Shown piece after piece: positions 1 to 64,000 of a stretch of 64,000 bases of DNA. Under the pieces are notes generated by a model. It saw only the letters and a list, made by a program, of their open reading frames with translations. It searched no databases and had not been told where the DNA came from. Every line of letters begins with the position of its first letter. Within the stretch, counting starts at the first letter, position 1. Source of the DNA: Methanomassiliicoccus sp. (GTDB taxonomy: Archaea > Thermoplasmatota > Thermoplasmata > Methanomassiliicoccales > Methanomassiliicoccaceae); assembly GCA_033485155.1 (NCBI GenBank), contig JAWQJJ010000008.1:1-64000 (forward strand), given 5' to 3'. The position numbers and the translations under genes are program-made.

Positions 1-1417
1 CGACCTCGAACGGTCCGAGCCGCTCGCCGGAGGTCTTGATGACGTCGTCAGCTCGGCCCAGGAACCAGAAGTAGCCGTCCTCGTCCTTGTACGCCTGGTC
101 CCCGGCGATGTACCAGCCGGGGACGCGGAAGTACTCCTTGAACTTGGGAGTGTTCCTCCAGATGCCCAGCATCATCGACGGCCAGCCCGGCCGCAGAGCG
201 AGGAAACCCTCCTTCTTGGGCGGGACCTCCACTCCGTTCTCGTCCACCACCGAGGCGATGACTCCTGGGATGGGCCTGCCCATGGACCCGGGTTTGATAG
301 TCATGCATGGATAATTGCAAATGAGCTGGGCACCGGTCTCGGTCTGCCACCAAGTATCATGGATGCGGCGGTCCAGGACCCTCATTCCCCACCGCACGAC
401 CTCGGCGTTGAGGGGCTCTCCGACCGAGCAGATGTGGCGAAGCTTGGAAAAGTCGAACTCCTTCACTGCATCGTCCCCGGCCTTCATCAGCATCCTGAGG
501 GCCGTCGGAGCCGTATACCAGACGGTGATCCCGTACCTCTGAAGGAGGGAGTACCAGATCCGGGCGTCGAAGCGGCCTTCATATGAGATCAGAGTGGCCC
601 CCAGGTACCAAGGGCCGAAGATGCCGTAGGAGGTTCCGGTGACCCACCCGGGGTCGGCGGTGCACCAATAGGTATCCTCCTCCCTGAGGTCGAGGACATT
701 CTTGGAGGTGAACCATTGCTGTATCATCGCTTTATGTCCCAGCAGCACGCCCTTCGGTTTCCCGGTCGAGCCCGAGGTGTAGTGGATGATATAGGGTTCG
801 GTGGGCGCCATGTTCACCGTCTGGTAGTTGGGATCACCCGATGCCATGACCTCGTCGAAGCTCACCGTTCGCTCGCCGAGGTCCGAATTGTCACCGACGA
901 TGATGAACTTCTGAACGTCGACCAGGTCGTCCATGATCGGCTCCAGCCGCTTGTACAGATAGGGAGAGGTAACGATGAACTTGGCACTGCAGTCGAGGGC
1001 CCGGTCCTTCACCGCGTCTGGTCCCAGCGCAGAGAACAGGGGGCCGGCGATGCCCCCCATCTTGGGGATGGCGATCATGGCCATGTAAAGCTCCGAGGTC
1101 CGGTCCAGGAACACGAAGATGCGGTCGCCCTTGACCGCCCCGAGCTTCTCCAGTCCGGACGCCAGCCGGTTGGTCATCTCTGCCATCTCGCCGAAGGTAT
1201 ACTTGCGGACCTCGTTGTTGGCGGTGATCGAGTACAGTGCGATCTTGTTCTTCCTCCAGTTCTGGGCGTGCCGGTCGATTGCTTCCCGGGCCACGTTGTA
1301 GACCCCGCCTTTGTGCCAGTCGAATTCCTTGTCGACCGAGGACCAGGTGAACTCCTTCAGGGCGGTCTCATAGTCCTGGAGATTTCCCTTGTGCTTGGAT
1401 GGTATGAATTCCTCCAT
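1..1417 (-). CDS. acsA: AMP-forming acetyl-CoA synthetase (3' end cut by window)
   Basis: Makes acetyl-CoA from acetate, ATP and CoA through acetyl-AMP in the cytoplasm. The frame is open from ATG 1417 to the window edge, giving about 472 N-terminal residues; the end of the small C-terminal lid domain lies outside. Visible motifs are the phosphate-binding loop YTSGSTGKPKG (about residues 213-223) and the hinge/lid motif GRADDVIKTSGERLGPFE near residue 455. The N-terminal layout fits the shorter AcsA type (about 570 residues in full). A TATA element at 1461-1470 places the mRNA start about 20 nt upstream of the ATG. The frame is conserved at both ends, so no frameshift is suspected. A propionyl- or other short-chain acyl-CoA ligase remains possible. 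Confidence 0.9.
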   Translation of the reverse strand, partial: MEEFIPSKHKGNLQDYETALKEFTWSSVDKEFDWHKGGVYNVAREAIDRHAQNWRKNKIALYSITANNEVRKYTFGEMAEMTNRLASGLEKLGAVKGDRIFVFLDRTSELYMAMIAIPKMGGIAGPLFSALGPDAVKDRALDCSAKFIVTSPYLYKRLEPIMDDLVDVQKFIIVGDNSDLGERTVSFDEVMASGDPNYQTVNMAPTEPYIIHYTSGSTGKPKGVLLGHKAMIQQWFTSKNVLDLREEDTYWCTADPGWVTGTSYGIFGPWYLGATLISYEGRFDARIWYSLLQRYGITVWYTAPTALRMLMKAGDDAVKEFDFSKLRHICSVGEPLNAEVVRWGMRVLDRRIHDTWWQTETGAQLICNYPCMTIKPGSMGRPIPGVIASVVDENGVEVPPKKEGFLALRPGWPSMMLGIWRNTPKFKEYFRVPGWYIAGDQAYKDEDGYFWFLGRADDVIKTSGERLGPFEV

Positions 1418-1459
1418 GCCAAATTCTCCCAAATCTATCACGGATAAGGAAATATGAAT

Positions 1460-1471
1460 CGATATAAATCT
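1460..1471 (-). promoter_or_regulatory. TATA box of the acetyl-CoA synthetase gene
   Basis: On the minus strand the stretch reads GATTTATATC, a standard archaeal TATA box. Its centre is about 48 nt upstream of the ATG at 1417, predicting a transcript start near 1440. Confidence 0.5.
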
Positions 1472-1713
1472 TTACCGAAAGTCAGTTTCGACAATCGCAG
1501 ATGATTTACGATATTTAGCCCGAAAAAAACGACAAACGCGGATTCCAATCCACTTTTTCGGAGCATATCAGCGCGGGTGTGAAATATACGAGGCGTCTAT
1601 ACTGCGAGAAAGGACCTCTACCGTTATCGGGCTAGAATAAGTGGTCCACACTTCCTGGTAGGGAATGCGATAGTGATTTATCCGGCCACGATGTGCGCTC
1701 GAACATGCCTCCC

Positions 1714-2958
1714 ATGACCTTTGCGCAAAAGGTCCTATCCCGCGCCAGCGGAGAGAACGCATGCACAGGGGACATCGTCAATGCCAAGGTCGACCTGGCC
1801 ATGTCCCACGAGAACTCCGCGCTGGTCCTTCGCTCGTTCCGCGAGATCGGGGCCCGGCGGATCTGGGATCCCCGCAAGGTAGTGCTCCTCTTCGATCACC
1901 GCATACCCGCCAATACCATCAAGACGGCCGAGGGCCACAAGGAGGTGCGGACCTTCGCTCGGACCGAACAGCTCCCCAACTTCTACGATCTGGGCGAGGG
2001 CATCTGTCATCAGGTGCTGCCGGAGAAAGGCCACGTCGTGCCGGAGATGCTCGTTGTGGGGACTGACTCGCACACCACCACCTACGGGGCGTTAGGGGCG
2101 TTCGCTACCGGCATCGGAGCCACCGAGATGGCCGCGGTCTGGGCGACGGGGGAGATCTGGATGAGAGTGCCAGAGACCATGCGCATACACCTGCGGGGGA
2201 AGTTGCCGCCCCATGTGTGGTCCAAGGATGTCATCCTGCATATCATCGGCTCCCTGGGCTCCGACGGGGCGGACTACAAGTGCGTGGAGTTCGTCGGTGA
2301 CGCGGTCTCCAGGATGAGCATCGCCTCGCGCATGGTCATGAGCAACATGAGCATCGAGATGGGGGCTAAGGTCGGGATCTGCTACCCTGACCGCAAGACC
2401 CAGGACTGGCTCGCCCCGCGGACCGATCGCCGGTGGGTGTTGGATCCCTCGTACCAGGCCGCAGCGGCGGACGAAGAACTGGAGATGGACGTGGAGGAAC
2501 TGGAACCCCAGGTGGCATGCCCCCATACCGTTGACAACGTCGTACCGGTGACCAAGGTGGAGGGACTGAAGATCGATCAGGCAGTGCTCGGCTCCTGCAC
2601 CAACGGTCGACTGGAGGATCTGGCCGCGGCGGAGGGGGTGCTCCGTGGAAACAAAGTGTCCAAGGATGTGCGGTTCATTGTGGTGCCCGCTTCCAGGGAG
2701 GTGTACATCGAAGCGGCGGAGAAAGGCATCCTTACCTCTCTGGCAAGGTCCGGGGCGGTGATCCTCAACCCCGGTTGCGGTCCCTGTCTGGGCGGGCACC
2801 AAGGGCTCCTTGCCGCTGGAGAGAGATGCATCTCCACCACCAACCGCAACTTCCGGGGGCGCATGGGCTCGCCCGACGCAGAGGTCTACCTAGCGTCACC
2901 GGAAACGGTGGCCGTAAGCGCGCTCAAGGGTGCCATCGCCGACCCCAGGAGGCCTTGA
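1714..2958 (+). CDS. leuC: Aconitase-superfamily hydro-lyase, large subunit (3-isopropylmalate dehydratase / homoaconitase type)
   Basis: Large, 4Fe-4S-bearing subunit of a two-subunit hydro-lyase that isomerises 2-isopropylmalate (leucine pathway) or homocitrate (coenzyme B / 2-oxosuberate pathway). About 414 residues. It shows the substrate/cluster motif VVGTDSHTTTYGALG, then the cluster cysteines in LGSCTNGR and NPGCGPCLGG near the C-terminus. ATG 1714 starts the family-typical MTFAQKVLSRASG; in-frame GTG 1693 and ATG 1705 lie just upstream. The small subunit gene begins 1 nt after the stop, so the two are co-translated. The sequence does not settle isopropylmalate against homoaconitate. 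Confidence 0.88.
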   Translation: MTFAQKVLSRASGENACTGDIVNAKVDLAMSHENSALVLRSFREIGARRIWDPRKVVLLFDHRIPANTIKTAEGHKEVRTFARTEQLPNFYDLGEGICHQVLPEKGHVVPEMLVVGTDSHTTTYGALGAFATGIGATEMAAVWATGEIWMRVPETMRIHLRGKLPPHVWSKDVILHIIGSLGSDGADYKCVEFVGDAVSRMSIASRMVMSNMSIEMGAKVGICYPDRKTQDWLAPRTDRRWVLDPSYQAAAADEELEMDVEELEPQVACPHTVDNVVPVTKVEGLKIDQAVLGSCTNGRLEDLAAAEGVLRGNKVSKDVRFIVVPASREVYIEAAEKGILTSLARSGAVILNPGCGPCLGGHQGLLAAGERCISTTNRNFRGRMGSPDAEVYLASPETVAVSALKGAIADPRRP

Positions 2959-2959
2959 T

Positions 2960-3463
2960 ATGATCCGCGGCAGGGTATGGAAGTATGGGGACCACATCAA
3001 TACCGACCTCATCATTCCCGGGAGGTACCTCGACAACTACGACCTCAAGCATCTCGCCTCCCACGCCATGGAGGATGTGGACGTCCACTTCGCCAGTGAA
3101 GTGCACCCCGGGGACATAATTATCGCCGGCCGCAACTTCGGTTGCGGGTCATCGCGTGAGCAGGCCCCCCTGGCACTGAAAGCGGCAGGAGTGGCCGCGG
3201 TCGTGGTGGGCAGCGCGGCGCGGATATTCTATCGCAACGCCATCAACGTCGGCCTCCCGATCGTCATCTGCCCGGAAGCGGGGCGCATGTTCGAGCCGGG
3301 GGACACCGCGGAGATCGATCTGGCAGGGGGCACGCTGCGCAATACTCGGACGGGTGAGGGCGCGAGGTTCAGTCCGCCCCCGGCGTTCCTTCTCCGTATC
3401 CTCGAGGATGGTGGGCTGGTCCCCCACCTCAGGAACAGAATGGAAGCCGGCCCCCGGCAGTGA
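2960..3463 (+). CDS. leuD: Aconitase-superfamily hydro-lyase, small (swivel) subunit
   Basis: Small subunit pairing with the adjacent large subunit to form the active hydro-lyase. 167 residues, usual for archaeal LeuD/HacB. The swivel-domain motif [14 protein letters not shown] is intact, including the Arg that binds the substrate carboxylate. The substrate-specificity loop after the conserved GRYL reads YLDNYD; I recall homoaconitases carrying YLRT and isopropylmalate enzymes YLV/YLL-type loops, so the substrate is uncertain. ATG 2960 follows the large-subunit stop (2956-2958) by one base and has AGGAGG (2948-2953) upstream. A longer frame from 2930 lacks homology. Confidence 0.87.
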
Positions 3464-3490
3464 GGGCGGCAAAGCCTGCAGGGAACGCCG

Positions 3491-4720
3491 CTACCTCGCC
3501 CCCGCGGGCACCCTCTGCTCTGTCCCGCTCAGGATGAGCCACATGGTGAGGCATGCTGCCCCTACCATCGCGTTGACTGCGCCCAGCACGAAAACCAGAT
3601 CGGGCCAGTCAAGCGATACGATGGACATCCCCAGACTGCCCATGAGGACGCCGGTGCAGGCGATGAGCGAGGAAGCAGACCCCGCATCCCCCCTCTGCTG
3701 CTCCAGGATCAGGTTGGTGCCCGGAGCTCGGGTGAGGCTGCCGCAGAAGGTGGCGGGGAGCAGGGACAGGGCGAAGGTTAGTGGGGATATGCCGCCCAGG
3801 ATGCACACCAGCGTCCCCGATGCGGTGATGGTCAGGAAGCACAGGCCGATGACTGGCCCCATATCGAACCGCCGGGATAGGAAAATGTAAGCAACGGGAG
3901 CGGTCACCAAGCCCATGGCGTTGAGGGCGAAGTGGTAGCTGTACTCCTGCTCGGTCAGACCGAAACCGTTGACGTAGATGTAGGATGACGCGGCCACGAA
4001 GGACAGGGAAGCCATACTGACCAGGGAGAACATGATCAGCAGGTAGGTGAAGCGGCGGTTCCTTAGCACCACGCCGAGGCGTCCTAGGGCGCCGAAGATC
4101 GAGCCTGTGTAACGCTCATCCAGTGTTTCCACCAGGGCTAGGGTGCCGAGCAATGCGGTCGTCCCAATCCCCGCCAGCACCAGGAAGATACCCTGCCAGG
4201 TGGTGAACTGTAGGAGGAGGGCGCCGATCACCGGGGCTACTGCCGGCGCGATGAGCACCATGGACTGGACGATCGCCAGCACCACGAGGCGCTTTCGGCC
4301 GTCGAAGACGTCCTTGATGGTGGCGGTGGCCACCGCAGTGACGCCCCCGCCCCCGATGGCCTGAAAGGTCCGGAAAACGATAAGCGCAAGGATGCTGCCC
4401 GAGAGCGCACACATCAAACTTGCCAGGATGTAGACGGTCAGACCGGCCATGAGCACCGGCCTGCGCCCGTACTTGTCGCTCAGTGGACCCCACACCAGGG
4501 TCGCCAAGCCATAGGTGATGAAGAACGCGATCAGCGTGAGGTTCATCTCCCCCTCTGTGACCTGGTACTGGACCATCATGCTCGGCAGCGCCGGAAGGTA
4601 AAGGTCGGTGGATAGGGGGACGAACGCGCTCAGCAGCCCGAGGAGTGCGATAAGCCCTTTCTCGCCGAGGATCCTCTGCCGACCGGCCGTGGGCGAGGCC
4701 GTGGCCCTGTTGAATAGCAT
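3491..4720 (-). CDS. MFS drug-resistance transporter, Bcr/CflA type
   Basis: Predicted 12-TM major facilitator that exports drugs or metabolites by proton antiport. 409 residues. The N-terminal half has the Bcr/CflA pattern: first helix with FVPLSTDLYLPALP, and the loop 2-3 motif A variant GPLSDKYGRRPVL. The helix-5 region APVIGALLLQ resembles antiporter motif C. Convergent with the hydro-lyase pair, with 27 nt between the stops. I see no nearby regulator and no strong TATA box. The substrate cannot be predicted. Confidence 0.83.
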   Translation of the reverse strand: MLFNRATASPTAGRQRILGEKGLIALLGLLSAFVPLSTDLYLPALPSMMVQYQVTEGEMNLTLIAFFITYGLATLVWGPLSDKYGRRPVLMAGLTVYILASLMCALSGSILALIVFRTFQAIGGGGVTAVATATIKDVFDGRKRLVVLAIVQSMVLIAPAVAPVIGALLLQFTTWQGIFLVLAGIGTTALLGTLALVETLDERYTGSIFGALGRLGVVLRNRRFTYLLIMFSLVSMASLSFVAASSYIYVNGFGLTEQEYSYHFALNAMGLVTAPVAYIFLSRRFDMGPVIGLCFLTITASGTLVCILGGISPLTFALSLLPATFCGSLTRAPGTNLILEQQRGDAGSASSLIACTGVLMGSLGMSIVSLDWPDLVFVLGAVNAMVGAACLTMWLILSGTEQRVPAGAR

Positions 4721-5065
4721 CTTATCGTTTCCTGCCCGCCTTAACCTCCAAAGGATAGGACGGACGTCACTGACGGGAGAGCGTGCTCGTACAAATCGTT
4801 ATCCGCCAAAGGGTGGGCGCAGTGCCAATAATATCCTCGTCACCCCGGGCCGGGCGTCCCTCCTGGTGATACAAGCGTTTAAGATGACCTTGTGTAATCG
4901 GCTATCCACCAAAACATTTGGTCACACCCTGAGAATGGGCATAGGTGATGTAAAAAAGAATGGAATGAGAAGCATGGCAATCAACTATCTGGACGTCGAT
5001 CGGACGCTTTGCAAAAGATTTATAAGTGGACTGTTAATATCAGGCCACTCCCGCGTGGTGCTATT
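4721..5065. other. Divergent intergenic region between MFS pump and rpoK
   Basis: 345 nt with no supported gene. It holds the rpoK promoter (about 5011-5027) and a short inverted repeat, ACCAAA-ACA-TTTGGT, at 4908-4922. A + frame of 153 codons crossing it (4608-5069) is partly antisense to the MFS gene and has no recognisable protein features. Confidence 0.5.
5010..5027 (+). promoter_or_regulatory. BRE/TATA promoter of the rpoK-rpsB operon
   Basis: GCAAAAGATTTATAAG matches a purine-rich BRE followed by a TATA box (about 5018-5025). The predicted transcript start is near 5047, about 19 nt upstream of the rpoK ATG. Confidence 0.6.
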
Positions 5066-5239
5066 ATGAAATACACTAGATTTGAGAAGGCGCGTATCAT
5101 CGGTGCCCGGTCGTTACAGGTATCATTGGGTGCGCCGGTTCTTATCGATATACCCGAGGGAATGATCGACCCGGTGGAGATTGCCAGGCTCGAGTACGAT
5201 AGGGGCGTGCTCCCTATCACGGTAAAAAGAGACATGTGA
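5066..5239 (+). CDS. rpoK: DNA-directed RNA polymerase subunit K (Rpo6)
   Basis: Small RNA polymerase subunit, homologous to eukaryotic RPB6 and bacterial omega, that clamps the large subunits. 57 residues, normal for the archaeal form. Family features are the N-terminal [22 protein letters not shown], shown here at positions 5069 onward, and the C-terminal [18 protein letters not shown]. Start ATG 5066 was chosen because homology begins there; the longer frame from 5009 only adds promoter sequence. rpsB follows 9 nt after the stop, in the typical archaeal rpoK-rpsB order. Confidence 0.95.
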
Positions 5240-5248
5240 GGTTTTTAG

Positions 5249-5860
5249 ATGAGCGAAGAGGTCAAGACCGAGCTTCTGGTGCCCGAAGATGTTTACCTAA
5301 CCTCGGGCGTCCACATAGGTACCCAGCAGAAAAGCGCCGACATGAAGAAGTTCATCTTCAAGGTCAGGTCGGACGGATTATACGTAATGGATGTAAAGCA
5401 GACCGACGCCCGCATCCGGGCGGTGGCCAAATTCCTGGCCCGGATTCAGCCGGACCGGATTCTCATTTCCTCGGCTAGGCAATACGGCCAGAAGCCGGCC
5501 AAGGTCTTCGCCAAGACCATCGGGGCCAAGGTCTTCGCCGGACGGTTCGTCCCCGGCACCATGACCAACCCCATGCTTCCCGAGTACATTGAACCCGAGG
5601 TGCTCCTCGTTACCGACCCTGCTGCTGACCAGCAGGCCGTCGCCGAAGCCATGAACATCGGGATTCCCATCGTCGCCCTTTGCGATGCCAACAATGAGAC
5701 CAGGAACGTCGACCTGGTTATCCCCACCAACAACAAGGGGCGGCGGGCTCTCGCTTGCGTCTATTGGCTGCTGACGAGAGAGATTCTCAAGGAGAAGGGC
5801 CTCATCAAGTCCTACGATGAGTTCAAGCTCACCATGGACGACTTTGAGGCTTCCCTCTAA
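5249..5860 (+). CDS. rpsB: 30S ribosomal protein S2
   Basis: Structural protein of the small ribosomal subunit. 203 residues, matching the archaeal/eukaryotic (SA/uS2) branch. Diagnostic segments are [36 protein letters not shown] and the C-terminal [15 protein letters not shown]. It shares a promoter with rpoK, and the spacing of 9 nt contains GAGG before the ATG. Ends with TAA. No unusual insertions. Confidence 0.96.
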
Positions 5861-5979
5861 ACCCCTTAACCGTTCTTTACGGATGGCCGTTACCAACCCT
5901 TTGGCCTGCCGCTCCCCGGCGGCTTTTCATTTTCCCATTTCCGCGGTAATTAGATATAACCACTGGTGCCCTTTAAGGC

Positions 5980-6798
5980 ATGATGGCCATGAGGCAGCCC
6001 GCTGTCGCAGGTAAGTTCTATCCCCGCACCGAGAAGCAGGTAAGGGAGGAGATTGACCACCTCTACGATGCTTATATCGGGAAGAGGCCATCGCTCAACA
6101 GCAGCGGGCCGCGGGACATCGTGGGCCTGGTGGTGCCCCATGCCGGCTACATCTATTCCGGCCCGGTGGCCGCCCACGCCTACGCTGCCCTGGCCGAGGA
6201 TGGGTTTCCCGAAACATTCATCGTTATCGGTCCTAACCACAGCGGCCTCGGCTCTCCGGTGGCGATGACCACTGAGGACTTCGATACCCCCCTCGGTCGG
6301 GTCCGCATCGACCAGGAGATCGTCGGTCGGATGGGAAGGCTCATCGCCGACGATCCCACAGCCCATCGCTACGAGCATTCCATTGAGGTCCAGCTGCCGT
6401 TCATCCAGTACCTTCGCGAGGACATCACCTTCGTCCCCATCGCCATGGCCGCCCAGGACTATGAGACCGCGGCGGAGGTGGGCCACGAGATCAAGAAGGC
6501 CTGTCAGGGACGCGATGTCGTGATCGTTGCCTCCACCGACTTCTCCCACTACGTCCCGGCTGCGGTGGCCGCGAGGCAGGACCGTGCAGTAATTGACCGG
6601 ATCCTTGCCCTCGATGCCGAGGGAGTGTACGACACCGTCGTCCGCAAGAGCGTCTCCATGTGCGGGTACGGGCCGGTAATGGCCATGCTCCTGGCGTCGG
6701 GAGGTAGACGCGCCGAGCTGCTGAAGTACGGTAACTCCGGCGATGTATCGCCGATGGAGGACGTGGTCGGCTATGCGTCCATCAAGGTGTCCCGCTGA
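5980..6798 (+). CDS. amrB: Memo-family protein (AmmeMemoRadiSam system protein B)
   Basis: Memo-like protein of the LigB/extradiol-dioxygenase fold; its exact reaction is unknown. 272 residues. Characteristic motifs: REPAVAGKFYP-like N-terminus (here MRQPAVAGKFYP), VVPHAGYIYSGPVAAHAY with the metal-type His, GPNHSG, EHSIEVQLPF, and STDFSHY. The MMAM start offers ATG 5980, 5983 or 5989. The gene follows rpsB by 119 nt, its usual archaeal place. A TATA-like ATTAGATATAA lies at about 5949-5959, so it may also be transcribed on its own. Confidence 0.9.
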   Translation: MMAMRQPAVAGKFYPRTEKQVREEIDHLYDAYIGKRPSLNSSGPRDIVGLVVPHAGYIYSGPVAAHAYAALAEDGFPETFIVIGPNHSGLGSPVAMTTEDFDTPLGRVRIDQEIVGRMGRLIADDPTAHRYEHSIEVQLPFIQYLREDITFVPIAMAAQDYETAAEVGHEIKKACQGRDVVIVASTDFSHYVPAAVAARQDRAVIDRILALDAEGVYDTVVRKSVSMCGYGPVMAMLLASGGRRAELLKYGNSGDVSPMEDVVGYASIKVSR

Positions 6799-6961
6799 TC
6801 GCCACCCTCGTCCAGGAGATCCCGGGCAGATGGCCCGTTCCAACCCCCCACCCCGGTGGTCGGGAAAGGCAGGGAGGAAATCGCGCGTGGGAACGCTCTC
6901 GCATTGCTTTATACCGGGAATCATCTCTACTCCATGATAGAAAGAAGCGTGAGGCGAACAC

Positions 6962-7846
6962 TTGAGCGATGAATCGGTCCTTTGCCCACAGTGCGGGTCG
7001 ACGGTCAAGCCTGGTTCCGGATACTGTACCGCTTGCGGCAAGAGCCTGTCAGGAGGGCCTCCGACCCCGCCCCCCTCATCGCCCTTCGCTGGCTGGGGCT
7101 CCTCGGCCAAGGCCAGGGAAGCGCTCCTGATGACCATGGGGCGCAGGCAGCAGACCGATATCAAGATCTCCGAGTACTGGATCCTCCTCCCGGTGGTGGC
7201 GGTGGTGGCCAGCTACGTGCTGGGGCTCATAAGCTTCATATACTATGATATGTGGGCAGGCCTGACCGTCACCATCGTAGGCACGATCGTCGCCGTCATC
7301 CTCATCGCATTCCTCATCTTTCGACTGCTCAAGAGACGCAACGAGCACATGGCCAGGGAATCCGCGCTGCGTCGAGAGATCATGGATTTCTTCCGCTTCC
7401 GGGGGGAGGAAAAAGGGATCGGCCACCTCACCGACCCGTACGTCCAGGCGATGCAGGCCTTCGACCATGGCTCCCTAATGCACGAGGAGCCGCAGAGCGC
7501 GCTGCTGTGGACAATCCTCTGCCTCATCCCCGGCATCAACATCGTGGCCATCGTGCTGACTTTGTTCTGGCTCACCGATTTCGCCCCAGGACATGACCGC
7601 CGCTTCTACGGCTTCGTACAGAACGTCAACTTTGCCGCGTCCCAGATCGGCATGGGTCCGCTGATGCCCAGCGCATGGAAGAGCATCAGCGAGCGCAGCT
7701 ATGTCCTCTACCTGATAGTCTCTGTCCTCCTTCCAGTGTTCGCTATCTGGTGGTTCTATGTGCTGATTAAGGACCTCAACGACCACTTCGATAATGAATG
7801 GCAGTTCGAGGACATGCTGATGGCCGAGCTCAAGAAGGTGGAATAA
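6962..7846 (+). CDS. Zinc-ribbon multi-pass membrane protein, unknown function
   Basis: 294 residues. The N-terminus carries a zinc ribbon (CPQC at residues 8-11, CTAC at about 22-25), then a Pro-rich linker. Two TM helices follow (about 73-95 and 100-125), then a cytoplasmic segment rich in charged residues, and two more TM helices (about 180-205 and 245-270). The short C-terminal tail is acidic. The start is TTG 6962 because the zinc ribbon needs it and no ATG lies upstream in frame. A TATA box (CTTTATACC, about 6907-6915) supports a separate transcript. I do not recognise a characterised family; similar zinc-ribbon/TM proteins are common in archaea. Confidence 0.8.
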   Translation: MSDESVLCPQCGSTVKPGSGYCTACGKSLSGGPPTPPPSSPFAGWGSSAKAREALLMTMGRRQQTDIKISEYWILLPVVAVVASYVLGLISFIYYDMWAGLTVTIVGTIVAVILIAFLIFRLLKRRNEHMARESALRREIMDFFRFRGEEKGIGHLTDPYVQAMQAFDHGSLMHEEPQSALLWTILCLIPGINIVAIVLTLFWLTDFAPGHDRRFYGFVQNVNFAASQIGMGPLMPSAWKSISERSYVLYLIVSVLLPVFAIWWFYVLIKDLNDHFDNEWQFEDMLMAELKKVE

Positions 7847-7867
7847 AAAAGGAAAAGGGGATGGCGC

Positions 7868-8755
7868 TCAGATGCGCTTCATCTTCCCGATGGTCGGTTC
7901 ATAGATCAGGCCTTTGTCCAGCAGGGAGTTGTTGATCTCTTCCAGCTCGGCCTCGCCTATGCCAGACTTGGCCGCCTCTCGGATGAGATCGGCCAGCGGC
8001 GCGCCCTTCTTGTTGGTGTCCAGGCGATCGATCAACTTGAGGACCAGCTCTTCCTTGTCCCCATCATCGCCCTCGTCCTCGATCTCCTCGGGGCCGGCAG
8101 AGGGCATGTCCGCTGGTATGGGCAGCTGGCCGGAGCGCTCCGGAAGGAGCTGCTCCAGAGCCTCCAGGACCATTCCCCGGTAGCGGTTTAGCTCAACATC
8201 CTTGTAATGAGGTAGAGCGCGGACCACGCCCTCGGCCAACGCCGGGCTGTACCCTAGCTTGACGAGTTCATCCGCGGTAGGGGACTCCATCTGCATTGCC
8301 TCTTCCATGCAGTCGATCCGCTTGAGGGTGGACCTAGCCGCCTCTAGCACCCAGTTGTCCTTGATGTCATCATCAACCTGGATGATCTTCTCCGGGCGGA
8401 TGGAGACAAAGATCTTACCCTCTTCGGGAGAGTAGGTCCTGGTCTTTCCGACCACCGCCACATAGGCAGGGGGCTGAAGCTTGGACAGCATGAGGGTAGC
8501 TTCCGGATTATACTTCCCGGCGAAGAGGTAGTACTTGTTCATGCCGTCGGAGAGCAAGGCCCGCCAGTACGGTTCGCCCTCGGTGCCGAGGTTTTGCAGG
8601 TCGGTGAGCAGCCCAACGATAAACACGCGATTCACCATCGCCCCCAGAGGAGTCACGACGTACGAGGGGGCTTTCTCCCCCTCGCCCTTGATCTCCAGCG
8701 TCGAGGCGTTGTATTCCGAAGCGAAGACCCTCCAAGCGACCTCCCTGGTCTTCAT
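7868..8755 (-). CDS. RPA-associated protein (COG3390-type)
   Basis: Partner of archaeal replication protein A in single-stranded DNA binding. 295 residues. The N-terminal half (about 1-140) reads as an OB-fold (RVFIVGLLTDLQN... VAVVGKTRTYSPEEGKIFVSIRPE), followed by an acidic linker (EEIEDEGDDGDKEE) and a winged-helix-like C-terminus. The ATG overlaps the stop of the RPA gene by one base (TGATG on the minus strand), so the two are translationally coupled. In other archaea this gene is consistently beside RPA. A function in replication and repair follows from that established context. Confidence 0.86.
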   Translation of the reverse strand: MKTREVAWRVFASEYNASTLEIKGEGEKAPSYVVTPLGAMVNRVFIVGLLTDLQNLGTEGEPYWRALLSDGMNKYYLFAGKYNPEATLMLSKLQPPAYVAVVGKTRTYSPEEGKIFVSIRPEKIIQVDDDIKDNWVLEAARSTLKRIDCMEEAMQMESPTADELVKLGYSPALAEGVVRALPHYKDVELNRYRGMVLEALEQLLPERSGQLPIPADMPSAGPEEIEDEGDDGDKEELVLKLIDRLDTNKKGAPLADLIREAAKSGIGEAELEEINNSLLDKGLIYEPTIGKMKRI

Positions 8756-10107
8756 CAGATCACCTCGATCTTCCTAAGGAGCGCTTCCGCCTCGGTCCTC
8801 ACATCCAGCACCACGAACTTGGCCTCGGTGACGTTCATCGACAGCCCGTAGTCGTCAGATATGACGTTGCCCCGGACCTCGATAGGCTTGGCCAGCAACT
8901 GTTCCTCGAAGCGGTGGCCCACCGCATCGGGATCCATGGTTTCCCTTGCTTCGTTCAGCGCGTCCTTGAGGGTGATGCCGGTCAGGGTTTCGGTGACCTC
9001 CTTCTTCATGACCGCGGTGATGGCCGCGGAACCGTCGTCCACCACCACCTTGATGCGGAGGTCAGGGACCTGCTGCACCTTGCCATGGACCTGGCACACG
9101 CCCTTCTGCACCACTCGGTTGCACTCCGGGCATCGGAAGATCAGCCCGGTGCCCTTCTTGATGTCCACGATGGTCCCAGTGACGATGACGTCGGAGGCCC
9201 CACCGGTCTTCTCGAGGTCGTCGATGCTCTTCCTCACTGCCTGTGACAGCTCGTCCACGGTGGGCAGCTTGACCTTGGGCCTGGTGACCTGTCCTCTCTC
9301 CCCGAAGCTTAGGCGTGGAATCCCCTTCCAACCCTTAACGTAGGCATTGGTCACGGTGATGACTTCGTTCTCCTTCAGACCGAAGTCATGCCAGGCCGTG
9401 AACTCAACCTTGCCGGTTTCATCGGCGATGACTCCGGTGAACATGGCCTTCTTGCCTGAGGGGGTCTCCACCTCTTTGGCCCTGAGTGTGAGGACACGTC
9501 CAGTGATGGTAATGTTGTTCATATTTTCTCTCAGATCGGACACCTTGGCTACGATGGGGGCGGAGTATCCGCCTCCGACCTGGGGGACCACCACGTTATC
9601 AGGCACCTTCACCTCGTCCTGTGGACGTAGCTCGACCACCACTCGGTTGCCTAGGTGGACCTCAGGCTGTCCGCTCCACTCCTTGGTATAGGCGTACCGG
9701 ATGAGATAGTTCTCCCCGGCTTTCAGGTCCGCCTTGGACACGTCCCACACCGTGAATTTGACGGTGCCGCCGTTCTCGTCCGCCAGTATCCCGGACTGGA
9801 TAGTCTTGGGGGTACCCCCTACCGACACCTCACGGGTGTTGGAGGACATGACCCTTACGAGGAGGTCCACGCTTTGCTCGCTCAGACCGAGCTGGGAGAG
9901 TAGCTTCCTTTCGCCCTTGGTCAGGGCATTGGGGTCGCCGCCGTACTTGCGAACGATGTGGCGCTTGGATGCCTCCAGGGACATCCTGTAGACATTCAGG
10001 TAGTTGTCAAGGTCTTTCTCGATATCCTGCTCCTTGACCTTTCCTTCCAGCACCCTGGCGATCTCTTTGACATGGGGTGCGATCTCTTCCTTGTTCATCA
10101 TTTCCAT
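8755..10107 (-). CDS. Replication protein A (single-stranded DNA-binding protein)
   Basis: Binds single-stranded DNA during replication, repair and recombination. 450 residues with about three OB-folds: roughly 70-175, 190-285 and 300-425. A zinc-finger insertion, CPECNRVVQKGVCQVHG, sits in the third, as in euryarchaeal RPA. The helical N-terminus (MNKEEIAPHVKEIARVLEGK) is also typical. Start could be ATG 10107, 10101 or 10098. A TATA box at 10147-10155 (minus strand) predicts a start near 10125. First gene of a two-gene operon with the RPA-associated protein. Confidence 0.92.
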   Translation of the reverse strand: MEMMNKEEIAPHVKEIARVLEGKVKEQDIEKDLDNYLNVYRMSLEASKRHIVRKYGGDPNALTKGERKLLSQLGLSEQSVDLLVRVMSSNTREVSVGGTPKTIQSGILADENGGTVKFTVWDVSKADLKAGENYLIRYAYTKEWSGQPEVHLGNRVVVELRPQDEVKVPDNVVVPQVGGGYSAPIVAKVSDLRENMNNITITGRVLTLRAKEVETPSGKKAMFTGVIADETGKVEFTAWHDFGLKENEVITVTNAYVKGWKGIPRLSFGERGQVTRPKVKLPTVDELSQAVRKSIDDLEKTGGASDVIVTGTIVDIKKGTGLIFRCPECNRVVQKGVCQVHGKVQQVPDLRIKVVVDDGSAAITAVMKKEVTETLTGITLKDALNEARETMDPDAVGHRFEEQLLAKPIEVRGNVISDDYGLSMNVTEAKFVVLDVRTEAEALLRKIEVI

Positions 10108-10144
10108 TCCTCACTTGATGAAGTCAGGGCTAACCTATGTCCCT

Positions 10145-10157
10145 ACCTATTAAATGC
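10145..10157 (-). promoter_or_regulatory. TATA box of the RPA operon
   Basis: The minus strand reads CATTTAATAG, about 42 nt upstream of the RPA start codon. This is the expected place for an archaeal promoter with a short leader. Confidence 0.45.
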
Positions 10158-10281
10158 ATTGTTAGCGGGTGAGTGAAAGTGGTGCCCTTACATGCTATAC
10201 CCAGTAGGGTCAGGGGCGTTGCTAGGGGGGCGAAAGTGGCAATATAAAACGGAAAGTAAGGGGTTTGTGGGAAAATGGCGC

Positions 10282-10896
10282 TCACTCGGTGAAGGTCTCT
10301 CCCTTCTCGAAATTGTCCTTCAGCGCGTTGATGAGGACCTCGCGGTTGTGGCGGAGGTGGCTCTCGAACCAGGCCTTGACCACGATGGCCATCTTGTCGT
10401 GTATCTCTACGAGGGATACGTCGGAGAGGGCCGCGTCGTACAGAACGAACTGCCCGAATACTCTCTTCCATCCCGCGTACTTGTAGTAATGCTCGCCCTC
10501 GCAGTACTCAAAGATCATGCGCAAGCGGACGACACCATTATCATTGTAGTACCATACCTTGAGAGAATCGCCCATGCGCCCCTGCTCCTGGGTGCGGTCG
10601 ATGAGCTGAATGTTGCGTATGTCCTCGGGGTGAAAATCATTCTTGAAGTCCCAGTTCTCAAGGGTGTCGTCCTGCTGAGCGTACACACTTCTCTGGGGTT
10701 CCATCGATAGGAAGATCTTCTGTTTGTCAAACCGTTCCTTGATCTGGTCGAAATCGGAGATTAGCGTCTTGTTCAAAGCGCCCATCTGGGTTTGCAGCTC
10801 CGAAGCATCCTTCTTGATGTCTTGGGTTTGCTTTTCCAGCTCGGCATCCAACTGCTTTATCCAGTCGTCTTTGTCACTGCTTGCCTTCGGCGCCAT
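10282..10896 (-). CDS. Uncharacterised coiled-coil protein
   Basis: 204 residues, not recognised. Residues 10-65 are charged and heptad-like (KQLDAELEKQTQDIKKD), suggesting a coiled coil; the rest looks globular, rich in aromatic residues (WDFKNDFHPED, EYCEGEHYYKYAGW). No signal peptide or TM segment. It stands alone: RPA lies 174 nt downstream on the same strand behind its own promoter, and upstream is the divergent VTT gene. A TATA-like CAATATATTTAAATC (minus strand, about 10929-10943) supports expression. Codon use resembles the neighbours, so I take it as real. Confidence 0.7.
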   Translation of the reverse strand: MAPKASSDKDDWIKQLDAELEKQTQDIKKDASELQTQMGALNKTLISDFDQIKERFDKQKIFLSMEPQRSVYAQQDDTLENWDFKNDFHPEDIRNIQLIDRTQEQGRMGDSLKVWYYNDNGVVRLRMIFEYCEGEHYYKYAGWKRVFGQFVLYDAALSDVSLVEIHDKMAIVVKAWFESHLRHNREVLINALKDNFEKGETFTE

Positions 10897-11018
10897 TTTA
10901 TCCCTTCCGAGTGTAATCTACAAACTGATTTAAATATATTGCTCACTGAGAAAAAAGTCTGGATACTACCGAAATCAGAGGCAAAGTGATTTTAAGTAGC
11001 TCACTTCTCCTCTGCCGG

Positions 11019-11549
11019 ATGGACGTTTTAGCGGCCCTGTCATCTTTCCTTGATGATCTGATGCACCTGCTTGAGGTCAGTTCCAACGATCCCCTCTCTT
11101 TCAGTGTCATCTTCTTTGTCTACACCATCTTAGCAGCCGTTTTCCTGCCCATTCCGGTGGAGGTAGGGCTGTTCTTTAGTCCAGCTACCCCAGTCTGGAT
11201 AAAGATCGTGCTGATGGGCTTGGGCAAGATGTTCGGCTCGATACTGGTCTTTTCAATTGGATTGAAGGTGGGGGACGGCGTGAGGGCCTGGTCCTCCAAA
11301 TGGAATTGGTTCACGTCATTGGTCCGGGGCTGTGAATGGATGGTGAGGAAGTTCCATTATCTCGGCTTGTATCTGATCCTCAGCATTCCCCTGATGACCG
11401 ATACTGTCCCACTGTACATCTTCTCGGTGTTCAATGAGCAGCAAGTGCTAGGACTCAGGTGGTTCGCGCTCACCAGCCTGCTTGCCGGGATTAGCAGGGG
11501 GCTGATCGTGTTCATCGCTTTCGAGGCGATGGGCATACGGCTGGTATAG
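11019..11549 (+). CDS. VTT/DedA-like small membrane protein, copy 1
   Basis: 176 residues with about four or five TM segments. The re-entrant-loop-like motif VFLPIPVEVGLFFSP and the later RGCEWMVRKFHYLGLYLIL and IPLMTDTVPLYIFS resemble the VTT/SNARE-associated (DedA-like) superfamily, which moves lipids or ions. ATG 11019 was chosen because a TATA element (ATTTTAAGT, about 10989-10997) puts transcription start at this codon, giving a leaderless message; the frame is open from 10986. The next gene is a paralogue with the same core motifs. No partner gene reveals the substrate. Confidence 0.75.
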   Translation: MDVLAALSSFLDDLMHLLEVSSNDPLSFSVIFFVYTILAAVFLPIPVEVGLFFSPATPVWIKIVLMGLGKMFGSILVFSIGLKVGDGVRAWSSKWNWFTSLVRGCEWMVRKFHYLGLYLILSIPLMTDTVPLYIFSVFNEQQVLGLRWFALTSLLAGISRGLIVFIAFEAMGIRLV

Positions 11550-11628
11550 GATCCCCGCCCTGGCGGTTACTTCTTCCATCGAGTCTCAATGGCGCAGAGT
11601 TAAGTTCCCGGTCCCCATATCGTCGATT

Positions 11629-12138
11629 GTGGGCGTTATCGAAGACCTGGTATTCTTCCTCGAGGGGCTGTCCCAAGACCCATTTATCTACAGCATCGTC
11701 TTCTTCCTTTATGCGGTCGCCGCCACGGTCTTCCTCCCCATTCCGGTGGAGGTAGGCCTCTTCTTCAGCCCCGAGACCCCGGTCGTGGTTAAGGCCCTGG
11801 TGTTGGGGGCCGGCAAGGCCGTAGGTTCGATAATCGTGTTCACCCTGGGTGATAAGATCAGCGGCGGCACTTTCAGGCTGTTCTCCAAGTGGAGGGTCCT
11901 CCGGGCGTTCATGAATGGCATGCGGTGGTTCGTGGCCAAGACCCGGTATTTTGGCCTTTACATAATTCTTAGTATTCCCCTGATGGTCGATACCGTACCC
12001 ATCTACCTCTTCTCGTTGTTCAACCAGAAAGGCCTGATGAACATCCGCTACTTCGCCCTCACCAACTTCTTCGCCGGGGTGACCCGTGCTACCATCGTGT
12101 ACCTGATCTTCTGGTGGTTGGGTCTGAAGATCGTGTGA
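11629..12138 (+). CDS. VTT/DedA-like small membrane protein, copy 2
   Basis: 169 residues, a tandem paralogue of the preceding gene (11019-11549). Shared core motifs are VFLPIPVEVGLFFSPETP, the Gly-Lys helix GAGKAVGSIIVF, and ILSIPLMVDTVPIYLFSLFNQ. The start is GTG 11629. The two copies differ mostly in the basic central loop and C-terminus, so they may form a heteromer or have split roles. An inverted repeat at 12145-12160 just after the stop may end the transcript. Confidence 0.75.
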   Translation: MGVIEDLVFFLEGLSQDPFIYSIVFFLYAVAATVFLPIPVEVGLFFSPETPVVVKALVLGAGKAVGSIIVFTLGDKISGGTFRLFSKWRVLRAFMNGMRWFVAKTRYFGLYIILSIPLMVDTVPIYLFSLFNQKGLMNIRYFALTNFFAGVTRATIVYLIFWWLGLKIV

Positions 12139-12144
12139 GCTGAT

Positions 12145-12160
12145 GGGACGCCACCGTCCC
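12145..12160 (+). terminator. Hairpin downstream of the VTT pair
   Basis: GGGACG-CCAC-CGTCCC forms a 6-bp perfect stem with a 4-nt loop, 7 nt after the stop of the second VTT gene. There is no T-run directly after it, so the terminator role is tentative. Confidence 0.35.
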
Positions 12161-12210
12161 GGGTCGCTATCGATCAGGCCCCCATGAGCACACTGGATGC
12201 ATCATAGCAA

Positions 12211-12222
12211 AAGTTTATTACA
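12211..12222 (+). promoter_or_regulatory. TATA box of purP, predicting a leaderless mRNA
   Basis: AAGTTTATTACA is centred about 26 nt upstream of the purP ATG at 12243, so transcription should start at or within a few bases of the start codon. Confidence 0.5.
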
Positions 12223-12242
12223 ACGATTCAAAATCTGTCGTT

Positions 12243-13316
12243 ATGGTCCCGAGGAAAAGGATTTTCGAGATCCTCAAGGATTATGATCCCAAGGATATCA
12301 CCATTGCCACTCTATGTTCCCACACTTCTCTTCAGCTATTCAACGGGGCCAAGAAGGAAGGGTTCAAGACGTTGGGCCTGGCGGTCAACCAGAAGACCAA
12401 GTTCTATGACGCCTTCCCCTTGGCTAAACCGGACGAGTTCCTTCGCTTCGACAGCTACGACGACTTCGTGGACCGCGCTGAGGAGTTGAGGGAGCGCAAC
12501 GTCATCATCATTCCCCATGGTTCGTTTGTTGAGTACATGGGCACCGAGCGGTTCGAGGCCATGGAGGTGCCGACCTTCGGCAACCGGTCGGTCCTCAAGT
12601 GGGAGGAGGACAGGGAGACCCAACGCTCCTGGCTGGAGTCCGCTGGCATACAGATGCCGAGGCGGATCGCCGATGCCAAGGACATCAAGGAGCCCGTTCT
12701 CGTAAAGTATAATGGGGCCAAGGGCGGTCGGGGCTTCTTCATCGCCAAGGACTACATGGAGTTCAAGATGGGTATCGACCTGAGTCAGGAATCGTACACC
12801 ATCCAGGAATATGTGCTGGGCACCAGATATTACCTGCACTACTTTTACTCCCCCGTCCACCAGCGGGGCTACCGGGTGGGTGACGGCTCCCTGGAGCTGA
12901 TGTCCATGGACCGCCGGGACGAGAGCAATATAGACGAACTATACAAGCTCGGCTCCACCGAGGAGCTGAAGAAGCACGGGATGTTCCCCTCGCTGGTGGT
13001 CACTGGCAACATCCCCATCGTCATTCGGGAGAGCCTCCTGTCCAAGGTGTTCGAGATGGGCGAGAACGTCATCAAGAGGAGCATCGAGCTGTTCGGGGGA
13101 TTGATCGGCCCGTTCTGCCTGGAATCGATCGTCACCGACAAGCTGGAGTTCAAGGTTTTCGAGATTTCCTGTCGCATCGTGGCCGGTACCAATCCCTTCA
13201 TCACCGGGTCCCCGTACTCGGACCTCATTGAACCGGGAATGAGCACTGGACAGCGGATCGCCAGGGAGATCAAGGACGCAAGGGACATGAATAAGCTCGA
13301 CCTTGTAGTGTCGTGA
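12243..13316 (+). CDS. purP: 5-formaminoimidazole-4-carboxamide ribonucleotide synthetase
   Basis: ATP- and formate-dependent step 9 of archaeal purine synthesis, converting AICAR to FAICAR. 357 residues, standard length. It is an ATP-grasp enzyme. Recognisable PurP segments are TIATLCSHTSLQLFNGAKKEG at the N-terminus (positions 12300 on), VIIIPHGSFVEYMG, VLVKYNGAKGGRGFF (ATP-binding) and the C-terminal SCRIVAGTNPFITGSPYSDL. nep1 overlaps its stop by 4 nt (GTGA), so the two are coupled. Confidence 0.94.
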   Translation: MVPRKRIFEILKDYDPKDITIATLCSHTSLQLFNGAKKEGFKTLGLAVNQKTKFYDAFPLAKPDEFLRFDSYDDFVDRAEELRERNVIIIPHGSFVEYMGTERFEAMEVPTFGNRSVLKWEEDRETQRSWLESAGIQMPRRIADAKDIKEPVLVKYNGAKGGRGFFIAKDYMEFKMGIDLSQESYTIQEYVLGTRYYLHYFYSPVHQRGYRVGDGSLELMSMDRRDESNIDELYKLGSTEELKKHGMFPSLVVTGNIPIVIRESLLSKVFEMGENVIKRSIELFGGLIGPFCLESIVTDKLEFKVFEISCRIVAGTNPFITGSPYSDLIEPGMSTGQRIAREIKDARDMNKLDLVVS

Positions 13317-13930
13317 GGTTAATCGTCCTTCTTGTCGACGCTGAGCTGGAGTCCGCTCCACGGTCCGCGGCCGATGACCGGGTCCCGCTCCTCGACGCCT
13401 TCTACCACCGCGAGATCATGGCTTCCCTGCCAGGGGCGTCGCGGCGCGGACGAGGGGATATCGTGCACAATACCTTACTCCTTTGCCAGGGCTCGGCCTT
13501 AAATCGGGCGGGGCGGTTGAAGGTGATCGTTCATACCCGGGACGATAAGGTAATCGAGGTCGACGAGGATGCTGATGTTCATCCCAACTACATACGGTTC
13601 CTTCAGGACATGGGTGAACTCTTCAAGGGAGAAAAGGTACCTGGGTACCGGCTGTCGGGCAAGGACCTTCGGACCGTGGTCCACGCGATCGAGACGGACC
13701 TCGTGGTCGCCCTCTCGCCGAGCGGCGAGGAGGTGTCGCTCAAGGATACCTTTGGAATGGCGGGCGACGGTACGGTGCTGGTATTGATCGGGGCCTTCCC
13801 CGAGGGCGACTTCGCCAGCCCGGTTTATGATATTGCTGATGTCATAGTATCGCTCGGTCCAAGACTGATGCGGGTGCCCGAGGTCACATCCAAGGTATTG
13901 CACGCGGTGCTAGAGAATGGAAAAGGGTGA
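13313..13930 (+). CDS. nep1: Nep1/Emg1-type rRNA pseudouridine N1-methyltransferase
   Basis: SPOUT-class methyltransferase that N1-methylates a pseudouridine in helix 35 of 16S rRNA during small-subunit assembly. 205 residues. Family segments: LLDAFYHREIMASLPGASRR near the N-terminus (Arg-rich RNA-binding loop), RGDIVHNTLL, LKVIVHTRDDKVIEV, HPNYIRFLQDMGELF, and the SAM-knot region VLIGAFPEGDFASPVY. GTG 13313 overlaps the purP stop. The pairing of rRNA modification with purine synthesis is probably only operon packing. Confidence 0.9.
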   Translation: MRLIVLLVDAELESAPRSAADDRVPLLDAFYHREIMASLPGASRRGRGDIVHNTLLLCQGSALNRAGRLKVIVHTRDDKVIEVDEDADVHPNYIRFLQDMGELFKGEKVPGYRLSGKDLRTVVHAIETDLVVALSPSGEEVSLKDTFGMAGDGTVLVLIGAFPEGDFASPVYDIADVIVSLGPRLMRVPEVTSKVLHAVLENGKG

Positions 13931-13949
13931 ATCGAAAAGGTTTGGTGCT

Positions 13950-14870
13950 TTACCAGCCCCGCTCCTGCAACCTTTGGTCGGCCGGGATGGTGGAGATCTC
14001 CACTCCCCTCATGGCCTCACCGAGGTTCTTGGATATGCTGGCGATGACGGCGGGATCGTCATAGTGGGTGACCGCCTCCACGATCGCCTTGGCCCGCTTG
14101 GCGGGGTCATTGGATTTGAAGATGCCGGAGCCGACAAAAACCCCGTCCGAACCGAGCTGCATCATCAGAGCAGCATCGGCAGGGGTGGCGATGCCTCCCG
14201 CGGCGAAGTTGATCACCGGAAGGCGCTGTAGCTGGGCGACCTCCCTGACCAGAGGGAACGGGGCTTGGATCTCCCTCGCTACCGTCCTAAGCTCCTCCTC
14301 ATCCTTGCCCTTGAGCTCACGGACCTTACCCATGATGACCCGCTGGTGGCGGACCGCCTCGATTACGTTGCCGGTGCCGGCCTCGCCCTTGGTCCTGATC
14401 ATCGCCGCACCCTCGTCGATGCGCCTGAGAGCCTCGCCGAGGTCCCGGGCCCCGCAGACGAAGGGGACGGTGAACTTGCTCTTGTCCACATGGTAGAATG
14501 GGTCGGCCGGTGTAAGGACCTCTGATTCGTCGATCATATCCACGCCCAAGGACTCCAGGACCTGAGCCTCCACGAAGTGGCCGATCCGGCACTTCGCCAT
14601 CACCGGGATGGTGACGGAATCAATGATCTTCTCGATCATGGCCGGGTCGGACATTCTCGCAACTCCGCCCTGGGCTCGTATATCCGCGGGTACTCTCTCC
14701 AAGGCCATGACCGCGACCGCCCCAGCCTCCTCGGCTATCTTGGCCTGCTCGGCATTGGTGACGTCCATTACGACCCCTCCCTGCTGCATTCTAGCGAACC
14801 CTCTCTTGACGAGGTCGGTACCATACCGGAGCTTGGACATGTCCAACTCGAAAGGCATTTTTCTCACCAC
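13950..14870 (-). CDS. pdxS: Pyridoxal 5'-phosphate synthase lyase subunit
   Basis: Builds PLP from ribose 5-phosphate, glyceraldehyde 3-phosphate and ammonia supplied by PdxT. 306 residues, a TIM barrel. Motifs: [36 protein letters not shown] with the Schiff-base Lys, [17 protein letters not shown], and the phosphate-binding [20 protein letters not shown]. No pdxT is adjacent. A TATA box at about 14891-14898 predicts a leaderless message, and a 10-bp perfect palindrome lies directly upstream (14908-14917). Four PLP-dependent enzymes in this window would use its product. Confidence 0.96.
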
Positions 14871-14890
14871 GCGCTGGTTATCCCTGCATC

Positions 14891-14917
14891 ATATATCAAA
14901 ATTACTAAACAATTGTT
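14891..14917 (-). promoter_or_regulatory. pdxS promoter with adjacent palindrome
   Basis: On the minus strand TGATATAT is the TATA box, centred about 25 nt upstream of ATG 14870. Just upstream lies AACAATTGTT (14908-14917), a perfect 10-bp palindrome at the BRE position, where a bound protein would block or recruit TFB. Confidence 0.4.
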
Positions 14918-15142
14918 AAGTATTGACACGGTCCAACGATCAGAATTCGAGATACGAATACTTGTAGGGCCTTAGTCAGCCAATTGCATCACTTGTGCAC
15001 CAACTAATCCTTACGGGCGGGATCCCTTCTTCGAACCCGACGTTCTGTACCTGTGCGGAGGCCAGTTGAGTCGCGCCGTCCACAAGTATCAATGCCGGTC
15101 GTTCCGACCGCGATTTCCGCAATTCCTGAAGCGAGCACCTAT

Positions 15143-15176
15143 CCCCTAGCTAGCTTGGGGTCTTGAGCATATAAAT
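15143..15176 (+). promoter_or_regulatory. Aminotransferase promoter with operator-like inverted repeat
   Basis: CCCCTAGCTAGCTTGGGG (15143-15160) is a near-perfect inverted repeat. It ends 6 nt before the TATA box CATATAAAT (about 15168-15176). The predicted start is near 15197. A second weak TATA (about 15254-15262) would make ATG 15292 leaderless. Confidence 0.4.
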
Positions 15177-15291
15177 GTCTTGAAAGGGTTGAGCGAAAAT
15201 CCTCCTTCGATCTATGCTTCCAAACTTCGGTAAGCACAAGGGCCTTACTGCTCGCATAAAGTTAAATCAAAGTCTTCTTATCCCTGCTTCG

Positions 15292-16446
15292 ATGCCTGCG
15301 AGGCGGCTTAGCAATGTACCTGAATCGGGAACGGTAAAGATCGCCAACATAGTTAGCAAGCTCAAGCAGGAGGGCGTGGACGTGGTGTCCTTCTCCATGG
15401 GCGAGCCGGACTTTCCAACCCCCGACAACATCAACCAGGCATGCATCCACTCCATCGAAGCCCATTTTACTCATTATACGCCCTCGGCGGGGATCCCAGA
15501 GCTGAGGAAGGCCGTAGCTGAACGGACCCGCCGGGATAACGGGATACCGTGCACCGACGCCAACGTACTTATCACACCCACGAAGCAAGCCATCTTCCTG
15601 ACGATGCTGGCGATGATCGATGAGGGAGATGAGGTCATCCTTCCCGACATCTCCTGGGGGACATATGAGGCATGCATTCGTCTGGTCGGCGGCATACCTC
15701 GCTACGCCAAGCTCGACGCTGACAACGCTTATCGTATGACTCCTGAGAAAGTGGCCGAGCAGATCGGACCCAAGGCCAAGATGATCCTTCTCAACTCTCC
15801 GGCCAACCCGACCGGTTCGGTCCTCACCAAGGGCGACGTCGCCGGGATCGCCGACCTGGCCAGGGACCATGACCTGCTGGTGCTGAGCGATGAGGTCTAT
15901 GAGAAGGTCATCTTCGAGGGTGAGCACCACTCCATCGCCTCTCTGGACGGTATGTTCGATCGCACGATCACCGTCAACGGGGTGTCCAAGACCTATGCCA
16001 TGACCGGCTGGAGGCTGGGCTGGGCCGTCGCTCCCACCCCTTACATCAAGGCTCTCAACGTCCTGCAGACGCACTCTCTGACCAACGTCACCTCATTCGT
16101 GCAGAAGGCCGGGGTGGAGGCCCTCAACGGCCCTCAGGATTCGGTCCGGGACATGGTGGCAGAGTTCCGCGCCCGCAAGGATCTCATCATGTCGCTCATC
16201 AGGGAGATACCCTCTCTGCACTGCCCCGAGCCCGCCGGGGCGTTCTACCTGTTCCCTGTCTACGAGCAGAACATAAGCTCCGAAGACATGGCCGCCTACC
16301 TGTTGGAGGAAGCGCATGTGGCCGTCACCCCCGGCTCAGCGTTCGGCCCGTCGGGGGAGGGGCACTTCCGCATCTCCTACGCTTGCTCCAGGAAGGACAT
16401 CGTGGAAGGCATGGGTCGGATTAAGGAAGCCCTGGCCAAGCTCTGA
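15292..16446 (+). CDS. Class I PLP-dependent aminotransferase (aspartate/aromatic type)
   Basis: Transfers amino groups between an amino acid and a 2-oxo acid; aspartate or aromatic substrates are likely from family position. 384 residues. Family landmarks: SFSMGEPDFPTPDNI, ILLNSPANPTGSVLTK, LSDEVYEK, and the PLP lysine in VNGVSKTYAMTGWRLGW. The Arg that binds the carboxylate is in FRISYACSRKD. ATG 15292 begins the homologous MPARRLSNVPESGTVKIA; an in-frame ATG at 15214 would add 26 residues without homology but fits the TATA at 15168. Confidence 0.9.
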   Translation: MPARRLSNVPESGTVKIANIVSKLKQEGVDVVSFSMGEPDFPTPDNINQACIHSIEAHFTHYTPSAGIPELRKAVAERTRRDNGIPCTDANVLITPTKQAIFLTMLAMIDEGDEVILPDISWGTYEACIRLVGGIPRYAKLDADNAYRMTPEKVAEQIGPKAKMILLNSPANPTGSVLTKGDVAGIADLARDHDLLVLSDEVYEKVIFEGEHHSIASLDGMFDRTITVNGVSKTYAMTGWRLGWAVAPTPYIKALNVLQTHSLTNVTSFVQKAGVEALNGPQDSVRDMVAEFRARKDLIMSLIREIPSLHCPEPAGAFYLFPVYEQNISSEDMAAYLLEEAHVAVTPGSAFGPSGEGHFRISYACSRKDIVEGMGRIKEALAKL

Positions 16447-16469
16447 GGCCTAAAAAGCCGGAGTGCCGC

Positions 16470-16649
16470 TCACTTCCCGGGCGGTATGAGGTCCGGTATG
16501 CCCTCGTCTATCGGGAAGCAGGTCCCGCATCGGGGGCAGCACAGCTTGCCCTCGACGATGCCCTCGTCATTCTCGCTCACGACCTCCAGTCCAAGCGGGT
16601 GGTGCTTGCAGACCGGACAAGCCAGGATGTCCATGAGCTGTCTCTTCAT
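16470..16649 (-). CDS. Trm112-like zinc-ribbon mini-protein
   Basis: 59 residues. Reads as the Trm112 fold: MKRQLMDILACPVCKHHPLG, then a CCPRCG knuckle and FPIDEGIPDLIPPGK. The paired Cys at 11/14 and 37 or 38/41 would bind one zinc. In archaea and eukaryotes Trm112 binds and stabilises several methyltransferases for tRNA, rRNA and release factor. No methyltransferase gene is adjacent, so it probably serves partners elsewhere. It lies between two + strand genes and is convergent with the aminotransferase (23 nt between stops). Confidence 0.85.
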   Translation of the reverse strand: MKRQLMDILACPVCKHHPLGLEVVSENDEGIVEGKLCCPRCGTCFPIDEGIPDLIPPGK

Positions 16650-16798
16650 CAGATCGTACGGTCAAAGCCATGTCCACTATTTGTCAATTGACCAGGCTGT
16701 ATGATCCTTCGAGGCAAATCATCAACTTACATCAAAACTCTTATTAGCGGGCCGAAGCTCTCGCGTCCCGGCGCCACCTGGCGCCAAGGGGTCATCAC

Positions 16799-17857
16799 TT
16801 GAAGGTCATCGATCTGAGGAGCGATACCGTCACCCTCCCCACCAAGGAGATGATGGACGCGATCGCGCGGGCCGAGCTGGGGGACGACGTAACGGGTAAC
16901 GACCCGACCGTCAATGCTCTCCAGGAGAAAGCAGCTAGGCTTTTTGGCAAGGAATCGTCGCTGCTTGTCAGCAGCGGAACGCAGGGGAATCTGGTTGCGG
17001 TGATGGCCTACTGTCAGCCGGGGGATGAAATCCTCCTCGAGTCGGAGGCCCATATGTATTTCTATGAGGCTGGCAACATCTCTGCCATCGCCGGGGCGAT
17101 CCCTCGGTTCATTAGGGGACACCACGGTACGTTCACCGGGAAGCAGTTGCAGGAGGCGGCCAGGGGCAGTGACATCCACTTCCCGGACTCCCGCCTGGTG
17201 GAGATCGAGAATACTCACAACCGGGCTGGGGGCACATGCTGGACACCGGCCCAAGTGTCCGATGTGGCCAGGACCGCCCATGATCTGGGCATGAAGGTGC
17301 ACATTGACGGCGCCCGGATATTCAATGCCTGCATTGCTCTCGATGTCGACGTCAAGGCCTATGCCAGGCACGTCGATTCCATCCAATTCTGCCTGTCCAA
17401 GGGCCTGAGCTGTCCGGTGGGTTCTGTGGTGGTCGGTGACTCAGGCTTCATCGAGACCTGCCGGAAGAAGCGCAAGATGATCGGCGGTGGGATGCGGCAG
17501 GCGGGCATAATCGCCGCCCCGGGCATGGTGGCCCTTGATACCATGGTTTCCCGGTTGAAGGAGGATCACGATAACGCCAAGCGGCTGGCGCAGGCGCTGA
17601 GCGCTATCGACGGACTGAGGATCGATATGTCCACCGTCCAGACCAACATAGTGTTGATGGACGTCTCCGGAACGGGTAAGAACGATGCGGAGTTCATTGC
17701 CGAGGCCGCCAGGAACGGCCTGCTGCTGTCGGACTTCGGCCCGAACCTCGTTCGCTTGGTGACTCACCGGGGTATCGCCACCTCGGACGTCGATAACGCG
17801 GTCTCCATCATCGAGGACAAGGTCCTTCGCTGCTCGGGCGGAGTATGTAAGATATAA
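16799..17857 (+). CDS. ltaE: Low-specificity L-threonine aldolase
   Basis: PLP enzyme cleaving L-threonine or allo-threonine to glycine and acetaldehyde, or running in reverse. 352 residues. N-terminal VIDLRSDTVTLPTKEMMDA and GDDVTGNDPTVNALQEKAA are diagnostic, as are LENTHNRAGG-type IENTHNRAGGTCW, VHIDGARIFNA, and the PLP-lysine segment FCLSKGLSCPVGS. The start is TTG 16799, directly at the conserved N-terminus; no ATG fits. A TATA-like CTTATTAGC is at 16740-16748. Together with SerA downstream it gives two routes to glycine/serine. Confidence 0.93.
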   Translation: MKVIDLRSDTVTLPTKEMMDAIARAELGDDVTGNDPTVNALQEKAARLFGKESSLLVSSGTQGNLVAVMAYCQPGDEILLESEAHMYFYEAGNISAIAGAIPRFIRGHHGTFTGKQLQEAARGSDIHFPDSRLVEIENTHNRAGGTCWTPAQVSDVARTAHDLGMKVHIDGARIFNACIALDVDVKAYARHVDSIQFCLSKGLSCPVGSVVVGDSGFIETCRKKRKMIGGGMRQAGIIAAPGMVALDTMVSRLKEDHDNAKRLAQALSAIDGLRIDMSTVQTNIVLMDVSGTGKNDAEFIAEAARNGLLLSDFGPNLVRLVTHRGIATSDVDNAVSIIEDKVLRCSGGVCKI

Positions 17858-17895
17858 ACGATATGGGAAAGAATTGAGGGCGGGTCACCCCCGCC

Positions 17896-18192
17896 TCACT
17901 TCTTCTGTTTCTTTCCGTTTGCACTCTTCTTCTTGGGGGCAGGCTGTTCCTCCGGTTCCTCCCGCTCCTCCGGTTCCTCGATGACCATGCACTCGCACTC
18001 CTCATCGTCGCACTCCTCCGGCTCCAGGAAGTCGATGAGGAACCGGTTCATCTCCGCGAGGATGATCTGGGCCTTCTTGATGTCGCCCTCGTCGAGAAGC
18101 TCCAGGACGGTTTCCAGGTCCTCCTGCATCGCACCCAGGTCGTCATCGAGGTCATCCAGCATGGCGTAAAGGTAATCGAGCTTGTCTACCAT
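17896..18192 (-). CDS. Small acidic helical protein with Cys-rich acidic patch
   Basis: 98 residues, unknown family. Residues 1-58 are acidic and likely helical (LDYLYAMLDDLDDDLGAMQ), a patch CDDEECEC follows (about 61-68), then Glu/Pro-rich sequence and a Lys-rich tail (KKKSANGKKQKK). The strongly opposed charge blocks suggest a binding protein that interacts with nucleic acid or basic proteins; the three Cys could hold a metal. Convergent with threonine aldolase. Codon phase and composition look coding, but there is no family evidence. Confidence 0.65.
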   Translation of the reverse strand: MVDKLDYLYAMLDDLDDDLGAMQEDLETVLELLDEGDIKKAQIILAEMNRFLIDFLEPEECDDEECECMVIEEPEEREEPEEQPAPKKKSANGKKQKK

Positions 18193-18251
18193 AGATATGA
18201 GATAATGAGGTCATGGCAATGAATGTTCCGTAAGACCTTTACGGTCCGGCA

Positions 18252-18381
18252 GAAAACGCTATTAATGCTACTTGCTATCACCCCTCACTCCCTGCCGGGC
18301 GAAGCCCGGTGGTAATCATGGTCGAATCTTTAGGGCGGTGAGACCTCGACCCTGCCTTTCGCCGCCCCAAGGTGAGATCCA
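18252..18381 (+). promoter_or_regulatory. Promoter and structured leader of the aryl-CoA ligase operon
   Basis: A TATA-like CTATTAATG (18259-18267) predicts a start near 18288, leaving a leader of about 95 nt. It contains a tight hairpin CCGGGC-GAA-GCCCGG (18295-18309) and a second possible stem GGGCGG (18333-18338) with CCGCCC (18362-18367), the latter ending 14 nt before the ATG and close to the Shine-Dalgarno-like AAGGTGA (18369-18375). Confidence 0.4.
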
Positions 18382-19683
18382 ATGGCTTGCTGGGAACCCC
18401 GAATTGAGAACATGAAGCCGGACGAGCTTAAGGCGCTCCAGTACCGGTACTTGAAGACATTGATCTACAGATTATACTCGTTCTCCACCTTCTATCACGC
18501 TAGGATGAGGGAGGCCCATGTCCATCCGGACGACATTAGCAGTCTGGATGATATCCGCAAACTGCCGTTCATGTCCAAGAGGGACCTTCGTGACGGGTAC
18601 CCTGATAAGTGCTTCGCCGTGCCCAAGAAGGAGATCGTCAGATACCACGCGTCGTCCGGGACCACCGGCAAGCCGACCATCGTGGGTTATACCCAGCATG
18701 ACATCGACAACTGGACCACCTCCCTGGCCAGGTCGCTGACCTCTATCGGGCTGGGTAGCGACGATGTGATTCAGGTAAGCAATACCTACGGGCTCTTTAC
18801 CGGGGGCATTGGCTTCCACTATGCGGCGGAGATGATAGGCGCAGCGGTCGTGCCCGCCTCTACCGGCAACACCGAGCGGCAGATCGAACTCATCCAAGAC
18901 CTTGGCGTAACGGCCATGGCCGCCACTCCCTCGTACCTACTGCACCTCGGCGAGGTCGCGGAGAGGATGGGAGTATCGATAAAGAACGACACCAAGCTAC
19001 GGGTCGGACTCCTGGGCGCAGAGCCCTGGTCGGTGAAGATGAGGGACCGGATAGAGGATTGGCTAGGAGTCAAGGGCTACAACTGCTATGGGACCTCGGA
19101 GCTCTCCGGTCCGATGTTCAGCGAGTGCTCGGAGCGGGATGGAATCCATCTGTGGGGCGACTACGCCTACCTCGAGATACTGGACCCCGAGACCCATGAA
19201 CCGGTGGCCCCGGGAGAGAAGGGGGAGATGGTCCTCACCATGCTGCAGAAGGAAGCCCTCCCCATAGTCCGATTCCGCATCGGGGATGTGACCTCGATCG
19301 ATCCCGAGCCCTGCCCCTGTGGAAGGACCCACCCAAGGATCAAGCGCATCTTCGGCCGGGTCGACGACATGCTCATCGTCAGGGGCATCAATGTCTTCCC
19401 GTCCCAGGTCCAACACACCCTGATGTCCATTCCCGAACTGGGAGATCACTTCCAGATCGTGGTCGAACGCAAAGGGGCGCTGGACACTATGCTGGTGAGG
19501 GTCGAGCTGAAGCGGGAGGCCTTCACCGATAACATCGTCCAGCTGATGGCCCTGCGAGAGAAGATATCCAACCGGCTGAAGAACTCTCTCAACGTCGGTG
19601 CGACGGTCGAGCTGGTGGAACCGGGGACCCTGCCCCGTTACGAAGGCAAATCCAAGTTTGTAGTGGATAAGAGGGAAATCTGA
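18382..19683 (+). CDS. Phenylacetate-CoA ligase family protein (PaaK-like)
   Basis: Adenylates an aryl acid and forms its CoA thioester. 433 residues, the PaaK length. Motifs: SSGTTGKPTIVGYT (phosphate loop), YGTSELSGPMFSEC, GEKGEMVLTMLQKEALPIVRFR shown from 19210 on, and GRVDDMLIVRGINVFPSQVQ. In methanogens this enzyme usually sits with indolepyruvate oxidoreductase or a double-ACT protein, linking it to arylacetate and aromatic amino-acid interconversion. Here the double-ACT gene overlaps its stop by one base (TGATG). The oxidoreductase is not in the window. Confidence 0.9.
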   Translation: MACWEPRIENMKPDELKALQYRYLKTLIYRLYSFSTFYHARMREAHVHPDDISSLDDIRKLPFMSKRDLRDGYPDKCFAVPKKEIVRYHASSGTTGKPTIVGYTQHDIDNWTTSLARSLTSIGLGSDDVIQVSNTYGLFTGGIGFHYAAEMIGAAVVPASTGNTERQIELIQDLGVTAMAATPSYLLHLGEVAERMGVSIKNDTKLRVGLLGAEPWSVKMRDRIEDWLGVKGYNCYGTSELSGPMFSECSERDGIHLWGDYAYLEILDPETHEPVAPGEKGEMVLTMLQKEALPIVRFRIGDVTSIDPEPCPCGRTHPRIKRIFGRVDDMLIVRGINVFPSQVQHTLMSIPELGDHFQIVVERKGALDTMLVRVELKREAFTDNIVQLMALREKISNRLKNSLNVGATVELVEPGTLPRYEGKSKFVVDKREI

Positions 19684-20114
19684 TGTACCCCATCTATCAC
19701 GTCAAGCAGCTCTCCATCTTCTCGGAGAACCGCCCGGGGCGGTTGGCCGCAGTGGCCAAGGCCATGAAGGAAGAGGACGTCAACATCTTTGCCTTCTCCA
19801 TCGCGGAGGGCGCGGGCTATGGGGTCATCAGGGCCCTGGTGGACAAGCCCGAGAAGGCGCTGGATAAGCTATCCTCGATCGGCTTCACCGTCCGCTTCAC
19901 CGATGTGCTCGCCGTGGAGATGGAGGACCGACCTGGAGGCCTATACGACGTCATAGAGGTTCTAGGGAGGGCAGGGATCAACATCGAGTATTCGTACGCC
20001 TACTCCGGCCGTAAGTGTGCCGTCCTCATTCTGAGAGTGGAGGATATCGACTCGGCCATCAAGCAATTGCTGAGCGTGGGGGCAAGGCTTCTCGAGGTAT
20101 CCCAGTTCACCTGA
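19683..20114 (+). CDS. Tandem ACT-domain protein
   Basis: 143 residues composed of two ACT domains: about 1-70 (LSIFSENRPGRLAAVAKAM) and 72-143 (AVEMEDRPGGLYDVIEVLG). Both keep the ligand-binding loop (N/D-R-P-G). Such proteins bind amino acids and act as sensors. Coupling to the aryl-CoA ligase (stop/start overlap at 19683) suggests it senses an aromatic amino acid for that enzyme or pathway. No catalytic or DNA-binding domain is present. Confidence 0.87.
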   Translation: MYPIYHVKQLSIFSENRPGRLAAVAKAMKEEDVNIFAFSIAEGAGYGVIRALVDKPEKALDKLSSIGFTVRFTDVLAVEMEDRPGGLYDVIEVLGRAGINIEYSYAYSGRKCAVLILRVEDIDSAIKQLLSVGARLLEVSQFT

Positions 20115-20120
20115 CCGCTT

Positions 20121-20255
20121 TGCTTGATAAATGCTAGCGTGAACCTGTCTAGCACGGCACACTTGAAATACTAGAAAGCCAATTCTTCGCGGCTTTCGGA
20201 GTGCGACCGCTAACACGGTCAATATCTCAGTCGTTGGGAGAGGAGGGAATAGCTC
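20121..20255 (+). promoter_or_regulatory. Leader of the symporter operon with two hairpins
   Basis: TTGATAAATG (about 20123-20132) may be the TATA box. Downstream are two inverted repeats: GAAAGCC (20174-20180) with GGCTTTC (20191-20197), and GACCG (20205-20209) with CGGTC (20216-20220). A strong Shine-Dalgarno sequence GGAGGG (20242-20247) precedes ATG 20256. Confidence 0.35.
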
Positions 20256-20375
20256 ATGTTCGGAATAGATGATCCCTGGATATTGCTGGGCTACGGTTTG
20301 GCCATAGGCTTTACGGTGGTCTGCGTAGCGTACGGATGGTGGAAACGAAACGAGAAGGAAGAGGGGGAGGATTGA
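20256..20375 (+). CDS. Symporter small accessory protein (39 residues)
   Basis: Single-TM mini-protein of 39 residues. A short N-terminus (MFGIDDPWILLGYG) leads into a helix (LAIGFTVVCVAYGWW) and a charged tail KRNEKEEGED. Its gene ends one base before the ATG of the sodium symporter, with a good Shine-Dalgarno sequence (GGAGGG) 8 nt upstream. Comparable tiny proteins precede SSS transporters in methanogens and are annotated as symporter small accessory proteins. It probably binds or stabilises the transporter. The positive-inside rule would put the C-terminus in the cytoplasm. Confidence 0.83.
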   Translation: MFGIDDPWILLGYGLAIGFTVVCVAYGWWKRNEKEEGED

Positions 20376-20376
20376 A

Positions 20377-21981
20377 ATGGTGGACACCACCACTTTCTGG
20401 GCCTTTACCATACTCTATGTGGCGATGACCCTGTTCCTCGGGTACCTCGGTTACCGGAGGACCAAAGCCTCCGAGGACTTTATGCTCGCCGGCCGGCACA
20501 TCCATCCCTGGATCATCGGCTTATCCTACGGTGCCACCTTCATCTCCACGTCCGCCATCGTCGGGTTCGGCGGGACAGCTGCCCTCTATGGCATGGGCCT
20601 CATATGGCTGGCCATGCTCAATATCTCCGTGGGCGTGCTGCTGGCATTTGTGGTGTTCGGCAAGCGGACCCGCAAGCTGGGGATCAAGCTCAAGGCGGTA
20701 ACCTTCCCAGACCTGCTGGGGAAGCGTTTCAACTCGCCATTCATGCAGTATGCCTCTGCGGTCCTCATCCTCATCGCCATGCCGCTGTACGCAGCGGCGG
20801 TCTTGATTGGCGGGTCCAGGTTCGTGGAGACGACCCTGGGGGTGAACTTCAACCTTGCGCTCATTGCCTTTGCCGCTATCACTGCCATCTACGTCACCTT
20901 GGGCGGCCTGAAGGCAGTCATGTACACTGACGCCATGCAAGGCATCATTATGATCGTGGGCATGACTGTGCTTCTGCTCCTCACCTTCAGCCTGCTCGGC
21001 GGGGTGACGACTTCCTTCACCAACCTTAGCAACCTTTCGACCGCGATCCCACCCTCCCTCACCAGCAAGGGACTGACCAGTTGGACGGCTTTCCCGACCT
21101 TCGGCTCGGAGATATGGCTGATGATGGTCACCACTATCATCATGGGGGTTGGTATCGGCGTTCTGGCCCAGCCGCAGCTGGTGGTCAGGTTCATGACCGC
21201 CAAGGACAGCAAGGCCCTCAACCAGGCAATCCCGATAGGTGCGCTGTTCATCCTCCTGACAACCGGAGTTGCGTATACAGTGGGGCCGCTCACCAACGTC
21301 TACTTCAACCAGACCGTGGGCAAGATAGCCATCGACGCAGCCGGGGGGAACGTCGACAACATCATGCCGCTGTTCATCAGCTCGGCAATGCCTGATCTGT
21401 TCGTAGTCATCTTCATGCTGGTACTGCTAGCGGCGGCGATGTCGACCCTCAGCGCCATCTTCCACACCATGGGCACCACCGCGGGATTCGATCTATGGTC
21501 GCACGTCAAGCGCGCGAGGAAGATCGATGGTCATGCCAAGCCTTCTCTGAACGCCAACAAGGCCGGTACCTTCGTCATGATCGTGGTCAGCGTCGTTCTG
21601 GCCTTCTACATGCCGACCAGCATAATTGCCCGGGCCACTGCCATGTTCATGGGTCTGTGCGCCTGCGCCTTCCTGCCGGCCTTCGTGCATGGGCTGTTCA
21701 GCAAGAGCCCTTCCGCGCTGGCGGCCAAGCTGTCCCTAGGTCTGGGGGGGATTACCTGGTTCTTCTGGACTTTCTTCGTCCATATCAAGGAGTCCTCGAT
21801 CCTCGGCATCTGTAACTTCCTCTTCGGCCAGAACGCCATTCTGGGGATGCCCTGGCAGGTCGTCGACCCTCTGGTCATCGCCCTCCCAGTCTCCATCATC
21901 GCCCTGGTGGCGGGGATATTGTACGATAGGATGTCCTCCAAGGACGAGGTGAAGACCAACGGCCGCGCAGGAGCGGACTGA
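20377..21981 (+). CDS. Sodium:solute symporter (SSS family)
   Basis: 534 residues, about 13 TM helices in the LeuT-like fold. SSS signatures: DFMLAGRHIHPWIIGLSYGATF in TM1-2 (positions 20478 on), FVVFGKRTRKLGIK, the family stretch TLGGLKAVMYTDAMQG in TM5, and the later AAAMSTLSAIFHTMGT. It probably imports an organic acid, amino acid or vitamin with sodium; the substrate cannot be fixed. It is coupled to the 39-residue accessory protein by a one-base gap. The upstream aryl-CoA ligase/ACT genes are a possible but unproven functional link. Confidence 0.9.
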   Translation: MVDTTTFWAFTILYVAMTLFLGYLGYRRTKASEDFMLAGRHIHPWIIGLSYGATFISTSAIVGFGGTAALYGMGLIWLAMLNISVGVLLAFVVFGKRTRKLGIKLKAVTFPDLLGKRFNSPFMQYASAVLILIAMPLYAAAVLIGGSRFVETTLGVNFNLALIAFAAITAIYVTLGGLKAVMYTDAMQGIIMIVGMTVLLLLTFSLLGGVTTSFTNLSNLSTAIPPSLTSKGLTSWTAFPTFGSEIWLMMVTTIIMGVGIGVLAQPQLVVRFMTAKDSKALNQAIPIGALFILLTTGVAYTVGPLTNVYFNQTVGKIAIDAAGGNVDNIMPLFISSAMPDLFVVIFMLVLLAAAMSTLSAIFHTMGTTAGFDLWSHVKRARKIDGHAKPSLNANKAGTFVMIVVSVVLAFYMPTSIIARATAMFMGLCACAFLPAFVHGLFSKSPSALAAKLSLGLGGITWFFWTFFVHIKESSILGICNFLFGQNAILGMPWQVVDPLVIALPVSIIALVAGILYDRMSSKDEVKTNGRAGAD

Positions 21982-22432
21982 GGGGTAAGGCCTCAGGTCC
22001 CTCCTTTTCAAACCCTTCCGAGGCGCCGGGCACCGATCCGGCGCCTTAATCTATGCCAGGTCGACGACCTTTTTATTTATGACCTGACGGCGGCTTAGTG
22101 CAATCAGGCGTGATATTCCACCTCACAAGTATTATTATCATTGAACTGATGTTCAATCCTCAACCCGGCAAGGGGGTTGGTGACATGCTCGCACTTCAAT
22201 CCTCCAGATTGACTCCATACCCCTTTCGGGCCTTTTTAACGCCTTGAGAGATGAGCGGCCTGAACATCAGGGGACCGAGGACGGCGAGGAAAGTGATCGA
22301 TCGGGTCCATCGAGCCCATCGTCCTGCTGTCGGCGCAACATCTCACTGCATTTCGACCGCAGTCGCATGTTCTTGATGAGAATGACATCAATGCGGGGGC
22401 GAAGAAAGGATAAATAAAGCCCGCTCCAAGAT
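21982..22432. other. 451-nt gene-free stretch with a strong hairpin
   Basis: No coding feature is supported. At 22021-22046 there is a perfect 9-bp inverted repeat AGGCGCCGG/CCGGCGCCT with an 8-nt loop, 40 nt after the symporter stop; it may end that transcript. A TATA-like ATAAATAAAG at 22410-22419 serves the next gene, which would be nearly leaderless. The rest (22050-22400) is less GC-rich in places and has no clear signal. Confidence 0.5.
22021..22046 (+). terminator. Strong inverted repeat after the symporter gene
   Basis: AGGCGCCGG-GCACCGAT-CCGGCGCCT: 9-bp perfect stem, 8-nt loop, followed by TAATCT. It is placed as a 3' hairpin. Archaeal termination mostly uses T-runs, so it might instead protect the mRNA end. 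Confidence 0.4.
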
Positions 22433-22780
22433 ATGGCCGTGAGCGAGCAATACGTCATCGCGTTCAAGCTCAGGGAAGAATCCTACGGGGGCTCGGCGGA
22501 GGAAGCCATGTATATGCTGAGCGACCAGATAATCCCATCCCTGGAGATGCTGGAGGAATGGGAGAGGGATCACAAGGTAATGGGAGGATTCTTCGAAGGC
22601 CAGCGCTCGGGCACCCTTGTTCTCGAAGCGGAGGACAACATGGAGCTGGATCGAATGCTCGCCTCCCTGCCCATGATGGGCGTGTACGATGTGGACATCG
22701 CCCCGGTGCAAAGGATCGGATCCGCCCTTGACCGAGACCGCCGTATCGTCCGGGAGACAAGGGTCGCGGCAGGTCTATGA
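22433..22780 (+). CDS. Muconolactone-isomerase-like small protein, copy 1
   Basis: 115 residues with a ferredoxin-like dimeric alpha/beta-barrel pattern: beta strand YVIAFKLRE, helix with IIPSLEMLEEWE, strand KVMGGFFEGQRSGTLVLEAED, helix ELDRMLASLPMM, strand VYDVDIAPVQ. This matches muconolactone delta-isomerase-like proteins in layout. A dimeric binding or catabolic role is possible; no pathway gene is adjacent. A homologous gene follows 46 nt downstream. Confidence 0.75.
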   Translation: MAVSEQYVIAFKLREESYGGSAEEAMYMLSDQIIPSLEMLEEWERDHKVMGGFFEGQRSGTLVLEAEDNMELDRMLASLPMMGVYDVDIAPVQRIGSALDRDRRIVRETRVAAGL

Positions 22781-22826
22781 TGATAAGGCATATCACATCG
22801 CAATGCATGGAAGGGGCGGTGGAACG

Positions 22827-23201
22827 ATGGAATACCTGGTTCTGATGAAGCTACGTGACGACGGCGTGGGCGAGACCGAGAAGGAGAACAAGGAGATAGT
22901 CGAGAGCAAGATCATCCCCAGCATCAAGATGCTGATCGATATGGAGGGGGACGGAATGCTCAGCGGCGGCTTCTTCGGCGGTCAGCGGTCAGCGGCCTTC
23001 ATCATGAGTGTGGAGGATGAGGAGACCCTTGATGATACCATAGCGACTCTGCCCTTCGCCGACATCTTCGATGTGGAGATGGTACAGCTCGAGCCCCTTA
23101 AAGAGGCGCTGGAGAGGGATGTAAAGCTCCTCAAGCCTGCGCCAGCCAGGAGCAAGCAGGCAGGCAACACGAGCAAGTCCCGATCCAAGAGGTCCAAGTA
23201 A
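22827..23201 (+). CDS. Muconolactone-isomerase-like small protein, copy 2
   Basis: 124 residues, paralogue of the preceding gene: YLVLMKLRDD, SKIIPSIKMLIDME, MLSGGFFGGQRSAAFIMSVED and the helix TLDDTIATLPFADIFDVEM align one to one with copy 1. It has an extra basic tail (KSRSKRSK) that copy 1 lacks. ATG 22827 was chosen because homology starts there, though the frame opens at 22689 inside copy 1. The two chains could form a heterodimer. Confidence 0.75.
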   Translation: MEYLVLMKLRDDGVGETEKENKEIVESKIIPSIKMLIDMEGDGMLSGGFFGGQRSAAFIMSVEDEETLDDTIATLPFADIFDVEMVQLEPLKEALERDVKLLKPAPARSKQAGNTSKSRSKRSK

Positions 23202-23227
23202 ACTTTCCAGTGGTGGGAGGATAGTAA

Positions 23228-23240
23228 GATATATATTCGA
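23228..23240 (+). promoter_or_regulatory. TATA box of the serine-biosynthesis operon
   Basis: AGATATATATTCG is a strong TATA element. It predicts a transcript start near 23259, about 190 nt upstream of the aminotransferase ATG, leaving an unusually long leader. Confidence 0.5.
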
Positions 23241-23264
23241 CTCTCCGTGATACCGGTCGACATC

Positions 23265-23426
23265 ATGCCACGGGACGTCATGCCCAGAAGGATGGATTTT
23301 CCGTATCTGGTAAAGCCAGGGGCAGGGCGCATGCTGGCCATGATGACCGCCGCCGGCGGATATGGGTCGGGAAGTGGATGCGGAGGACGGCTTCAGACGT
23401 CCCCATCTCTCTTCTGCAGCGCCTGA
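23265..23426 (+). CDS. Possible 53-codon leader ORF before the aminotransferase
   Basis: ATG 23265 lies only about 6 nt after the predicted transcript start, as in leaderless archaeal genes, and opens a 53-codon frame ending at TGA 23424-23426, 22 nt before the aminotransferase ATG. The peptide begins MPRDVMPRRMDFPYLVKPGA and is later Gly/Ser-rich. No family is recognised. It may be a regulatory upstream ORF or chance. Confidence 0.3.
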   Translation: MPRDVMPRRMDFPYLVKPGAGRMLAMMTAAGGYGSGSGCGGRLQTSPSLFCSA

Positions 23427-23448
23427 ACCGCTCGGAGGCTTTTGGGGG

Positions 23449-24519
23449 ATGTCTGTGAATCATACTCTCTTCACCGTAGGTCCCGTCGAGGTCCGCAAGG
23501 AGGTCCTCGAGGCCATGACCAAGCCGATGATAACCCATCGTAGCAAGGCTTATGAACAGCTCCAGGAGGGCATCGTGGAGAAGCTCCACAAAGCCCTCGA
23601 TACGGACATGAATATCCTGATGTCTCCGTCCTCAGCCTCTGGGCTCTTGGAGGGCTGCGTCAGGAGCGGTGTCAAAAGCAAGATGGTGGGGATATCCAAC
23701 GGTTCCTTTGGCGACCGCTGGCAGGGCATTGGCACGGAGAACGGCAAAGAGGTCCGCAAAGTCAACGCGGCCTGGGGCAAAGCGGTCAGGCCATCCGACC
23801 TGGATGGGGCTATCGATGATGCCACTGAAGCGGTGACCCTGGTATCTAACGAGAGCAGCACCGGCGTGCTCAACCCCGTGGCCGATATCGTCAGGGGTGC
23901 CCGCGAGAAGCATGACCCGCTGGTCTTCGTCGACGGTGTCACCGCGGTGTTCGGGACCGACCTGCACGTCAAGGAGCTGGACCTGGACGCGCTGGTGTTC
24001 GGCACACAGAAGGCCCTGGCTCTTCCGCCCGGGCTGGCCATCATGTGCTGTTCCGATCGGTTGCTGGAGAAGGCCAAGACGGTCCCCAACCGGGGCTATT
24101 ATTTTGATCTGATCCAGATGAAGAAGATGGCCGACAAGAACTACTCCCTCACCACTCCCCCGGTGTCGCTGATGTATGCCCTCGATTTCCAGCTCGAACG
24201 CATGCTGAAGGAAGGCATGGCTTCACGGTACCAACGCCATCAGGAGATGGCCGAGCTGGTCAGGGCGTGGGCGCGGGCCCACCATGGGCTGTTCGCCGAG
24301 CCCGACCATCTATCGGACACCATCACCGTCATAAACCGCGGCGATATTGACTTTAGCAAGCTCAATAAGGGTCTCAAGGAGCGCGGGTACGAAATCTCCA
24401 ACGGCTACGGGGACATCAAGGAGACGACTTTCAGGATCGGCCACATGGGCGACCTGACCCCGGGGGAGGTGTGCGGCCTGCTGAAGAACATGGACGAGGT
24501 CCTGGAGGCGATAAGATGA
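23449..24519 (+). CDS. Class V aminotransferase (serine-pyruvate / phosphoserine type)
   Basis: PLP-dependent aminotransferase of 356 residues, fold type I class V. Typical motifs: HTLFTVGPVEVRKEVLEAM, MTKPMITHRSKAYEQL, LVSNESSTGVLNPV, FVDGVTAVFGTD, and the PLP-lysine segment VFGTQKALALPPGLA. Its gene overlaps serA by 4 nt (ATGA), so it very likely aminates 3-phosphohydroxypyruvate to phosphoserine, the SerC reaction, as proposed for methanogens. ATG 23449 has GGAGG (23434-23438) upstream; the frame extends to 23362 without homology. Confidence 0.88.
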   Translation: MSVNHTLFTVGPVEVRKEVLEAMTKPMITHRSKAYEQLQEGIVEKLHKALDTDMNILMSPSSASGLLEGCVRSGVKSKMVGISNGSFGDRWQGIGTENGKEVRKVNAAWGKAVRPSDLDGAIDDATEAVTLVSNESSTGVLNPVADIVRGAREKHDPLVFVDGVTAVFGTDLHVKELDLDALVFGTQKALALPPGLAIMCCSDRLLEKAKTVPNRGYYFDLIQMKKMADKNYSLTTPPVSLMYALDFQLERMLKEGMASRYQRHQEMAELVRAWARAHHGLFAEPDHLSDTITVINRGDIDFSKLNKGLKERGYEISNGYGDIKETTFRIGHMGDLTPGEVCGLLKNMDEVLEAIR

Positions 24520-26126
24520 TCAAACTGCTGGTAACTGACGAACTCTCGGCCGAGGGCCTGGAGATGCTGAGGAAGGGCGGAAAGGTCCAGGTGGACGTGC
24601 GTCCCAACCTGCCTCATGAGGAACTGATTAAAATCATCGGCGACTATGACGCGCTCATCATCCGGTCCGGGACCAAAGTGACCGCCGATGTGATCGAGGC
24701 GGGTAAGAACCTGAAGGTCGTGGGCCGCGCTGGGGTGGGAGTGGACAACGTCGATGTCAAGGCCGCCACCCGCAAGGGGATCCTGGTCATGAACACGCCG
24801 TCCGCGAACATTATGTCCGCGGCCGAGCACACCATGGCTATGATGATGGCCCTGGCCCGCAACATAGTATGGGCCGACGCGTCCCTGAAGAAGGGCGAAT
24901 GGAAACGCTCCAAGTTCACCGGCTTCGAACTGAACGGCAAGACGTTGGGCATAGTAGGCATCGGCCGGGTCGGGGGCGAGGTAGCCAAGAGGGCCAAGTC
25001 CTTCCAGATGAAGCTCGTCGGTTACGATCCCTACATTCCACCCGAGGTGGCGGTGAAGCTCGGCGTCCGCCTGATGCCGCTGGAGCAGGTGATCGAGGAG
25101 GCCGATGTCATCACCATCCACGCGGCGTTGACCCCCAGCACCCACCACTTGATCTCCAAGGAACTGATCGCCAAGATGAAGCCCAACACGGTCATCCTGA
25201 ACGTAGCCAGGGGTGAGCTGATCGACGAGGAGGCCCTGTACGAGGCGCTCAAGGACAAGAAGATTGCCGGTGCCGCACTGGATGTCTTCACCAAGGAACC
25301 TCCAACTGGCTCGAAGTTGCTGACCCTGGACAACATCGTGGTGACTCCACATCTCGGCGCCTCGACCAAAGAGGCGCAGGAGAAAGTGTCAGTGGAGATG
25401 GCCGAGCATGTCAAGATGTTCCTTATCGACAAGCGCATCTCCAACGCCGTCAACGCCCCCGTGCGGGGAATGGACCCCAAGGTTATCCCCTTCATCTCCG
25501 TCGCCGAGCGCCTGGGCGCCTTCGCCGTCCAGCTCACCGACGCCCCCGTGGCCAAAGTGACGGTCACAGTACACGGCGATCTGGCCACGGTCGACACAAA
25601 GATGCTGACGGTCTCCGCGCTCATGGGAGTCTTATCCAATCTCTCCGGCGAGCAGCCGAACATCATCAACGCTGAGATCATCGCCAAGGAGAAAGGGATC
25701 CAAATAGTGGAATCGAAGGTCGAGGAATCGGAGCGTTACGTCAACATGATCTCTGTCGCCCTGCAGTCCAACGGGGTCAAGAGGGAAGTTCGGGGCACAG
25801 CGTTCCCCGGCTCCGAGCCCAGGCTCCTGGGCATCGATGATTATGACCTCGATATGCCCCTGGAGGGTGACTTCTTGTTGTCCGTCCACGCCGACGTCCC
25901 GGGGATCATCGGACGGATCGGGACCATGCTGGGCAGCAAAGGCATCAACATCGCCCGCATGGGTCTGGGAAGGGACCAGAAAGGCGGTCGGGCCCTTATG
26001 CTGGTATCCGTCGATAATCCAGTCAGCGAGGCCGTGGTCAAGGAGATGGCCGAGGTCAAGGGCTTTGCGGAGGTACGCGCTGTTGAGCTCAGCCGGATCG
26101 GTAACCGGGAATATCTCCAGATCTAA
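24516..26126 (+). CDS. serA: D-3-phosphoglycerate dehydrogenase
   Basis: Oxidises 3-phosphoglycerate to phosphohydroxypyruvate with NAD, the first step to serine. 536 residues, the long form. Layout: split substrate domain (1-98 and about 285-310), NAD-binding domain with GIGRVGGE (148-155), and catalytic Arg232, Glu261 and His279 in ARGE, EPP and TPHLGAST. An intervening ASB-like domain spans about 315-450. A C-terminal ACT domain (from about 455: LLSVHADVPGIIGRIGTML) suggests feedback by serine. Start overlaps the aminotransferase stop. Confidence 0.96.
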   Translation: MIKLLVTDELSAEGLEMLRKGGKVQVDVRPNLPHEELIKIIGDYDALIIRSGTKVTADVIEAGKNLKVVGRAGVGVDNVDVKAATRKGILVMNTPSANIMSAAEHTMAMMMALARNIVWADASLKKGEWKRSKFTGFELNGKTLGIVGIGRVGGEVAKRAKSFQMKLVGYDPYIPPEVAVKLGVRLMPLEQVIEEADVITIHAALTPSTHHLISKELIAKMKPNTVILNVARGELIDEEALYEALKDKKIAGAALDVFTKEPPTGSKLLTLDNIVVTPHLGASTKEAQEKVSVEMAEHVKMFLIDKRISNAVNAPVRGMDPKVIPFISVAERLGAFAVQLTDAPVAKVTVTVHGDLATVDTKMLTVSALMGVLSNLSGEQPNIINAEIIAKEKGIQIVESKVEESERYVNMISVALQSNGVKREVRGTAFPGSEPRLLGIDDYDLDMPLEGDFLLSVHADVPGIIGRIGTMLGSKGINIARMGLGRDQKGGRALMLVSVDNPVSEAVVKEMAEVKGFAEVRAVELSRIGNREYLQI

Positions 26127-26132
26127 ACCCTT

Positions 26133-26426
26133 TCACTCTATTACTTTTTCTTCCACGCTCCGGACCTTTCTTTCGATCTCGTTCACCGCTCCCTGTCGGT
26201 CATCGATCCGCACTGTGGTCATGACCCGGCCGGTCATGGACCGGACCTTCTTGTGACATCTCCCGATGACCTCCATGACCTCGTCGTATTCTCCCTCCAG
26301 GATGGTGGCCAGAGCGGTAAACTCATATTTCAGGCCGCTCGCTCGGACGATTTTCAGGCACTCCGCCACATACATGCTCACCGACTCCCCGGCCCCGATA
26401 GGCACGATACTGAACTCTGCGATCAT
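26133..26426 (-). CDS. MTH1187-family thiamine-binding-type protein
   Basis: 97 residues of the MTH1187/YkoF-like ferredoxin fold that binds thiamine or related pyrimidines in studied members. Characteristic sequence: MIAEFSIVPIGAGESVSMYV, then FTALATILEGEYDEVMEVIGR and MTGRVMTTVRIDDR. ATG 26426 was chosen by homology and by a TATA box (TATATAAA, minus strand 26461-26468) that puts the mRNA start about 13 nt upstream; the open frame continues far beyond. Convergent with serA (6 nt between stops). Confidence 0.87.
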   Translation of the reverse strand: MIAEFSIVPIGAGESVSMYVAECLKIVRASGLKYEFTALATILEGEYDEVMEVIGRCHKKVRSMTGRVMTTVRIDDRQGAVNEIERKVRSVEEKVIE

Positions 26427-26458
26427 GTATTTTCCACTACTGATATTGAGGACCATCG

Positions 26459-26470
26459 GATTTATATAGG
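26459..26470 (-). promoter_or_regulatory. TATA box of the MTH1187-family gene
   Basis: CTATATAAATCC on the minus strand, centred about 39 nt upstream of ATG 26426. Confidence 0.5.
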
Positions 26471-26641
26471 GCTCGCTCAAAAAACAATTCAGGTTGAGCA
26501 CGATGAGGAGCGACATTATTCCAATTGTTCTACCGATTGATAGCCAACTCTCAAAGTGCTTATATGATGACTTCCAAAAAAGCTTTAGCTCTTCAAAGAT
26601 GGCCTGAAGAAAACGGAATGTCAGAGGGGGTAGGTTGGGAA

Positions 26642-27049
26642 ATGATGAAAAATGAGAAGAACGTAAATGACAGCACTTTGACTTTGGATGAACTGACGCT
26701 CGCCATAAGAAATGGCATCGACAAGGAGGGAATGCCCGACGAGCAGGCAAAGGAGATGGCCCAGCATATCCTCAACTTCTTTGGTTACAGCGAGAGGATC
26801 ATCGACAATATCCTTGAGCCCGAAGACAGGGACGCTTTCTACATGCTCGAGGACACTGGCATACTCACGACTGAGCGCGAGGAGACCACTTTGTACGATG
26901 GACGTGAATGGAGAATCCACTACTGGTTGTTCCGTAAGGAGCGCATTCACGAGCTGATCGATGGAAAAGGCTCATTGGAAGGGGACACCGCCGGGTCGAT
27001 GTCCATATACGATGAGCTGACCGATGAGGCCTGGCAGAGAAGCCATTAG
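26642..27049 (+). CDS. Uncharacterised acidic protein, possible winged-helix fold
   Basis: 135 residues from ATG 26642; the frame opens at 26525, and ATG 26618 or 26645 are other starts. GAGGGGG (26624-26630) lies 11 nt before 26642. Two regions can be seen: an N-terminal helical part (LTLDELTLAIRNGI, EQAKEMAQHILNFFGYSERI) and a C-terminal part (FYMLEDTGILTTEREETTLYD, at 26839 on, then WRIHYWLFRKE) that resembles a winged helix with a wing hairpin. I do not recognise a named family. TATA box at about 26559-26567. The XPD helicase gene follows 71 nt downstream. Confidence 0.72.
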   Translation: MMKNEKNVNDSTLTLDELTLAIRNGIDKEGMPDEQAKEMAQHILNFFGYSERIIDNILEPEDRDAFYMLEDTGILTTEREETTLYDGREWRIHYWLFRKERIHELIDGKGSLEGDTAGSMSIYDELTDEAWQRSH

Positions 27050-27120
27050 TCCCGCCCTCGGTCTCAAATGCGGTGCGCCCACCGAAAAGCACATCTAGCA
27101 CCAAAGTTTGAGTTCCCCGG

Positions 27121-29019
27121 ATGGACCTCTTCCCCTATACTCCCAGGTCGCACCAGGCAGAGCTGGTCAAGGCGATCTCCGCCAATGTGAGGTCGGGAGC
27201 TCACTTGGCAGTGGAGTCCGGCACCGGAACGGGGAAGACCATATGCGCGTTGAGCGGGACGCTGCAGTCAGCCCTGGAAAAGGGCAAGAAGGTGATCTAT
27301 CTCACCAGAACGAATTCTCAACAGCGGCAGGTAATGCTTGAGCTGAGGAAGATCAACAACCTTCGTCCGGTGTTCGGAATCGGCCTGCAGGGACGCCAGA
27401 GCACCTGTCCCCTGATCCAGCGGGATCCAGAGCTACGGTCAGGCTCTCCTGAGGAGCTATCCAAGCTGTGCGCTGAGCGCAAAGCGCGCGCTCGGGAAGG
27501 CAAGGAGGGCGGCTGCCGTTTCTACGCCAACGTGCTGTCCACTGACTTCAATGAAATCCTTCACCACTGCCAGGAGAATCTCCCGACGGTGGAGGAGTTC
27601 ACTGCCTACTGCGATCAACGAGGGCTATGCCCCCACGAGCTGGCCAAGGACCTGTTGCCCCATGCTTCGGTGGTTACCGCCCCCTACGCCTACTTCTTCA
27701 TGCCCTTCATCCGCCACAACCTGCTGGACTGGATGAACATCCCCATCTCCGAAGCGGTAGTCATTGTGGACGAGGCTCACAACCTGCCGGATTACGCACG
27801 GGAGATACGCTCGGTGACGCTTTCATCGCACCTCCTCAGTCTGGTAAGGAAGGAGGTGGACGAGTTCGGGGACCCCGAGGTAGCGGAAGGTATCAGCGTG
27901 CTGGACGTGGTGCAGCAGTGCGAGAAGCGGCTCAAGGAGGCACTGGATGAGTTCCTCATCGAGGATGACGGCCTGATTCCCCCACCCTTCCTGGAGGAGG
28001 GCCTCATGAGCGCTTTCAGGACCACCTCCGCCGGGATATCGACGATGGCCAAGACCATGATGGTGTACGGTGACACCATCAGGGAGGAGAAGAGAAAAAG
28101 AGGACGTCTCCCCCGTTCGTACATTCACTCCCTCGGCGGTTTCCTGCAGTTCTTCCTCGATCTGGACGATGAGTGCTACGTCAAGCTGGTGACAGGTGGC
28201 GATAACCCCTCGTTCGAGGCGTATTGCATGGACCCCTCCCTGGCGTGCAAAGCGGTGCTGGAGTGCAGTGCCTCGGTGCACATGTCAGGAACGCTCCAAC
28301 CGCTCAATGAGTACCGCGATTCCATAGGACTGCCCCGCGCCTCGGCCATGCTCACCTTTCCCTCGCCGTTCCCGCCGGAGAACCGTGCGGTCCTCTTTCT
28401 GGAGGACGTGACCACCAGGTATGAGGACATCGTCAAGGACGAGGACATCGTGACCCGCATGGAGGATTATGCCGTATCGCTGTGCAACGTCCTGGACCGC
28501 AACACCGTGGTGTTCTTCCCTTCATATGCGCTCATGGACCGGTTCATCGGCGACGGCATATTGAGCCGCATCCGCCGGAAGGTGCATATCGAGAAGCGAG
28601 GCATGGCCCAGAACGAGCTGATGGATGAGGTGGGCAGGTTCAAAGGCTCTGCGGAGGAAGGAGCTGTGCTCTTCGCGGTGATGGGCGGGCGGATCAGCGA
28701 GGGAATCGACTTTCCGGACAGGGAGCTAGAGGCGGCCATCGTGGCCGGGATACCGTACCCCAAACCGACGGCCAAGCAGCGCGCCTTGCTGCACTACTAT
28801 GAGGTCAAGTTCGGGCGAGGCTGGGAGTACACGGTGAAAGCGCCGGTGACCAGGAAGCTGCTCCAGGCGATAGGTCGGCTGATAAGGACGGAGTCGGATG
28901 TGGGGGTTGCTGTAATCCTGGACCGTCGGGCGAACCAGTTCTCCGACCGACTGGACGTCACGAGCACAGAGTTCGTGGTGAACGATGTCCTGAACTTCTT
29001 CGTCCGTCACGGCCGCTGA
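27121..29019 (+). CDS. XPD/Rad3-type iron-sulphur DNA helicase
   Basis: 5'-3' superfamily 2 helicase of the XPD group, acting in DNA repair. 632 residues. Q-motif region PYTPRSHQAELV, Walker A SGTGTGKT (33-40), DEAH (217-220), and motif VI QAIGRLIRTESDVG near the C-terminus. Six Cys (96, 117, 132, 150, 164, 170) lie between Walker A and DEAH; four of these should hold the 4Fe-4S cluster. The arch domain follows. Monocistronic by spacing. Codon usage is ordinary. Confidence 0.92.
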   Translation: MDLFPYTPRSHQAELVKAISANVRSGAHLAVESGTGTGKTICALSGTLQSALEKGKKVIYLTRTNSQQRQVMLELRKINNLRPVFGIGLQGRQSTCPLIQRDPELRSGSPEELSKLCAERKARAREGKEGGCRFYANVLSTDFNEILHHCQENLPTVEEFTAYCDQRGLCPHELAKDLLPHASVVTAPYAYFFMPFIRHNLLDWMNIPISEAVVIVDEAHNLPDYAREIRSVTLSSHLLSLVRKEVDEFGDPEVAEGISVLDVVQQCEKRLKEALDEFLIEDDGLIPPPFLEEGLMSAFRTTSAGISTMAKTMMVYGDTIREEKRKRGRLPRSYIHSLGGFLQFFLDLDDECYVKLVTGGDNPSFEAYCMDPSLACKAVLECSASVHMSGTLQPLNEYRDSIGLPRASAMLTFPSPFPPENRAVLFLEDVTTRYEDIVKDEDIVTRMEDYAVSLCNVLDRNTVVFFPSYALMDRFIGDGILSRIRRKVHIEKRGMAQNELMDEVGRFKGSAEEGAVLFAVMGGRISEGIDFPDRELEAAIVAGIPYPKPTAKQRALLHYYEVKFGRGWEYTVKAPVTRKLLQAIGRLIRTESDVGVAVILDRRANQFSDRLDVTSTEFVVNDVLNFFVRHGR

Positions 29020-29103
29020 GGTCATTCGCAGCGTGGGTTGCTTTTTCGGTCATGGAGACCTGTCATGATTAAATATCCAAGCCCGGGTAGAGGGCTGGAA
29101 CAT

Positions 29104-29733
29104 ATGACCGCCTCAGCTATGGGTACGATCATAAAGGACAGCTCTGCCAACCCCGCCCCCCTGGGGCTGATGGGGTTCGGAATGACCACGATAATGCTTA
29201 GCCTGCATAATGCCGGATTGATCCCCCTGGGGGCCGCCATCCTCGCCATGGGGATACTATTCGGAGGCCTCGCCCAGCTTATCGCCGGATTGATGGAATG
29301 GAAGAAGGGGAACACCTTCGGAATGACCGTGTTCGCCTCCTTTGGGTTCTTCTGGTTGATCATCGTCATGATCATCCTGGCCCCGAAGCTAGGCATCGCC
29401 GGCACCGAGGCCCCTGAAGCCATGGCCGCCCTGTTCTTCCTATGGGGTCTTTATTCGGCCTACCTCACGGTCGGAACGGTCGGCACCAACCGGGTGACCC
29501 AGGCGGTCTTCGTCGCTCTCACCATTGTGCTCCTCCTGCTCTCCGCTTCGGAGGCCCTAGCCTCCGGTGATGTGAAGGTGGCGGCCGGGTGCGTGGGCGT
29601 GCTAGCTGGTGCCTTGGCGGTCTACTCGGCGATGGCCCAGGTCCTGAACGAGGCGCTGGGCCGCGAGGTCGTGCCCGTGCTCAAGGTTGCGCGGGCCACG
29701 AAGAACACGGCCGAGGGTAGTTCCGCGGAGTGA
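29104..29733 (+). CDS. GPR1/FUN34/YaaH-family acetate transporter
   Basis: 209 residues with six TM helices. The family signature NPAPLGLMGFGMTT opens TM1, followed by GAAILAMGILFGGLAQLIAGL and MEWKKGNTFGMTVFASFGFFW. Homologues (SatP, Ato) carry acetate or succinate. ATG 29104 is preferred: TGATTAAATATCC (29066-29078) is a TATA element that would make this ATG almost leaderless; an earlier ATG is at 29065. Acetate uptake would feed the acetyl-CoA synthetase encoded at the window start. Confidence 0.9.
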   Translation: MTASAMGTIIKDSSANPAPLGLMGFGMTTIMLSLHNAGLIPLGAAILAMGILFGGLAQLIAGLMEWKKGNTFGMTVFASFGFFWLIIVMIILAPKLGIAGTEAPEAMAALFFLWGLYSAYLTVGTVGTNRVTQAVFVALTIVLLLLSASEALASGDVKVAAGCVGVLAGALAVYSAMAQVLNEALGREVVPVLKVARATKNTAEGSSAE

Positions 29734-29775
29734 TCACCAGGCCGAAGTGTCTGGCGAGAGCGATTGACGCCAGTC

Positions 29776-30537
29776 TTATCCTCGGGGCCTACGGCCAAAC
29801 CTCAGGGCCCCGTGGGGGCACACGGCGATGCATCGACCACAATAGTAGCATCGTTCCGGGGTGCCCCCTTCTTTTGGTCCCTCTGTGGGGCAAGCGCGTA
29901 CGCAGCGGCCGCAATCGGTGCATTCATCGGTCCGGTGGAGCCGGAACACGCTTTTACGGGTTATGAGGGAAGCCAGGGCCCCGAACGGGCATAGCAGTTC
30001 GCACCAAGGGCGGTAAATAAACAACGAGGCCACCACGATTACGCCTATGGCGATCGCTGGCAAGAGGGCCCACCTCAGGTCGAAGATCGAGAACGGGTCC
30101 CACTTCGGATAGAATGTGGTCAGGGCGGCCAAGGCCAGGAAGAGTATGAAGAAGCCCCATCGAATTCGGCCAGCCCACGTGCTTCCGATGATCATCCTTC
30201 TCCTGACCGGTACGGAGATCAGCTCTTGGACGGTTCCCAGGGGACAGGCGTAACCGCAGAACGCCCTTCCCATGATGAGCGCCGTAGTGAGCAGGACGCC
30301 CAGCCCAAGGAGGGGCAGCAAGGAGATTTGACCCCACCTCAGCGATCGAACCAAAGCATCTAGCTGTGCCACCGGGTTAGGGACGCCCCCTAACGCAAGG
30401 CCCATGACGAGCAGGACCGCGACCTGCATCGAGATGGCCACCCGGCGGGTCAGCATCTGTCGAGACAAAAGTATGGCCAGAAAAATGATGATCGCCAGCG
30501 AGAGAACCAGACCGATCAGCATATGGAGCGAGGTCAT
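29776..30537 (-). CDS. NapH-like membrane polyferredoxin
   Basis: 253 residues with about five TM helices and two CxxxCP motifs at membrane edges (CGYACPLG, CELLCPFG), as in NapH/NosR/CcoG-like electron carriers. The C-terminus holds two 4Fe-4S ferredoxin motifs (CTDCGRCVRACP and CYYCGRCIAVCP). It should pass electrons between the membrane pool and a redox partner. No catalytic partner is adjacent. The gene is divergent from a TrmB-type regulator, with a palindrome between them. Confidence 0.87.
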   Translation of the reverse strand: MTSLHMLIGLVLSLAIIIFLAILLSRQMLTRRVAISMQVAVLLVMGLALGGVPNPVAQLDALVRSLRWGQISLLPLLGLGVLLTTALIMGRAFCGYACPLGTVQELISVPVRRRMIIGSTWAGRIRWGFFILFLALAALTTFYPKWDPFSIFDLRWALLPAIAIGVIVVASLFIYRPWCELLCPFGALASLITRKSVFRLHRTDECTDCGRCVRACPTEGPKEGGTPERCYYCGRCIAVCPHGALRFGRRPRG

Positions 30538-30554
30538 GAGCCCCCGTCCACCCG

Positions 30555-30600
30555 GAGGATACTTATTATTGCTGTCACCCTGTGAGGGTGCTACGGGAAT
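30555..30600. promoter_or_regulatory. Shared promoter region with a palindromic operator
   Basis: CACCCT-GTG-AGGGTG (30576-30590) is a perfect 6-bp inverted repeat 10 nt before the regulator ATG. A TATA-like ATACTTATTATT (30559-30570) lies just upstream. It fits an operator used by the adjacent TrmB-type regulator on itself and perhaps on the divergent ferredoxin gene. Confidence 0.5.
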
Positions 30601-31380
30601 ATGAGGTACGATGACAAGCTGATCTCCAACCTAAGGATGCTAGGGCTGACTGACTATGGGGCCCGTGCCTATCTCGCCCTAATCACCTATGGTCCACTGG
30701 GCGCGTCCGCCGTAGCCGAAGCGTCCACGGTACCTCGCTCCAAGGTCTATGATGTGCTCCGTCGCCTGGTGAGAGAGGAATGGGTCACCACCACGGGCAC
30801 CCGCCCCATGAGATATGCGGCTTGCGACCCCCGGAAGGTCATGGGTTCCCGCAGGGAGAGGATGATCGATGAGCTTGACTCGACCGCCGCGGAGCTGCGC
30901 ACCAGGTACGATGGTGTGGTGGAGAAGGAGCCCCCCAACGCATGGATGGTTCGAGGATCGCAGAACATAGCCGCCCGGGTCAGAGAAATACTGGGACGAG
31001 CACGTGAGGAGGTCCTGTTGCTCGGCGCGCTCTACATGCGAGAGGAGCTGGAGGTCATGGTCCAGGTAGCTCCAGAGCTCCGCCGGAAGGGGGTAAGGGT
31101 CAGGGTCATGACCCGGTCAACCATCGCCACCGCCGATGGGGGTCTCGATCTGGTCAAGGAGCTGAGGCCGCTCACCGAGGAAGTGCGGATCATACGTACG
31201 CCCATGATCAAGTTCATAGTGGCAGATGGAAGGGACATCATGATCATGTTCTCGCCAGTGGTCGGAGAGGTCCCTGATGTGGCTAGTTCCTTGGCCATCT
31301 GGATGCCTCGGTCTGAGGTCGCCGCTCAGATGAAGGATAATTTCTACATGATGTGGGACGGGGCCGTGTCCGAGCTATAG
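30601..31380 (+). CDS. TrmB-family transcriptional regulator
   Basis: 259 residues. N-terminal winged helix (about 1-75: LRMLGLTDYGARAYLALITYG, at 30631 on; recognition helix VPRSKVYDVLRRLVREEW), a coiled-coil linker, then a PLD-like regulatory domain (about 115-255: ARVREILGRAREEVLLLGAL) as in TrmB-like proteins. It likely dimerises and answers a small molecule. Divergent from the NapH-like gene, with the palindrome 30576-30590 in between, so it may control both. Its TAG stop overlaps the convergent cupin stop in the palindrome CTATAG. Confidence 0.88.
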   Translation: MRYDDKLISNLRMLGLTDYGARAYLALITYGPLGASAVAEASTVPRSKVYDVLRRLVREEWVTTTGTRPMRYAACDPRKVMGSRRERMIDELDSTAAELRTRYDGVVEKEPPNAWMVRGSQNIAARVREILGRAREEVLLLGALYMREELEVMVQVAPELRRKGVRVRVMTRSTIATADGGLDLVKELRPLTEEVRIIRTPMIKFIVADGRDIMIMFSPVVGEVPDVASSLAIWMPRSEVAAQMKDNFYMMWDGAVSEL

Positions 31381-31713
31381 CAACTTGGTCTTCTCGTTCG
31401 GCCGGGGAAGTTTCATCACCAAGATGCGCAGCGGAGAGGTTCCGATGTTGCGCCACAGGTGCGGAACTCCCTTGGGGCTCTCCACCATCGTGTCCTGCCT
31501 TACCGTCTCCTTTTCCTCACCGATTTCCACCTCTCCCTGGCCTTCGAGCACGTAGAAAGCCACGTCCACCGGCGTTATGTGTCTCTTGAGGGCCTCTCCC
31601 GGCAGCAGCTTCAGGTGAGATATCAGCGCGTGGTCGTGATCATAAATGGTCTTGGCCTCGACGCCATGGGGGTTCGCCTTGGACAACGCCTCGGCCAGGG
31701 AGATCATCTTCAT
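31375..31713 (-). CDS. Small cupin-domain protein
   Basis: 112 residues forming one cupin barrel. Motif 1 region: KLLPGEALKRHITPVDVAFYVLEGQGEVEIG (positions about 31540-31610), motif 2: ESPKGVPHLWRNIG. Only some of the usual metal ligands (His in RHITP, Glu and His in VPHLW) are visible. Substrate unknown. A perfect 12-bp palindrome (31716-31727) lies between a TATA-like element and the ATG. Convergent and overlapping by 6 nt with the TrmB gene. Confidence 0.83.
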   Translation of the reverse strand: MKMISLAEALSKANPHGVEAKTIYDHDHALISHLKLLPGEALKRHITPVDVAFYVLEGQGEVEIGEEKETVRQDTMVESPKGVPHLWRNIGTSPLRILVMKLPRPNEKTKLL

Positions 31714-31715
31714 GA

Positions 31716-31744
31716 GCCTCGCGAGGCCTTCAGAGCAGCTATAA
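31716..31744 (-). promoter_or_regulatory. Cupin promoter with 12-bp palindrome
   Basis: GCCTCGCGAGGC (31716-31727) is a perfect palindrome directly before ATG 31713. On the minus strand TGTTATAGC (about 31736-31744) may be the TATA box, placing the palindrome at the transcription start, a classic repressor site. Confidence 0.4.
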
Positions 31745-31848
31745 CATTTTTGTCACCAGGCCGGGGTGCGGGGGGACTGTCAGGCTTCAGGCCCATGACC
31801 GTAGATGGCGGATAAAGGTAATCTATCGGATGCGCCTTCCTGCCTCCG

Positions 31849-32412
31849 ATGGACCTGATCCTGGTCGCACTCAGCGGCATATTCCTATTCCTTCCGGCGC
31901 TGGTTCCCAATTCGGCGGCGGTGCTCTTCGGAGGCGGAACGCCGGTCGATTTTGGCCGCATGTGGAGAGGGAAGCGCATCCTGGGGGACGGCAAGACCTG
32001 GACCGGCCTCGTCGGCGGCGTGGCTGCCGGCACGTCACTGGGAATTCTGCTGACGATCGTCTCCAGGGTCCTCGATTTCCCGGAGCAGTGGACATGGGGC
32101 ACCGGGATGGATGCACTGGGAGTGGTGTTCGCCCTGGCTCTGGGTTCGTTGCTGGGAGACATGACCGGGGCATTCATCAAGCGCCGGCTGGGCATGGAGC
32201 GAGGGCACAAGGCCCCGGTTCTCGACCAGTACGATTTCGTGGCTGGAGGGTTGGGGATCGCCGCGTTGCTGTATCCTGCGTGGGTCGCCTCGCGGTATAT
32301 CGAAGGGGAGAGCATCATAGCGCTGATCGTCCTCTTGATCTTCGTGCCGGTCCTCCACCGCAGCGTCAACATAATCGGGTTCAAGATGGGGAAGAAGAAG
32401 GAGCCGTGGTAG
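31849..32412 (+). CDS. carS: CDP-archaeol synthase
   Basis: Transfers CMP from CTP to digeranylgeranylglyceryl phosphate, making CDP-archaeol for archaeal phospholipid headgroups. 187 residues, about five TM helices. Family motifs: PNSAAVLFGGGTPVDFGR, GKRILGDGKTWTGLVGG, and GSLLGDMTGAFIKRRLG with KAPVLDQYDFV, which carry the Asp residues of the CdsA-like active site. First gene of carS-pyrE-UDG; pyrE starts one base after its stop. Confidence 0.94.
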   Translation: MDLILVALSGIFLFLPALVPNSAAVLFGGGTPVDFGRMWRGKRILGDGKTWTGLVGGVAAGTSLGILLTIVSRVLDFPEQWTWGTGMDALGVVFALALGSLLGDMTGAFIKRRLGMERGHKAPVLDQYDFVAGGLGIAALLYPAWVASRYIEGESIIALIVLLIFVPVLHRSVNIIGFKMGKKKEPW

Positions 32413-32413
32413 G

Positions 32414-32944
32414 ATGAACAAGAGGACCAAGGAGGCGCTGCTGCGCTGCAATGCCCTGATGTACGGGGACTTCACGCTGGCATCCGGGAAGAAGAGCGAG
32501 TACTATATCGACATCAAGAAGGCGAGCACCGACCCGTACGTCCTGGAGGTCATCGCCGACGAGATGGCGCGGGAGATCCAGCTGCGCGGCCTCACGGTGG
32601 ACAAGATCGCCGGTGTCGTGCTCGGATCCATACCCTTGGCCGTCGCCCTCTCGCTGCGGACCAAGATACCATACATCATGGTGCGCAGGGAAAAGAAGGA
32701 TCACGGCACCCAGAAGATGATCGAAGGTGCGTTGAGCGAGGGAGAAAGGGTCCTCATGGTCGAGGATGTCGTGACCTCCGCCGGCTCGGTGGTGGAGGCC
32801 ATAGGTACCGTGCGCTCCGCCGGTGCCCTCGTCAGCGACGTGCTGTGCGTGGTGAACCGCCAAGAGGGTGGGGAGCAGAGGCTCGCGGACATCGAGGTCA
32901 GGCTCTCGGCCCTGGTTACCGCCGAGGACATCGTGAAGAGATGA
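32414..32944 (+). CDS. pyrE: Orotate phosphoribosyltransferase
   Basis: Joins orotate to PRPP to make OMP in pyrimidine synthesis. 176 residues. Motifs: FTLASGKKSEYYIDIKKAS, the catalytic loop VRREKKDHGTQKMIEG, and the PRPP-binding VLMVEDVVTSAGSVVEAI. ATG 32414 is 1 nt after the carS stop. The UDG gene overlaps its stop by 4 nt (ATGA). Confidence 0.94.
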   Translation: MNKRTKEALLRCNALMYGDFTLASGKKSEYYIDIKKASTDPYVLEVIADEMAREIQLRGLTVDKIAGVVLGSIPLAVALSLRTKIPYIMVRREKKDHGTQKMIEGALSEGERVLMVEDVVTSAGSVVEAIGTVRSAGALVSDVLCVVNRQEGGEQRLADIEVRLSALVTAEDIVKR

Positions 32945-33477
32945 CCGTTCTCAAGGACTGTCAGCGCTGCGCCCTGTGCCAGGGGCGCACCAACGTCGTC
33001 ATGCCCGACGGCGACCCCTCGTCACCCATCGCGTTCGTCGGCGAGGCCCCCGGGGCCAAAGAGGATGAGGCCGGACGGCCGTTCGTCGGCTCGTCAGGCA
33101 AAGTCCTCACCAAGCTTCTGGAGGAGGAGGGTCTGCCTCGTGAGAGGGTATTCATCACCAACACCGTGAAGTGTCGGCCCCCCGGGAACCGTGAGCCCAC
33201 GCAGGAAGAGATGGACGCCTGCTATCCATGCCTGGAGGCGGAGCTGGAGAGCCGCAGGGTGGTGGTCACCCTCGGCCGTTCGGCGGCCCGGGATGTGCTG
33301 AAGCGGCCGGTGTCGATGAAGGACGAGGTGAACCGACCCCGCAATATCCAGGTTCGGGGGAAGGAGATGGTGCTCATACCGGCGTACCATCCGGCCGCCA
33401 GCTTCTACAACCGTACGGTTAAGGACAGCATCAGGGAGAGCATCAGGATCGCAAGGACTTATCTCGAGGGCCCTTGA
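32941..33477 (+). CDS. Family-4 uracil-DNA glycosylase
   Basis: Removes uracil from DNA arising by cytosine deamination. 178 residues. 4Fe-4S cysteines are visible at the N-terminus (CQRCALC; Cys7, 10, 13) and at Cys78 (KCRPPGNREP) and Cys94/97. Motif A is GEAPGAKEDEAG (35-46), and the second active-site motif is AYHPAASF. Start ATG 32941 overlaps the pyrE stop. The 3' end overlaps the convergent glycosyltransferase by 35 nt. Confidence 0.93.
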   Translation: MTVLKDCQRCALCQGRTNVVMPDGDPSSPIAFVGEAPGAKEDEAGRPFVGSSGKVLTKLLEEEGLPRERVFITNTVKCRPPGNREPTQEEMDACYPCLEAELESRRVVVTLGRSAARDVLKRPVSMKDEVNRPRNIQVRGKEMVLIPAYHPAASFYNRTVKDSIRESIRIARTYLEGP

Positions 33478-34141
33478 ATCTCTTGACCCACAGGAACGAG
33501 AAGTTATACCAGCCGTCCTTCCATGAGGACAGTTTGACCTCTCCCACCCGCCGCCGGTAGCGGATCATGACCTCTCGGGAGCGTAGCTTGCGGAAGGCCT
33601 CGATCTTGATTTCCTCGGAGAAGGGCATGCCATCGCTGGTGACGTTGATCTTCAGCAGGGCAGCTCGGCGGAAGACCCACATCCCGCTCTGCGAGTCGCG
33701 TATCTTGCGGCCGAACAGCAGTCGGGTGGTGAACGATAGCGCCAGGTTGCCAATCTTGTGCATATCACTCATGGCTCCCGGTTCCATATGGCCGAACCGG
33801 TCGGTGGTGATGAATTCGAGATCGTCCTTGTCCAAGATCTCCATCAGCTGGATGATCTCCTCCGCGGGATAGGTGCAGTCGCCGTCCATGGTGGCGACGA
33901 CCTCTCCATGGGCCCGTTCGAAGCCGGTCTTGTACGCTCTGCCGTACCCCTTGCGCGGCTCCTCGATCACCACCGCGCCCCTTCCCCTGGCGATGTCCCC
34001 TGTCCCGTCGGTCGAGCGGCCGTCTACGATCATTATCTCATAATCGAAAGATTTCCCATCCAGGGCGGACCTTAGCTCGTCGATGACCTCACCGATGCAC
34101 TTTGCCTCATTGAGCGTGGGGATGATGACACTGAGCTTCAA
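33443..34141 (-). CDS. Family 2 glycosyltransferase (dolichol-phosphate sugar synthase-like)
   Basis: 232 residues, soluble GT-A fold. N-terminal SVIIPTLNEAKCIGEVI, the UDP/GDP-binding IMIVDGRSTDGTGDIARGRG, the metal site MDGDCTYPAEEI, and the acceptor region RDSQSGMWVFRRAAL are typical of archaeal DPM-like enzymes that load a sugar on dolichyl phosphate for surface glycans. It has no TM helix. Head of the sugar region; the next gene on the same strand is another GT2. Confidence 0.88.
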   Translation of the reverse strand: MKLSVIIPTLNEAKCIGEVIDELRSALDGKSFDYEIMIVDGRSTDGTGDIARGRGAVVIEEPRKGYGRAYKTGFERAHGEVVATMDGDCTYPAEEIIQLMEILDKDDLEFITTDRFGHMEPGAMSDMHKIGNLALSFTTRLLFGRKIRDSQSGMWVFRRAALLKINVTSDGMPFSEEIKIEAFRKLRSREVMIRYRRRVGEVKLSSWKDGWYNFSFLWVKRFKGPRDKSLRS

Positions 34142-34200
34142 GAAGAACGCTAGACGTGAAGGAGAAGAGCATATAATAACCTCTCCCGGTCAGTGTGCGG

Positions 34201-35013
34201 TCAGCTGGCTTCCTTTCTCTCCCTCTTCCCATACGGCCCCTTGTCGTCGAACAGCTTGAATCCGATGTAGCCCATGAGAGCGATGACGAGGCGCGTGAGC
34301 GCCCAGAAGGTCATCTTCTGCTTGAACATGCGCAAGGGATCGTAACGTCCCCACAGATTGCCATGCTTGAGCGTAAGCTGCTTCCTTCCCGCGCCGTTCC
34401 AGAACGCCTGGCGGAAGAATCCGTAGACCGTGGACTTGGTGCGCCGGTAGATGATGGCGTCCGGGTTCCAGGCGATCGTGTAGCCGGCGTCCACGGCCCG
34501 GTAGTTGAGGTCGATGTCCTCGGCGGTGATGAACCAGGTGTCGAAACCGCCCACCTTCTCCAGAACCTCACGGCGGAAGGCCATGTTGGCCGAGGGATAC
34601 GAGACATCATAGCCCTTGTGATACAGTTCGACGCGATCAAGGTCCTCCCAGGCCTTGAGGCCGATCATGATCGAGCGCCCCGCCACGATGTCCGCTCCCT
34701 GCTCGAAGCTTCTGCGAAGCTCGCGGATCCAGTTGGGGTTGGCAAGGTCGTCCCCACCGGTGAAGGCCACGACCTCTCCGTGGGCTTGGGAGATCCCATA
34801 GTTCGTGCTCTCCCCCCGCCGACCGGGGTGGATATACATCCTAATGAACGGGTACCTGGCCTCGTACTTCCGTACGATGTCCTGGGTGCGGTCTTTGGAG
34901 GCGGCGTCCACCACCACGATCTCCAGCGGACCTTCTTGTATGACCAGACTGTCCAGGAGGTCGGCGATGTACCGCTCCTCGTTCATGATGTTCAGGACCA
35001 CGCTCACCAACAT
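34201..35013 (-). CDS. Family 2 glycosyltransferase, membrane-anchored
   Basis: 270 residues. GT-A motifs: LVSVVLNIMNEERYIADLLD, IVVVDAASKDRTQDI, the metal-binding TGGDDLANPNW, and the catalytic AEDIDLNYR. A TM helix near the C-terminus (about 240-262: FWALTRLVIALMGYIGFKLF) anchors it. It should add a sugar to a lipid-linked or surface glycan. It is transcribed with the other GT2 gene, 59 nt apart. Confidence 0.87.
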   Translation of the reverse strand: MLVSVVLNIMNEERYIADLLDSLVIQEGPLEIVVVDAASKDRTQDIVRKYEARYPFIRMYIHPGRRGESTNYGISQAHGEVVAFTGGDDLANPNWIRELRRSFEQGADIVAGRSIMIGLKAWEDLDRVELYHKGYDVSYPSANMAFRREVLEKVGGFDTWFITAEDIDLNYRAVDAGYTIAWNPDAIIYRRTKSTVYGFFRQAFWNGAGRKQLTLKHGNLWGRYDPLRMFKQKMTFWALTRLVIALMGYIGFKLFDDKGPYGKRERKEAS

Positions 35014-35090
35014 AAGAGAACCATGTTATCTCCTAACTCCCATAAAACGATTGGCGATGGATAGATGGCCTGGCGCACACTTGTAGGTGT

Positions 35091-35570
35091 ATGCGCCTGT
35101 GGAGCATCCACCCCCGTTACCTGGACCCTCCAGGGCTGGGAGGATTGTGGCGTGAGGCCCTGTTAGCCCAGGGCGTCGTGGCCGGGAGGACCCTCGCCTA
35201 CCGCAACCATCCCCAGACCAGAAGGTTGCTGGAGCAGCCAGATCCCTGGGGGGCGATCCACGACTACCTGATCGGGGTGTGGGACGAGGCCCATCGCCGC
35301 GGGTACGCGTACCAGAGATCCCGCATTCTTCCCCACGCGGGCGATCATCCCATGGAGGTCCCGCGAGGGCAGTTCGAGTATGAGGCCGCACTGCTACGCC
35401 TCAAGCTGGAAGCGAGGAGCCCCCGCTATTTGGCCGGGCTGCCGAGGCCGGGCGATGCGTTGCCTCATCCCAGCATCAGGATGGTGGAGGGGGGCATCGC
35501 CTGGTGGGAACGGCCACGAAAGGAGGTCCTTCGGCGACTCGTCGGATACCTCGATGACAGGAGTATTTGA
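35091..35570 (+). CDS. Pyrimidine-dimer DNA glycosylase (T4 endonuclease V-like)
   Basis: 159 residues. N-terminal MRLWSIHPRYLDPPGLGGLW and AYRNHPQTRRLLEQPDP match the pyr_excise family of T4 endonuclease V, which cuts UV-damaged DNA at pyrimidine dimers. The family's catalytic Thr2 is replaced by Arg here, as in its cellular members, so the activity needs care. It is flanked by sugar genes on the other strand and has no repair partner besides the UDG 1.6 kb away. Convergent, with no gap, to the Gfo/Idh gene. Confidence 0.82.
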   Translation: MRLWSIHPRYLDPPGLGGLWREALLAQGVVAGRTLAYRNHPQTRRLLEQPDPWGAIHDYLIGVWDEAHRRGYAYQRSRILPHAGDHPMEVPRGQFEYEAALLRLKLEARSPRYLAGLPRPGDALPHPSIRMVEGGIAWWERPRKEVLRRLVGYLDDRSI

Positions 35571-36545
35571 TCAAAGCGGCACGCGGCATCCCTCGCGCAT
35601 CGAGGTCAGCGCCGCGGCGCAGATGGAGACATTCTCCAGGGCGTTCCAACCATCGCACTCCGACCGGTCGCCGCGCTCGGCGGCGTCGACGAAGCTCTTC
35701 AGCTCGCGCTTCAGGGGTTCCTCCTTGCGTACGTACACTTGATGAGTATCCAGCTCTATGGGCATCGAGGCCATGTTCGAGGTGTCCACATGCTCCATGT
35801 GGGAGGTGGAGAACTGCAGGCTCTGGTCCATGTAATCCATGACCGCGTAGCCGTCGGAGCAGGTGATGGACACCTTTCGCACCTTCATCGGCGTCAGCCA
35901 GTTCACCTCCACCATGCCCGTCGAGCCGCCCGCGGTCTGCAGCAGGAGGGTGGCGTGGTCTTCGAAACGATCATTGGCCATCCGCCCACCTAGGGCATAC
36001 ACCGATTCGACCTTCTCCTTGGTGAGGTATCGGATGACGTCGACATCGTGTATCGCCAGGTCCATGACGACTCCCACGTCCCGGATGCGAAAAGGGTAGG
36101 ACGACACCCGCCGGGAAGCGATGGATACGACCTTCCCGAATCGCCCAGAGGTGAGGGCGTCCTTGGTTGCGGCGACGACCGGGTTGAACCTCTCCACGAA
36201 GCCGGAGGCGATGGTGACTCCCTTGTTCTCCGCCAGCTCGCAAAGCTCCCTCGCTCTCACGACGTCCCCGGTAAATGGCTTCTCCACCAGCACCGAGCGG
36301 CCCTGGTTGACCGCGCTGACCGCGGCGTCGAAATGGTACTTGGTGGGCGTGCAGATGCTCACCGCGTCCACCTCTCGTATTAGCGCATCCATATTCGAGT
36401 ACGGCTTGACGCTGAACCTCTTGGCCACCCTACCGCATGCCTCGGAGTCGACGTCGAATACTCCGGCGAGGCACCCCATCTCTGAATATATGCGGGCATG
36501 GTTCTGCCCCATGGAGCCGGTGCCGATCACTCCCACCCTGAGCAT
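35571..36545 (-). CDS. Gfo/Idh/MocA-family oxidoreductase
   Basis: 324 residues, NAD(P)-dependent. N-terminal Rossmann fold VGVIGTGSMGQNHARIYSEMG, then VSICTPTKYHFDAA and the conserved EKPFTGDV with the catalytic Lys. The HDVDVIRYLTKE region carries the family His/Asp. Sugar dehydrogenation is likely. With the second Gfo/Idh protein at 39658, one may be a WbpB-type (UDP-HexNAcA 3-dehydrogenase) enzyme. It is divergent from the UDP-sugar dehydrogenase. Confidence 0.88.
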   Translation of the reverse strand: MLRVGVIGTGSMGQNHARIYSEMGCLAGVFDVDSEACGRVAKRFSVKPYSNMDALIREVDAVSICTPTKYHFDAAVSAVNQGRSVLVEKPFTGDVVRARELCELAENKGVTIASGFVERFNPVVAATKDALTSGRFGKVVSIASRRVSSYPFRIRDVGVVMDLAIHDVDVIRYLTKEKVESVYALGGRMANDRFEDHATLLLQTAGGSTGMVEVNWLTPMKVRKVSITCSDGYAVMDYMDQSLQFSTSHMEHVDTSNMASMPIELDTHQVYVRKEEPLKRELKSFVDAAERGDRSECDGWNALENVSICAAALTSMREGCRVPL

Positions 36546-36646
36546 GCCGCGATAAGCATCGTCATCGCTTCTAAACCTTTTCCAGCTAGTGTCAGCAGGC
36601 GAAAGAGCGCAAAACCCTTAAGTCCAGCGTCCCCGTTGACGGCGCC

Positions 36647-37948
36647 ATGAGCATCCGGTCGGTCGCCGTCGTCGGGGCAGGCTATGTCGGTCTCCCGGTG
36701 GCGTGCATGTTCGCCAGCAAAGGTATTCCCACGCTGGCGGTGGACATTGACTCCGCACGAGTGGAGAAGATCAACCGCGGCATATCGCCAATTGAGGGCG
36801 AGGAGCCCGGCCTGGCCGAACTCATATCCGACGCGGTGAAGACCGGCATGCTCACGGCGACCACCGACTATGGCCGGATCTCCACCGCGGACGCCATCAT
36901 CGTATGCGTGGACACGCCCATCGACGAGGCGACGAGGAAGCCGGTGCTGAGGATCCTGAGGTCCGCGGCCCGCTCGGTGGGGGAGCATATGAAACGGGGC
37001 GCACTGGTCTCCATCGAATCGACTTTGCCTCCAAGGACCATGCAGGATGTGGTAATGCCCATCCTCGAGGAGGCTAGCGGGATGGGGGCGGGAAAGGACT
37101 TCCTGCTGGTTCACTGCCCCGAACGGGTCATGCCCGGCCGGCTTCTGAAGAACCTGAGCGAATACGACCGGGTGCTGGGCGGATACGATATTCCGTCGGT
37201 CGAAGCGGGCAGGGAGCTGTACACGATCATCATGGGCGGAAAGCTACACACCGCCGACCTATTGCACGCAGAGATCTCCAAGACCTTGGAGAACGCCTAT
37301 CGTGATGTGCAGATCGCCTTCGCCAACGAGGTCGCCCTCGCCTGCGAGGAGCTGGGCGCCGACGCTTTCGAAGTGAGACGGCTGGTCAACACCTGCCCGT
37401 TCCGCGACATGCACATCCCGGGGGCGGGGGTCGGCGGTCACTGCCTTCCCAAGGACTCGTGGTTGTTCGCCTCCTCCCTGAAGGAGTTCAAGCCGACCAT
37501 CATCACTTCTGCCCGTAAGGTCAATGAGCATATGCCGGAGCACATGGTCGAGCTGGTGGAGGACGTCCTGTCACGGGCCGGGCGGGAGCTATCGGGCTCC
37601 AGGGTCGCCGTCCTCGGGTTGGCGTTCCTCCGTGACTCGGACGACACCAGGCACTCGCCGTCATTGACGATCATCGATCGCCTGCTCGACCGCACCGAGC
37701 TCGTGGTGCACGACCCGTATGTAGCGAAGGAGTACCGCGTACCCCTGGTGCGGGACCTCGGCGAGGCGGTCAGGGACGCGGACTGTCTTGTCCTCGTCAC
37801 CGATCACTCTTGCTATCGAGACCTTGACCTCGGAAAGGTCGCACGGGCGATGCGCACGCCGACCATCGTGGACGGGAGGAACCTGTTCTCGGCCGATGCC
37901 TGCCGCCGCGCGGGATTCGTGTACCGTGGCATCGGGAAGGGGACCTAG
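36647..37948 (+). CDS. UDP-N-acetylhexosamine 6-dehydrogenase (WecC/WbpA-like)
   Basis: Oxidises a UDP-HexNAc (UDP-ManNAc or UDP-GlcNAc) to its uronic acid with two NAD. 433 residues. Dinucleotide motif VVGAGYVGLPVACMF; central LLHAEISKTLENAYRDVQIA; catalytic Cys in GVGGHCLPKDSW; C-terminal UDP-binding domain with LGLAFLRDSDDTRHSPSL. UDP-ManNAc and UDP-GlcNAc substrates cannot be separated by eye. A hairpin lies 22 nt downstream (37970-37996). The following sugar genes could convert its product to a 2,3-diamino uronic acid. Confidence 0.9.
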   Translation: MSIRSVAVVGAGYVGLPVACMFASKGIPTLAVDIDSARVEKINRGISPIEGEEPGLAELISDAVKTGMLTATTDYGRISTADAIIVCVDTPIDEATRKPVLRILRSAARSVGEHMKRGALVSIESTLPPRTMQDVVMPILEEASGMGAGKDFLLVHCPERVMPGRLLKNLSEYDRVLGGYDIPSVEAGRELYTIIMGGKLHTADLLHAEISKTLENAYRDVQIAFANEVALACEELGADAFEVRRLVNTCPFRDMHIPGAGVGGHCLPKDSWLFASSLKEFKPTIITSARKVNEHMPEHMVELVEDVLSRAGRELSGSRVAVLGLAFLRDSDDTRHSPSLTIIDRLLDRTELVVHDPYVAKEYRVPLVRDLGEAVRDADCLVLVTDHSCYRDLDLGKVARAMRTPTIVDGRNLFSADACRRAGFVYRGIGKGT

Positions 37949-37969
37949 GGACCAAACCTGAGCGGTCAC

Positions 37970-37996
37970 CATGACAGCGAGCACAAGCTCGTCATG
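37970..37996 (+). terminator. Hairpin after the UDP-sugar dehydrogenase
   Basis: CATGAC (37970-37975) pairs with GTCATG (37991-37996), and inside it GAGC (37979-37982) pairs with GCTC (37987-37990): ten base pairs with a 3-nt bulge. It separates this gene from the next promoter. Confidence 0.35.
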
Positions 37997-38073
37997 TGGC
38001 CGGGTCGATCATGCCATGCGCTCAACGGATCACCGGCTGATCGCTGAACTGGCATCTCTGTGAGCCATCACCA

Positions 38074-38086
38074 AATGTTTATGGCC
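38074..38086 (+). promoter_or_regulatory. TATA box of the amino-sugar operon
   Basis: AATGTTTATGG is centred about 28 nt before ATG 38109, predicting a nearly leaderless mRNA for the acetyltransferase-aminotransferase-oxidoreductase-GT operon. Confidence 0.45.
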
Positions 38087-38108
38087 CGGAAGATACTTTG
38101 CGCGCCAG

Positions 38109-38570
38109 ATGAAGCTCTTGGCCGACTATTATTCGATAAAGGATTGTGATATCGGGGAGGACACCATCGTCCGCGACTTCGTCAACCTCTATGGATGCAA
38201 GATCGGCCGAGAATGCAGGATCGCCGCGTACGTTGAGATCCAGCGGGACGTGGTTATCGGCGACCGGGTGAAGGTCGAAGCCTTCGCCTTCATCCCCTCG
38301 GGGGTCACCATCGAAGACGAGGTCTTCGTAGGTCCGCGAGCCACGTTCACCAACGACCTCCACCCCCATGCAGTAGGCGATTGGGAGATCACCCCAACCG
38401 TAGTAAAGAGGGGGGCCTCTATCGGCGCCGGCGCGGTCATCGTGTGCGGGGTGACCATCGGCGAGAACGCCATGGTCGGCGCCGGCGCGGTGGTCACCAA
38501 GGACGTGCCCTCCGGAGCGCTGGTCGTTGGCAATCCAGCTCACCAGATCGTCAGGAAGGGAGAAAGATGA
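38109..38570 (+). CDS. UDP-sugar N-acetyltransferase, left-handed beta-helix (WbpD-like)
   Basis: 153 residues of hexapeptide repeats (IGEDTIV, IGRECRI, IGDRVKV, IEDEVFV, IGAGAVI, IGENAMV). The segment VFVGPRATFTNDLHP is typical of WbpD/WlbB-type enzymes that acetylate a 3-amino group on UDP-2-acetamido-3-amino-uronic acid. The next gene, a DegT aminotransferase, would supply that amine and overlaps the stop by 4 nt (ATGA). Confidence 0.85.
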   Translation: MKLLADYYSIKDCDIGEDTIVRDFVNLYGCKIGRECRIAAYVEIQRDVVIGDRVKVEAFAFIPSGVTIEDEVFVGPRATFTNDLHPHAVGDWEITPTVVKRGASIGAGAVIVCGVTIGENAMVGAGAVVTKDVPSGALVVGNPAHQIVRKGER

Positions 38571-39661
38571 ACAAGATCCAGGTATCCAAGCCCACCGTCA
38601 CCGAGGAGATGGTGGAGGCCATGGCCAACGCGGTGCGCAACGAGCGGATGGTCCTCGGGGAGAGCGTGTTCAAGTTCGAGGAGGAGTTCGCCAGGTACAT
38701 CGGGACCGAGCACGCCATATCCGTGTCATCGGGGACGGACGCGCTGATCCTTACCCTTATGGCTCTGAATCTGCGAAGCAGAGAGGTCATCACCACCCCG
38801 CTGTCGTTCATCGCAACCGCCAACGCTGTCGTGCACGCCGGGGCCACACCGATCTTCGCCGACACCTCGGCCAAGGATTACAACATCGATCCCGCGGAGG
38901 TTCGCCCGGGGCGCAACACCGCCGCCGTAATGCCCGTCCACCTGTTCGGCCATCCATCGAGGATGGACGAGCTCCGGGAGGCGGCGGGGGACAAGGTCAA
39001 GATCATCGAGGACGCCTGCCAGGCCCATGGAGCAGTATACCGTGGAAAGAAGGCAGGGGCCATAGGCGACGCCGGTTGCTTCTCATTCTACGCCACCAAG
39101 AACATGACCGTAGGCGGGGACGGCGGCATGATCACGACGAGCGACAAGCGTCTGGCAGACGATCTTCGTAAGCTTCGCGATTGCGGTCGGACCTCGAGAT
39201 ACATCCACGACGTGTTCGGCTTCACGGCGAGATTGAACACCGCCAACGCCGCCTTCGGCCGCGTGCAGCTGAAGCATCTCGACGAATGGAATGAGCGTCG
39301 GCGCGCGATCGCCCGCCGCTACGCCGAGAGACTCAAGGACGTCGAGCAAGTAGTCCTACCGCCCATGCCCTCTAGGGACGTCACCCCGGTGTTCCATCTG
39401 TTCGTCATCCAAGCCGATGACCGGGACTCACTGGCGAGGTCACTGCAGGCGAGGGATATCGACACCGCCGTCCACTATCCGGTCCCCATCCACCTGCAGC
39501 CAGTGTACAAGGACGCCTTCGGCTTCTCCGAAGGCAGCTACCCGGAGAGCGAGAGGCTGGCGAGCCGCGTTCTCTCCCTCCCTATCTTCCCAACCCTCAC
39601 CGATGGAGAGGTCGACCGGGTGTGCGAGGGCATAATCGACCACTATGGGGGAAAGAGATGA
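38567..39661 (+). CDS. DegT/DnrJ/EryC1 sugar aminotransferase
   Basis: Puts an amino group on a keto-sugar nucleotide using PLP and glutamate. 364 residues. VSSGTDALILTLMALNL, EDACQAHGAVYRGKKAG (PLP stacking), and the Schiff-base Lys178 in SFYATKNMTVGGDGGM. Closest fits by context are WbpE (uronic acid branch) or GnnB (UDP-GlcNAc 3-amination). It overlaps both neighbours by 4 nt, so acetyltransferase, aminotransferase and oxidoreductase form one coupled unit. Confidence 0.91.
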   Translation: MNKIQVSKPTVTEEMVEAMANAVRNERMVLGESVFKFEEEFARYIGTEHAISVSSGTDALILTLMALNLRSREVITTPLSFIATANAVVHAGATPIFADTSAKDYNIDPAEVRPGRNTAAVMPVHLFGHPSRMDELREAAGDKVKIIEDACQAHGAVYRGKKAGAIGDAGCFSFYATKNMTVGGDGGMITTSDKRLADDLRKLRDCGRTSRYIHDVFGFTARLNTANAAFGRVQLKHLDEWNERRRAIARRYAERLKDVEQVVLPPMPSRDVTPVFHLFVIQADDRDSLARSLQARDIDTAVHYPVPIHLQPVYKDAFGFSEGSYPESERLASRVLSLPIFPTLTDGEVDRVCEGIIDHYGGKR

Positions 39662-40611
39662 GGCGGATCGAGGTCGCTGTCCTGGGTGTCGGCTACTGGG
39701 GCAAGAAGATAGTCGACGAGTACAGCAACATCCCCGGGGTGAAGGTCAAGGCTATCTCGGACCAGATGGATAAAAATTTGGAGTTCTGCCGGGACCGCTA
39801 TGGGGTCGAGAACCTCTTCCACGACTATCGCGATGTGTTGGAGGACGAGGACATCACCGCCGTCAACGTCTGTCTGCCCAACAACCTGCACTACCAGGCG
39901 TGCAAGGATGCTCTGGAGGCAGGCAAGCACGTCCTGGTGGAAAAGCCGATCACCCTCAGCTCCAAGGACGGCGTTGAACTGGTGGAGCTGGCCAACGCCC
40001 GAAATCTCGCCCTGTCGGTCGGTCATATATACAGGTTCAACAACGCACTCCTGGAGATGCGCCGCCTCATGGGCCAGAACTTTTTCGGAAAGCCGTACAA
40101 CATGAACTTCGTGTGGATGAACCTCGAGCCACCCTTCCCCGACCGTGACGTCATCGTCGACCTTGCCCCGCACTTCTTTGACATGGTCAACTTTATCTTC
40201 GATGCCTGGCCGGCCAAGATCACCTGCACCGGGAAGCCGTACCGGAGGAAGGAGATGGAGGAACTGGCGTACATCACCTGCGAGATGCCGTCGGGCGTGC
40301 TCGCCAACGCCACATTGAGCTGGCTGGCGCCCCGCAAGGTCCGCCAGATCGAGATTATCGGGGAGAACCGCTCGGCGCTGATCGATGCTGTGGCCCAGGA
40401 CGTGACGATCTACGAGAGCGGGTACACCTACAAGCTGGGGATCGAGAGGAACAATACCATACGCACCGAGCTGACCAATTTCCTGCAGTCCATCGGGGAC
40501 CCGTCCACCGAGACGCGTAACTCCGGCAACGTGGGCGTCAGGACCGTGGAGATGATTGAGAAGAGCATGGAATCGTTGCGGGAAGGCCGGACCGTGGACA
40601 CCGGTGCCTGA
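39658..40611 (+). CDS. Gfo/Idh/MocA-family sugar-nucleotide oxidoreductase (WbpB/GnnA-like)
   Basis: 317 residues. Rossmann motif VAVLGVGYWGKKIVDEYS; VNVCLPNNLHYQACKDALEA, catalytic-Lys motif VEKPITLSS, and the active-site region VDLAPHFFDMVNFIF. Immediate coupling (ATGA) to the DegT aminotransferase suggests that it makes the 3-keto sugar which is then aminated, as in the WbpB-WbpE or GnnA-GnnB pairs. The GT4 gene starts 6 nt after the stop. Confidence 0.88.
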   Translation: MRRIEVAVLGVGYWGKKIVDEYSNIPGVKVKAISDQMDKNLEFCRDRYGVENLFHDYRDVLEDEDITAVNVCLPNNLHYQACKDALEAGKHVLVEKPITLSSKDGVELVELANARNLALSVGHIYRFNNALLEMRRLMGQNFFGKPYNMNFVWMNLEPPFPDRDVIVDLAPHFFDMVNFIFDAWPAKITCTGKPYRRKEMEELAYITCEMPSGVLANATLSWLAPRKVRQIEIIGENRSALIDAVAQDVTIYESGYTYKLGIERNNTIRTELTNFLQSIGDPSTETRNSGNVGVRTVEMIEKSMESLREGRTVDTGA

Positions 40612-40616
40612 GGGAC

Positions 40617-41732
40617 ATGGCCAAGATCCTGATGCTCGTGACCAACGAGTACCGCCCTGACCCCCGGGTGCACAAGGAAGCGAAGGCTCTCATCGAGGGC
40701 GGTCACGAGGTCACGGTCGCGGCCTGGGACCGGCCGGGTTCGAGGCCGCTCCGCGAGACCGTGGAGGGGGTCAGGCTCCATAGAGTCCGCACTGGCAGGG
40801 TCGACGGGCAAATGGCCCTCGTCCTCAACTATCCACTCTTCCTCCTGCGCTCTCTGATCGCGGCGAAGGAGGAGCATCCGGAGGTCGTCCACGCTCACGA
40901 CCTGGACACCCTGCCCATCGGCCTCCTTATCTCCCGCCTGAGGTCGATCCCCCTGGTCTACGATGCTCACGAGCGGTACGCCAAGATGATCGCCATGGAT
41001 GTACCGGCGGCCGTTTCGCGGGCGGTGGAGAGGTTCGAGCAGCTTCTTCTGCCCCGTGCGGACCTGGTCATCACGATCAACGAGGCCATGGCCGGAGAAC
41101 TGGAGAAGCACACTCGGGATAAGGTTCTGGTGATCATGAACGTCATCGAGCTCCCTCCCCGGTCCAAGATCAAGGAGCACCGGCCGCATGATGCCCTGGT
41201 GCTCTTCAACCCAGTGACCTTCGAGCCGATGCGGTACCTCGAGGAGAGCATGGCGGCGATGTCCCACATCGACCGATGCATCCTGCGCCTCGCTGGCTCG
41301 GGCCGCCTGCTCCAGGCGGTGGAGAGGGCGGCTAAGGAGCACGAAAACATCGAGTTCCTCGGGCACCTGCCGTTCACCAAGCTCATGGAGGAGTACGAGA
41401 AGGTCGACGTTGTGCTAATCCTCGCCGATCCGGCCAACGAGAACTACCGCACCGGGACAGCGAACAAGATGGGTGAGGGGATGGCTTTCGGCCTTCCTCT
41501 GCTGGCATCCAAGGGCACCCTGAGTGCCGAGGTGGTAGAAAGGGAAGGCTGTGGCCTTACCTTCGACTGGAGCGAGGAGAACTTCCGGGAAGCCATCGAC
41601 CGTCTGCGGGATCCGGTGGCGAGGGCGGAGATGGGCCGGAAGGGCCGCGCGGCCGCGGAGAGAGAACACAATTGGGGAACGATGAAGGACCGGCTGCTGA
41701 GGTCGTACTCCCGTCTGCTCTCCGTCAGGTAG
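40617..41732 (+). CDS. Family 4-like glycosyltransferase
   Basis: 371 residues, GT-B fold. N-terminal ILMLVTNEYRPDPRVHKEAKAL (acceptor side, 40626 on), VVHAHDLDTLPIGLL, and the C-terminal nucleotide-sugar domain with FLGHLPFTKLMEEYEKVDVVL, ENYRTGTANKMGEGMAFGLPLL (E-x7-E-type site). It probably transfers the sugar made by the preceding genes. Last gene of that operon; a promoter-like TATA at 41747-41755 follows. Confidence 0.88.
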   Translation: MAKILMLVTNEYRPDPRVHKEAKALIEGGHEVTVAAWDRPGSRPLRETVEGVRLHRVRTGRVDGQMALVLNYPLFLLRSLIAAKEEHPEVVHAHDLDTLPIGLLISRLRSIPLVYDAHERYAKMIAMDVPAAVSRAVERFEQLLLPRADLVITINEAMAGELEKHTRDKVLVIMNVIELPPRSKIKEHRPHDALVLFNPVTFEPMRYLEESMAAMSHIDRCILRLAGSGRLLQAVERAAKEHENIEFLGHLPFTKLMEEYEKVDVVLILADPANENYRTGTANKMGEGMAFGLPLLASKGTLSAEVVEREGCGLTFDWSEENFREAIDRLRDPVARAEMGRKGRAAAEREHNWGTMKDRLLRSYSRLLSVR

Positions 41733-41744
41733 CCAACGGCCTCG

Positions 41745-41757
41745 AAGTATTTATCAC
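41745..41757 (+). promoter_or_regulatory. TATA box of the acyl-carrier cassette
   Basis: AAGTATTTATCAC is an archaeal TATA element about 75 nt upstream of ATG 41825. It gives the LpxD-to-FabG genes their own archaeal promoter with a leader of about 45 nt. Confidence 0.45.
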
Positions 41758-41824
41758 GCCGAGGAGGATTGCCAAAGAGGATCCGGACGCTTAGGCCTCT
41801 CCCGGTCCCTGGAAGTGCGACCAC

Positions 41825-42736
41825 ATGTCGACAATAGCTCTCAAAGACGTCCTGGATGCGATACGGTGCGAGCACTCCGTCATCGGGGAACGAGACGTCA
41901 CGGCGGACCGACCGTCGCCCATCGACACCGCCGACGGGCGGTGCATCACCTTCTGCAATAAGGGCGGGGAGATCGGAAGGAAGCTGCTTATGGCGACCGC
42001 CGCGGGCATAGTCATCACCGAGCGGGAGCACGCCGGGACCTGCAGGGACCTTGCCAGCCGCACATTCATCATCGTAGACGACCCCCGCCTGGCCTTTGCC
42101 AGGGTTGTGGAGGCATACTTCTCTACCAGGTGGCCGGTGGGCGTCAGCGGGTCTGCCCAGGTGAGCCCCCGGGCTACTGTGGGCAAGGGAGTATACATCG
42201 GTCCGCTCTGCGATGTGCGCGATGACGTCGTCATCGGGGACGACAGCCGGCTGGAGGGATCGGTGACGGTCCATGAGGGTGTAAGGATCGGTGACCGGGT
42301 CATCATTCGCGCCGGGGCGGTCATCGGCACCGACGGCTTCGGGTTCAACCGGGACCCGGAGGGCCGGCTGGAGAAGTTCCCCCAGATCGGCGGTGTAGTC
42401 ATTGGCGACGACGTGGAGATCGGGAGCAATGTGTGCGTCGCCAGGGGCACCATGAGCGACACCGTCATCGGAAGGGGGACTAAGATCGACAATCTCGTGC
42501 AAGTCGCCCACAACGTCCGCATCGGAGAGGACTGCCTTATCACATCCATGGTCTGGCTGGGGGGCAGCGCCAGGATCGGGGATCGGTGCTGGCTCTCCCC
42601 AATGGTATCTGTCCTCAACGGCATCGCCCTGGGGAACGATGTCATGGTGGCGATGGGTTCGTCGGTCATCAAGGACGTTGCGGCCGGCGAGTATGTGGCG
42701 GGGAATCCCGCGCGACCGACCATACGCAAGAGGTGA
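41825..42736 (+). CDS. LpxD-like acyltransferase (UDP-sugar N-acyltransferase homologue)
   Basis: 303 residues with the full LpxD layout: N-terminal uridine-binding-type domain (about 1-105), then a left-handed beta-helix (about 108-285). Diagnostic LpxD segments are [16 protein letters not shown] (166-180) and [17 protein letters not shown], including the catalytic-type His229. The second conserved His of LpxD (ING-H in E. coli) is Ile267 here (LNGI), so the acceptor or donor may differ. In bacteria LpxD N-acylates glucosamine with 3-hydroxyacyl-ACP. The following AcpS and ACP genes supply such a donor. I infer N-acylation of an amino sugar. Confidence 0.85.
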
Positions 42737-42738
42737 AC

Positions 42739-43143
42739 ATGAACATTGGGTCGCCCGACTATGGTGGCGCGGAGGGCGTGCTGGGCATCGGGGTGGACCT
42801 GGCCGAGGTGCCGAGGTTCCGCGGCCTGGACCACCGTACGGTGGGGCACTTTCTTACCTCTCGGGAGATCGAGGAAGTCTTCGCCCGAGAGGAGCCGGCC
42901 CCGACCCTGGCCGGGCGGTTCGCGGCCAAGGAGGCGGTGATCAAGGCGCTGGGAACCGCCTTCCCCGCAAGCCGTTTGTTCTACCACGACATCGTCATCG
43001 ACCATCTGGACTCCGGCGCGCCGCAGGCCAGTGTCACCGGGATCGATGCTGGCAATATCCAAATATTACTAAGTATCTCCCACACCGCGGAGCTTGCCAT
43101 CGCCTTTGCGATGGTGGTCCAGAGGGACGATCGACATGGATGA
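42739..43143 (+). CDS. acpS: Holo-[acyl-carrier-protein] synthase
   Basis: Moves 4'-phosphopantetheine from CoA to the ACP serine. 134 residues, AcpS type. Metal-binding Asp20 in LGIGVDLAEVPRF, Glu65 in GRFAAKEAVIKALG, and the C-terminal SISHTAELAIAFAMV. ATG 42739 starts 2 nt after the LpxD-like stop; the frame is open from 42586. Its 3' end overlaps the ACP gene by 8 nt, so carrier and activating enzyme are made together. Confidence 0.92.
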   Translation: MNIGSPDYGGAEGVLGIGVDLAEVPRFRGLDHRTVGHFLTSREIEEVFAREEPAPTLAGRFAAKEAVIKALGTAFPASRLFYHDIVIDHLDSGAPQASVTGIDAGNIQILLSISHTAELAIAFAMVVQRDDRHG

Positions 43144-43381
43144 TGCCCAGCTAACCACCCTGAGGACGATATTCTGCGAGGAGCTGAACCTGGAGGACAA
43201 GGACCTCGTGGACTCGACCGCCTACAACGCGCTGGAGGCGTGGGATTCGCTGACCCACCTGAAGATCGTGTCGAGGATCGAGGAAGCCTTCGGCATCGAG
43301 ATGGAAGTGGACGACATCATAGCCATGGAGAACTTCGCCAAGGCCAAGACTATCGTCAGCAGGTACTTAGGGCAGTCCTAG
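43136..43381 (+). CDS. Acyl carrier protein
   Basis: 81 residues, acidic, four-helix type. The phosphopantetheine serine is Ser38 in EAWDSLTHLKIVS (the WDSL form seen in dedicated, non-FAS carriers), followed by helix III (VDDIIAMENFAKAKTIVSRY). ATG 43136 overlaps the end of acpS. ACPs are rare in archaea. The WDSL motif and the gene context suggest a special carrier for one acyl group rather than bulk fatty-acid synthesis. Confidence 0.9.
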   Translation: MDDAQLTTLRTIFCEELNLEDKDLVDSTAYNALEAWDSLTHLKIVSRIEEAFGIEMEVDDIIAMENFAKAKTIVSRYLGQS

Positions 43382-43391
43382 ATTCAGGTGG

Positions 43392-44876
43392 ATGATGAAC
43401 TTCGTGGACTTCCTGTTCGAGCGGTCCGGGGACTGCGACGGTGAGTTCATCGCCGGGGTTAAGGAGACCATTACCTTCCGCGACCTGCATTCAAGGGTCG
43501 ACACCCTCTCCAAGTGGATGGCGAGAGAGCATGGCTCAGGGAACGAGGTCCTCATCCTCGCCGATAACAGCGTATTCTTCGTCCTCACCTACCTGGCGAC
43601 GATGAGGAGCGGTAACGTGGCCCTGTTGGTGGAGACGAGGATCAGCAAGGAGGACCTCTCCACGCTGATGTCGACCTGCCGCCCGATGCTGGCGTTCATG
43701 CAGTCCCGCTTGGCGGCCAAGGCCGTTCCCGGCGTCCCGCTGCTCACCGAGGACGACCTTCCGAGCCTTGAGGTGAAGGAAGACCTCCGCCCAACGGTCT
43801 CCGAGGACGACCTGGCGGCGGTAGTGTTCACCTCAGGCAGCACCGGGGCGAAGAAGGGCGTGATGATTACCCACGGCAACCTGATCGCCAACACCTCGTC
43901 CATCGTGGAATATCTTGAGCTCGATGCGTCGGACCGCATGATGGTCGTCCTGCCTTTCTACTACTGCTACGGAGCATCGCTGCTGCACACCCACCTGAGA
44001 GTGGGGGGCAGCGTGGTCATCAACCACAGCATCTTCCTGGGCGGGACGCTGGATGAGATTGACCGTTTCGGCTGCACCGGCCTGGCCGGGGTGCCCTCCA
44101 CCTACCAGATACTCATCAATCGCACTCCCTTTCTGAAGCATCGCTTTGCCACCCTGCGGTACATGACCCAGGCCGGGGGACGCCTGGAGCCGCGGTTCAT
44201 CTCTATGATTGCCGACGCCTTCCCCGATATCAGCTTCTTCGTCATGTACGGTGCCACCGAGGCCACCGCCCGCATGTCCTACCTGCCTCCGGCGCTACTG
44301 CGGTCGAAGACCGCGTCCATTGGTAAGGGCATCCCTGGCGTAGTCCTGGAGGTCCTGGATGATAATAGCCGGCCGGTGCGGCCCGGAGAGACTGGAGAAA
44401 TCGTGGCCTCCGGACGCAATATCATGAGGGGCTACTATGGGGACGAGGAGGGCACCAGGAGTGTGCTCCGGAACGGCCGGTACCATACCGGGGACCTGGC
44501 CACCGTGGACGAGGACGGGTACATCTACGTCGTAGGTCGGTCCAGGGACATAATCAAATGCGCCGGTTACCGCGTCTCGCCGTACGAGGTGGAGCAGGTC
44601 GTGCAGAGCGCCGAGGGCGTGGACGGAGTGGCTGTGGTCGGTGTGCCGGACGACATCCTGGGTGAGGCCATAGTGGCCGTGGTCAGGAGGGGCGGGGAGG
44701 CGACCGAGGACGAGGTCCAAGCGCGTGTGACGAACATCTGCCGGGAGCGTCTGCCGTCGTACAAGGTCCCCAAGCACCTGGCGTTCCTGACAGAGATCCC
44801 CCTGAACTCGTCGAACAAGGTGGACAAGATCCGCATCCGTGAGCTGCTGGCAAGGGGTGAGCTTCATGTTCGGTGA
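43392..44876 (+). CDS. Acyl-adenylating ligase (acyl-CoA/acyl-ACP synthetase)
   Basis: 494 residues, ANL superfamily. Phosphate loop VFTSGSTGAKKGVMITHGN, A5 motif MYGATEATARMSYLPP, hinge YHTGDLATVDEDGYIYVVGRS shown from 44481 on, and the A10 Lys in NSSNKVDKIRIREL. It activates a carboxylic acid as acyl-AMP and loads it on the ACP or on CoA. Placement right after ACP favours ACP loading. The acid is unknown. MM at the start allows ATG 43392 or 43395. It overlaps luxE by 11 nt. Confidence 0.9.
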   Translation: MMNFVDFLFERSGDCDGEFIAGVKETITFRDLHSRVDTLSKWMAREHGSGNEVLILADNSVFFVLTYLATMRSGNVALLVETRISKEDLSTLMSTCRPMLAFMQSRLAAKAVPGVPLLTEDDLPSLEVKEDLRPTVSEDDLAAVVFTSGSTGAKKGVMITHGNLIANTSSIVEYLELDASDRMMVVLPFYYCYGASLLHTHLRVGGSVVINHSIFLGGTLDEIDRFGCTGLAGVPSTYQILINRTPFLKHRFATLRYMTQAGGRLEPRFISMIADAFPDISFFVMYGATEATARMSYLPPALLRSKTASIGKGIPGVVLEVLDDNSRPVRPGETGEIVASGRNIMRGYYGDEEGTRSVLRNGRYHTGDLATVDEDGYIYVVGRSRDIIKCAGYRVSPYEVEQVVQSAEGVDGVAVVGVPDDILGEAIVAVVRRGGEATEDEVQARVTNICRERLPSYKVPKHLAFLTEIPLNSSNKVDKIRIRELLARGELHVR

Positions 44877-45960
44877 GCTGGAGGAACTGCTTCGCATCCC
44901 TCCATACTCGCTGAGCGAAAAGGAGAAGGAGGCTCGGCTGCTTCCCATCATCCGCCTGGGAGCAGGCAAGGCGCTGGTCAACCGGCATGTCCGTTCGATG
45001 TACTCCAAACTCGGGGTCTCGCCCGAAAGCATGGAGGATTTGGCCTCAGTGCCGGCGGTCCCGGTGCGCATGTTCAAGGACTTCGACCTCACCACCTGTG
45101 ACCCCGAGGACATAGTTCGTGTGTTGCGTTCCAGTGGCACCACCTCCCACCGCCCCAGTGTCGTCCCCCTGGATAAGATCACCACGACCAATCAGACCAA
45201 GGGACTGAGGAGCATCCTGGGCGCGTACCTGGGGGACAAGCGAAGGGTCATGCTGGTCGTTGATCACCCCGGGATCAACGCTCCCGGCCGGGAGCTGAGC
45301 GCCCGGGGAGCGGGCGCCCGAGGTCTTTCCATCTATGCCCGGGAAGTCGTCTACCTGCTGAAGGAGGAGGACGGGGGGCTGGTGCTGGACCTTGAGGCCC
45401 TGGACCGCGCCCGAAAGCTGGCCTCCGTCAACGAGGTCTACGTCTTCGGTTTCACCTATATCATTTGGTCCGTCTTCTGCGCCCAGATGGAGGAGCGTGG
45501 GTTGAGGATGGATCTTCCCCGGGCGGTCGTCTTCCATGGCGGAGGTTGGAAGAAGCTCAAGGACCAGAAGGTCGACCGGGAGGTTTTTTCCTCCAGACTG
45601 TCGAGGCTGCTGGGTTGCGACCCCCGGGAGGTGCGGGACTTCTACGGCATGGCCGAGCAGACCGGGGTCATCTTTGTGGACTGTGAGTTCGGGCACAAGC
45701 ATGTGCCGGTGTTCGGGGAGGTCATCATCCGCGACGTGCAGACCCTCAAAGAGTGCCCTCCGGGGAAGCGTGGGCTCATCGAGGTCATGAGTGTCCTGGG
45801 GCACAGCTACTATGGGCAGGCGGTCCTGACCGAGGATGTCGGTCGGATGCTGGGGACCGACGACTGTCCGTGCGGTCGCAAGGGTCGGTACTTCGTGGTG
45901 GAAGGGAGAGCTGAGCAGGCCGAGGCCCGAGGCTGCGGCGACACCTTCCGGGAGCGGTGA
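44866..45960 (+). CDS. LuxE/PaaK-family acyl-protein synthetase
   Basis: 364 residues. LuxE activates a fatty acid as acyl-AMP and holds it as a thioester for reduction by LuxC. Family motifs: VLRSSGTTSHRPSVVPLD (phosphate loop), VFHGGGWKKLKDQKVDREVF, and FYGMAEQTGVIFVDCEFGHKHVP. The zinc-like CPCGRKGRYF occurs near the C-terminus. ATG 44866 was chosen by homology and overlaps the ligase stop. LuxC follows with a 4-nt gap, the same order of function as bacterial luxE-luxC, but no luciferase genes are present. Confidence 0.88.
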   Translation: MFGELEELLRIPPYSLSEKEKEARLLPIIRLGAGKALVNRHVRSMYSKLGVSPESMEDLASVPAVPVRMFKDFDLTTCDPEDIVRVLRSSGTTSHRPSVVPLDKITTTNQTKGLRSILGAYLGDKRRVMLVVDHPGINAPGRELSARGAGARGLSIYAREVVYLLKEEDGGLVLDLEALDRARKLASVNEVYVFGFTYIIWSVFCAQMEERGLRMDLPRAVVFHGGGWKKLKDQKVDREVFSSRLSRLLGCDPREVRDFYGMAEQTGVIFVDCEFGHKHVPVFGEVIIRDVQTLKECPPGKRGLIEVMSVLGHSYYGQAVLTEDVGRMLGTDDCPCGRKGRYFVVEGRAEQAEARGCGDTFRER

Positions 45961-45964
45961 GTCC

Positions 45965-47269
45965 ATGGTCCGCTGTCACCTGTTGGATGGCAGGTTCGTG
46001 GAGACGGACCTCCCGGACCTGGAGGCTGCCGTCGCCCTGCTCGAGGAGCGCCGTACCGCTCTTCATGCGCTCTCGGTCGACGATATCATCGAACTGCTGG
46101 CAAGGCTGGGTAAGGAGATGGTCCGAGATCCAGTGGTAAGCGCGATCGAAGGGGCGAGCTACATGAGCCTGTGGCTGAGGAGAGACAACCTCGAGCGCCT
46201 GCTGTCGATCGATCTCGTGAACAGAGAGGCGCTGGACCGCTTCTGCGAGGTCCAGCCCGGAGTGCTCATGCGGGCCCAGCCCCGGGGGGTGTCCTGTCAT
46301 TGGCTGCCCAACAACGTGCCCACGCTGTCTTTCTTCTCACTCATGCTCGCAGTGCTGACCAAGAACGCCTCGGTGCTCAAGGTCTCCGAGGTCAACCGGG
46401 GAGTGCTCACCGCCGTCCTCAAGCGCCTTGCCCGCATCGAGGTGGACAGGAACGGCCGGATGATCTCCGGTTCGACCATCGTGGAGACGGTATGCATGAT
46501 CTCCTTCGATTCCTCCCATCTCGAAGCGAACGAGATGATGTCCCAAGCCGCCGACATCAAGCTGGCGTGGGGGGGCAGCGAGGCGGTGAGGAGCGTGGCC
46601 GCGCTTCCCCAGAAGGACACCTGCGACATATTGCTGTTCGGGCCCAAGTACTCCCTGGCGGTGTTCGACCAAGCCTTCCTCGCCCGGGAAGACCTCGACA
46701 ACGCTCTTAAGCCGCTGGCGATGGACGTGGCGCTGTTCGACCAAACCGCGTGTTCTTCCCCCCAGGTGGCCATAGTGGAAAGGGGAGCGATGTCGGCTAG
46801 AGAGTTCGCCGAGCACATGGCCCGCTGCCTGGAAACGCTGCCCCGCCGGATGCTCGGCACCCGGAGGCCGGAGGCCCGCTGCCTGGACATCATCAACGTC
46901 CGGGGAGCCTACCTGCTTTCTGAGGATAAGGACATCGTCATGCCCGGTGACCTTGGGTGGACGATCCTCATCGACCAGGACGCCGGTCTGCCGGAGCCGG
47001 TCCAGGGCAAGTGCCTCTTCGTCCGTGAGGTAGGCGATCTGCTGGAGGCCGCGGAGTGGCTGACCCGGAGGGTCCAGACCGTCGCGCTGTGCATCGAGGA
47101 CCCCGACAGGAGGATGGCTTTCGCCAATAAAGCGTCCTACATCGGTGTTGACCGCTTCGTGCTCCCGGGGAGCATGAACGACTTTGCCCTGCCCTGGGAC
47201 GGGATGCTGCCGCTGGGCAGGATGGTGCGGTGGACGACCATAAGGAGGAACGACAATGACCGAGGGTGA
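45965..47269 (+). CDS. LuxC-like acyl-CoA/acyl-protein reductase
   Basis: NADPH-dependent reductase converting an activated acyl group to the aldehyde, aldehyde-dehydrogenase superfamily. 434 residues. LuxC signatures: WLPNNVPTLSFFSLMLAVL, VLKVSEVNRGVLTAVLKRL, AWGGSEAVRSV, and the catalytic Cys263 in FDQTACSSPQVAIVE. Start ATG 45965; the open frame reaches upstream into luxE without homology. It overlaps fabG by 14 nt. Fatty aldehyde is not a known archaeal metabolite, so a short or hydroxylated acyl chain used on a glycan is a possible product. Confidence 0.88.
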   Translation: MVRCHLLDGRFVETDLPDLEAAVALLEERRTALHALSVDDIIELLARLGKEMVRDPVVSAIEGASYMSLWLRRDNLERLLSIDLVNREALDRFCEVQPGVLMRAQPRGVSCHWLPNNVPTLSFFSLMLAVLTKNASVLKVSEVNRGVLTAVLKRLARIEVDRNGRMISGSTIVETVCMISFDSSHLEANEMMSQAADIKLAWGGSEAVRSVAALPQKDTCDILLFGPKYSLAVFDQAFLAREDLDNALKPLAMDVALFDQTACSSPQVAIVERGAMSAREFAEHMARCLETLPRRMLGTRRPEARCLDIINVRGAYLLSEDKDIVMPGDLGWTILIDQDAGLPEPVQGKCLFVREVGDLLEAAEWLTRRVQTVALCIEDPDRRMAFANKASYIGVDRFVLPGSMNDFALPWDGMLPLGRMVRWTTIRRNDNDRG

Positions 47270-47996
47270 TGTGGTCCTGGTGACCGGGGCCGGCAGGGGC
47301 ATTGGTCGGGCGATCGCCCGCGCCGCGGCCGAGGCCGGGGGAACGGTGATTATCAACTACAACCAGTGCGAGGCGGGGGCCAAGGACCTGGAGGCGGAGC
47401 TGAGGTCGAAAGGCCTCCATGCGGAGACCTTCCAGGCAGACGTCTCCGTCGAGGCTGAAGTGCAGTCGATGTTCAAATTTGTCAGAGAGCGTTTCGGTCG
47501 GCTCGACGTGCTGGTCAACAATGCTGGCATAGTGGGCAACAACCTTCTTCTGATGACCTCCACCGAGGAGCTGGACCGGATAATCGCGGTCAACTGCCGG
47601 GGATCGTTCCTATGCCTCCGGGCTGCCGCCAAGATGATGCAGAGGCAGAAGGGGGGGCGGATCATCAACCTGGCGTCGATCGTCGGCCGGCTCGGCAACC
47701 GGGGTCAGGTCGCCTATGCGGCCAGCAAGGCCTACGTCATCGGTATGACCCTATCGGCGGCCAAGGAGCTGGGCCCGAGCGGCATATGCGTCAACGCCCT
47801 CGCCCCGGGTTTCATCGACACCGACATGACCAGGCAGCTCAAGGAGGAGGTGCGTCAGAGGCTGATCGCCGACACTCCCCTGGGCCGGGCAGGGCAGCCG
47901 GAGGACGTCGCCTCGGTAGCGCTGTACCTGATGTCCGAGGGCGCCGCCTTCATCAATGGCCAGATCATCGGGGTGGATGGCGGTCAGAGGATGTGA
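47256..47996 (+). CDS. fabG: 3-oxoacyl-[acyl-carrier-protein] reductase
   Basis: 246 residues, classical short-chain dehydrogenase. TGAGRGIG (10-17), NNAG (88-91), catalytic Ser141, Tyr154, Lys158, and the C-terminal FINGQIIGVDGGQRM typical of FabG. It should interconvert 3-oxoacyl- and 3-hydroxyacyl-ACP with NADPH. Ending the ACP cassette, it suggests the transferred chain bears a 3-hydroxyl group, as LpxD prefers. No ketosynthase or dehydratase accompanies it, so chain elongation does not occur here. Confidence 0.9.
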   Translation: MTEGDVVLVTGAGRGIGRAIARAAAEAGGTVIINYNQCEAGAKDLEAELRSKGLHAETFQADVSVEAEVQSMFKFVRERFGRLDVLVNNAGIVGNNLLLMTSTEELDRIIAVNCRGSFLCLRAAAKMMQRQKGGRIINLASIVGRLGNRGQVAYAASKAYVIGMTLSAAKELGPSGICVNALAPGFIDTDMTRQLKEEVRQRLIADTPLGRAGQPEDVASVALYLMSEGAAFINGQIIGVDGGQRM

Positions 47997-47999
47997 CCC

Positions 48000-48632
48000 T
48001 CACATCCTCCACCGGATGACCTCGAAGGCCTCGGCGAAGCGGTTGTTGCACTGTACTCCGTGCATGCGGGCCATGCCGAAGATGAACTCCCGCTCGAAGT
48101 AGCTTCGACGGTTCACCATCTGGGAGCGGTACTCCTGCAGTGCCTCCCACTTCCTCTCCATGTGCCGTTCCTCCAAGGCCACGAACAGTTGGCTGTCGAA
48201 CCGTACGTTGTTCCACGGAAGCTCATAGCATATTATGCTGGCCGAGGACTTGAATGCCCGGACCATCTCGTTGGCCACTACCTGGTGGTCCTGGTGGTAA
48301 TCGTGGACGGAGGGGCCGATCACTATGTCCGGTCCGAACTTCGACCGCACCTGGACAAGGTGCTCCAGGACGTCCTGCCGATGCTCGCTCATGTGGCGCA
48401 CCCGGAAGTCCAGGACCTCGCGGTGCTCATCATCCAGGCCATAACGCTGGATGACCTTCTCGAACTCCCTCGCCAGCGTGTCCTTGGGCATGCCCGCGGG
48501 CAGGGAATCCTCGGCCACAGAGAATGCCACCCATAGGATCTCATGCCCCTGCTCGATGAACTTGGCCACGCTGCCCCCGCACCCCAGCTCGACATCGTCG
48601 GTATGCGGTGACAGCAGCAGGATCTTCGTCAT
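48000..48632 (-). CDS. PIG-L/LmbE-family N-acetylglucosaminyl deacetylase
   Basis: 210 residues, zinc-dependent. The signature SPHTDDVELGCGG (8-20) and the metal/base segment HDYHQDHQVVANE (110-122) are intact. Family members remove N-acetyl from GlcNAc groups. It is convergent with fabG (3 nt between stops) and thus a neighbour but not in the same transcript. It would create the free amine that an LpxD-like enzyme can acylate, which mirrors LpxC-LpxD in lipid A synthesis. That functional tie is inference. Confidence 0.9.
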   Translation of the reverse strand: MTKILLLSPHTDDVELGCGGSVAKFIEQGHEILWVAFSVAEDSLPAGMPKDTLAREFEKVIQRYGLDDEHREVLDFRVRHMSEHRQDVLEHLVQVRSKFGPDIVIGPSVHDYHQDHQVVANEMVRAFKSSASIICYELPWNNVRFDSQLFVALEERHMERKWEALQEYRSQMVNRRSYFEREFIFGMARMHGVQCNNRFAEAFEVIRWRM

Positions 48633-48828
48633 CGTCCAGGCAACCGCCGGCCAGATATTATAGTTGGCGTCCTGGCGGGACGGGCGCAGGAACGTCCCGG
48701 GCCCGGACGCCGAAGCGGTCCTCTTGTAACACGCCTCAAAAAATATTTTCTATGATTTTAATACAATTTTACATTGGTATACTGGCTCTGACCACTTTTT
48801 CGGGACATAAACCGGCAAACAGGCAACA

Positions 48829-48842
48829 AGAGTTATATAGTC
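48829..48842 (+). promoter_or_regulatory. TATA box of the smc-scpA-scpB operon
   Basis: AGAGTTATATAGTC gives a predicted transcript start near 48861, so the mRNA begins just before the first leader hairpin. Confidence 0.5.
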
Positions 48843-48862
48843 TGATTTCATTTCTTTCTACC

Positions 48863-48948
48863 GTCCGACACGCGTCGGACTAGTGATGGGATGCGCGAAC
48901 AGGGTACCAAGGAACTTGGTAACCCTCTTTCGCCTCCGATGGCGGAGG
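48863..48948 (+). promoter_or_regulatory. Three-hairpin 5' leader of smc, occluding the Shine-Dalgarno sequence
   Basis: Hairpin 1: GTCCGAC-ACGC-GTCGGAC (48863-48880). Hairpin 2: AGGGTACCAAG and CTTGGTAACCCT around GAA (48901-48925), 11 pairs with one bulged A. Hairpin 3: CCTCCG-ATGG-CGGAGG (48933-48948); its right arm contains GGAGG, the ribosome-binding site, 4 nt before the smc ATG. This layout suggests control of smc translation by RNA structure. Confidence 0.55.
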
Positions 48949-48952
48949 ACGA

Positions 48953-51900
48953 ATGTACCTTAGACAGATCGAGCTGGAGAACTTCAAGTCTTTCGGCAGG
49001 AAGCTGACCGTTCCACTATTAGAGGGCTATACCGCGGTCACCGGCCCCAACGGGTCCGGCAAGTCCAACATATCCGATGCCATCTTATTTGTGCTCGGTC
49101 CCAAGAGCTCCAGGGCCATCCGGGCCGGGAAGCTAACCGACCTGATATTCAATGGTGGCAGCAGCAAGCAGCCAGCCGACCACTGCAAGGTTTCTCTGGT
49201 CTTCGACAACAAGGACCGTTTGATCCCCATCGATGACGATACTGTCCGTCTGACCCGGCTGGTGAAGCTGGCCTCGGAGGGCGACGGGTATAGCTCGTAC
49301 TTCTACGTCAACGAGCGTAAGTCCTCGCTCTCGGAGTTCGACATGCTCCTCTCCAACGCCCGCATCAGCGCCGAGGGCTACAACTTCGTGCAGCAGGGGG
49401 ACGTCACCAGGGTGGTCACGATGTCCAACCTGGAGCGTCGGAGGATCCTCGACGACATCTCGGGCATCTCCAAGTTCGACGAGGAGATCCTCAAGGCCCA
49501 GAAGGAGAGGAACGAGGCCGACGCCAACATCGACCGCATATCCATCATCCTTAACGAGCTGCAGCGGCAGATCGACCAGCTGGAGCAGGAGAAGGAGGTG
49601 GCAATGACCTACCTCCGGACCAAGGAGACGCTCACCCGCTCTAAGGCTCAGCTGGCCCATCGCCAGAAGGAGAACGCCGAGGCCGAGATCGCCAGCACCC
49701 AGAAGCAGATCGCCAACATTCAGGCGGAGATCGTCACGCTACGGGAGCGCAAGGCGGCCATCGCCCAGTGGATCGCCAAGCTGGATGAGGGCATGGTACA
49801 GGTAGATCGCGAGCTGGAGGCCAGGGGCGGGAAGGAGTTCCGGGAGCTCAAGGAGAGGATCGACGCGGTGAAGATCCTGGTGGCCCGGTCAGAGGACCGC
49901 GCCGCAACCTCCTCCCAAGCGGCGGGCGAAGTGCAGACGGAGATGAGCGAGCGCGCGGTGGAGGAAAAGGAAACCGCCGCGGATGTCACCTCGCTGGTCG
50001 CCGAGCATGATGAGAAGGCCCGGCTGCTGGAGAAGGGCATGGCCGAGCTCATCGATAGGAAGGAGAAACTGGCCGAGGTTCAGGGCAAGATCAGCGCCTG
50101 CGACACCGAGCTCGCGGACCTGGAGAGGGACATCGCGGGGCGGGAGAAGGGCGTACGGGAGGCCGAGGAAGCTCTTAACCGCATGACGATGGACAGGGAC
50201 CGATTGGAGGGCCGCAAGGAGCGGCTGGAGTCCGAGGCTGCCGCCTTTGACGAGGACATCAAGGCCCACGATTTTGGGGTCACCGATGCGGAGTGGAAGA
50301 TCAAGGAGATCAAGGACCATGACAAGGGCTCGGGCAAGGAGCTGAAGGTCCTCCAGGAGGAGTTCCTCCAGAAGAAGGGGGCGGAGGCCCGCCTGACCAA
50401 GGAGAGCAACGAGCTGGAGCAGGCCATCAAGTCCCTGCAGCGGGAGGTGTCCCGCTTGAAGGCTGAGGAGGAGGCCGCCGGGGAGATCGCCCGGGGGTAC
50501 AACCGCGCCGTGCGGGGGATTATGGAGGCGAGGGACGGGCGCACGATACGGGGCATCCACGGCACAATCGCCGAGCTGGCAGAGGTAGACCCGCACTATC
50601 AGACGGCGCTTAACGTCGCCTCCGGCAACCGCATGCAAGCCATAGTGGTCGATGACGATGAGGTCGCCTCACAATGCATCCAGCACCTGAAGCGTAATGG
50701 GCTGGGGAGAGCAACCTTCCTGCCTCTGACCAAGATGTTGGACGGCCGGCCGCGAGGAAAGGCCATCATGGCGGCCAAGGACGCGGTGGGTTTCGCCATC
50801 GACCTGGTCAAGTTCGACGAGCAATACCGTGCCGCGTTCTGGTATGTTCTCGGCGACACTGTCGTGGTGGACACCCTGGACAAGGCCCGTAGGCTCATGG
50901 GGGGTGTTCGCCTGGTCACCCAAGGCGGAGAGTTGCTGGAGGCCTCAGGGGCGATGGTGGGAGGGAACGTCGAGCAGACCCAGCTCAAGTTCGGGGCCGC
51001 GGCCAAGGGCCGCCTGGAGGAGGTCTCCGCCAAGCTCGACACTGCGATCCAATCATCCATCAAGCTTCAGACCGATCTGACCCAGGCCCGCTCGGACATG
51101 CTCGCCCTGGAGGCACGTATCCGAGAGCTGACTGGGGTCGGAGGGGCGTCATCGGTGACCCTCAAGGCCCTGGAGCGGCAGAGGGACGACCTGCGCGCCA
51201 AATTGACCCAGGTTGCCGGGGAGAAGACCAAGAAGGCGACCGAACTGGGCCAGGTGGCCACCGCGCTGACCGAGCTGGTCGGCAAACTCGCTCAGGCCGA
51301 GAAGGAGCTGGGCTCGAAGCGGATGGGCCGGGATGAGGCCCGGGCCAAGATGGAAAAGCTCGCTCCCCGGGAGATGGCCCAGAAGCTCAAGGCCTTCCAG
51401 GGCGAGGTTGCCGACTTGACCATCCGTACCTCCGAGCTGCGCTCGGCCAGGGACACTCTGGACGCCCGAATCAAGCTCACCCAGAAGCGCAGGGACGAAC
51501 TTGTGGAGGCCCAGCGGCAGCTCGCCGAGAAGCTCGTCCGGTTGAAGAGGGAGGGCGAGGAGGCGACCGCCCAGGCGGTGCGCGCCCGGACCGATCTGGC
51601 CGCCCTGCGCAAGATTGAGGATTCCATGGGCCAGGAGATGAACGGCCTGCGCCAGCGCAAGGAGCAGCTGTTCAGGGAGAAGACCTCTCTGGAAGGGGAA
51701 AGGGATCGCATCACCGGCACGGTGGAGACCAAGGGCGAGATTATCATCGGCCTGAATACCCGAATCGCCCAGGGTCAGATCCGCATCGGCGAGTTGGAGG
51801 AGGAGCTCCGGCAGCTGAACACCCCGGTCGTCCTGCCCGCACCGTCCATGGATGCGCTGAGGGACATAATCCGCCAGTGTGAGAGCGCCATAAGCTCCAT

Positions 51901-52555
51901 GGGCCCGGTGAACCTGAAGGCGGTGGACGATTATACCGAGAAAAAAGCCAGGCACGACGAGCTCAGCGCCGAAACCCGTCGTCTGGATGCCCAGCGCAAG
52001 GACCTCCTCAGGCTGGAGGAAGAGCTCAACCTGAAGAAGAAGGTGGCCCTGCTGAAGGTGTACGATGCGGTCAACCAGAACTTCCGGCAGGCCTACGCTG
52101 ATCTGTCTCAAGGAGGAGAGGCCGAACTACTTCTGGAGAACCCGGAGGAGCCATTCCAGGGCGGGCTGGCCATCAAGGCCAAGCCGAAGCAGGGCAAGGT
52201 CCTGAGACTGGAGGCGCTCAGCGGAGGGGAGAAGTCCCTCACCGCCCTAGCCTTCATCTTCGCCATACAGGAGTACCAACCCTCGCCGTTCTATCTGCTC
52301 GATGAGGTGGACATGTTCCTCGATGGCATCAACGCGGACATGGTCGCTCGGAGGGTGCAGAAGTCGTCCAAGACCGCCCAGTTCGTACAGATCTCACTGC
52401 GTAAGATCACTCTGACCAAGGCCGACCACATTATCGGGGTCACCAAGCAGGAGGGCGGCATATCCCATGTCATCATCCGACCCAACATCTCCGATGTGAG
52501 CGAACTGCCGGCAGAACTTAAGATACAAGAAGAGAGGATGGAGGGAACATCATGA
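48953..52555 (+). CDS. smc: Chromosome segregation protein SMC
   Basis: ATPase of the condensin-like complex that compacts and separates chromosomes, working with ScpA and ScpB. 1200 residues. N-terminal head with FKSFGRKLTVPLLEGYTAVTG (48983 on) and Walker A GPNGSGKSN; coiled-coil arm to about 500; hinge about 530-650 (GIHGTIAELAEVD, with the Gly-rich ASGAMVGGNVEQ); return coil; C-terminal head with signature ALSGGEKSLTALAFIFAI and Walker B YLLDEVDMFLDG. The scpA ATG overlaps the stop (ATGA). Confidence 0.97.
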   Translation: MYLRQIELENFKSFGRKLTVPLLEGYTAVTGPNGSGKSNISDAILFVLGPKSSRAIRAGKLTDLIFNGGSSKQPADHCKVSLVFDNKDRLIPIDDDTVRLTRLVKLASEGDGYSSYFYVNERKSSLSEFDMLLSNARISAEGYNFVQQGDVTRVVTMSNLERRRILDDISGISKFDEEILKAQKERNEADANIDRISIILNELQRQIDQLEQEKEVAMTYLRTKETLTRSKAQLAHRQKENAEAEIASTQKQIANIQAEIVTLRERKAAIAQWIAKLDEGMVQVDRELEARGGKEFRELKERIDAVKILVARSEDRAATSSQAAGEVQTEMSERAVEEKETAADVTSLVAEHDEKARLLEKGMAELIDRKEKLAEVQGKISACDTELADLERDIAGREKGVREAEEALNRMTMDRDRLEGRKERLESEAAAFDEDIKAHDFGVTDAEWKIKEIKDHDKGSGKELKVLQEEFLQKKGAEARLTKESNELEQAIKSLQREVSRLKAEEEAAGEIARGYNRAVRGIMEARDGRTIRGIHGTIAELAEVDPHYQTALNVASGNRMQAIVVDDDEVASQCIQHLKRNGLGRATFLPLTKMLDGRPRGKAIMAAKDAVGFAIDLVKFDEQYRAAFWYVLGDTVVVDTLDKARRLMGGVRLVTQGGELLEASGAMVGGNVEQTQLKFGAAAKGRLEEVSAKLDTAIQSSIKLQTDLTQARSDMLALEARIRELTGVGGASSVTLKALERQRDDLRAKLTQVAGEKTKKATELGQVATALTELVGKLAQAEKELGSKRMGRDEARAKMEKLAPREMAQKLKAFQGEVADLTIRTSELRSARDTLDARIKLTQKRRDELVEAQRQLAEKLVRLKREGEEATAQAVRARTDLAALRKIEDSMGQEMNGLRQRKEQLFREKTSLEGERDRITGTVETKGEIIIGLNTRIAQGQIRIGELEEELRQLNTPVVLPAPSMDALRDIIRQCESAISSMGPVNLKAVDDYTEKKARHDELSAETRRLDAQRKDLLRLEEELNLKKKVALLKVYDAVNQNFRQAYADLSQGGEAELLLENPEEPFQGGLAIKAKPKQGKVLRLEALSGGEKSLTALAFIFAIQEYQPSPFYLLDEVDMFLDGINADMVARRVQKSSKTAQFVQISLRKITLTKADHIIGVTKQEGGISHVIIRPNISDVSELPAELKIQEERMEGTS

Positions 52556-53457
52556 TGTCTTGCGAGGCCGCGGAAGGGGTGCTCGGGCACCTCCTGTTCC
52601 ACAAGGCTATGATCGACGATGACTCGGGCTCGGAGAAGATCGACCACTATCTGTCCATCCTCCGGGACGCCAACACCGCGCCGACCTCCCGGGACCCCCT
52701 GGACCGTTCCATCGAGACGGTCTTCGAGCTGGTGCTCTCCAACGATCTGGACCCCTGGGACATCGACCTCATGAAGTTCACCACGCTCTACGCCGAGCGG
52801 GTCAAGGAGGAGGAGGTTAACTTCGTCCTCGCCGGCAAGCTTATGTTGATGGCTTGGTCCATCCTGCGCATGCAGAGCGAACGGGTGCTCACCAACTCCG
52901 AGGTTCGGGCAGACGACTTCATGGACGACATGGAATGCCTCGACCTCTTCGTCCCGGAGGAGCCCCGGCGGGTGCTGGTGCTGCCGGACGAGATCGAGCT
53001 GGACGAGGTTGTCCGCCACCGTGGCTCTCGCCCGGTCACTCTCCTTGAGCTCCTGAATGCCTTCCAGGAGGCCCAGGAAGAGGAGGAGCGTAACGCCCTC
53101 CGGGAAAGGATCAGGGAGGCTAATCGCGCCAAGCTCAACGGCCTCTTCGACACCAAAGCCCACAACGATGACCTGGAAAAGGACGTCGAGGATGTGTGGC
53201 AGCGCATCTCCAAATGCGGCTCTGGCCCGGTGGAGATCGATGATCTCTGGAACGGCGGCCGGGAGGACCTGGTGACCGTATTCATGTCCCTGCTGTTCCT
53301 GGCTCGCTCGGGGAGGATCTCGGTGTGGCAGGACGACAGCCCTTACGGCACGATTAAGCTGGAGGTCAAGCTGGACTGGGATATCGGCACTCTGGAGGAC
53401 GCTCCTTCGGTGCCCACCCCCCAGGCGCTTCCTCGGAGCAAGGAAGCGGTGATGTGA
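52552..53457 (+). CDS. scpA: Segregation and condensation protein A (kleisin)
   Basis: Kleisin that bridges the two SMC heads. 301 residues. N-terminal helical part contacts the SMC neck (SNDLDPWDIDLMKFTTLYAER, 52738 on). Acidic central segment, then a C-terminal winged helix (DDLWNGGREDLVTVFMSLLFLAR, 53242 on; SGRISVWQDDSPYGTIKLE) that binds the SMC cap. ATG 52552 overlaps the smc stop. It is coupled to scpB by GTG 53459, one base after its stop. Confidence 0.92.
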   Translation: MMSCEAAEGVLGHLLFHKAMIDDDSGSEKIDHYLSILRDANTAPTSRDPLDRSIETVFELVLSNDLDPWDIDLMKFTTLYAERVKEEEVNFVLAGKLMLMAWSILRMQSERVLTNSEVRADDFMDDMECLDLFVPEEPRRVLVLPDEIELDEVVRHRGSRPVTLLELLNAFQEAQEEEERNALRERIREANRAKLNGLFDTKAHNDDLEKDVEDVWQRISKCGSGPVEIDDLWNGGREDLVTVFMSLLFLARSGRISVWQDDSPYGTIKLEVKLDWDIGTLEDAPSVPTPQALPRSKEAVM

Positions 53458-53458
53458 G

Positions 53459-53965
53459 GTGGACCTCGATCCCGTCCGCATCGTGGAGGCGGTCCTTTTC
53501 TCCTCCTCCACACCAGTAAAGGTCTCCGAGATCGAGGTCCAGACCCAGCTTACCGGGGCGGTCGTTCGCCGGGCGCTGAAGAAGCTCGAGGAGGAGTACG
53601 ACAGCCGGGGGTCGGCCATGCAGGTGGCCAAGACCGGAGTGGGATACTCGTTCATCGTCCGCGAGGAGTACCGTCCGTTCGGCAGGCAGTTCTCTCCCAA
53701 GGAGGTCCCGGACGAGGTCCTCCGCACCGCGGCCATGATAGCCTATCATCAGCCGATCATGCAGAGCGATCTTGCCCGTTCGCTCGGCGGAAGGGTCTAT
53801 GACGACGTCCGGACGCTGCACCAGCTCGGACTGGTCACCGCCAAGAAGAAGGGGCAGACACTCGTCCTGACGACCACTAAGCGGTTCTGCGAGTACTTCG
53901 GAATCGACGGCACGAGCAAGACCGCGGTCAGACGATGGATGGAGGAGAAGGCCCACGGGCCGTAG
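53459..53965 (+). CDS. scpB: Segregation and condensation protein B
   Basis: 168 residues, two winged helices in tandem. VRIVEAVLFSSSTPVKVSEI opens the first; the second contains EVLRTAAMIAYHQPIMQSDLARSLGGRVYDDV (53710-53805), a standard ScpB feature, and the TTTKRFCEYFGI segment. It dimerises and binds the ScpA centre. The start is GTG 53459, the first codon consistent with homology. Convergent with the antiporter, 2 nt apart. Confidence 0.92.
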   Translation: MDLDPVRIVEAVLFSSSTPVKVSEIEVQTQLTGAVVRRALKKLEEEYDSRGSAMQVAKTGVGYSFIVREEYRPFGRQFSPKEVPDEVLRTAAMIAYHQPIMQSDLARSLGGRVYDDVRTLHQLGLVTAKKKGQTLVLTTTKRFCEYFGIDGTSKTAVRRWMEEKAHGP

Positions 53966-53967
53966 TC

Positions 53968-55767
53968 TCATTCCTCGCAGTACTTGCTCTCCGCCGGCGA
54001 GTCCTCATCATCATCGAGGAGGACCATTTTAGCCACGAAGGCCGAGGACGCTCGGTTGAACGCCGGACGAAGCACTCCCCATGACAGGGCCGATAGCGAC
54101 ACCACCACCCCTAACAGGGCGAGGACCGCGAAGAGGTCCAGGGCCCCGACCGGGGGGAGAAAGGGGACCAAGAGGAGGAGCAGGACCGCGATCATGAACA
54201 GTTGGCCGACGTTGCGGAAGATGCGGTAGATGCGCATACGGCCGGAGATGGAATGCCTCCCGCCCTCAGAGACGTTGATCATGATGATGAAGGCGATCAG
54301 CCGCAGGCGGGCCACGATGTTCACCACCACCGGGGAGATGAGGACCACGGTGATCATGAACAGCAGGAGGGCGGGCAGCAGGTGGAGTTCCCCGGCCAGG
54401 GGGGCGATGAGGTCGTTCACCGGAGAGATCAGGTTGAGCCCGATGAGGATGGAGATGATGAAGATCAGGTCCACGAAGACAAGCAGCAGCTGCTGGCGGA
54501 CCTCCAGACGGAACTCCGGGGAGATGCTCATCTTCCGGCGCACCTCGGCCCGCACCCGTTCCATGCGGCGCACGATCTCATGGGCCCAGGAGGGAGCGGC
54601 TCGGGACGTCCGGTCGTAAATCCGAGGCCCAGACCGGGAGAGCAGGGGGAGTACGATCATGGTGATGAGGGCTGCCCCGATGACCGTAGAGTATAAGCCG
54701 AGATCCAGGATGCCGGCGCTGAGTCCAAGGGTGGCTATGATGAACCCGAACTCACCCATCGCCACCATGCTGGTGGCGAGGTAGAATGAGGACCGTAGGT
54801 CCATGGTCGTCAGGTAGGAGGCGAACAGGATGGTGGAGAACTTCCCCACGATGAATACGGTGGCGATACCTAGGCACAGCAGGATGTTGTCCAACACCAG
54901 GCCCACGTCGATGCGCATTCCGATGGCGATGAAGAAGATGGCGATGAACACCTCCTTCATCGGCTCGATCCTCCGACGGATGAGGTTGTTGCAGGTGGAC
55001 TCGGAGACGATGAGCCCAGCGAGGAAGGCCCCTATCGCCACCGACAATCCGATGTAGCCGGAGATGAAGGCCATGACGAAGCACAGGGCCAGGGAGACGA
55101 TGAGGACTGTCTCCTTGGAGTAGTTCCTTCGCAGCCAATCGAGGCCCCGGGGGAGGACCATGAGTCCCACCAGGATGCTGAGTCCCATGAAGGCGATGAT
55201 TTCCAGGATGATCCAATACTCCGTGCCCGGGGCGGCCACGGTGCCGGTGGCGAGGGGGGAGGCGAGGGTTAGGATGACGATCTGCCCTATGTCCTCGAAC
55301 ACCATGATGGACATCAGGGCGCGGGACAGGTCGCGGTCGATGTGGCCGTTCTCCTTGGCCACCAGGAGCACGGCGGCAGTGCTGGCGCCCGAGATGATGG
55401 CCCCCAGGAACACCGCCTGGACCTCTTCCAGGCCGATGATCAGTCCGAAGTAGTATCCGAGGATGACCATGAGGGTCATCTCGATGGACACGATGAGGAA
55501 CGCCGAAGGCCCGGTGTGGCGCAACCCCCTGAGGTTGAGCTCGATGCCGATGAAGAACATCAACAGGATGACGCCGATGGTGGAGAAGATCGAAAGGGTG
55601 GATTGGTCCATGGCCACTCCCGGCACCACCACCGAGCCGAGGAGGACCCCCCCGGCAAGGTACCCTATGACCGTGGGCATCTTCAACTTCCCGAACAGGA
55701 TGCTGAGCAGACCTGCTGAACCTAGGATCAGCGCGATGTCAAGGATGAGCCGAGTCTCCGTGTCCAT
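53968..55767 (-). CDS. CPA2-family cation:proton antiporter
   Basis: 599 residues from ATG 55767. About 12 TM helices in the N-terminal 390 residues: GSAGLLSILFGKLKMPTVIGYLAGGVLLG (from about 55722 down), FFIGIELNLRGLR, SGASTAAVLLVAKENGHIDR, and FEDIGQIVIL. Two or three further TM helices lie near 465-570, after a basic loop; no KTN/TrkA-N domain is found, unlike KefB. It should exchange Na+ or K+ for H+. ATG 55767 is about 21 nt downstream of a predicted start set by a TATA box (GGTATATAG, 55809-55817); the frame extends to 55824. Confidence 0.87.
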   Translation of the reverse strand: MDTETRLILDIALILGSAGLLSILFGKLKMPTVIGYLAGGVLLGSVVVPGVAMDQSTLSIFSTIGVILLMFFIGIELNLRGLRHTGPSAFLIVSIEMTLMVILGYYFGLIIGLEEVQAVFLGAIISGASTAAVLLVAKENGHIDRDLSRALMSIMVFEDIGQIVILTLASPLATGTVAAPGTEYWIILEIIAFMGLSILVGLMVLPRGLDWLRRNYSKETVLIVSLALCFVMAFISGYIGLSVAIGAFLAGLIVSESTCNNLIRRRIEPMKEVFIAIFFIAIGMRIDVGLVLDNILLCLGIATVFIVGKFSTILFASYLTTMDLRSSFYLATSMVAMGEFGFIIATLGLSAGILDLGLYSTVIGAALITMIVLPLLSRSGPRIYDRTSRAAPSWAHEIVRRMERVRAEVRRKMSISPEFRLEVRQQLLLVFVDLIFIISILIGLNLISPVNDLIAPLAGELHLLPALLLFMITVVLISPVVVNIVARLRLIAFIIMINVSEGGRHSISGRMRIYRIFRNVGQLFMIAVLLLLLVPFLPPVGALDLFAVLALLGVVVSLSALSWGVLRPAFNRASSAFVAKMVLLDDDEDSPAESKYCEE

Positions 55768-55806
55768 AGCCGCAGCGATTTCAACTGTATCGAACGATTT
55801 AATGCA

Positions 55807-55819
55807 TTCTATATACCAG
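55807..55819 (-). promoter_or_regulatory. TATA box of the antiporter gene
   Basis: GGTATATAGAA on the minus strand; supports ATG 55767 as the start, since a start at 55824 would lie upstream of it. Confidence 0.5.
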
Positions 55820-55920
55820 CCCACAAAACTGAAGTGCCGTTCTGCGATCCGCTTGGCCCCGCCCTCCCCTTACGGAAAGCTTAAATTACGTCCCTACAAT
55901 CCCAAGGCAAGTGATTATTT

Positions 55921-56136
55921 ATGGTGATGCCGCTCGCGCTGCTCGAGAAGTCGATGGACCACCGGATCTCTCTTCTGCTCAAGGACACCAGGGTCCTGGA
56001 GGGAAAGCTGGTCGGCTACGATGATTACATGAACATGGTCCTGGAGGATACCGAGGAGCGTACCTCCGAGCAGACCAGACGCTTGGGGGTCGTGGTACTG
56101 CGCGGCAACAATGTCGTGAGCATCTCCCCGCTGTGA
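55921..56136 (+). CDS. Archaeal Sm-like RNA-binding protein
   Basis: 71 residues; forms a ring that binds U-rich RNA. Sm1 motif: ISLLLKDTRVLEGKLVGYDDYMNMVLED (55960-56045), Sm2: VVVLRGNNVVSISP with the conserved RGN. The start could be ATG 55921 or 55927. TATA-like CTTAAATTA at about 55880-55888 predicts a leader of about 10 nt. It does not sit beside the ribosomal protein L37e gene, its common partner in archaea. Confidence 0.95.
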   Translation: MVMPLALLEKSMDHRISLLLKDTRVLEGKLVGYDDYMNMVLEDTEERTSEQTRRLGVVVLRGNNVVSISPL

Positions 56137-56170
56137 ACCGTGCCTAGGTTTCTGCAGTAGTCGAGCGGAC

Positions 56171-57139
56171 ATGAAAGCCCTGATCCTGGCCGGAGGCCTG
56201 GGCACCCGTCTCAGGCCCCTGACCTACGGGATGCCCAAGCCGCTAGTACCTCTCCTAGGTAAGCCGCTGGTTAGCCACATAATCGATCCGCTGCCCGCTG
56301 AGGTCGACACCGTCATCCTCGCCGTCTCCTACATGCGTGACGCCCTGGACGCGTACTTCAGCACCCATGATGTGGGCCGCAAGATCGTCCTGGTCAACGA
56401 GGAGCAACCCCTCGGCACAGGCGGGGCCATCAAGAACGTCTCCCACTATCTCGATGATACCTTCATCGCTTTCAACGGCGACGTGGTGTGCTCCATCGAC
56501 CTCAACGACATGCTCCGATACCACCGCTCCCATGGAGGCATTGGAACGATGTCCCTGTGGCAGGTCGAGGACCCCTCGGCCTTCGGGGTCGTGGGGAGGG
56601 ACATGCGTGGGCGAATCACCACCTTCCAGGAGAAGCCGAAGAGGGAGGAAGCCATCTCCAACTCGATCAACGCCGGTGTGTACATATTCGAGCGGGAGAT
56701 CCTCGACCAGATCCCGTCGGGCGTGGTGTCGATGGAGCGGGAGGTCTTTCCTAAGGTGCTCGACAAGGGTCTCTACGGCTACGAGTTCAAGGGCCACTGG
56801 ATCGACTGCGGGACGCGGGAGAACATCCTCGCCGCCCAGCGGACCCTGCTCGACCTGGGCGGGGGAAGGATCTCGCCCGACCTCATCAAGGAGGAGGAGG
56901 CTGCGGTGATCGGAGCCAACACGGTCCTCCGCGCTCACCTCCGAGGGTGCCGGATCGGTCCCCATGTGTACATCGAGGACGATGTTCTCATATCCCGGGG
57001 CGCCGAGGTATCGGAGAGCATGGTGCTCCGAGGGGCGCTGGTGGAGGAGGGAGCCAAGGTCCAGAACAGCATAATCGGCCCCGATTGCGTGGTGGCCAGG
57101 GATGAAGTGGTCAGGGACCAGGTCCTGGCCAGGCAGTGA
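56171..57139 (+). CDS. Sugar-1-phosphate nucleotidyltransferase with beta-helix tail
   Basis: Makes an NDP-sugar from a sugar 1-phosphate and NTP. 322 residues. N-terminal LILAGGLGTRLRPLTYGMPKPLVPLLGKP is the pyrophosphorylase signature (from 56177), with FNGDVVCSIDL metal site and FQEKPKREE. The C-terminal part (about 235-320) has hexapeptide repeats (IGANTVL, IGPHVYI, VEEGAKV). Mannose, glucose or GlcNAc 1-phosphate are possible substrates. With GlmM downstream it could serve the UDP-amino sugar supply. Confidence 0.9.
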   Translation: MKALILAGGLGTRLRPLTYGMPKPLVPLLGKPLVSHIIDPLPAEVDTVILAVSYMRDALDAYFSTHDVGRKIVLVNEEQPLGTGGAIKNVSHYLDDTFIAFNGDVVCSIDLNDMLRYHRSHGGIGTMSLWQVEDPSAFGVVGRDMRGRITTFQEKPKREEAISNSINAGVYIFEREILDQIPSGVVSMEREVFPKVLDKGLYGYEFKGHWIDCGTRENILAAQRTLLDLGGGRISPDLIKEEEAAVIGANTVLRAHLRGCRIGPHVYIEDDVLISRGAEVSESMVLRGALVEEGAKVQNSIIGPDCVVARDEVVRDQVLARQ

Positions 57140-57161
57140 CGGTGCCCCAAACCTCTCCCAG

Positions 57162-57175
57162 TAGTTATTTATCGC
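57162..57175 (+). promoter_or_regulatory. TATA box of the ABC importer operon
   Basis: TAGTTATTTATCGC lies about 46 nt before the permease ATG and predicts a leader of about 20 nt. Confidence 0.45.
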
Positions 57176-57214
57176 ACCAGTCTTTACGGTGGTAAAGGCC
57201 TGCAGGGTTAAGCA

Positions 57215-58873
57215 ATGAAGCGACGGGATCAATTCCTAGAGTTCATTAACCACAAGGGGTTCCGCAAGGGCTGGAACGCCTTCATCATCGCTTTTTTCCT
57301 CCTCTTCATCGTCCTGCCCACGGTCTACGTCGTTACCTATGCCTTCACCGATTGGGATGCCATCAGCCTCACCGTTCTGAGCAACCCGGAGACCATGGGT
57401 ATGATCCAGGACGCCATTATCGCGTCCTTCGCCATCGCCACCATCGTCACGATCATCGACTTCCTCGCCGGCCTCCCTGTAGCGTGGATGCTGGTACGCA
57501 AGAACTTCAGGGGAAAGGAGTTGCTGGATACGTTGATAGATATGCCTTTGGCGGTACCCACTGCCGCCTTGGGCTTCTCCGCAGCGATCTTCTGGGTCGT
57601 GAACCCAAACCCTCCCCCCTTCTCCCTTTCTATCATCTCCTCCCCCTTCATCCTGATCATCTTGCTGCACATCGTGTTCTCCTATCCCTATATGGTCCGC
57701 TCCCTGTCGGCCATCCTGGAGGAGATCGACGAGACCTACGAGACCGCTGGCCGGACGCTGGGGGCGAGCCGGCTGACCGCTGCCCGCACGGTAACCCTGC
57801 CGCTTTTCCGGGCTGGCCTGGCGACCGGTGTGATCCTGTGCTTCTCCCGCAGCATGAGCGAGACCGGGGGGACCATGATCGCCCTGAGCACGATGTCCCG
57901 CATGGGCGTCACCGCGGCCAGCGACTTCGCCACCGGGCCCACGCTTATCGGGGATTGGAAGACTCTGTCCCTAACCGACCCCAGCTACACTCCGGCCCTG
58001 GCCTTCGTAAGCATCCTGCTCATCATCCTGGCCCTGATCCTGCTGGTGGTGCTCAAGCTTCTCATCATGAAGTTCCACATCCCCCTGCGCAAGGTGTGGC
58101 CGATGCCGGAGAAGATGCTCAGCCGAGGCATCTTTCCCAAGCTTAAGGACGGGGGGGCCCTCTTCTTCCTGGCCCTGTTCGTCCTGGTGCCGTCCTTCTT
58201 CATCTTCACCTACGTGCTGTTCTCGACGCCTCAGGCCGCCGAGTGGGGGCAGTTCTTCTCCGCGCTGGGATACTCTTTCCTGCTGGCCGGCATCGTCACG
58301 GTTATTGACATCGCCATGGGCATCCCCTTCGCGCTCTACATCTCCAAGCATCCTGACCGGAAGTCGTCACACATCCTCGATGTACTGGTCAATGTTCCCC
58401 TGATCGTTCCCACCGCCGCCCTGGGCATATCGCTCAGCCTATTCTGGAGCGCGGCGGGGGTGCTCAGCGGGGCTCAGTTCGTCATCCTCATCCTGGCCCA
58501 CGTAGCGTTCACCTATCCTCTGGTCGTGAGGAACGTGGCCGGGGCGGTGGAGGAGATCGACCCGTCCTTCGAGGAGACGGCCAGGACCTTGGGCGCAAAC
58601 CCCATGCAGTCGTTCCGCCGGGTGCTCTATCCCCTAATCAAGGGTTCCATCCTTGCTGGAGCCATCATGGCCTTCACCCGCAGCCTCGGAGAGACCGGCG
58701 CCACCCAGGCCATCCTGGGCAATAACGCCCAGACCGCCCCCGTGTTCATCGTTTCCCTGGTTAAGAGCAACGCGTTCTTCCAGGCCGGACTGGCGTGCAT
58801 CATTCTGATCGTCGTCTCCTACATCTTCATGCTCATGCTCCGCTACATCACCAAGAGGAAGGAGGCGATCTGA
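57215..58873 (+). CDS. ABC importer permease, two permease units fused
   Basis: 552 residues, about 12 TM helices as two covalently joined permease units. Each half carries an EAA loop that contacts the ATPases: EEIDETYETAGRTLGASRL (first) and EEIDPSFEETARTLGANPM (second). This resembles fused permeases for sulfate/molybdate/tungstate, iron, thiamine or polyamines. No substrate-binding protein is found in the window, so the solute is open. TGA 58871-58873 ends the frame, but the same frame stays open beyond it as the ATPase gene. Confidence 0.9.
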   Translation: MKRRDQFLEFINHKGFRKGWNAFIIAFFLLFIVLPTVYVVTYAFTDWDAISLTVLSNPETMGMIQDAIIASFAIATIVTIIDFLAGLPVAWMLVRKNFRGKELLDTLIDMPLAVPTAALGFSAAIFWVVNPNPPPFSLSIISSPFILIILLHIVFSYPYMVRSLSAILEEIDETYETAGRTLGASRLTAARTVTLPLFRAGLATGVILCFSRSMSETGGTMIALSTMSRMGVTAASDFATGPTLIGDWKTLSLTDPSYTPALAFVSILLIILALILLVVLKLLIMKFHIPLRKVWPMPEKMLSRGIFPKLKDGGALFFLALFVLVPSFFIFTYVLFSTPQAAEWGQFFSALGYSFLLAGIVTVIDIAMGIPFALYISKHPDRKSSHILDVLVNVPLIVPTAALGISLSLFWSAAGVLSGAQFVILILAHVAFTYPLVVRNVAGAVEEIDPSFEETARTLGANPMQSFRRVLYPLIKGSILAGAIMAFTRSLGETGATQAILGNNAQTAPVFIVSLVKSNAFFQAGLACIILIVVSYIFMLMLRYITKRKEAI

Positions 58874-59971
58874 ACGCCCAGCATCGCCCTTCAGGAGATC
58901 AGCAAGCGGTATGATGATGTGGTGGCCGCCGATGACCTCGATCTCACGGTGAACAACGGCGAGTACCTGTGCCTCCTGGGGCCCACCGGAGCGGGCAAGA
59001 CGACCGCCCTGAGGATCATCGCTGGGCTTACCAAGCCGGACTCCGGGCAGGTGCTCTTCGACGACCGTGACATCACCAGGCTGGAGCCGGAGGAGCGGAA
59101 CGCCGTGCTGCTGTCCCAGACCTACTCCCTGTTCCCGACCATGACTGTGGCCGAGAACATCCTGTTCGGACCGAGCATCAGGAAGATGCCCGAGGAGGAG
59201 AAGAAGCAGACTCTGGTCGAGCTGCTGGACCTCGTGCGTCTTACTAAAAGGGCCGATTCGTACCCCCGCGAGCTGTCTGGAGGAATGCAGCAGCGGAACG
59301 CTCTGGCCAGGGCCCTGGCCACGAGCCCGGACGTGCTTCTACTGGACGAGCCACTGAGGGCCCTGGACGCCCGCCTGAGAATCGATCTCCGGTACGAGCT
59401 CCGGTCCATGGCCAAGAGCCTCGGCCTCACCGTCATCCATGTCACCCATGACCAGGAAGAAGCCATGGTCATGGCTGACCGCATCGCCGTCATCAGGGAC
59501 GGGCGCATCGTCCAGATCGGCACCCCCCGGGAGGTGTTCGACAGTCCCGCCACCCCCTTCGTCGCCAACTTCGTGGGACAGTCCAACTTCTTCACCGGGT
59601 CGATCCTGTGTTCCGGCCATGGGCGAACGACGACGGTGCACGACGAGGAGGGCCGCATAGTGTTCGCCCGCCCATGCACCCTGCCGGTCGACTCCAAGGT
59701 AGTGGTGGCGATCAAGATCGGCAACACCAGGGTGGTGAAGAAGAGCGACGCGTTCCTTACCGGGACGGTGGAGAGGACGCTGTTCGAGGGCCGCATAGTG
59801 CATCTGGACGTCGGCATACCGGGGCTGGAAAGGTTCTCGGTGAAGCTGCCGGCCTCCCGCCGGGATCAGGTGACGGTGGGGGATGAGATCGGCCTCAATT
59901 GGGGGGTGCAGAAGGCCTCGGTCTTCCCGTACCCCGAGGGCGGACTGGACAATGAGCTGAGGGTGGACTGA
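58874..59971 (+). CDS. ABC importer ATPase 1, apparent ACG start
   Basis: Energises the fused permease. About 365 residues from ACG 58874, or 350 from GTG 58919. Walker A GPTGAGKTT, Q-loop LSQTYSLFPTMT, signature LSGGMQQRNALARAL, Walker B VLLLDEPL, His loop HVTHD, then a TOBE-like C-terminus. The family N-terminus IALQEISKRYDDVVAADDLDL, including the A-loop Tyr that stacks on adenine, lies upstream of GTG 58919, where no ATG, GTG or TTG exists. GGAGG (58861-58865) sits 8 nt before ACG, right after the permease stop. I therefore favour ACG 58874, or a lost ATG. It could also be a sequence error. Confidence 0.85.
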   Translation, partial: TPSIALQEISKRYDDVVAADDLDLTVNNGEYLCLLGPTGAGKTTALRIIAGLTKPDSGQVLFDDRDITRLEPEERNAVLLSQTYSLFPTMTVAENILFGPSIRKMPEEEKKQTLVELLDLVRLTKRADSYPRELSGGMQQRNALARALATSPDVLLLDEPLRALDARLRIDLRYELRSMAKSLGLTVIHVTHDQEEAMVMADRIAVIRDGRIVQIGTPREVFDSPATPFVANFVGQSNFFTGSILCSGHGRTTTVHDEEGRIVFARPCTLPVDSKVVVAIKIGNTRVVKKSDAFLTGTVERTLFEGRIVHLDVGIPGLERFSVKLPASRRDQVTVGDEIGLNWGVQKASVFPYPEGGLDNELRVD

Positions 59972-61056
59972 TGCCGGAGGTGGAGCTGAAGGGGATCATG
60001 AAGCGGTTCGGAAAAGTGACTGCCTCCCGGGACATCGACCTAAAGATCGCCGATGGCGAGTACGTGACCATCCTAGGGCCATCTGGCTGCGGAAAAACCA
60101 CCCTGATCCGGATGATCGCCGGGATCATCGAGCCCACCGAGGGCAAGGTGCTCATCGGGGGGAGGGACATGGAAGGAGTGCCCATCGAGGAGAGGGACAT
60201 CGGGTATGTGTTCCAGAACATAGCCCTGTTCCCTCACCTCAACGCTCTGGGGAACGTCGCCTACGGCCCCATTGTCAGGGGCATGGATGAGAAGGAGGCA
60301 CAGGACATACCCCGCCGCTATCTGGAGCTGGTGAAGCTACTGGACCGCATGTCCATGTTCCCCGGCGAGCTTTCGGGCGGGGAGCAGCAGAAGGTGTCAC
60401 TGGCCCGCGCTCTGGCCTCGGGGGCCAAACTTCTGTTGCTGGACGAGCCGCTTTCTGCCCTCGACGCCAGGGTGCGCATGGACCTCCGCTACGAGCTGAG
60501 GCGCATAACCAAGGACCTTGGGCTGACGGTGATCCATGTCACCCATGACCAGGAGGAGGCTATGACCGTGTCCGACCGTATCGTCCTGATGCGCAACGGC
60601 CGGATCGTGGAGACGAACACCCCCGAGATGCTCTATCTCGCCCCCAAGGACCTCTTCACCGCCAACTTCGTCGGGGAGACGAACCTGCTGGAGGGAGTAG
60701 TCAAAGAGGTGCTGGAAGACCGTACCCTGGTCGAGCTGAGGGACGGGACGGTGGTGGAGGCTAGGCCCTCGGACTTCGGTAGCGGCGACGCGGTCGTGTT
60801 ATCGATACGCCCGGAAAGAGTGCACCCCGCCACCGAAGGTCTTCGCTCGGTGGTGAAGGGCATATCGTTCATGGGTACATACATCCGAATATCGGTGGAA
60901 ACAGAGAGCGAGGACCGGTTGACCTTCGATGTCAGTACATCCGAGGACCGAGATTATAATATAGGCGACCGCGTGGACCTTATCTGGAGCAAGAGGTCCG
61001 GAATACTTTACCCCAGACCGCCCGAGGGCGTGCAAGAGGCGATAAAGCTTGAGTGA
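59971..61056 (+). CDS. ABC importer ATPase 2
   Basis: 361 residues. Walker A GPSGCGKTT, signature LSGGEQQKVSLARAL, Walker B LLLLDEPLSALDARVRMDLR, His loop HVTHDQEEA, and a C-terminal TOBE domain from about residue 240 with MOP-like sequence. It keeps a complete N-terminus (VELKGIMKRFGKVTASRDIDL). It is a diverged paralogue of ATPase 1; the pair probably form a heterodimer under the fused permease. ATG overlaps the preceding stop by one base (TGATG). Confidence 0.94.
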   Translation: MPEVELKGIMKRFGKVTASRDIDLKIADGEYVTILGPSGCGKTTLIRMIAGIIEPTEGKVLIGGRDMEGVPIEERDIGYVFQNIALFPHLNALGNVAYGPIVRGMDEKEAQDIPRRYLELVKLLDRMSMFPGELSGGEQQKVSLARALASGAKLLLLDEPLSALDARVRMDLRYELRRITKDLGLTVIHVTHDQEEAMTVSDRIVLMRNGRIVETNTPEMLYLAPKDLFTANFVGETNLLEGVVKEVLEDRTLVELRDGTVVEARPSDFGSGDAVVLSIRPERVHPATEGLRSVVKGISFMGTYIRISVETESEDRLTFDVSTSEDRDYNIGDRVDLIWSKRSGILYPRPPEGVQEAIKLE

Positions 61057-61735
61057 AAGGAAATCATTATTGGAGTGGTTCGGAAAGCGCCGCGAGTCGG
61101 TGGTCATGAGTGGGATACGCGATCATGTTCGCGCGGTGGGGGATGCGGCCTCTGAGCTGAACAAGGCGGTGACCGCCCTGTGCGGCTCGGACCCCATCAA
61201 GGCCATGGACGCCCTTAACCGCATGTTACTCTCCGAGCAGGAGGCGGACAGCGTCGAAGAGCGGATAAGCATGGAACTGAGCAAGGGGGACATGGAGCCC
61301 AAAGAACGCGAGGACCTTATGCGCCTGGTCCGTCGCATGGACTTCATCGCCGACTGGTCCAAGGAGGCGGGGATGAATCTCCAGCTTATCCTGGAAGCGA
61401 AGGTGAAGGTCCCGGTCACCCTATGGTCCCACTACCATGAAATGACAATCGAACTGGAGCGGGCGGCCAAGGAGCTCAGGGCCAGCATCGAGAATCTAGG
61501 TATAAACGAGCAGATGGCGGAGAAGCACTCCCGGGAGGTGGAGCGGCTCGAGCATGTGCTGGACGAGCTATACTTTGTCACCAAGAAGGAGATACTGTTC
61601 TCGGACATCGACCCTCGGGCGGTATTCCTCCTGAGAGACATGCTCCACGGCATCGAGAACGCCGCGGACTCGTGCAAGGACGTCGCTGACATTATACACA
61701 TCCTAATTACTTCCGAGGCGCACAAAGTTCGGTGA
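61049..61735 (+). CDS. PhoU-like DUF47-family protein
   Basis: 228 residues, all-helical PhoU-like bundle (WFGKRRESVVMSGIRDHVRAV; LELSKGD-type metal-rich loops; LRDMLHGIENAADSCKDVADII near the C-terminus with E/D residues that could bind metal). DUF47 proteins regulate or accompany ion transporters, most often phosphate permeases. The start is TTG 61049, overlapping the ATPase 2 stop by 8 nt; ATG 61106 is another choice. Location suggests that it controls the ABC importer. Confidence 0.87.
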   Translation: MSERKSLLEWFGKRRESVVMSGIRDHVRAVGDAASELNKAVTALCGSDPIKAMDALNRMLLSEQEADSVEERISMELSKGDMEPKEREDLMRLVRRMDFIADWSKEAGMNLQLILEAKVKVPVTLWSHYHEMTIELERAAKELRASIENLGINEQMAEKHSREVERLEHVLDELYFVTKKEILFSDIDPRAVFLLRDMLHGIENAADSCKDVADIIHILITSEAHKVR

Positions 61736-61736
61736 T

Positions 61737-63089
61737 ATGATGGCGGAGAGGCTTTTTGGTACTAACGGGGTCCGGGGTGTGATCAGCAAGGACATGAACG
61801 TCCAGCTGGCCATGGACCTGGGGAAGGCGATAGGGACGTTCATGGGCGGTCGGGTGGCCATCGGGAACGACTCCCGCACCTCCGCAACGATGATTAAGAG
61901 CGCGGTGTCCGCCGGCGTCATGTGCGCCGGGGCGGAGGTACTGGATCTCGGTCTGGTCCCGACCCCTGTGGTCCAGCACTACGTCAAGAACAACGGGCTC
62001 ACGGGCGGCATCATGATCACTGCCTCCCACAACCCCCCTGAGTTCAACGGGATCAAGTGTGTGGACGCCGACGGCACGGAGATGCCGCGGTTCAAGGAGG
62101 AGGAGATCGAGCGCCTGTACTTCACCAAGAGCTTCAGCAGCATGGACTGGAAGGGCGTGGGGAGCATGCGCCAGGCAACGGGCGCTATCGACGGCTATCT
62201 GGCCTCGGTCAAGCGGCTGGTGGACGCCGACGCTATCCGGGGGGCCGGGCTCACGGTGGTCCTGGACTGCGCCAACGGTGCCGGTTCGGTTTCCACGCCA
62301 AAGCTGCTGGACGACCTCAACGTGAGGGCGATCACCCTCAACTGCAATCCCCAGGGAACCTTCCCGGGGCACCCCTCCGAACCGGTGGAGGCCCATCTCA
62401 AGGACCTCATCGCTATGGTGAAGGACACCGGGGCGGACATGGGTATCGCCCATGACGGGGACGCCGATCGGACCATCTTTGTGGATGATAAGGGCCGATA
62501 CATGTACGGGGACAAGTCCCTCGCCATAACCGCTGAGGCCATGGTAAGAGCGAACGGAGGGGGGACCGTCGTCACTCCGGTCTCATCGTCCATGGCAGTA
62601 GAGGACGTCGTCCGCCGGGCCGGCGGCAAGGTGATATACACCCGCGTCGGAGCGCCGGTGGTGGCAAGGAAGATGATCGAGGTCGGTGCGCTGTTCGGCG
62701 GCGAGGAGAACGGCGGGTTGATCTTCCCTCAGCACCAGCACTGCCGGGACGGAGCGATGACCGTGGCCAAGATGCTGGAGATCGTGGCCTCCGACGGGCC
62801 CCTGTCCAAGCTGGTCGACCGCATCCCCCACTACTCGCAGGACAAGCGCAAGATGGAGTGCCCGGACGACCGCAAGGAGAAGGTGCTGGCGGCGCTGGTC
62901 GAGCATTACGCCGCGCAGCGGGTGGACACCACCGACGGTGTGAAGATTTGCTACGATGACGGCTGGACCCTAGTCCGGCCGTCGGGCACCGAGCCGCTGT
63001 TCAGAGTGTACTCCGAGGCCAGGAGCGCGGAGGATGCTCGCAAGCGCTCCGACGACTGCGAGAAGGTCCTCTGCGACCTGATCGGGTAG
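61737..63089 (+). CDS. glmM: Phosphoglucosamine mutase
   Basis: Interconverts glucosamine 6-phosphate and 1-phosphate for UDP-GlcNAc. 450 residues, archaeal form. FGTNGVRGVI start; the phosphoserine loop ITASHNPPEFNG; metal site DGDADR; sugar loop GEENGGLIFPQH; phosphate-binding RPSGTEPLFRVYSEA. It is the last gene of the ABC operon (1 nt after the PhoU-like stop). It could supply the amino-sugar genes at 36-48 kb, but it is also needed for general UDP-GlcNAc. A phosphomannomutase role is less likely given GEENG. Confidence 0.9.
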   Translation: MMAERLFGTNGVRGVISKDMNVQLAMDLGKAIGTFMGGRVAIGNDSRTSATMIKSAVSAGVMCAGAEVLDLGLVPTPVVQHYVKNNGLTGGIMITASHNPPEFNGIKCVDADGTEMPRFKEEEIERLYFTKSFSSMDWKGVGSMRQATGAIDGYLASVKRLVDADAIRGAGLTVVLDCANGAGSVSTPKLLDDLNVRAITLNCNPQGTFPGHPSEPVEAHLKDLIAMVKDTGADMGIAHDGDADRTIFVDDKGRYMYGDKSLAITAEAMVRANGGGTVVTPVSSSMAVEDVVRRAGGKVIYTRVGAPVVARKMIEVGALFGGEENGGLIFPQHQHCRDGAMTVAKMLEIVASDGPLSKLVDRIPHYSQDKRKMECPDDRKEKVLAALVEHYAAQRVDTTDGVKICYDDGWTLVRPSGTEPLFRVYSEARSAEDARKRSDDCEKVLCDLIG

Positions 63090-63103
63090 AAAAACGAAGC
63101 CGG

Positions 63104-64000
63104 TCAGCGCTTCCAGAAGGGACGCGGGCCGGTTGATTCTTTTTCCTTTTCCACGCGGCGGTACTTCCAGGCCACGGCCACCGCTTCCTGGGCCATCCGG
63201 GCGGCGAGGGCTGCGGTATTGCCTTTATCGTAGGGTGGGGAAACTTCGACCACGTCAAAGCCCGCCAGGCGGGGACCGAGCATGTTGATGCACTTCTTCA
63301 CGTCGAACGAGGTCAGTCCGAACGGCTCGGCCATGGCCGCCGCAGGCGCGAACGCTGGGTCCAGGCCATCGACGTCCAGACTCAGGTAGATCTTGTCCTT
63401 CTTGATGATGTTGAGGGCCCGCTTGAACGCCTTCTCCACGCCCTCCTGGGCGATGGTGAAGGAATCGATGTATTCTGGCAGGTTGCCCTCAGTATGCTCC
63501 TCCTTAGATATGGAGCGCACCCCGAAGGCCAGGACATTGTCCTTGCCCAGGCGCTCCGCGACCCTTCGGACCACCGTGTCATGGCAGTACCTTTGTCCCA
63601 TCCCCACATCATTGTAGTTGAGGTGGGCATCGATAAAGATGACCCCGACATCCTCGAAGGACTCGATAGTGGGGATGCTGATGGTGTGCTCTCCGCCCAA
63701 AATTAGGGGGAACTTGCCATCGGCCACTATGCCCTTGACCGCCTGCTTGGTGCCCTCTACCATCTCATCGACGGTAGCGTAGTCGGGTAGGTTGCCTAGG
63801 TCGTGCACGCCCACCTCTGTCAAGTCAAGCCCATGCTCCAGCATGTAGCTCTCAGAATGATAGGACGCCTCGCGTATCGCGGTGGGGGCGGACCGCGCTC
63901 CCGGGCGGAAGGCCGTGGTCAGGTCGAACGGAACGCCCAGTACGACGAACTTGGAGGCCGGATATGGCGTGTCCGCGCCCAGGAAGGTTATTCCTGGAGA
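63104..64000 (-). CDS. speB: Agmatinase/arginase-family ureohydrolase (5' end cut by window)
   Basis: Hydrolyses agmatine (or a related guanidino compound) to putrescine and urea with two Mn. 298 residues are visible; the frame is open to the window edge, so about 10 N-terminal residues are missing. VLGVPFDLTTAFRPGARSAP, metal ligands in GGEHTIS and SLDVDGLDPAFAP. The usual DAHxD metal motif reads DAHLNYND here, with Asn in place of the last Asp, so one Mn ligand is changed. Convergent with glmM (14 nt). Confidence 0.9.
   Translation of the reverse strand, partial: SPGITFLGADTPYPASKFVVLGVPFDLTTAFRPGARSAPTAIREASYHSESYMLEHGLDLTEVGVHDLGNLPDYATVDEMVEGTKQAVKGIVADGKFPLILGGEHTISIPTIESFEDVGVIFIDAHLNYNDVGMGQRYCHDTVVRRVAERLGKDNVLAFGVRSISKEEHTEGNLPEYIDSFTIAQEGVEKAFKRALNIIKKDKIYLSLDVDGLDPAFAPAAAMAEPFGLTSFDVKKCINMLGPRLAGFDVVEVSPPYDKGNTAALAARMAQEAVAVAWKYRRVEKEKESTGPRPFWKR

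Follow-up and report, generated by a model that had tools for sequence, protein, structure and literature searches.

The permease–ATPase junction considered here lies in a 64,000-nucleotide window (the whole stretch of DNA that was analysed) from a Methanomassiliicoccus sp., which is part of contig C8 of the 2.8 Mb assembly G000. The genes and signals at the junction are collected in Table 1. Our reading of the open reading frames agrees with the original prediction that the permease and ATPase 1 occupy one frame and are split only by a TGA, the ACG being the next codon, and that a GGAGG stands 8 nt ahead of this ACG. From the ACG, the frame reads TPSIALQEISKRYDDVVAADD... and runs to a stop at 59969–59971. 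The junctions downstream of ATPase 1 are tight too, as indicated by the TGATG overlap at ATPase 2 and the longer overlap in which the TTG of the DUF47/PhoU-like gene lies. The location of that last gene right after both ATPases suggests a transporter operon tied to anion or metal homeostasis.

Table 1. Features at the permease–ATPase junction (positions in the window)
Feature	Position	Strand	Basis
Upstream gene: fused ABC permease, 552 aa, two BPD_transp_1 stretches, TGA end	57215..58873	+	ORF, Pfam
GGAGG Shine-Dalgarno within the last permease codons; 8 nt, then ACG	58861..58865	+	
Permease TGA stop, ACG immediately 3'	58871..58873	+	Stop type and frame differ in relatives without ATG
Putative ACG start codon of ATPase 1	58874..58876	+	Conservation, ATG in sister species, third base kept
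ATPase 1, 365 aa counted from ACG, ABC_tran and TOBE_2	58874..59971	+	Pfam, structure alignments
GTG, first in-frame ATG/GTG/TTG of ATPase 1, codon 16	58919..58921	+	
ATPase 2, ordinary ATG, TGATG overlap with ATPase 1	59971..61056	+	
DUF47/PhoU-like gene, listed start TTG, overlaps the end of ATPase 2	61049..61735	+	

By sequence, ATPase 1 is an ordinary member of the MalK/PotA/FbpC-type ABC ATPases and is unusual only in its start codon. It carries ABC_tran (residues 20–161 by Pfam) and a C-terminal TOBE_2 domain, and it aligns with solved MalK/PotA-type ATPases from position 2–4 on with zero offset (2it1, 4–237 to 4–237; 8y5g, 2–245 to 2–245), which places codon 1, the ACG, at the family start point. 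The open reading frames and these alignments together uphold the earlier claim that the family N-terminus is intact and holds no ATG, GTG or TTG before the GTG at 58919; a start at this GTG would delete that N-terminus along with the tyrosine at codon 13 (58910–58912), a cost that had also been foreseen. An ordinary ATG, GTG or TTG was present within the expected stretch in 73/73 homologous ATPase genes of other genomes, a comparison that is the sole control outside the family and represents one gene family. Taken with the recurrence of a non-AUG codon in close relatives, it indicates that the lack of an ordinary start here exceeds chance.

The start column was compared in the 14 family genomes that carry the ATPase gene. 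TGA is followed by ACG in the window, G005 (UBA6) and G001 (UR.bin18), and by GCG in G006 (MXMAG1), the latter codon being seen in one assembly and lying two bases off AUG. The sister species G002, G003 and G004 have ATG in a TG-ATG overlap at the same column, so that the proposed comparison of close relatives divides the genus into these three and four species with ACG or GCG. In another genus of the family, G008 has ACG after TAA, G013 has ACG in a TG-ACG overlap, G012 has ATT and the rest have ATG; a CTG just ahead of the start-column codon is a rival start in G013 and G012. All order-level relatives in the tree have ATG, and an ATPase tree from which the N-terminus was excluded requires a minimum of four switches between ATG and other codons. 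Both G006 and the remaining ACG species of the genus have GGAGG at the same place, and start and stop abut or overlap in the relatives too, the spacing of a stop-coupled gene pair. In all five ACG species the start column is ACG throughout, compared with 0/14 of the other invariant threonine columns; the third base would drift if the codon merely encoded threonine, and its retention therefore points to a role as start. With no ATG, GTG or TTG at the start supported by homology and a codon shared with relatives, the site has the properties of a conserved non-canonical start, and an ACG start of ATPase 1 is well supported by these comparisons.

A different arrangement is seen near position 1500 (oriented) of the order-level loci L015, L016, L017, L018 and L022, where the permease ends in TAG and the next codon is the ATG of the ATPase, in the same frame. 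As the order uses TAG for pyrrolysine, low-level readthrough would yield a permease–ATPase fusion there. A pyrrolysine tRNA gene with a CTA anticodon is located at G000:C8:96628-96699 (L126:12628-12699), ~33 kb past the end of the window.

Similar starts were sought in other genes by surveying 2.05 Mb (73%) of G000 for coding signal that sets in at an upstream stop where no ordinary start is close by. About 9/663 stop-coupled genes in this part of the genome stood out; eight of the candidates were named by Pfam and six were examined across all family genomes. The closest parallel to ATPase 1 is a HyfE-like hydrogenase subunit, in which TGA is followed by ACG in 7/13 species, among them the four members of the window's clade, and by ATG in G002–G004, the same division as in ATPase 1; in two of the ACG species of the other genus an ATG stands six codons further in. 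Its start column is ACG throughout in six species, as is none of nine other invariant threonine columns, and when the ATPase and HyfE-like genes are pooled the count for such columns is 0/23. A class II aldolase has CTG in G000, G005, G006 and G009, TTG in G008, G011 and G012, GTG in G013 and ATG in G002–G004, at or within one codon of a common column. In most species the TfuA gene has a CTG placed about six bases after a GGAGG-like sequence. The CTG-start genes overlap their upstream neighbour out of frame. CobS is without ATG, GTG or TTG in 14/15 family genomes; its likeliest start would be ATT in these genomes, ACG in seven species from a different family and ATA or ATC in a few, the alternative being a codon that overlaps the stop (GTA, CTA, CTG or TTA). 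Rad50, which follows Mre11, has ATC in place of the ATG seen in eight outer relatives, and a second possible non-canonical start (CTG, TTG, CTA, TTA or ATA) lies two codons past the ATC.

A rule restricting such starts to stop-coupled genes was rejected, since Dph2 (CTG in G000 and G005; TTG, GTG or ATG at the same column in others) and MptA (ATT, ATC or ATA in 7/7 genus species) appear leadered. Near-cognate starts thus appear to extend beyond coupled sites, though the clear cases are mostly coupled. Among uncoupled genes, the candidates lacking an ordinary start close by were mostly coding-model noise. A methyltransferase at C1:101841 was set aside because its start is ambiguous: ACG, GCG, GTG or GTT follows the stop, and another genus has an ATG two codons downstream. 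A response-regulator-like ORF (KKVLIVDDNPAI) on the minus strand of G000:C3 near 69125 (L130) has a possible leadered near-cognate start; its first codon seems to be an ATC located seven bases after GGAGG, and no ordinary start is nearby. The homologue frames of TfuA in G006 (L241) and CobS in G024 (L308) each contain one TGA, which may reflect an error, a pseudogene or recoding. The Dph2 homologue at G005:C13:37469-38468 (L360/L361) was matched as two overlapping segments that differ in frame, as a frameshift would produce.

The absence of an ordinary start codon at the head of ATPase 1 could be explained without ACG initiation. Translation might begin at GTG 58919, the first ordinary start in frame, leaving the codons upstream untranslated; however, the family N-terminus lies intact between the TGA and this GTG, its alignment with solved ATPases begins at residue 2, and the sister species begin with ATG at the ACG column. 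No Shine-Dalgarno comparable to the GGAGG was seen by eye before this GTG, and we consider such a start very unlikely. Readthrough of the TGA at a low level, one of the options in the original prediction, would supply the ATPase as part of a permease–ATPase fusion, and a single in-frame stop does separate the two genes in the window, G005, G001, G006 and G008. The same stop is TAA in G008, however, and the in-frame arrangement is not common to all species without an ordinary start: in G013 and G012, where ATG is absent too, permease and ATPase lie in different frames, and stop readthrough cannot make the ATPase of G013. The out-of-frame overlaps of the CTG-start genes argue in the same direction, and readthrough as the source of ATPase 1 is, if anything, slightly less probable than the internal GTG.

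Two further readings change the codon itself. If the mRNA were edited from C to U, ACG would become AUG, GCG would become GUG and CTG would become UUG, so that one type of change would make all three codons ordinary, and the G is kept in all ACG species. The ATT, ATC and ATA codons of MptA and CobS would remain unexplained, however, and we know of no such C-to-U mRNA editing in archaea; we regard editing as extremely unlikely. The original prediction had also named a base error or a recent, private mutation from ATG to ACG, which would take a single transition. Both were rejected, as far as the relatives' assemblies are trustworthy, because other species show the identical codon in assemblies made independently and a second gene has ACG in the same clade. 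Moreover, the ATPases of the non-AUG species of the genus are only 85–89% identical to the window protein, and a change common to such species is neither recent nor private. This is the least probable of the explanations considered.

We therefore favour the remaining option of the original prediction, non-standard ACG initiation, which gains support from the codon being conserved across species, the sister ATG in the same column and the recurrence of the pattern in other genes. Our main reading, with a probability of roughly 0.8, is that translation of ATPase 1 begins at ACG 58874, probably via reinitiation, and that this belongs to a wider use of near-cognate starts throughout the lineage. 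A ribosome terminating at the permease TGA would be held by the GGAGG in the last permease codons and would restart on the next triplet, ACG, using ordinary Met-tRNAi. This step draws on reinitiation at stop junctions. Experiments have established such reinitiation in Haloferax volcanii and E. coli (PMC6728339), and it requires genes that overlap or lie very close together (PMC10666635), as they do here. An altered initiator tRNA was rejected, as the single initiator-type Met tRNA found in the 73% of the genome searched (C5:158142) looks normal, with a CAT anticodon, A1-U72 and an anticodon stem containing three G-C pairs. Given this anticodon, the middle base of ACG would be read through a C-A mismatch, which would have to be tolerated. 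The same tolerance, covering ACG, CTG, ATT, ATC and ATA, probably operates at the other genes, mostly at stop-coupled junctions and at some leadered ones. We infer that the first residue is Met and that the ribosome reinitiates rather than initiating afresh. The likely effect would be less ATPase 1, with its yield coupled to permease synthesis, and the purpose may be to limit the dosage of ATPase 1 relative to its partners.

ACG initiation occurs in eukaryotes, and chloroplast ACG starts are C-to-U edited. These systems likewise have ACG in the start position, but they involve scanning ribosomes or RNA editing and operate without Shine-Dalgarno or stop coupling. Reinitiation pairs of archaea and bacteria resemble the present junction in that stop and start touch or overlap, the Shine-Dalgarno lies inside the upstream gene and the products are subunits of one complex (PMC6728339; PMC10666635); however, the known pairs use ATG, GTG or TTG, whereas the codon conserved here is ACG (also CTG and ATH). 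Non-canonical starts are treated in PMC10666635 only as a possible rare origin of odd overlaps. Conserved non-canonical starts have been reported for bacterial infC (ATT/ATC) and Streptomyces sigR (GTC), the latter keeping SigR below its partner and having been annotated wrongly in every streptomycete genome available at the time (PMC5472188). The likeness to infC and sigR consists in a conserved weak start after a strong Shine-Dalgarno, missed by gene callers and probably limiting dosage. Those cases are nevertheless bacterial, IF3-controlled and based on other codons, whereas in archaea aIF1 replaces IF3, and many genes seem to be affected here. Efficient near-cognate initiation is disfavoured by measurements in E. 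coli, where CUG gives 0.86% of AUG (PMC11497404) and ATT ~0.3% (a value cited in PMC10666635). Archaeal aIF1 discriminates against non-canonical starts (PMC6237735). In the open-access literature we found no papers on archaeal ACG starts, which is not proof of absence. Overall, the junction appears to represent conserved near-cognate initiation, a known kind of event, the new element being ACG in an archaeon and its recurrence across genes and species.

The original prediction concerned one locus, whereas the phenomenon appears to be lineage-wide. It is well supported by the comparative evidence that ATPase 1 and at least one other gene have long been ACG-started in these methane-producing archaea. 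More tentatively, and at somewhat less than even odds, Methanomassiliicoccales may possess an enlarged start-codon set, in which ACG, CUG and AUU/AUC/AUA are used along with AUG, GUG and UUG in many genes, long kept for subunit dosage and made possible by a relaxed start check (aIF1, aIF2 or the small ribosomal subunit). ACG starts go unrecognised by standard gene finders, and to our knowledge the start codons of NCBI table 11 do not include ACG. A genome comparison of the order reported AUG and, to a lesser extent, GUG and UUG starts (PMC4153887). As ACG is outside both sets, automatic annotation should truncate or miss the N-termini concerned, with those of the ABC ATPase, the hydrogenase subunit, cobalamin synthase, Rad50, Dph2 and others at risk. 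If confirmed, these genes would provide a natural archaeal set for testing how the ribosome chooses start codons, and whether reinitiation relaxes that choice.
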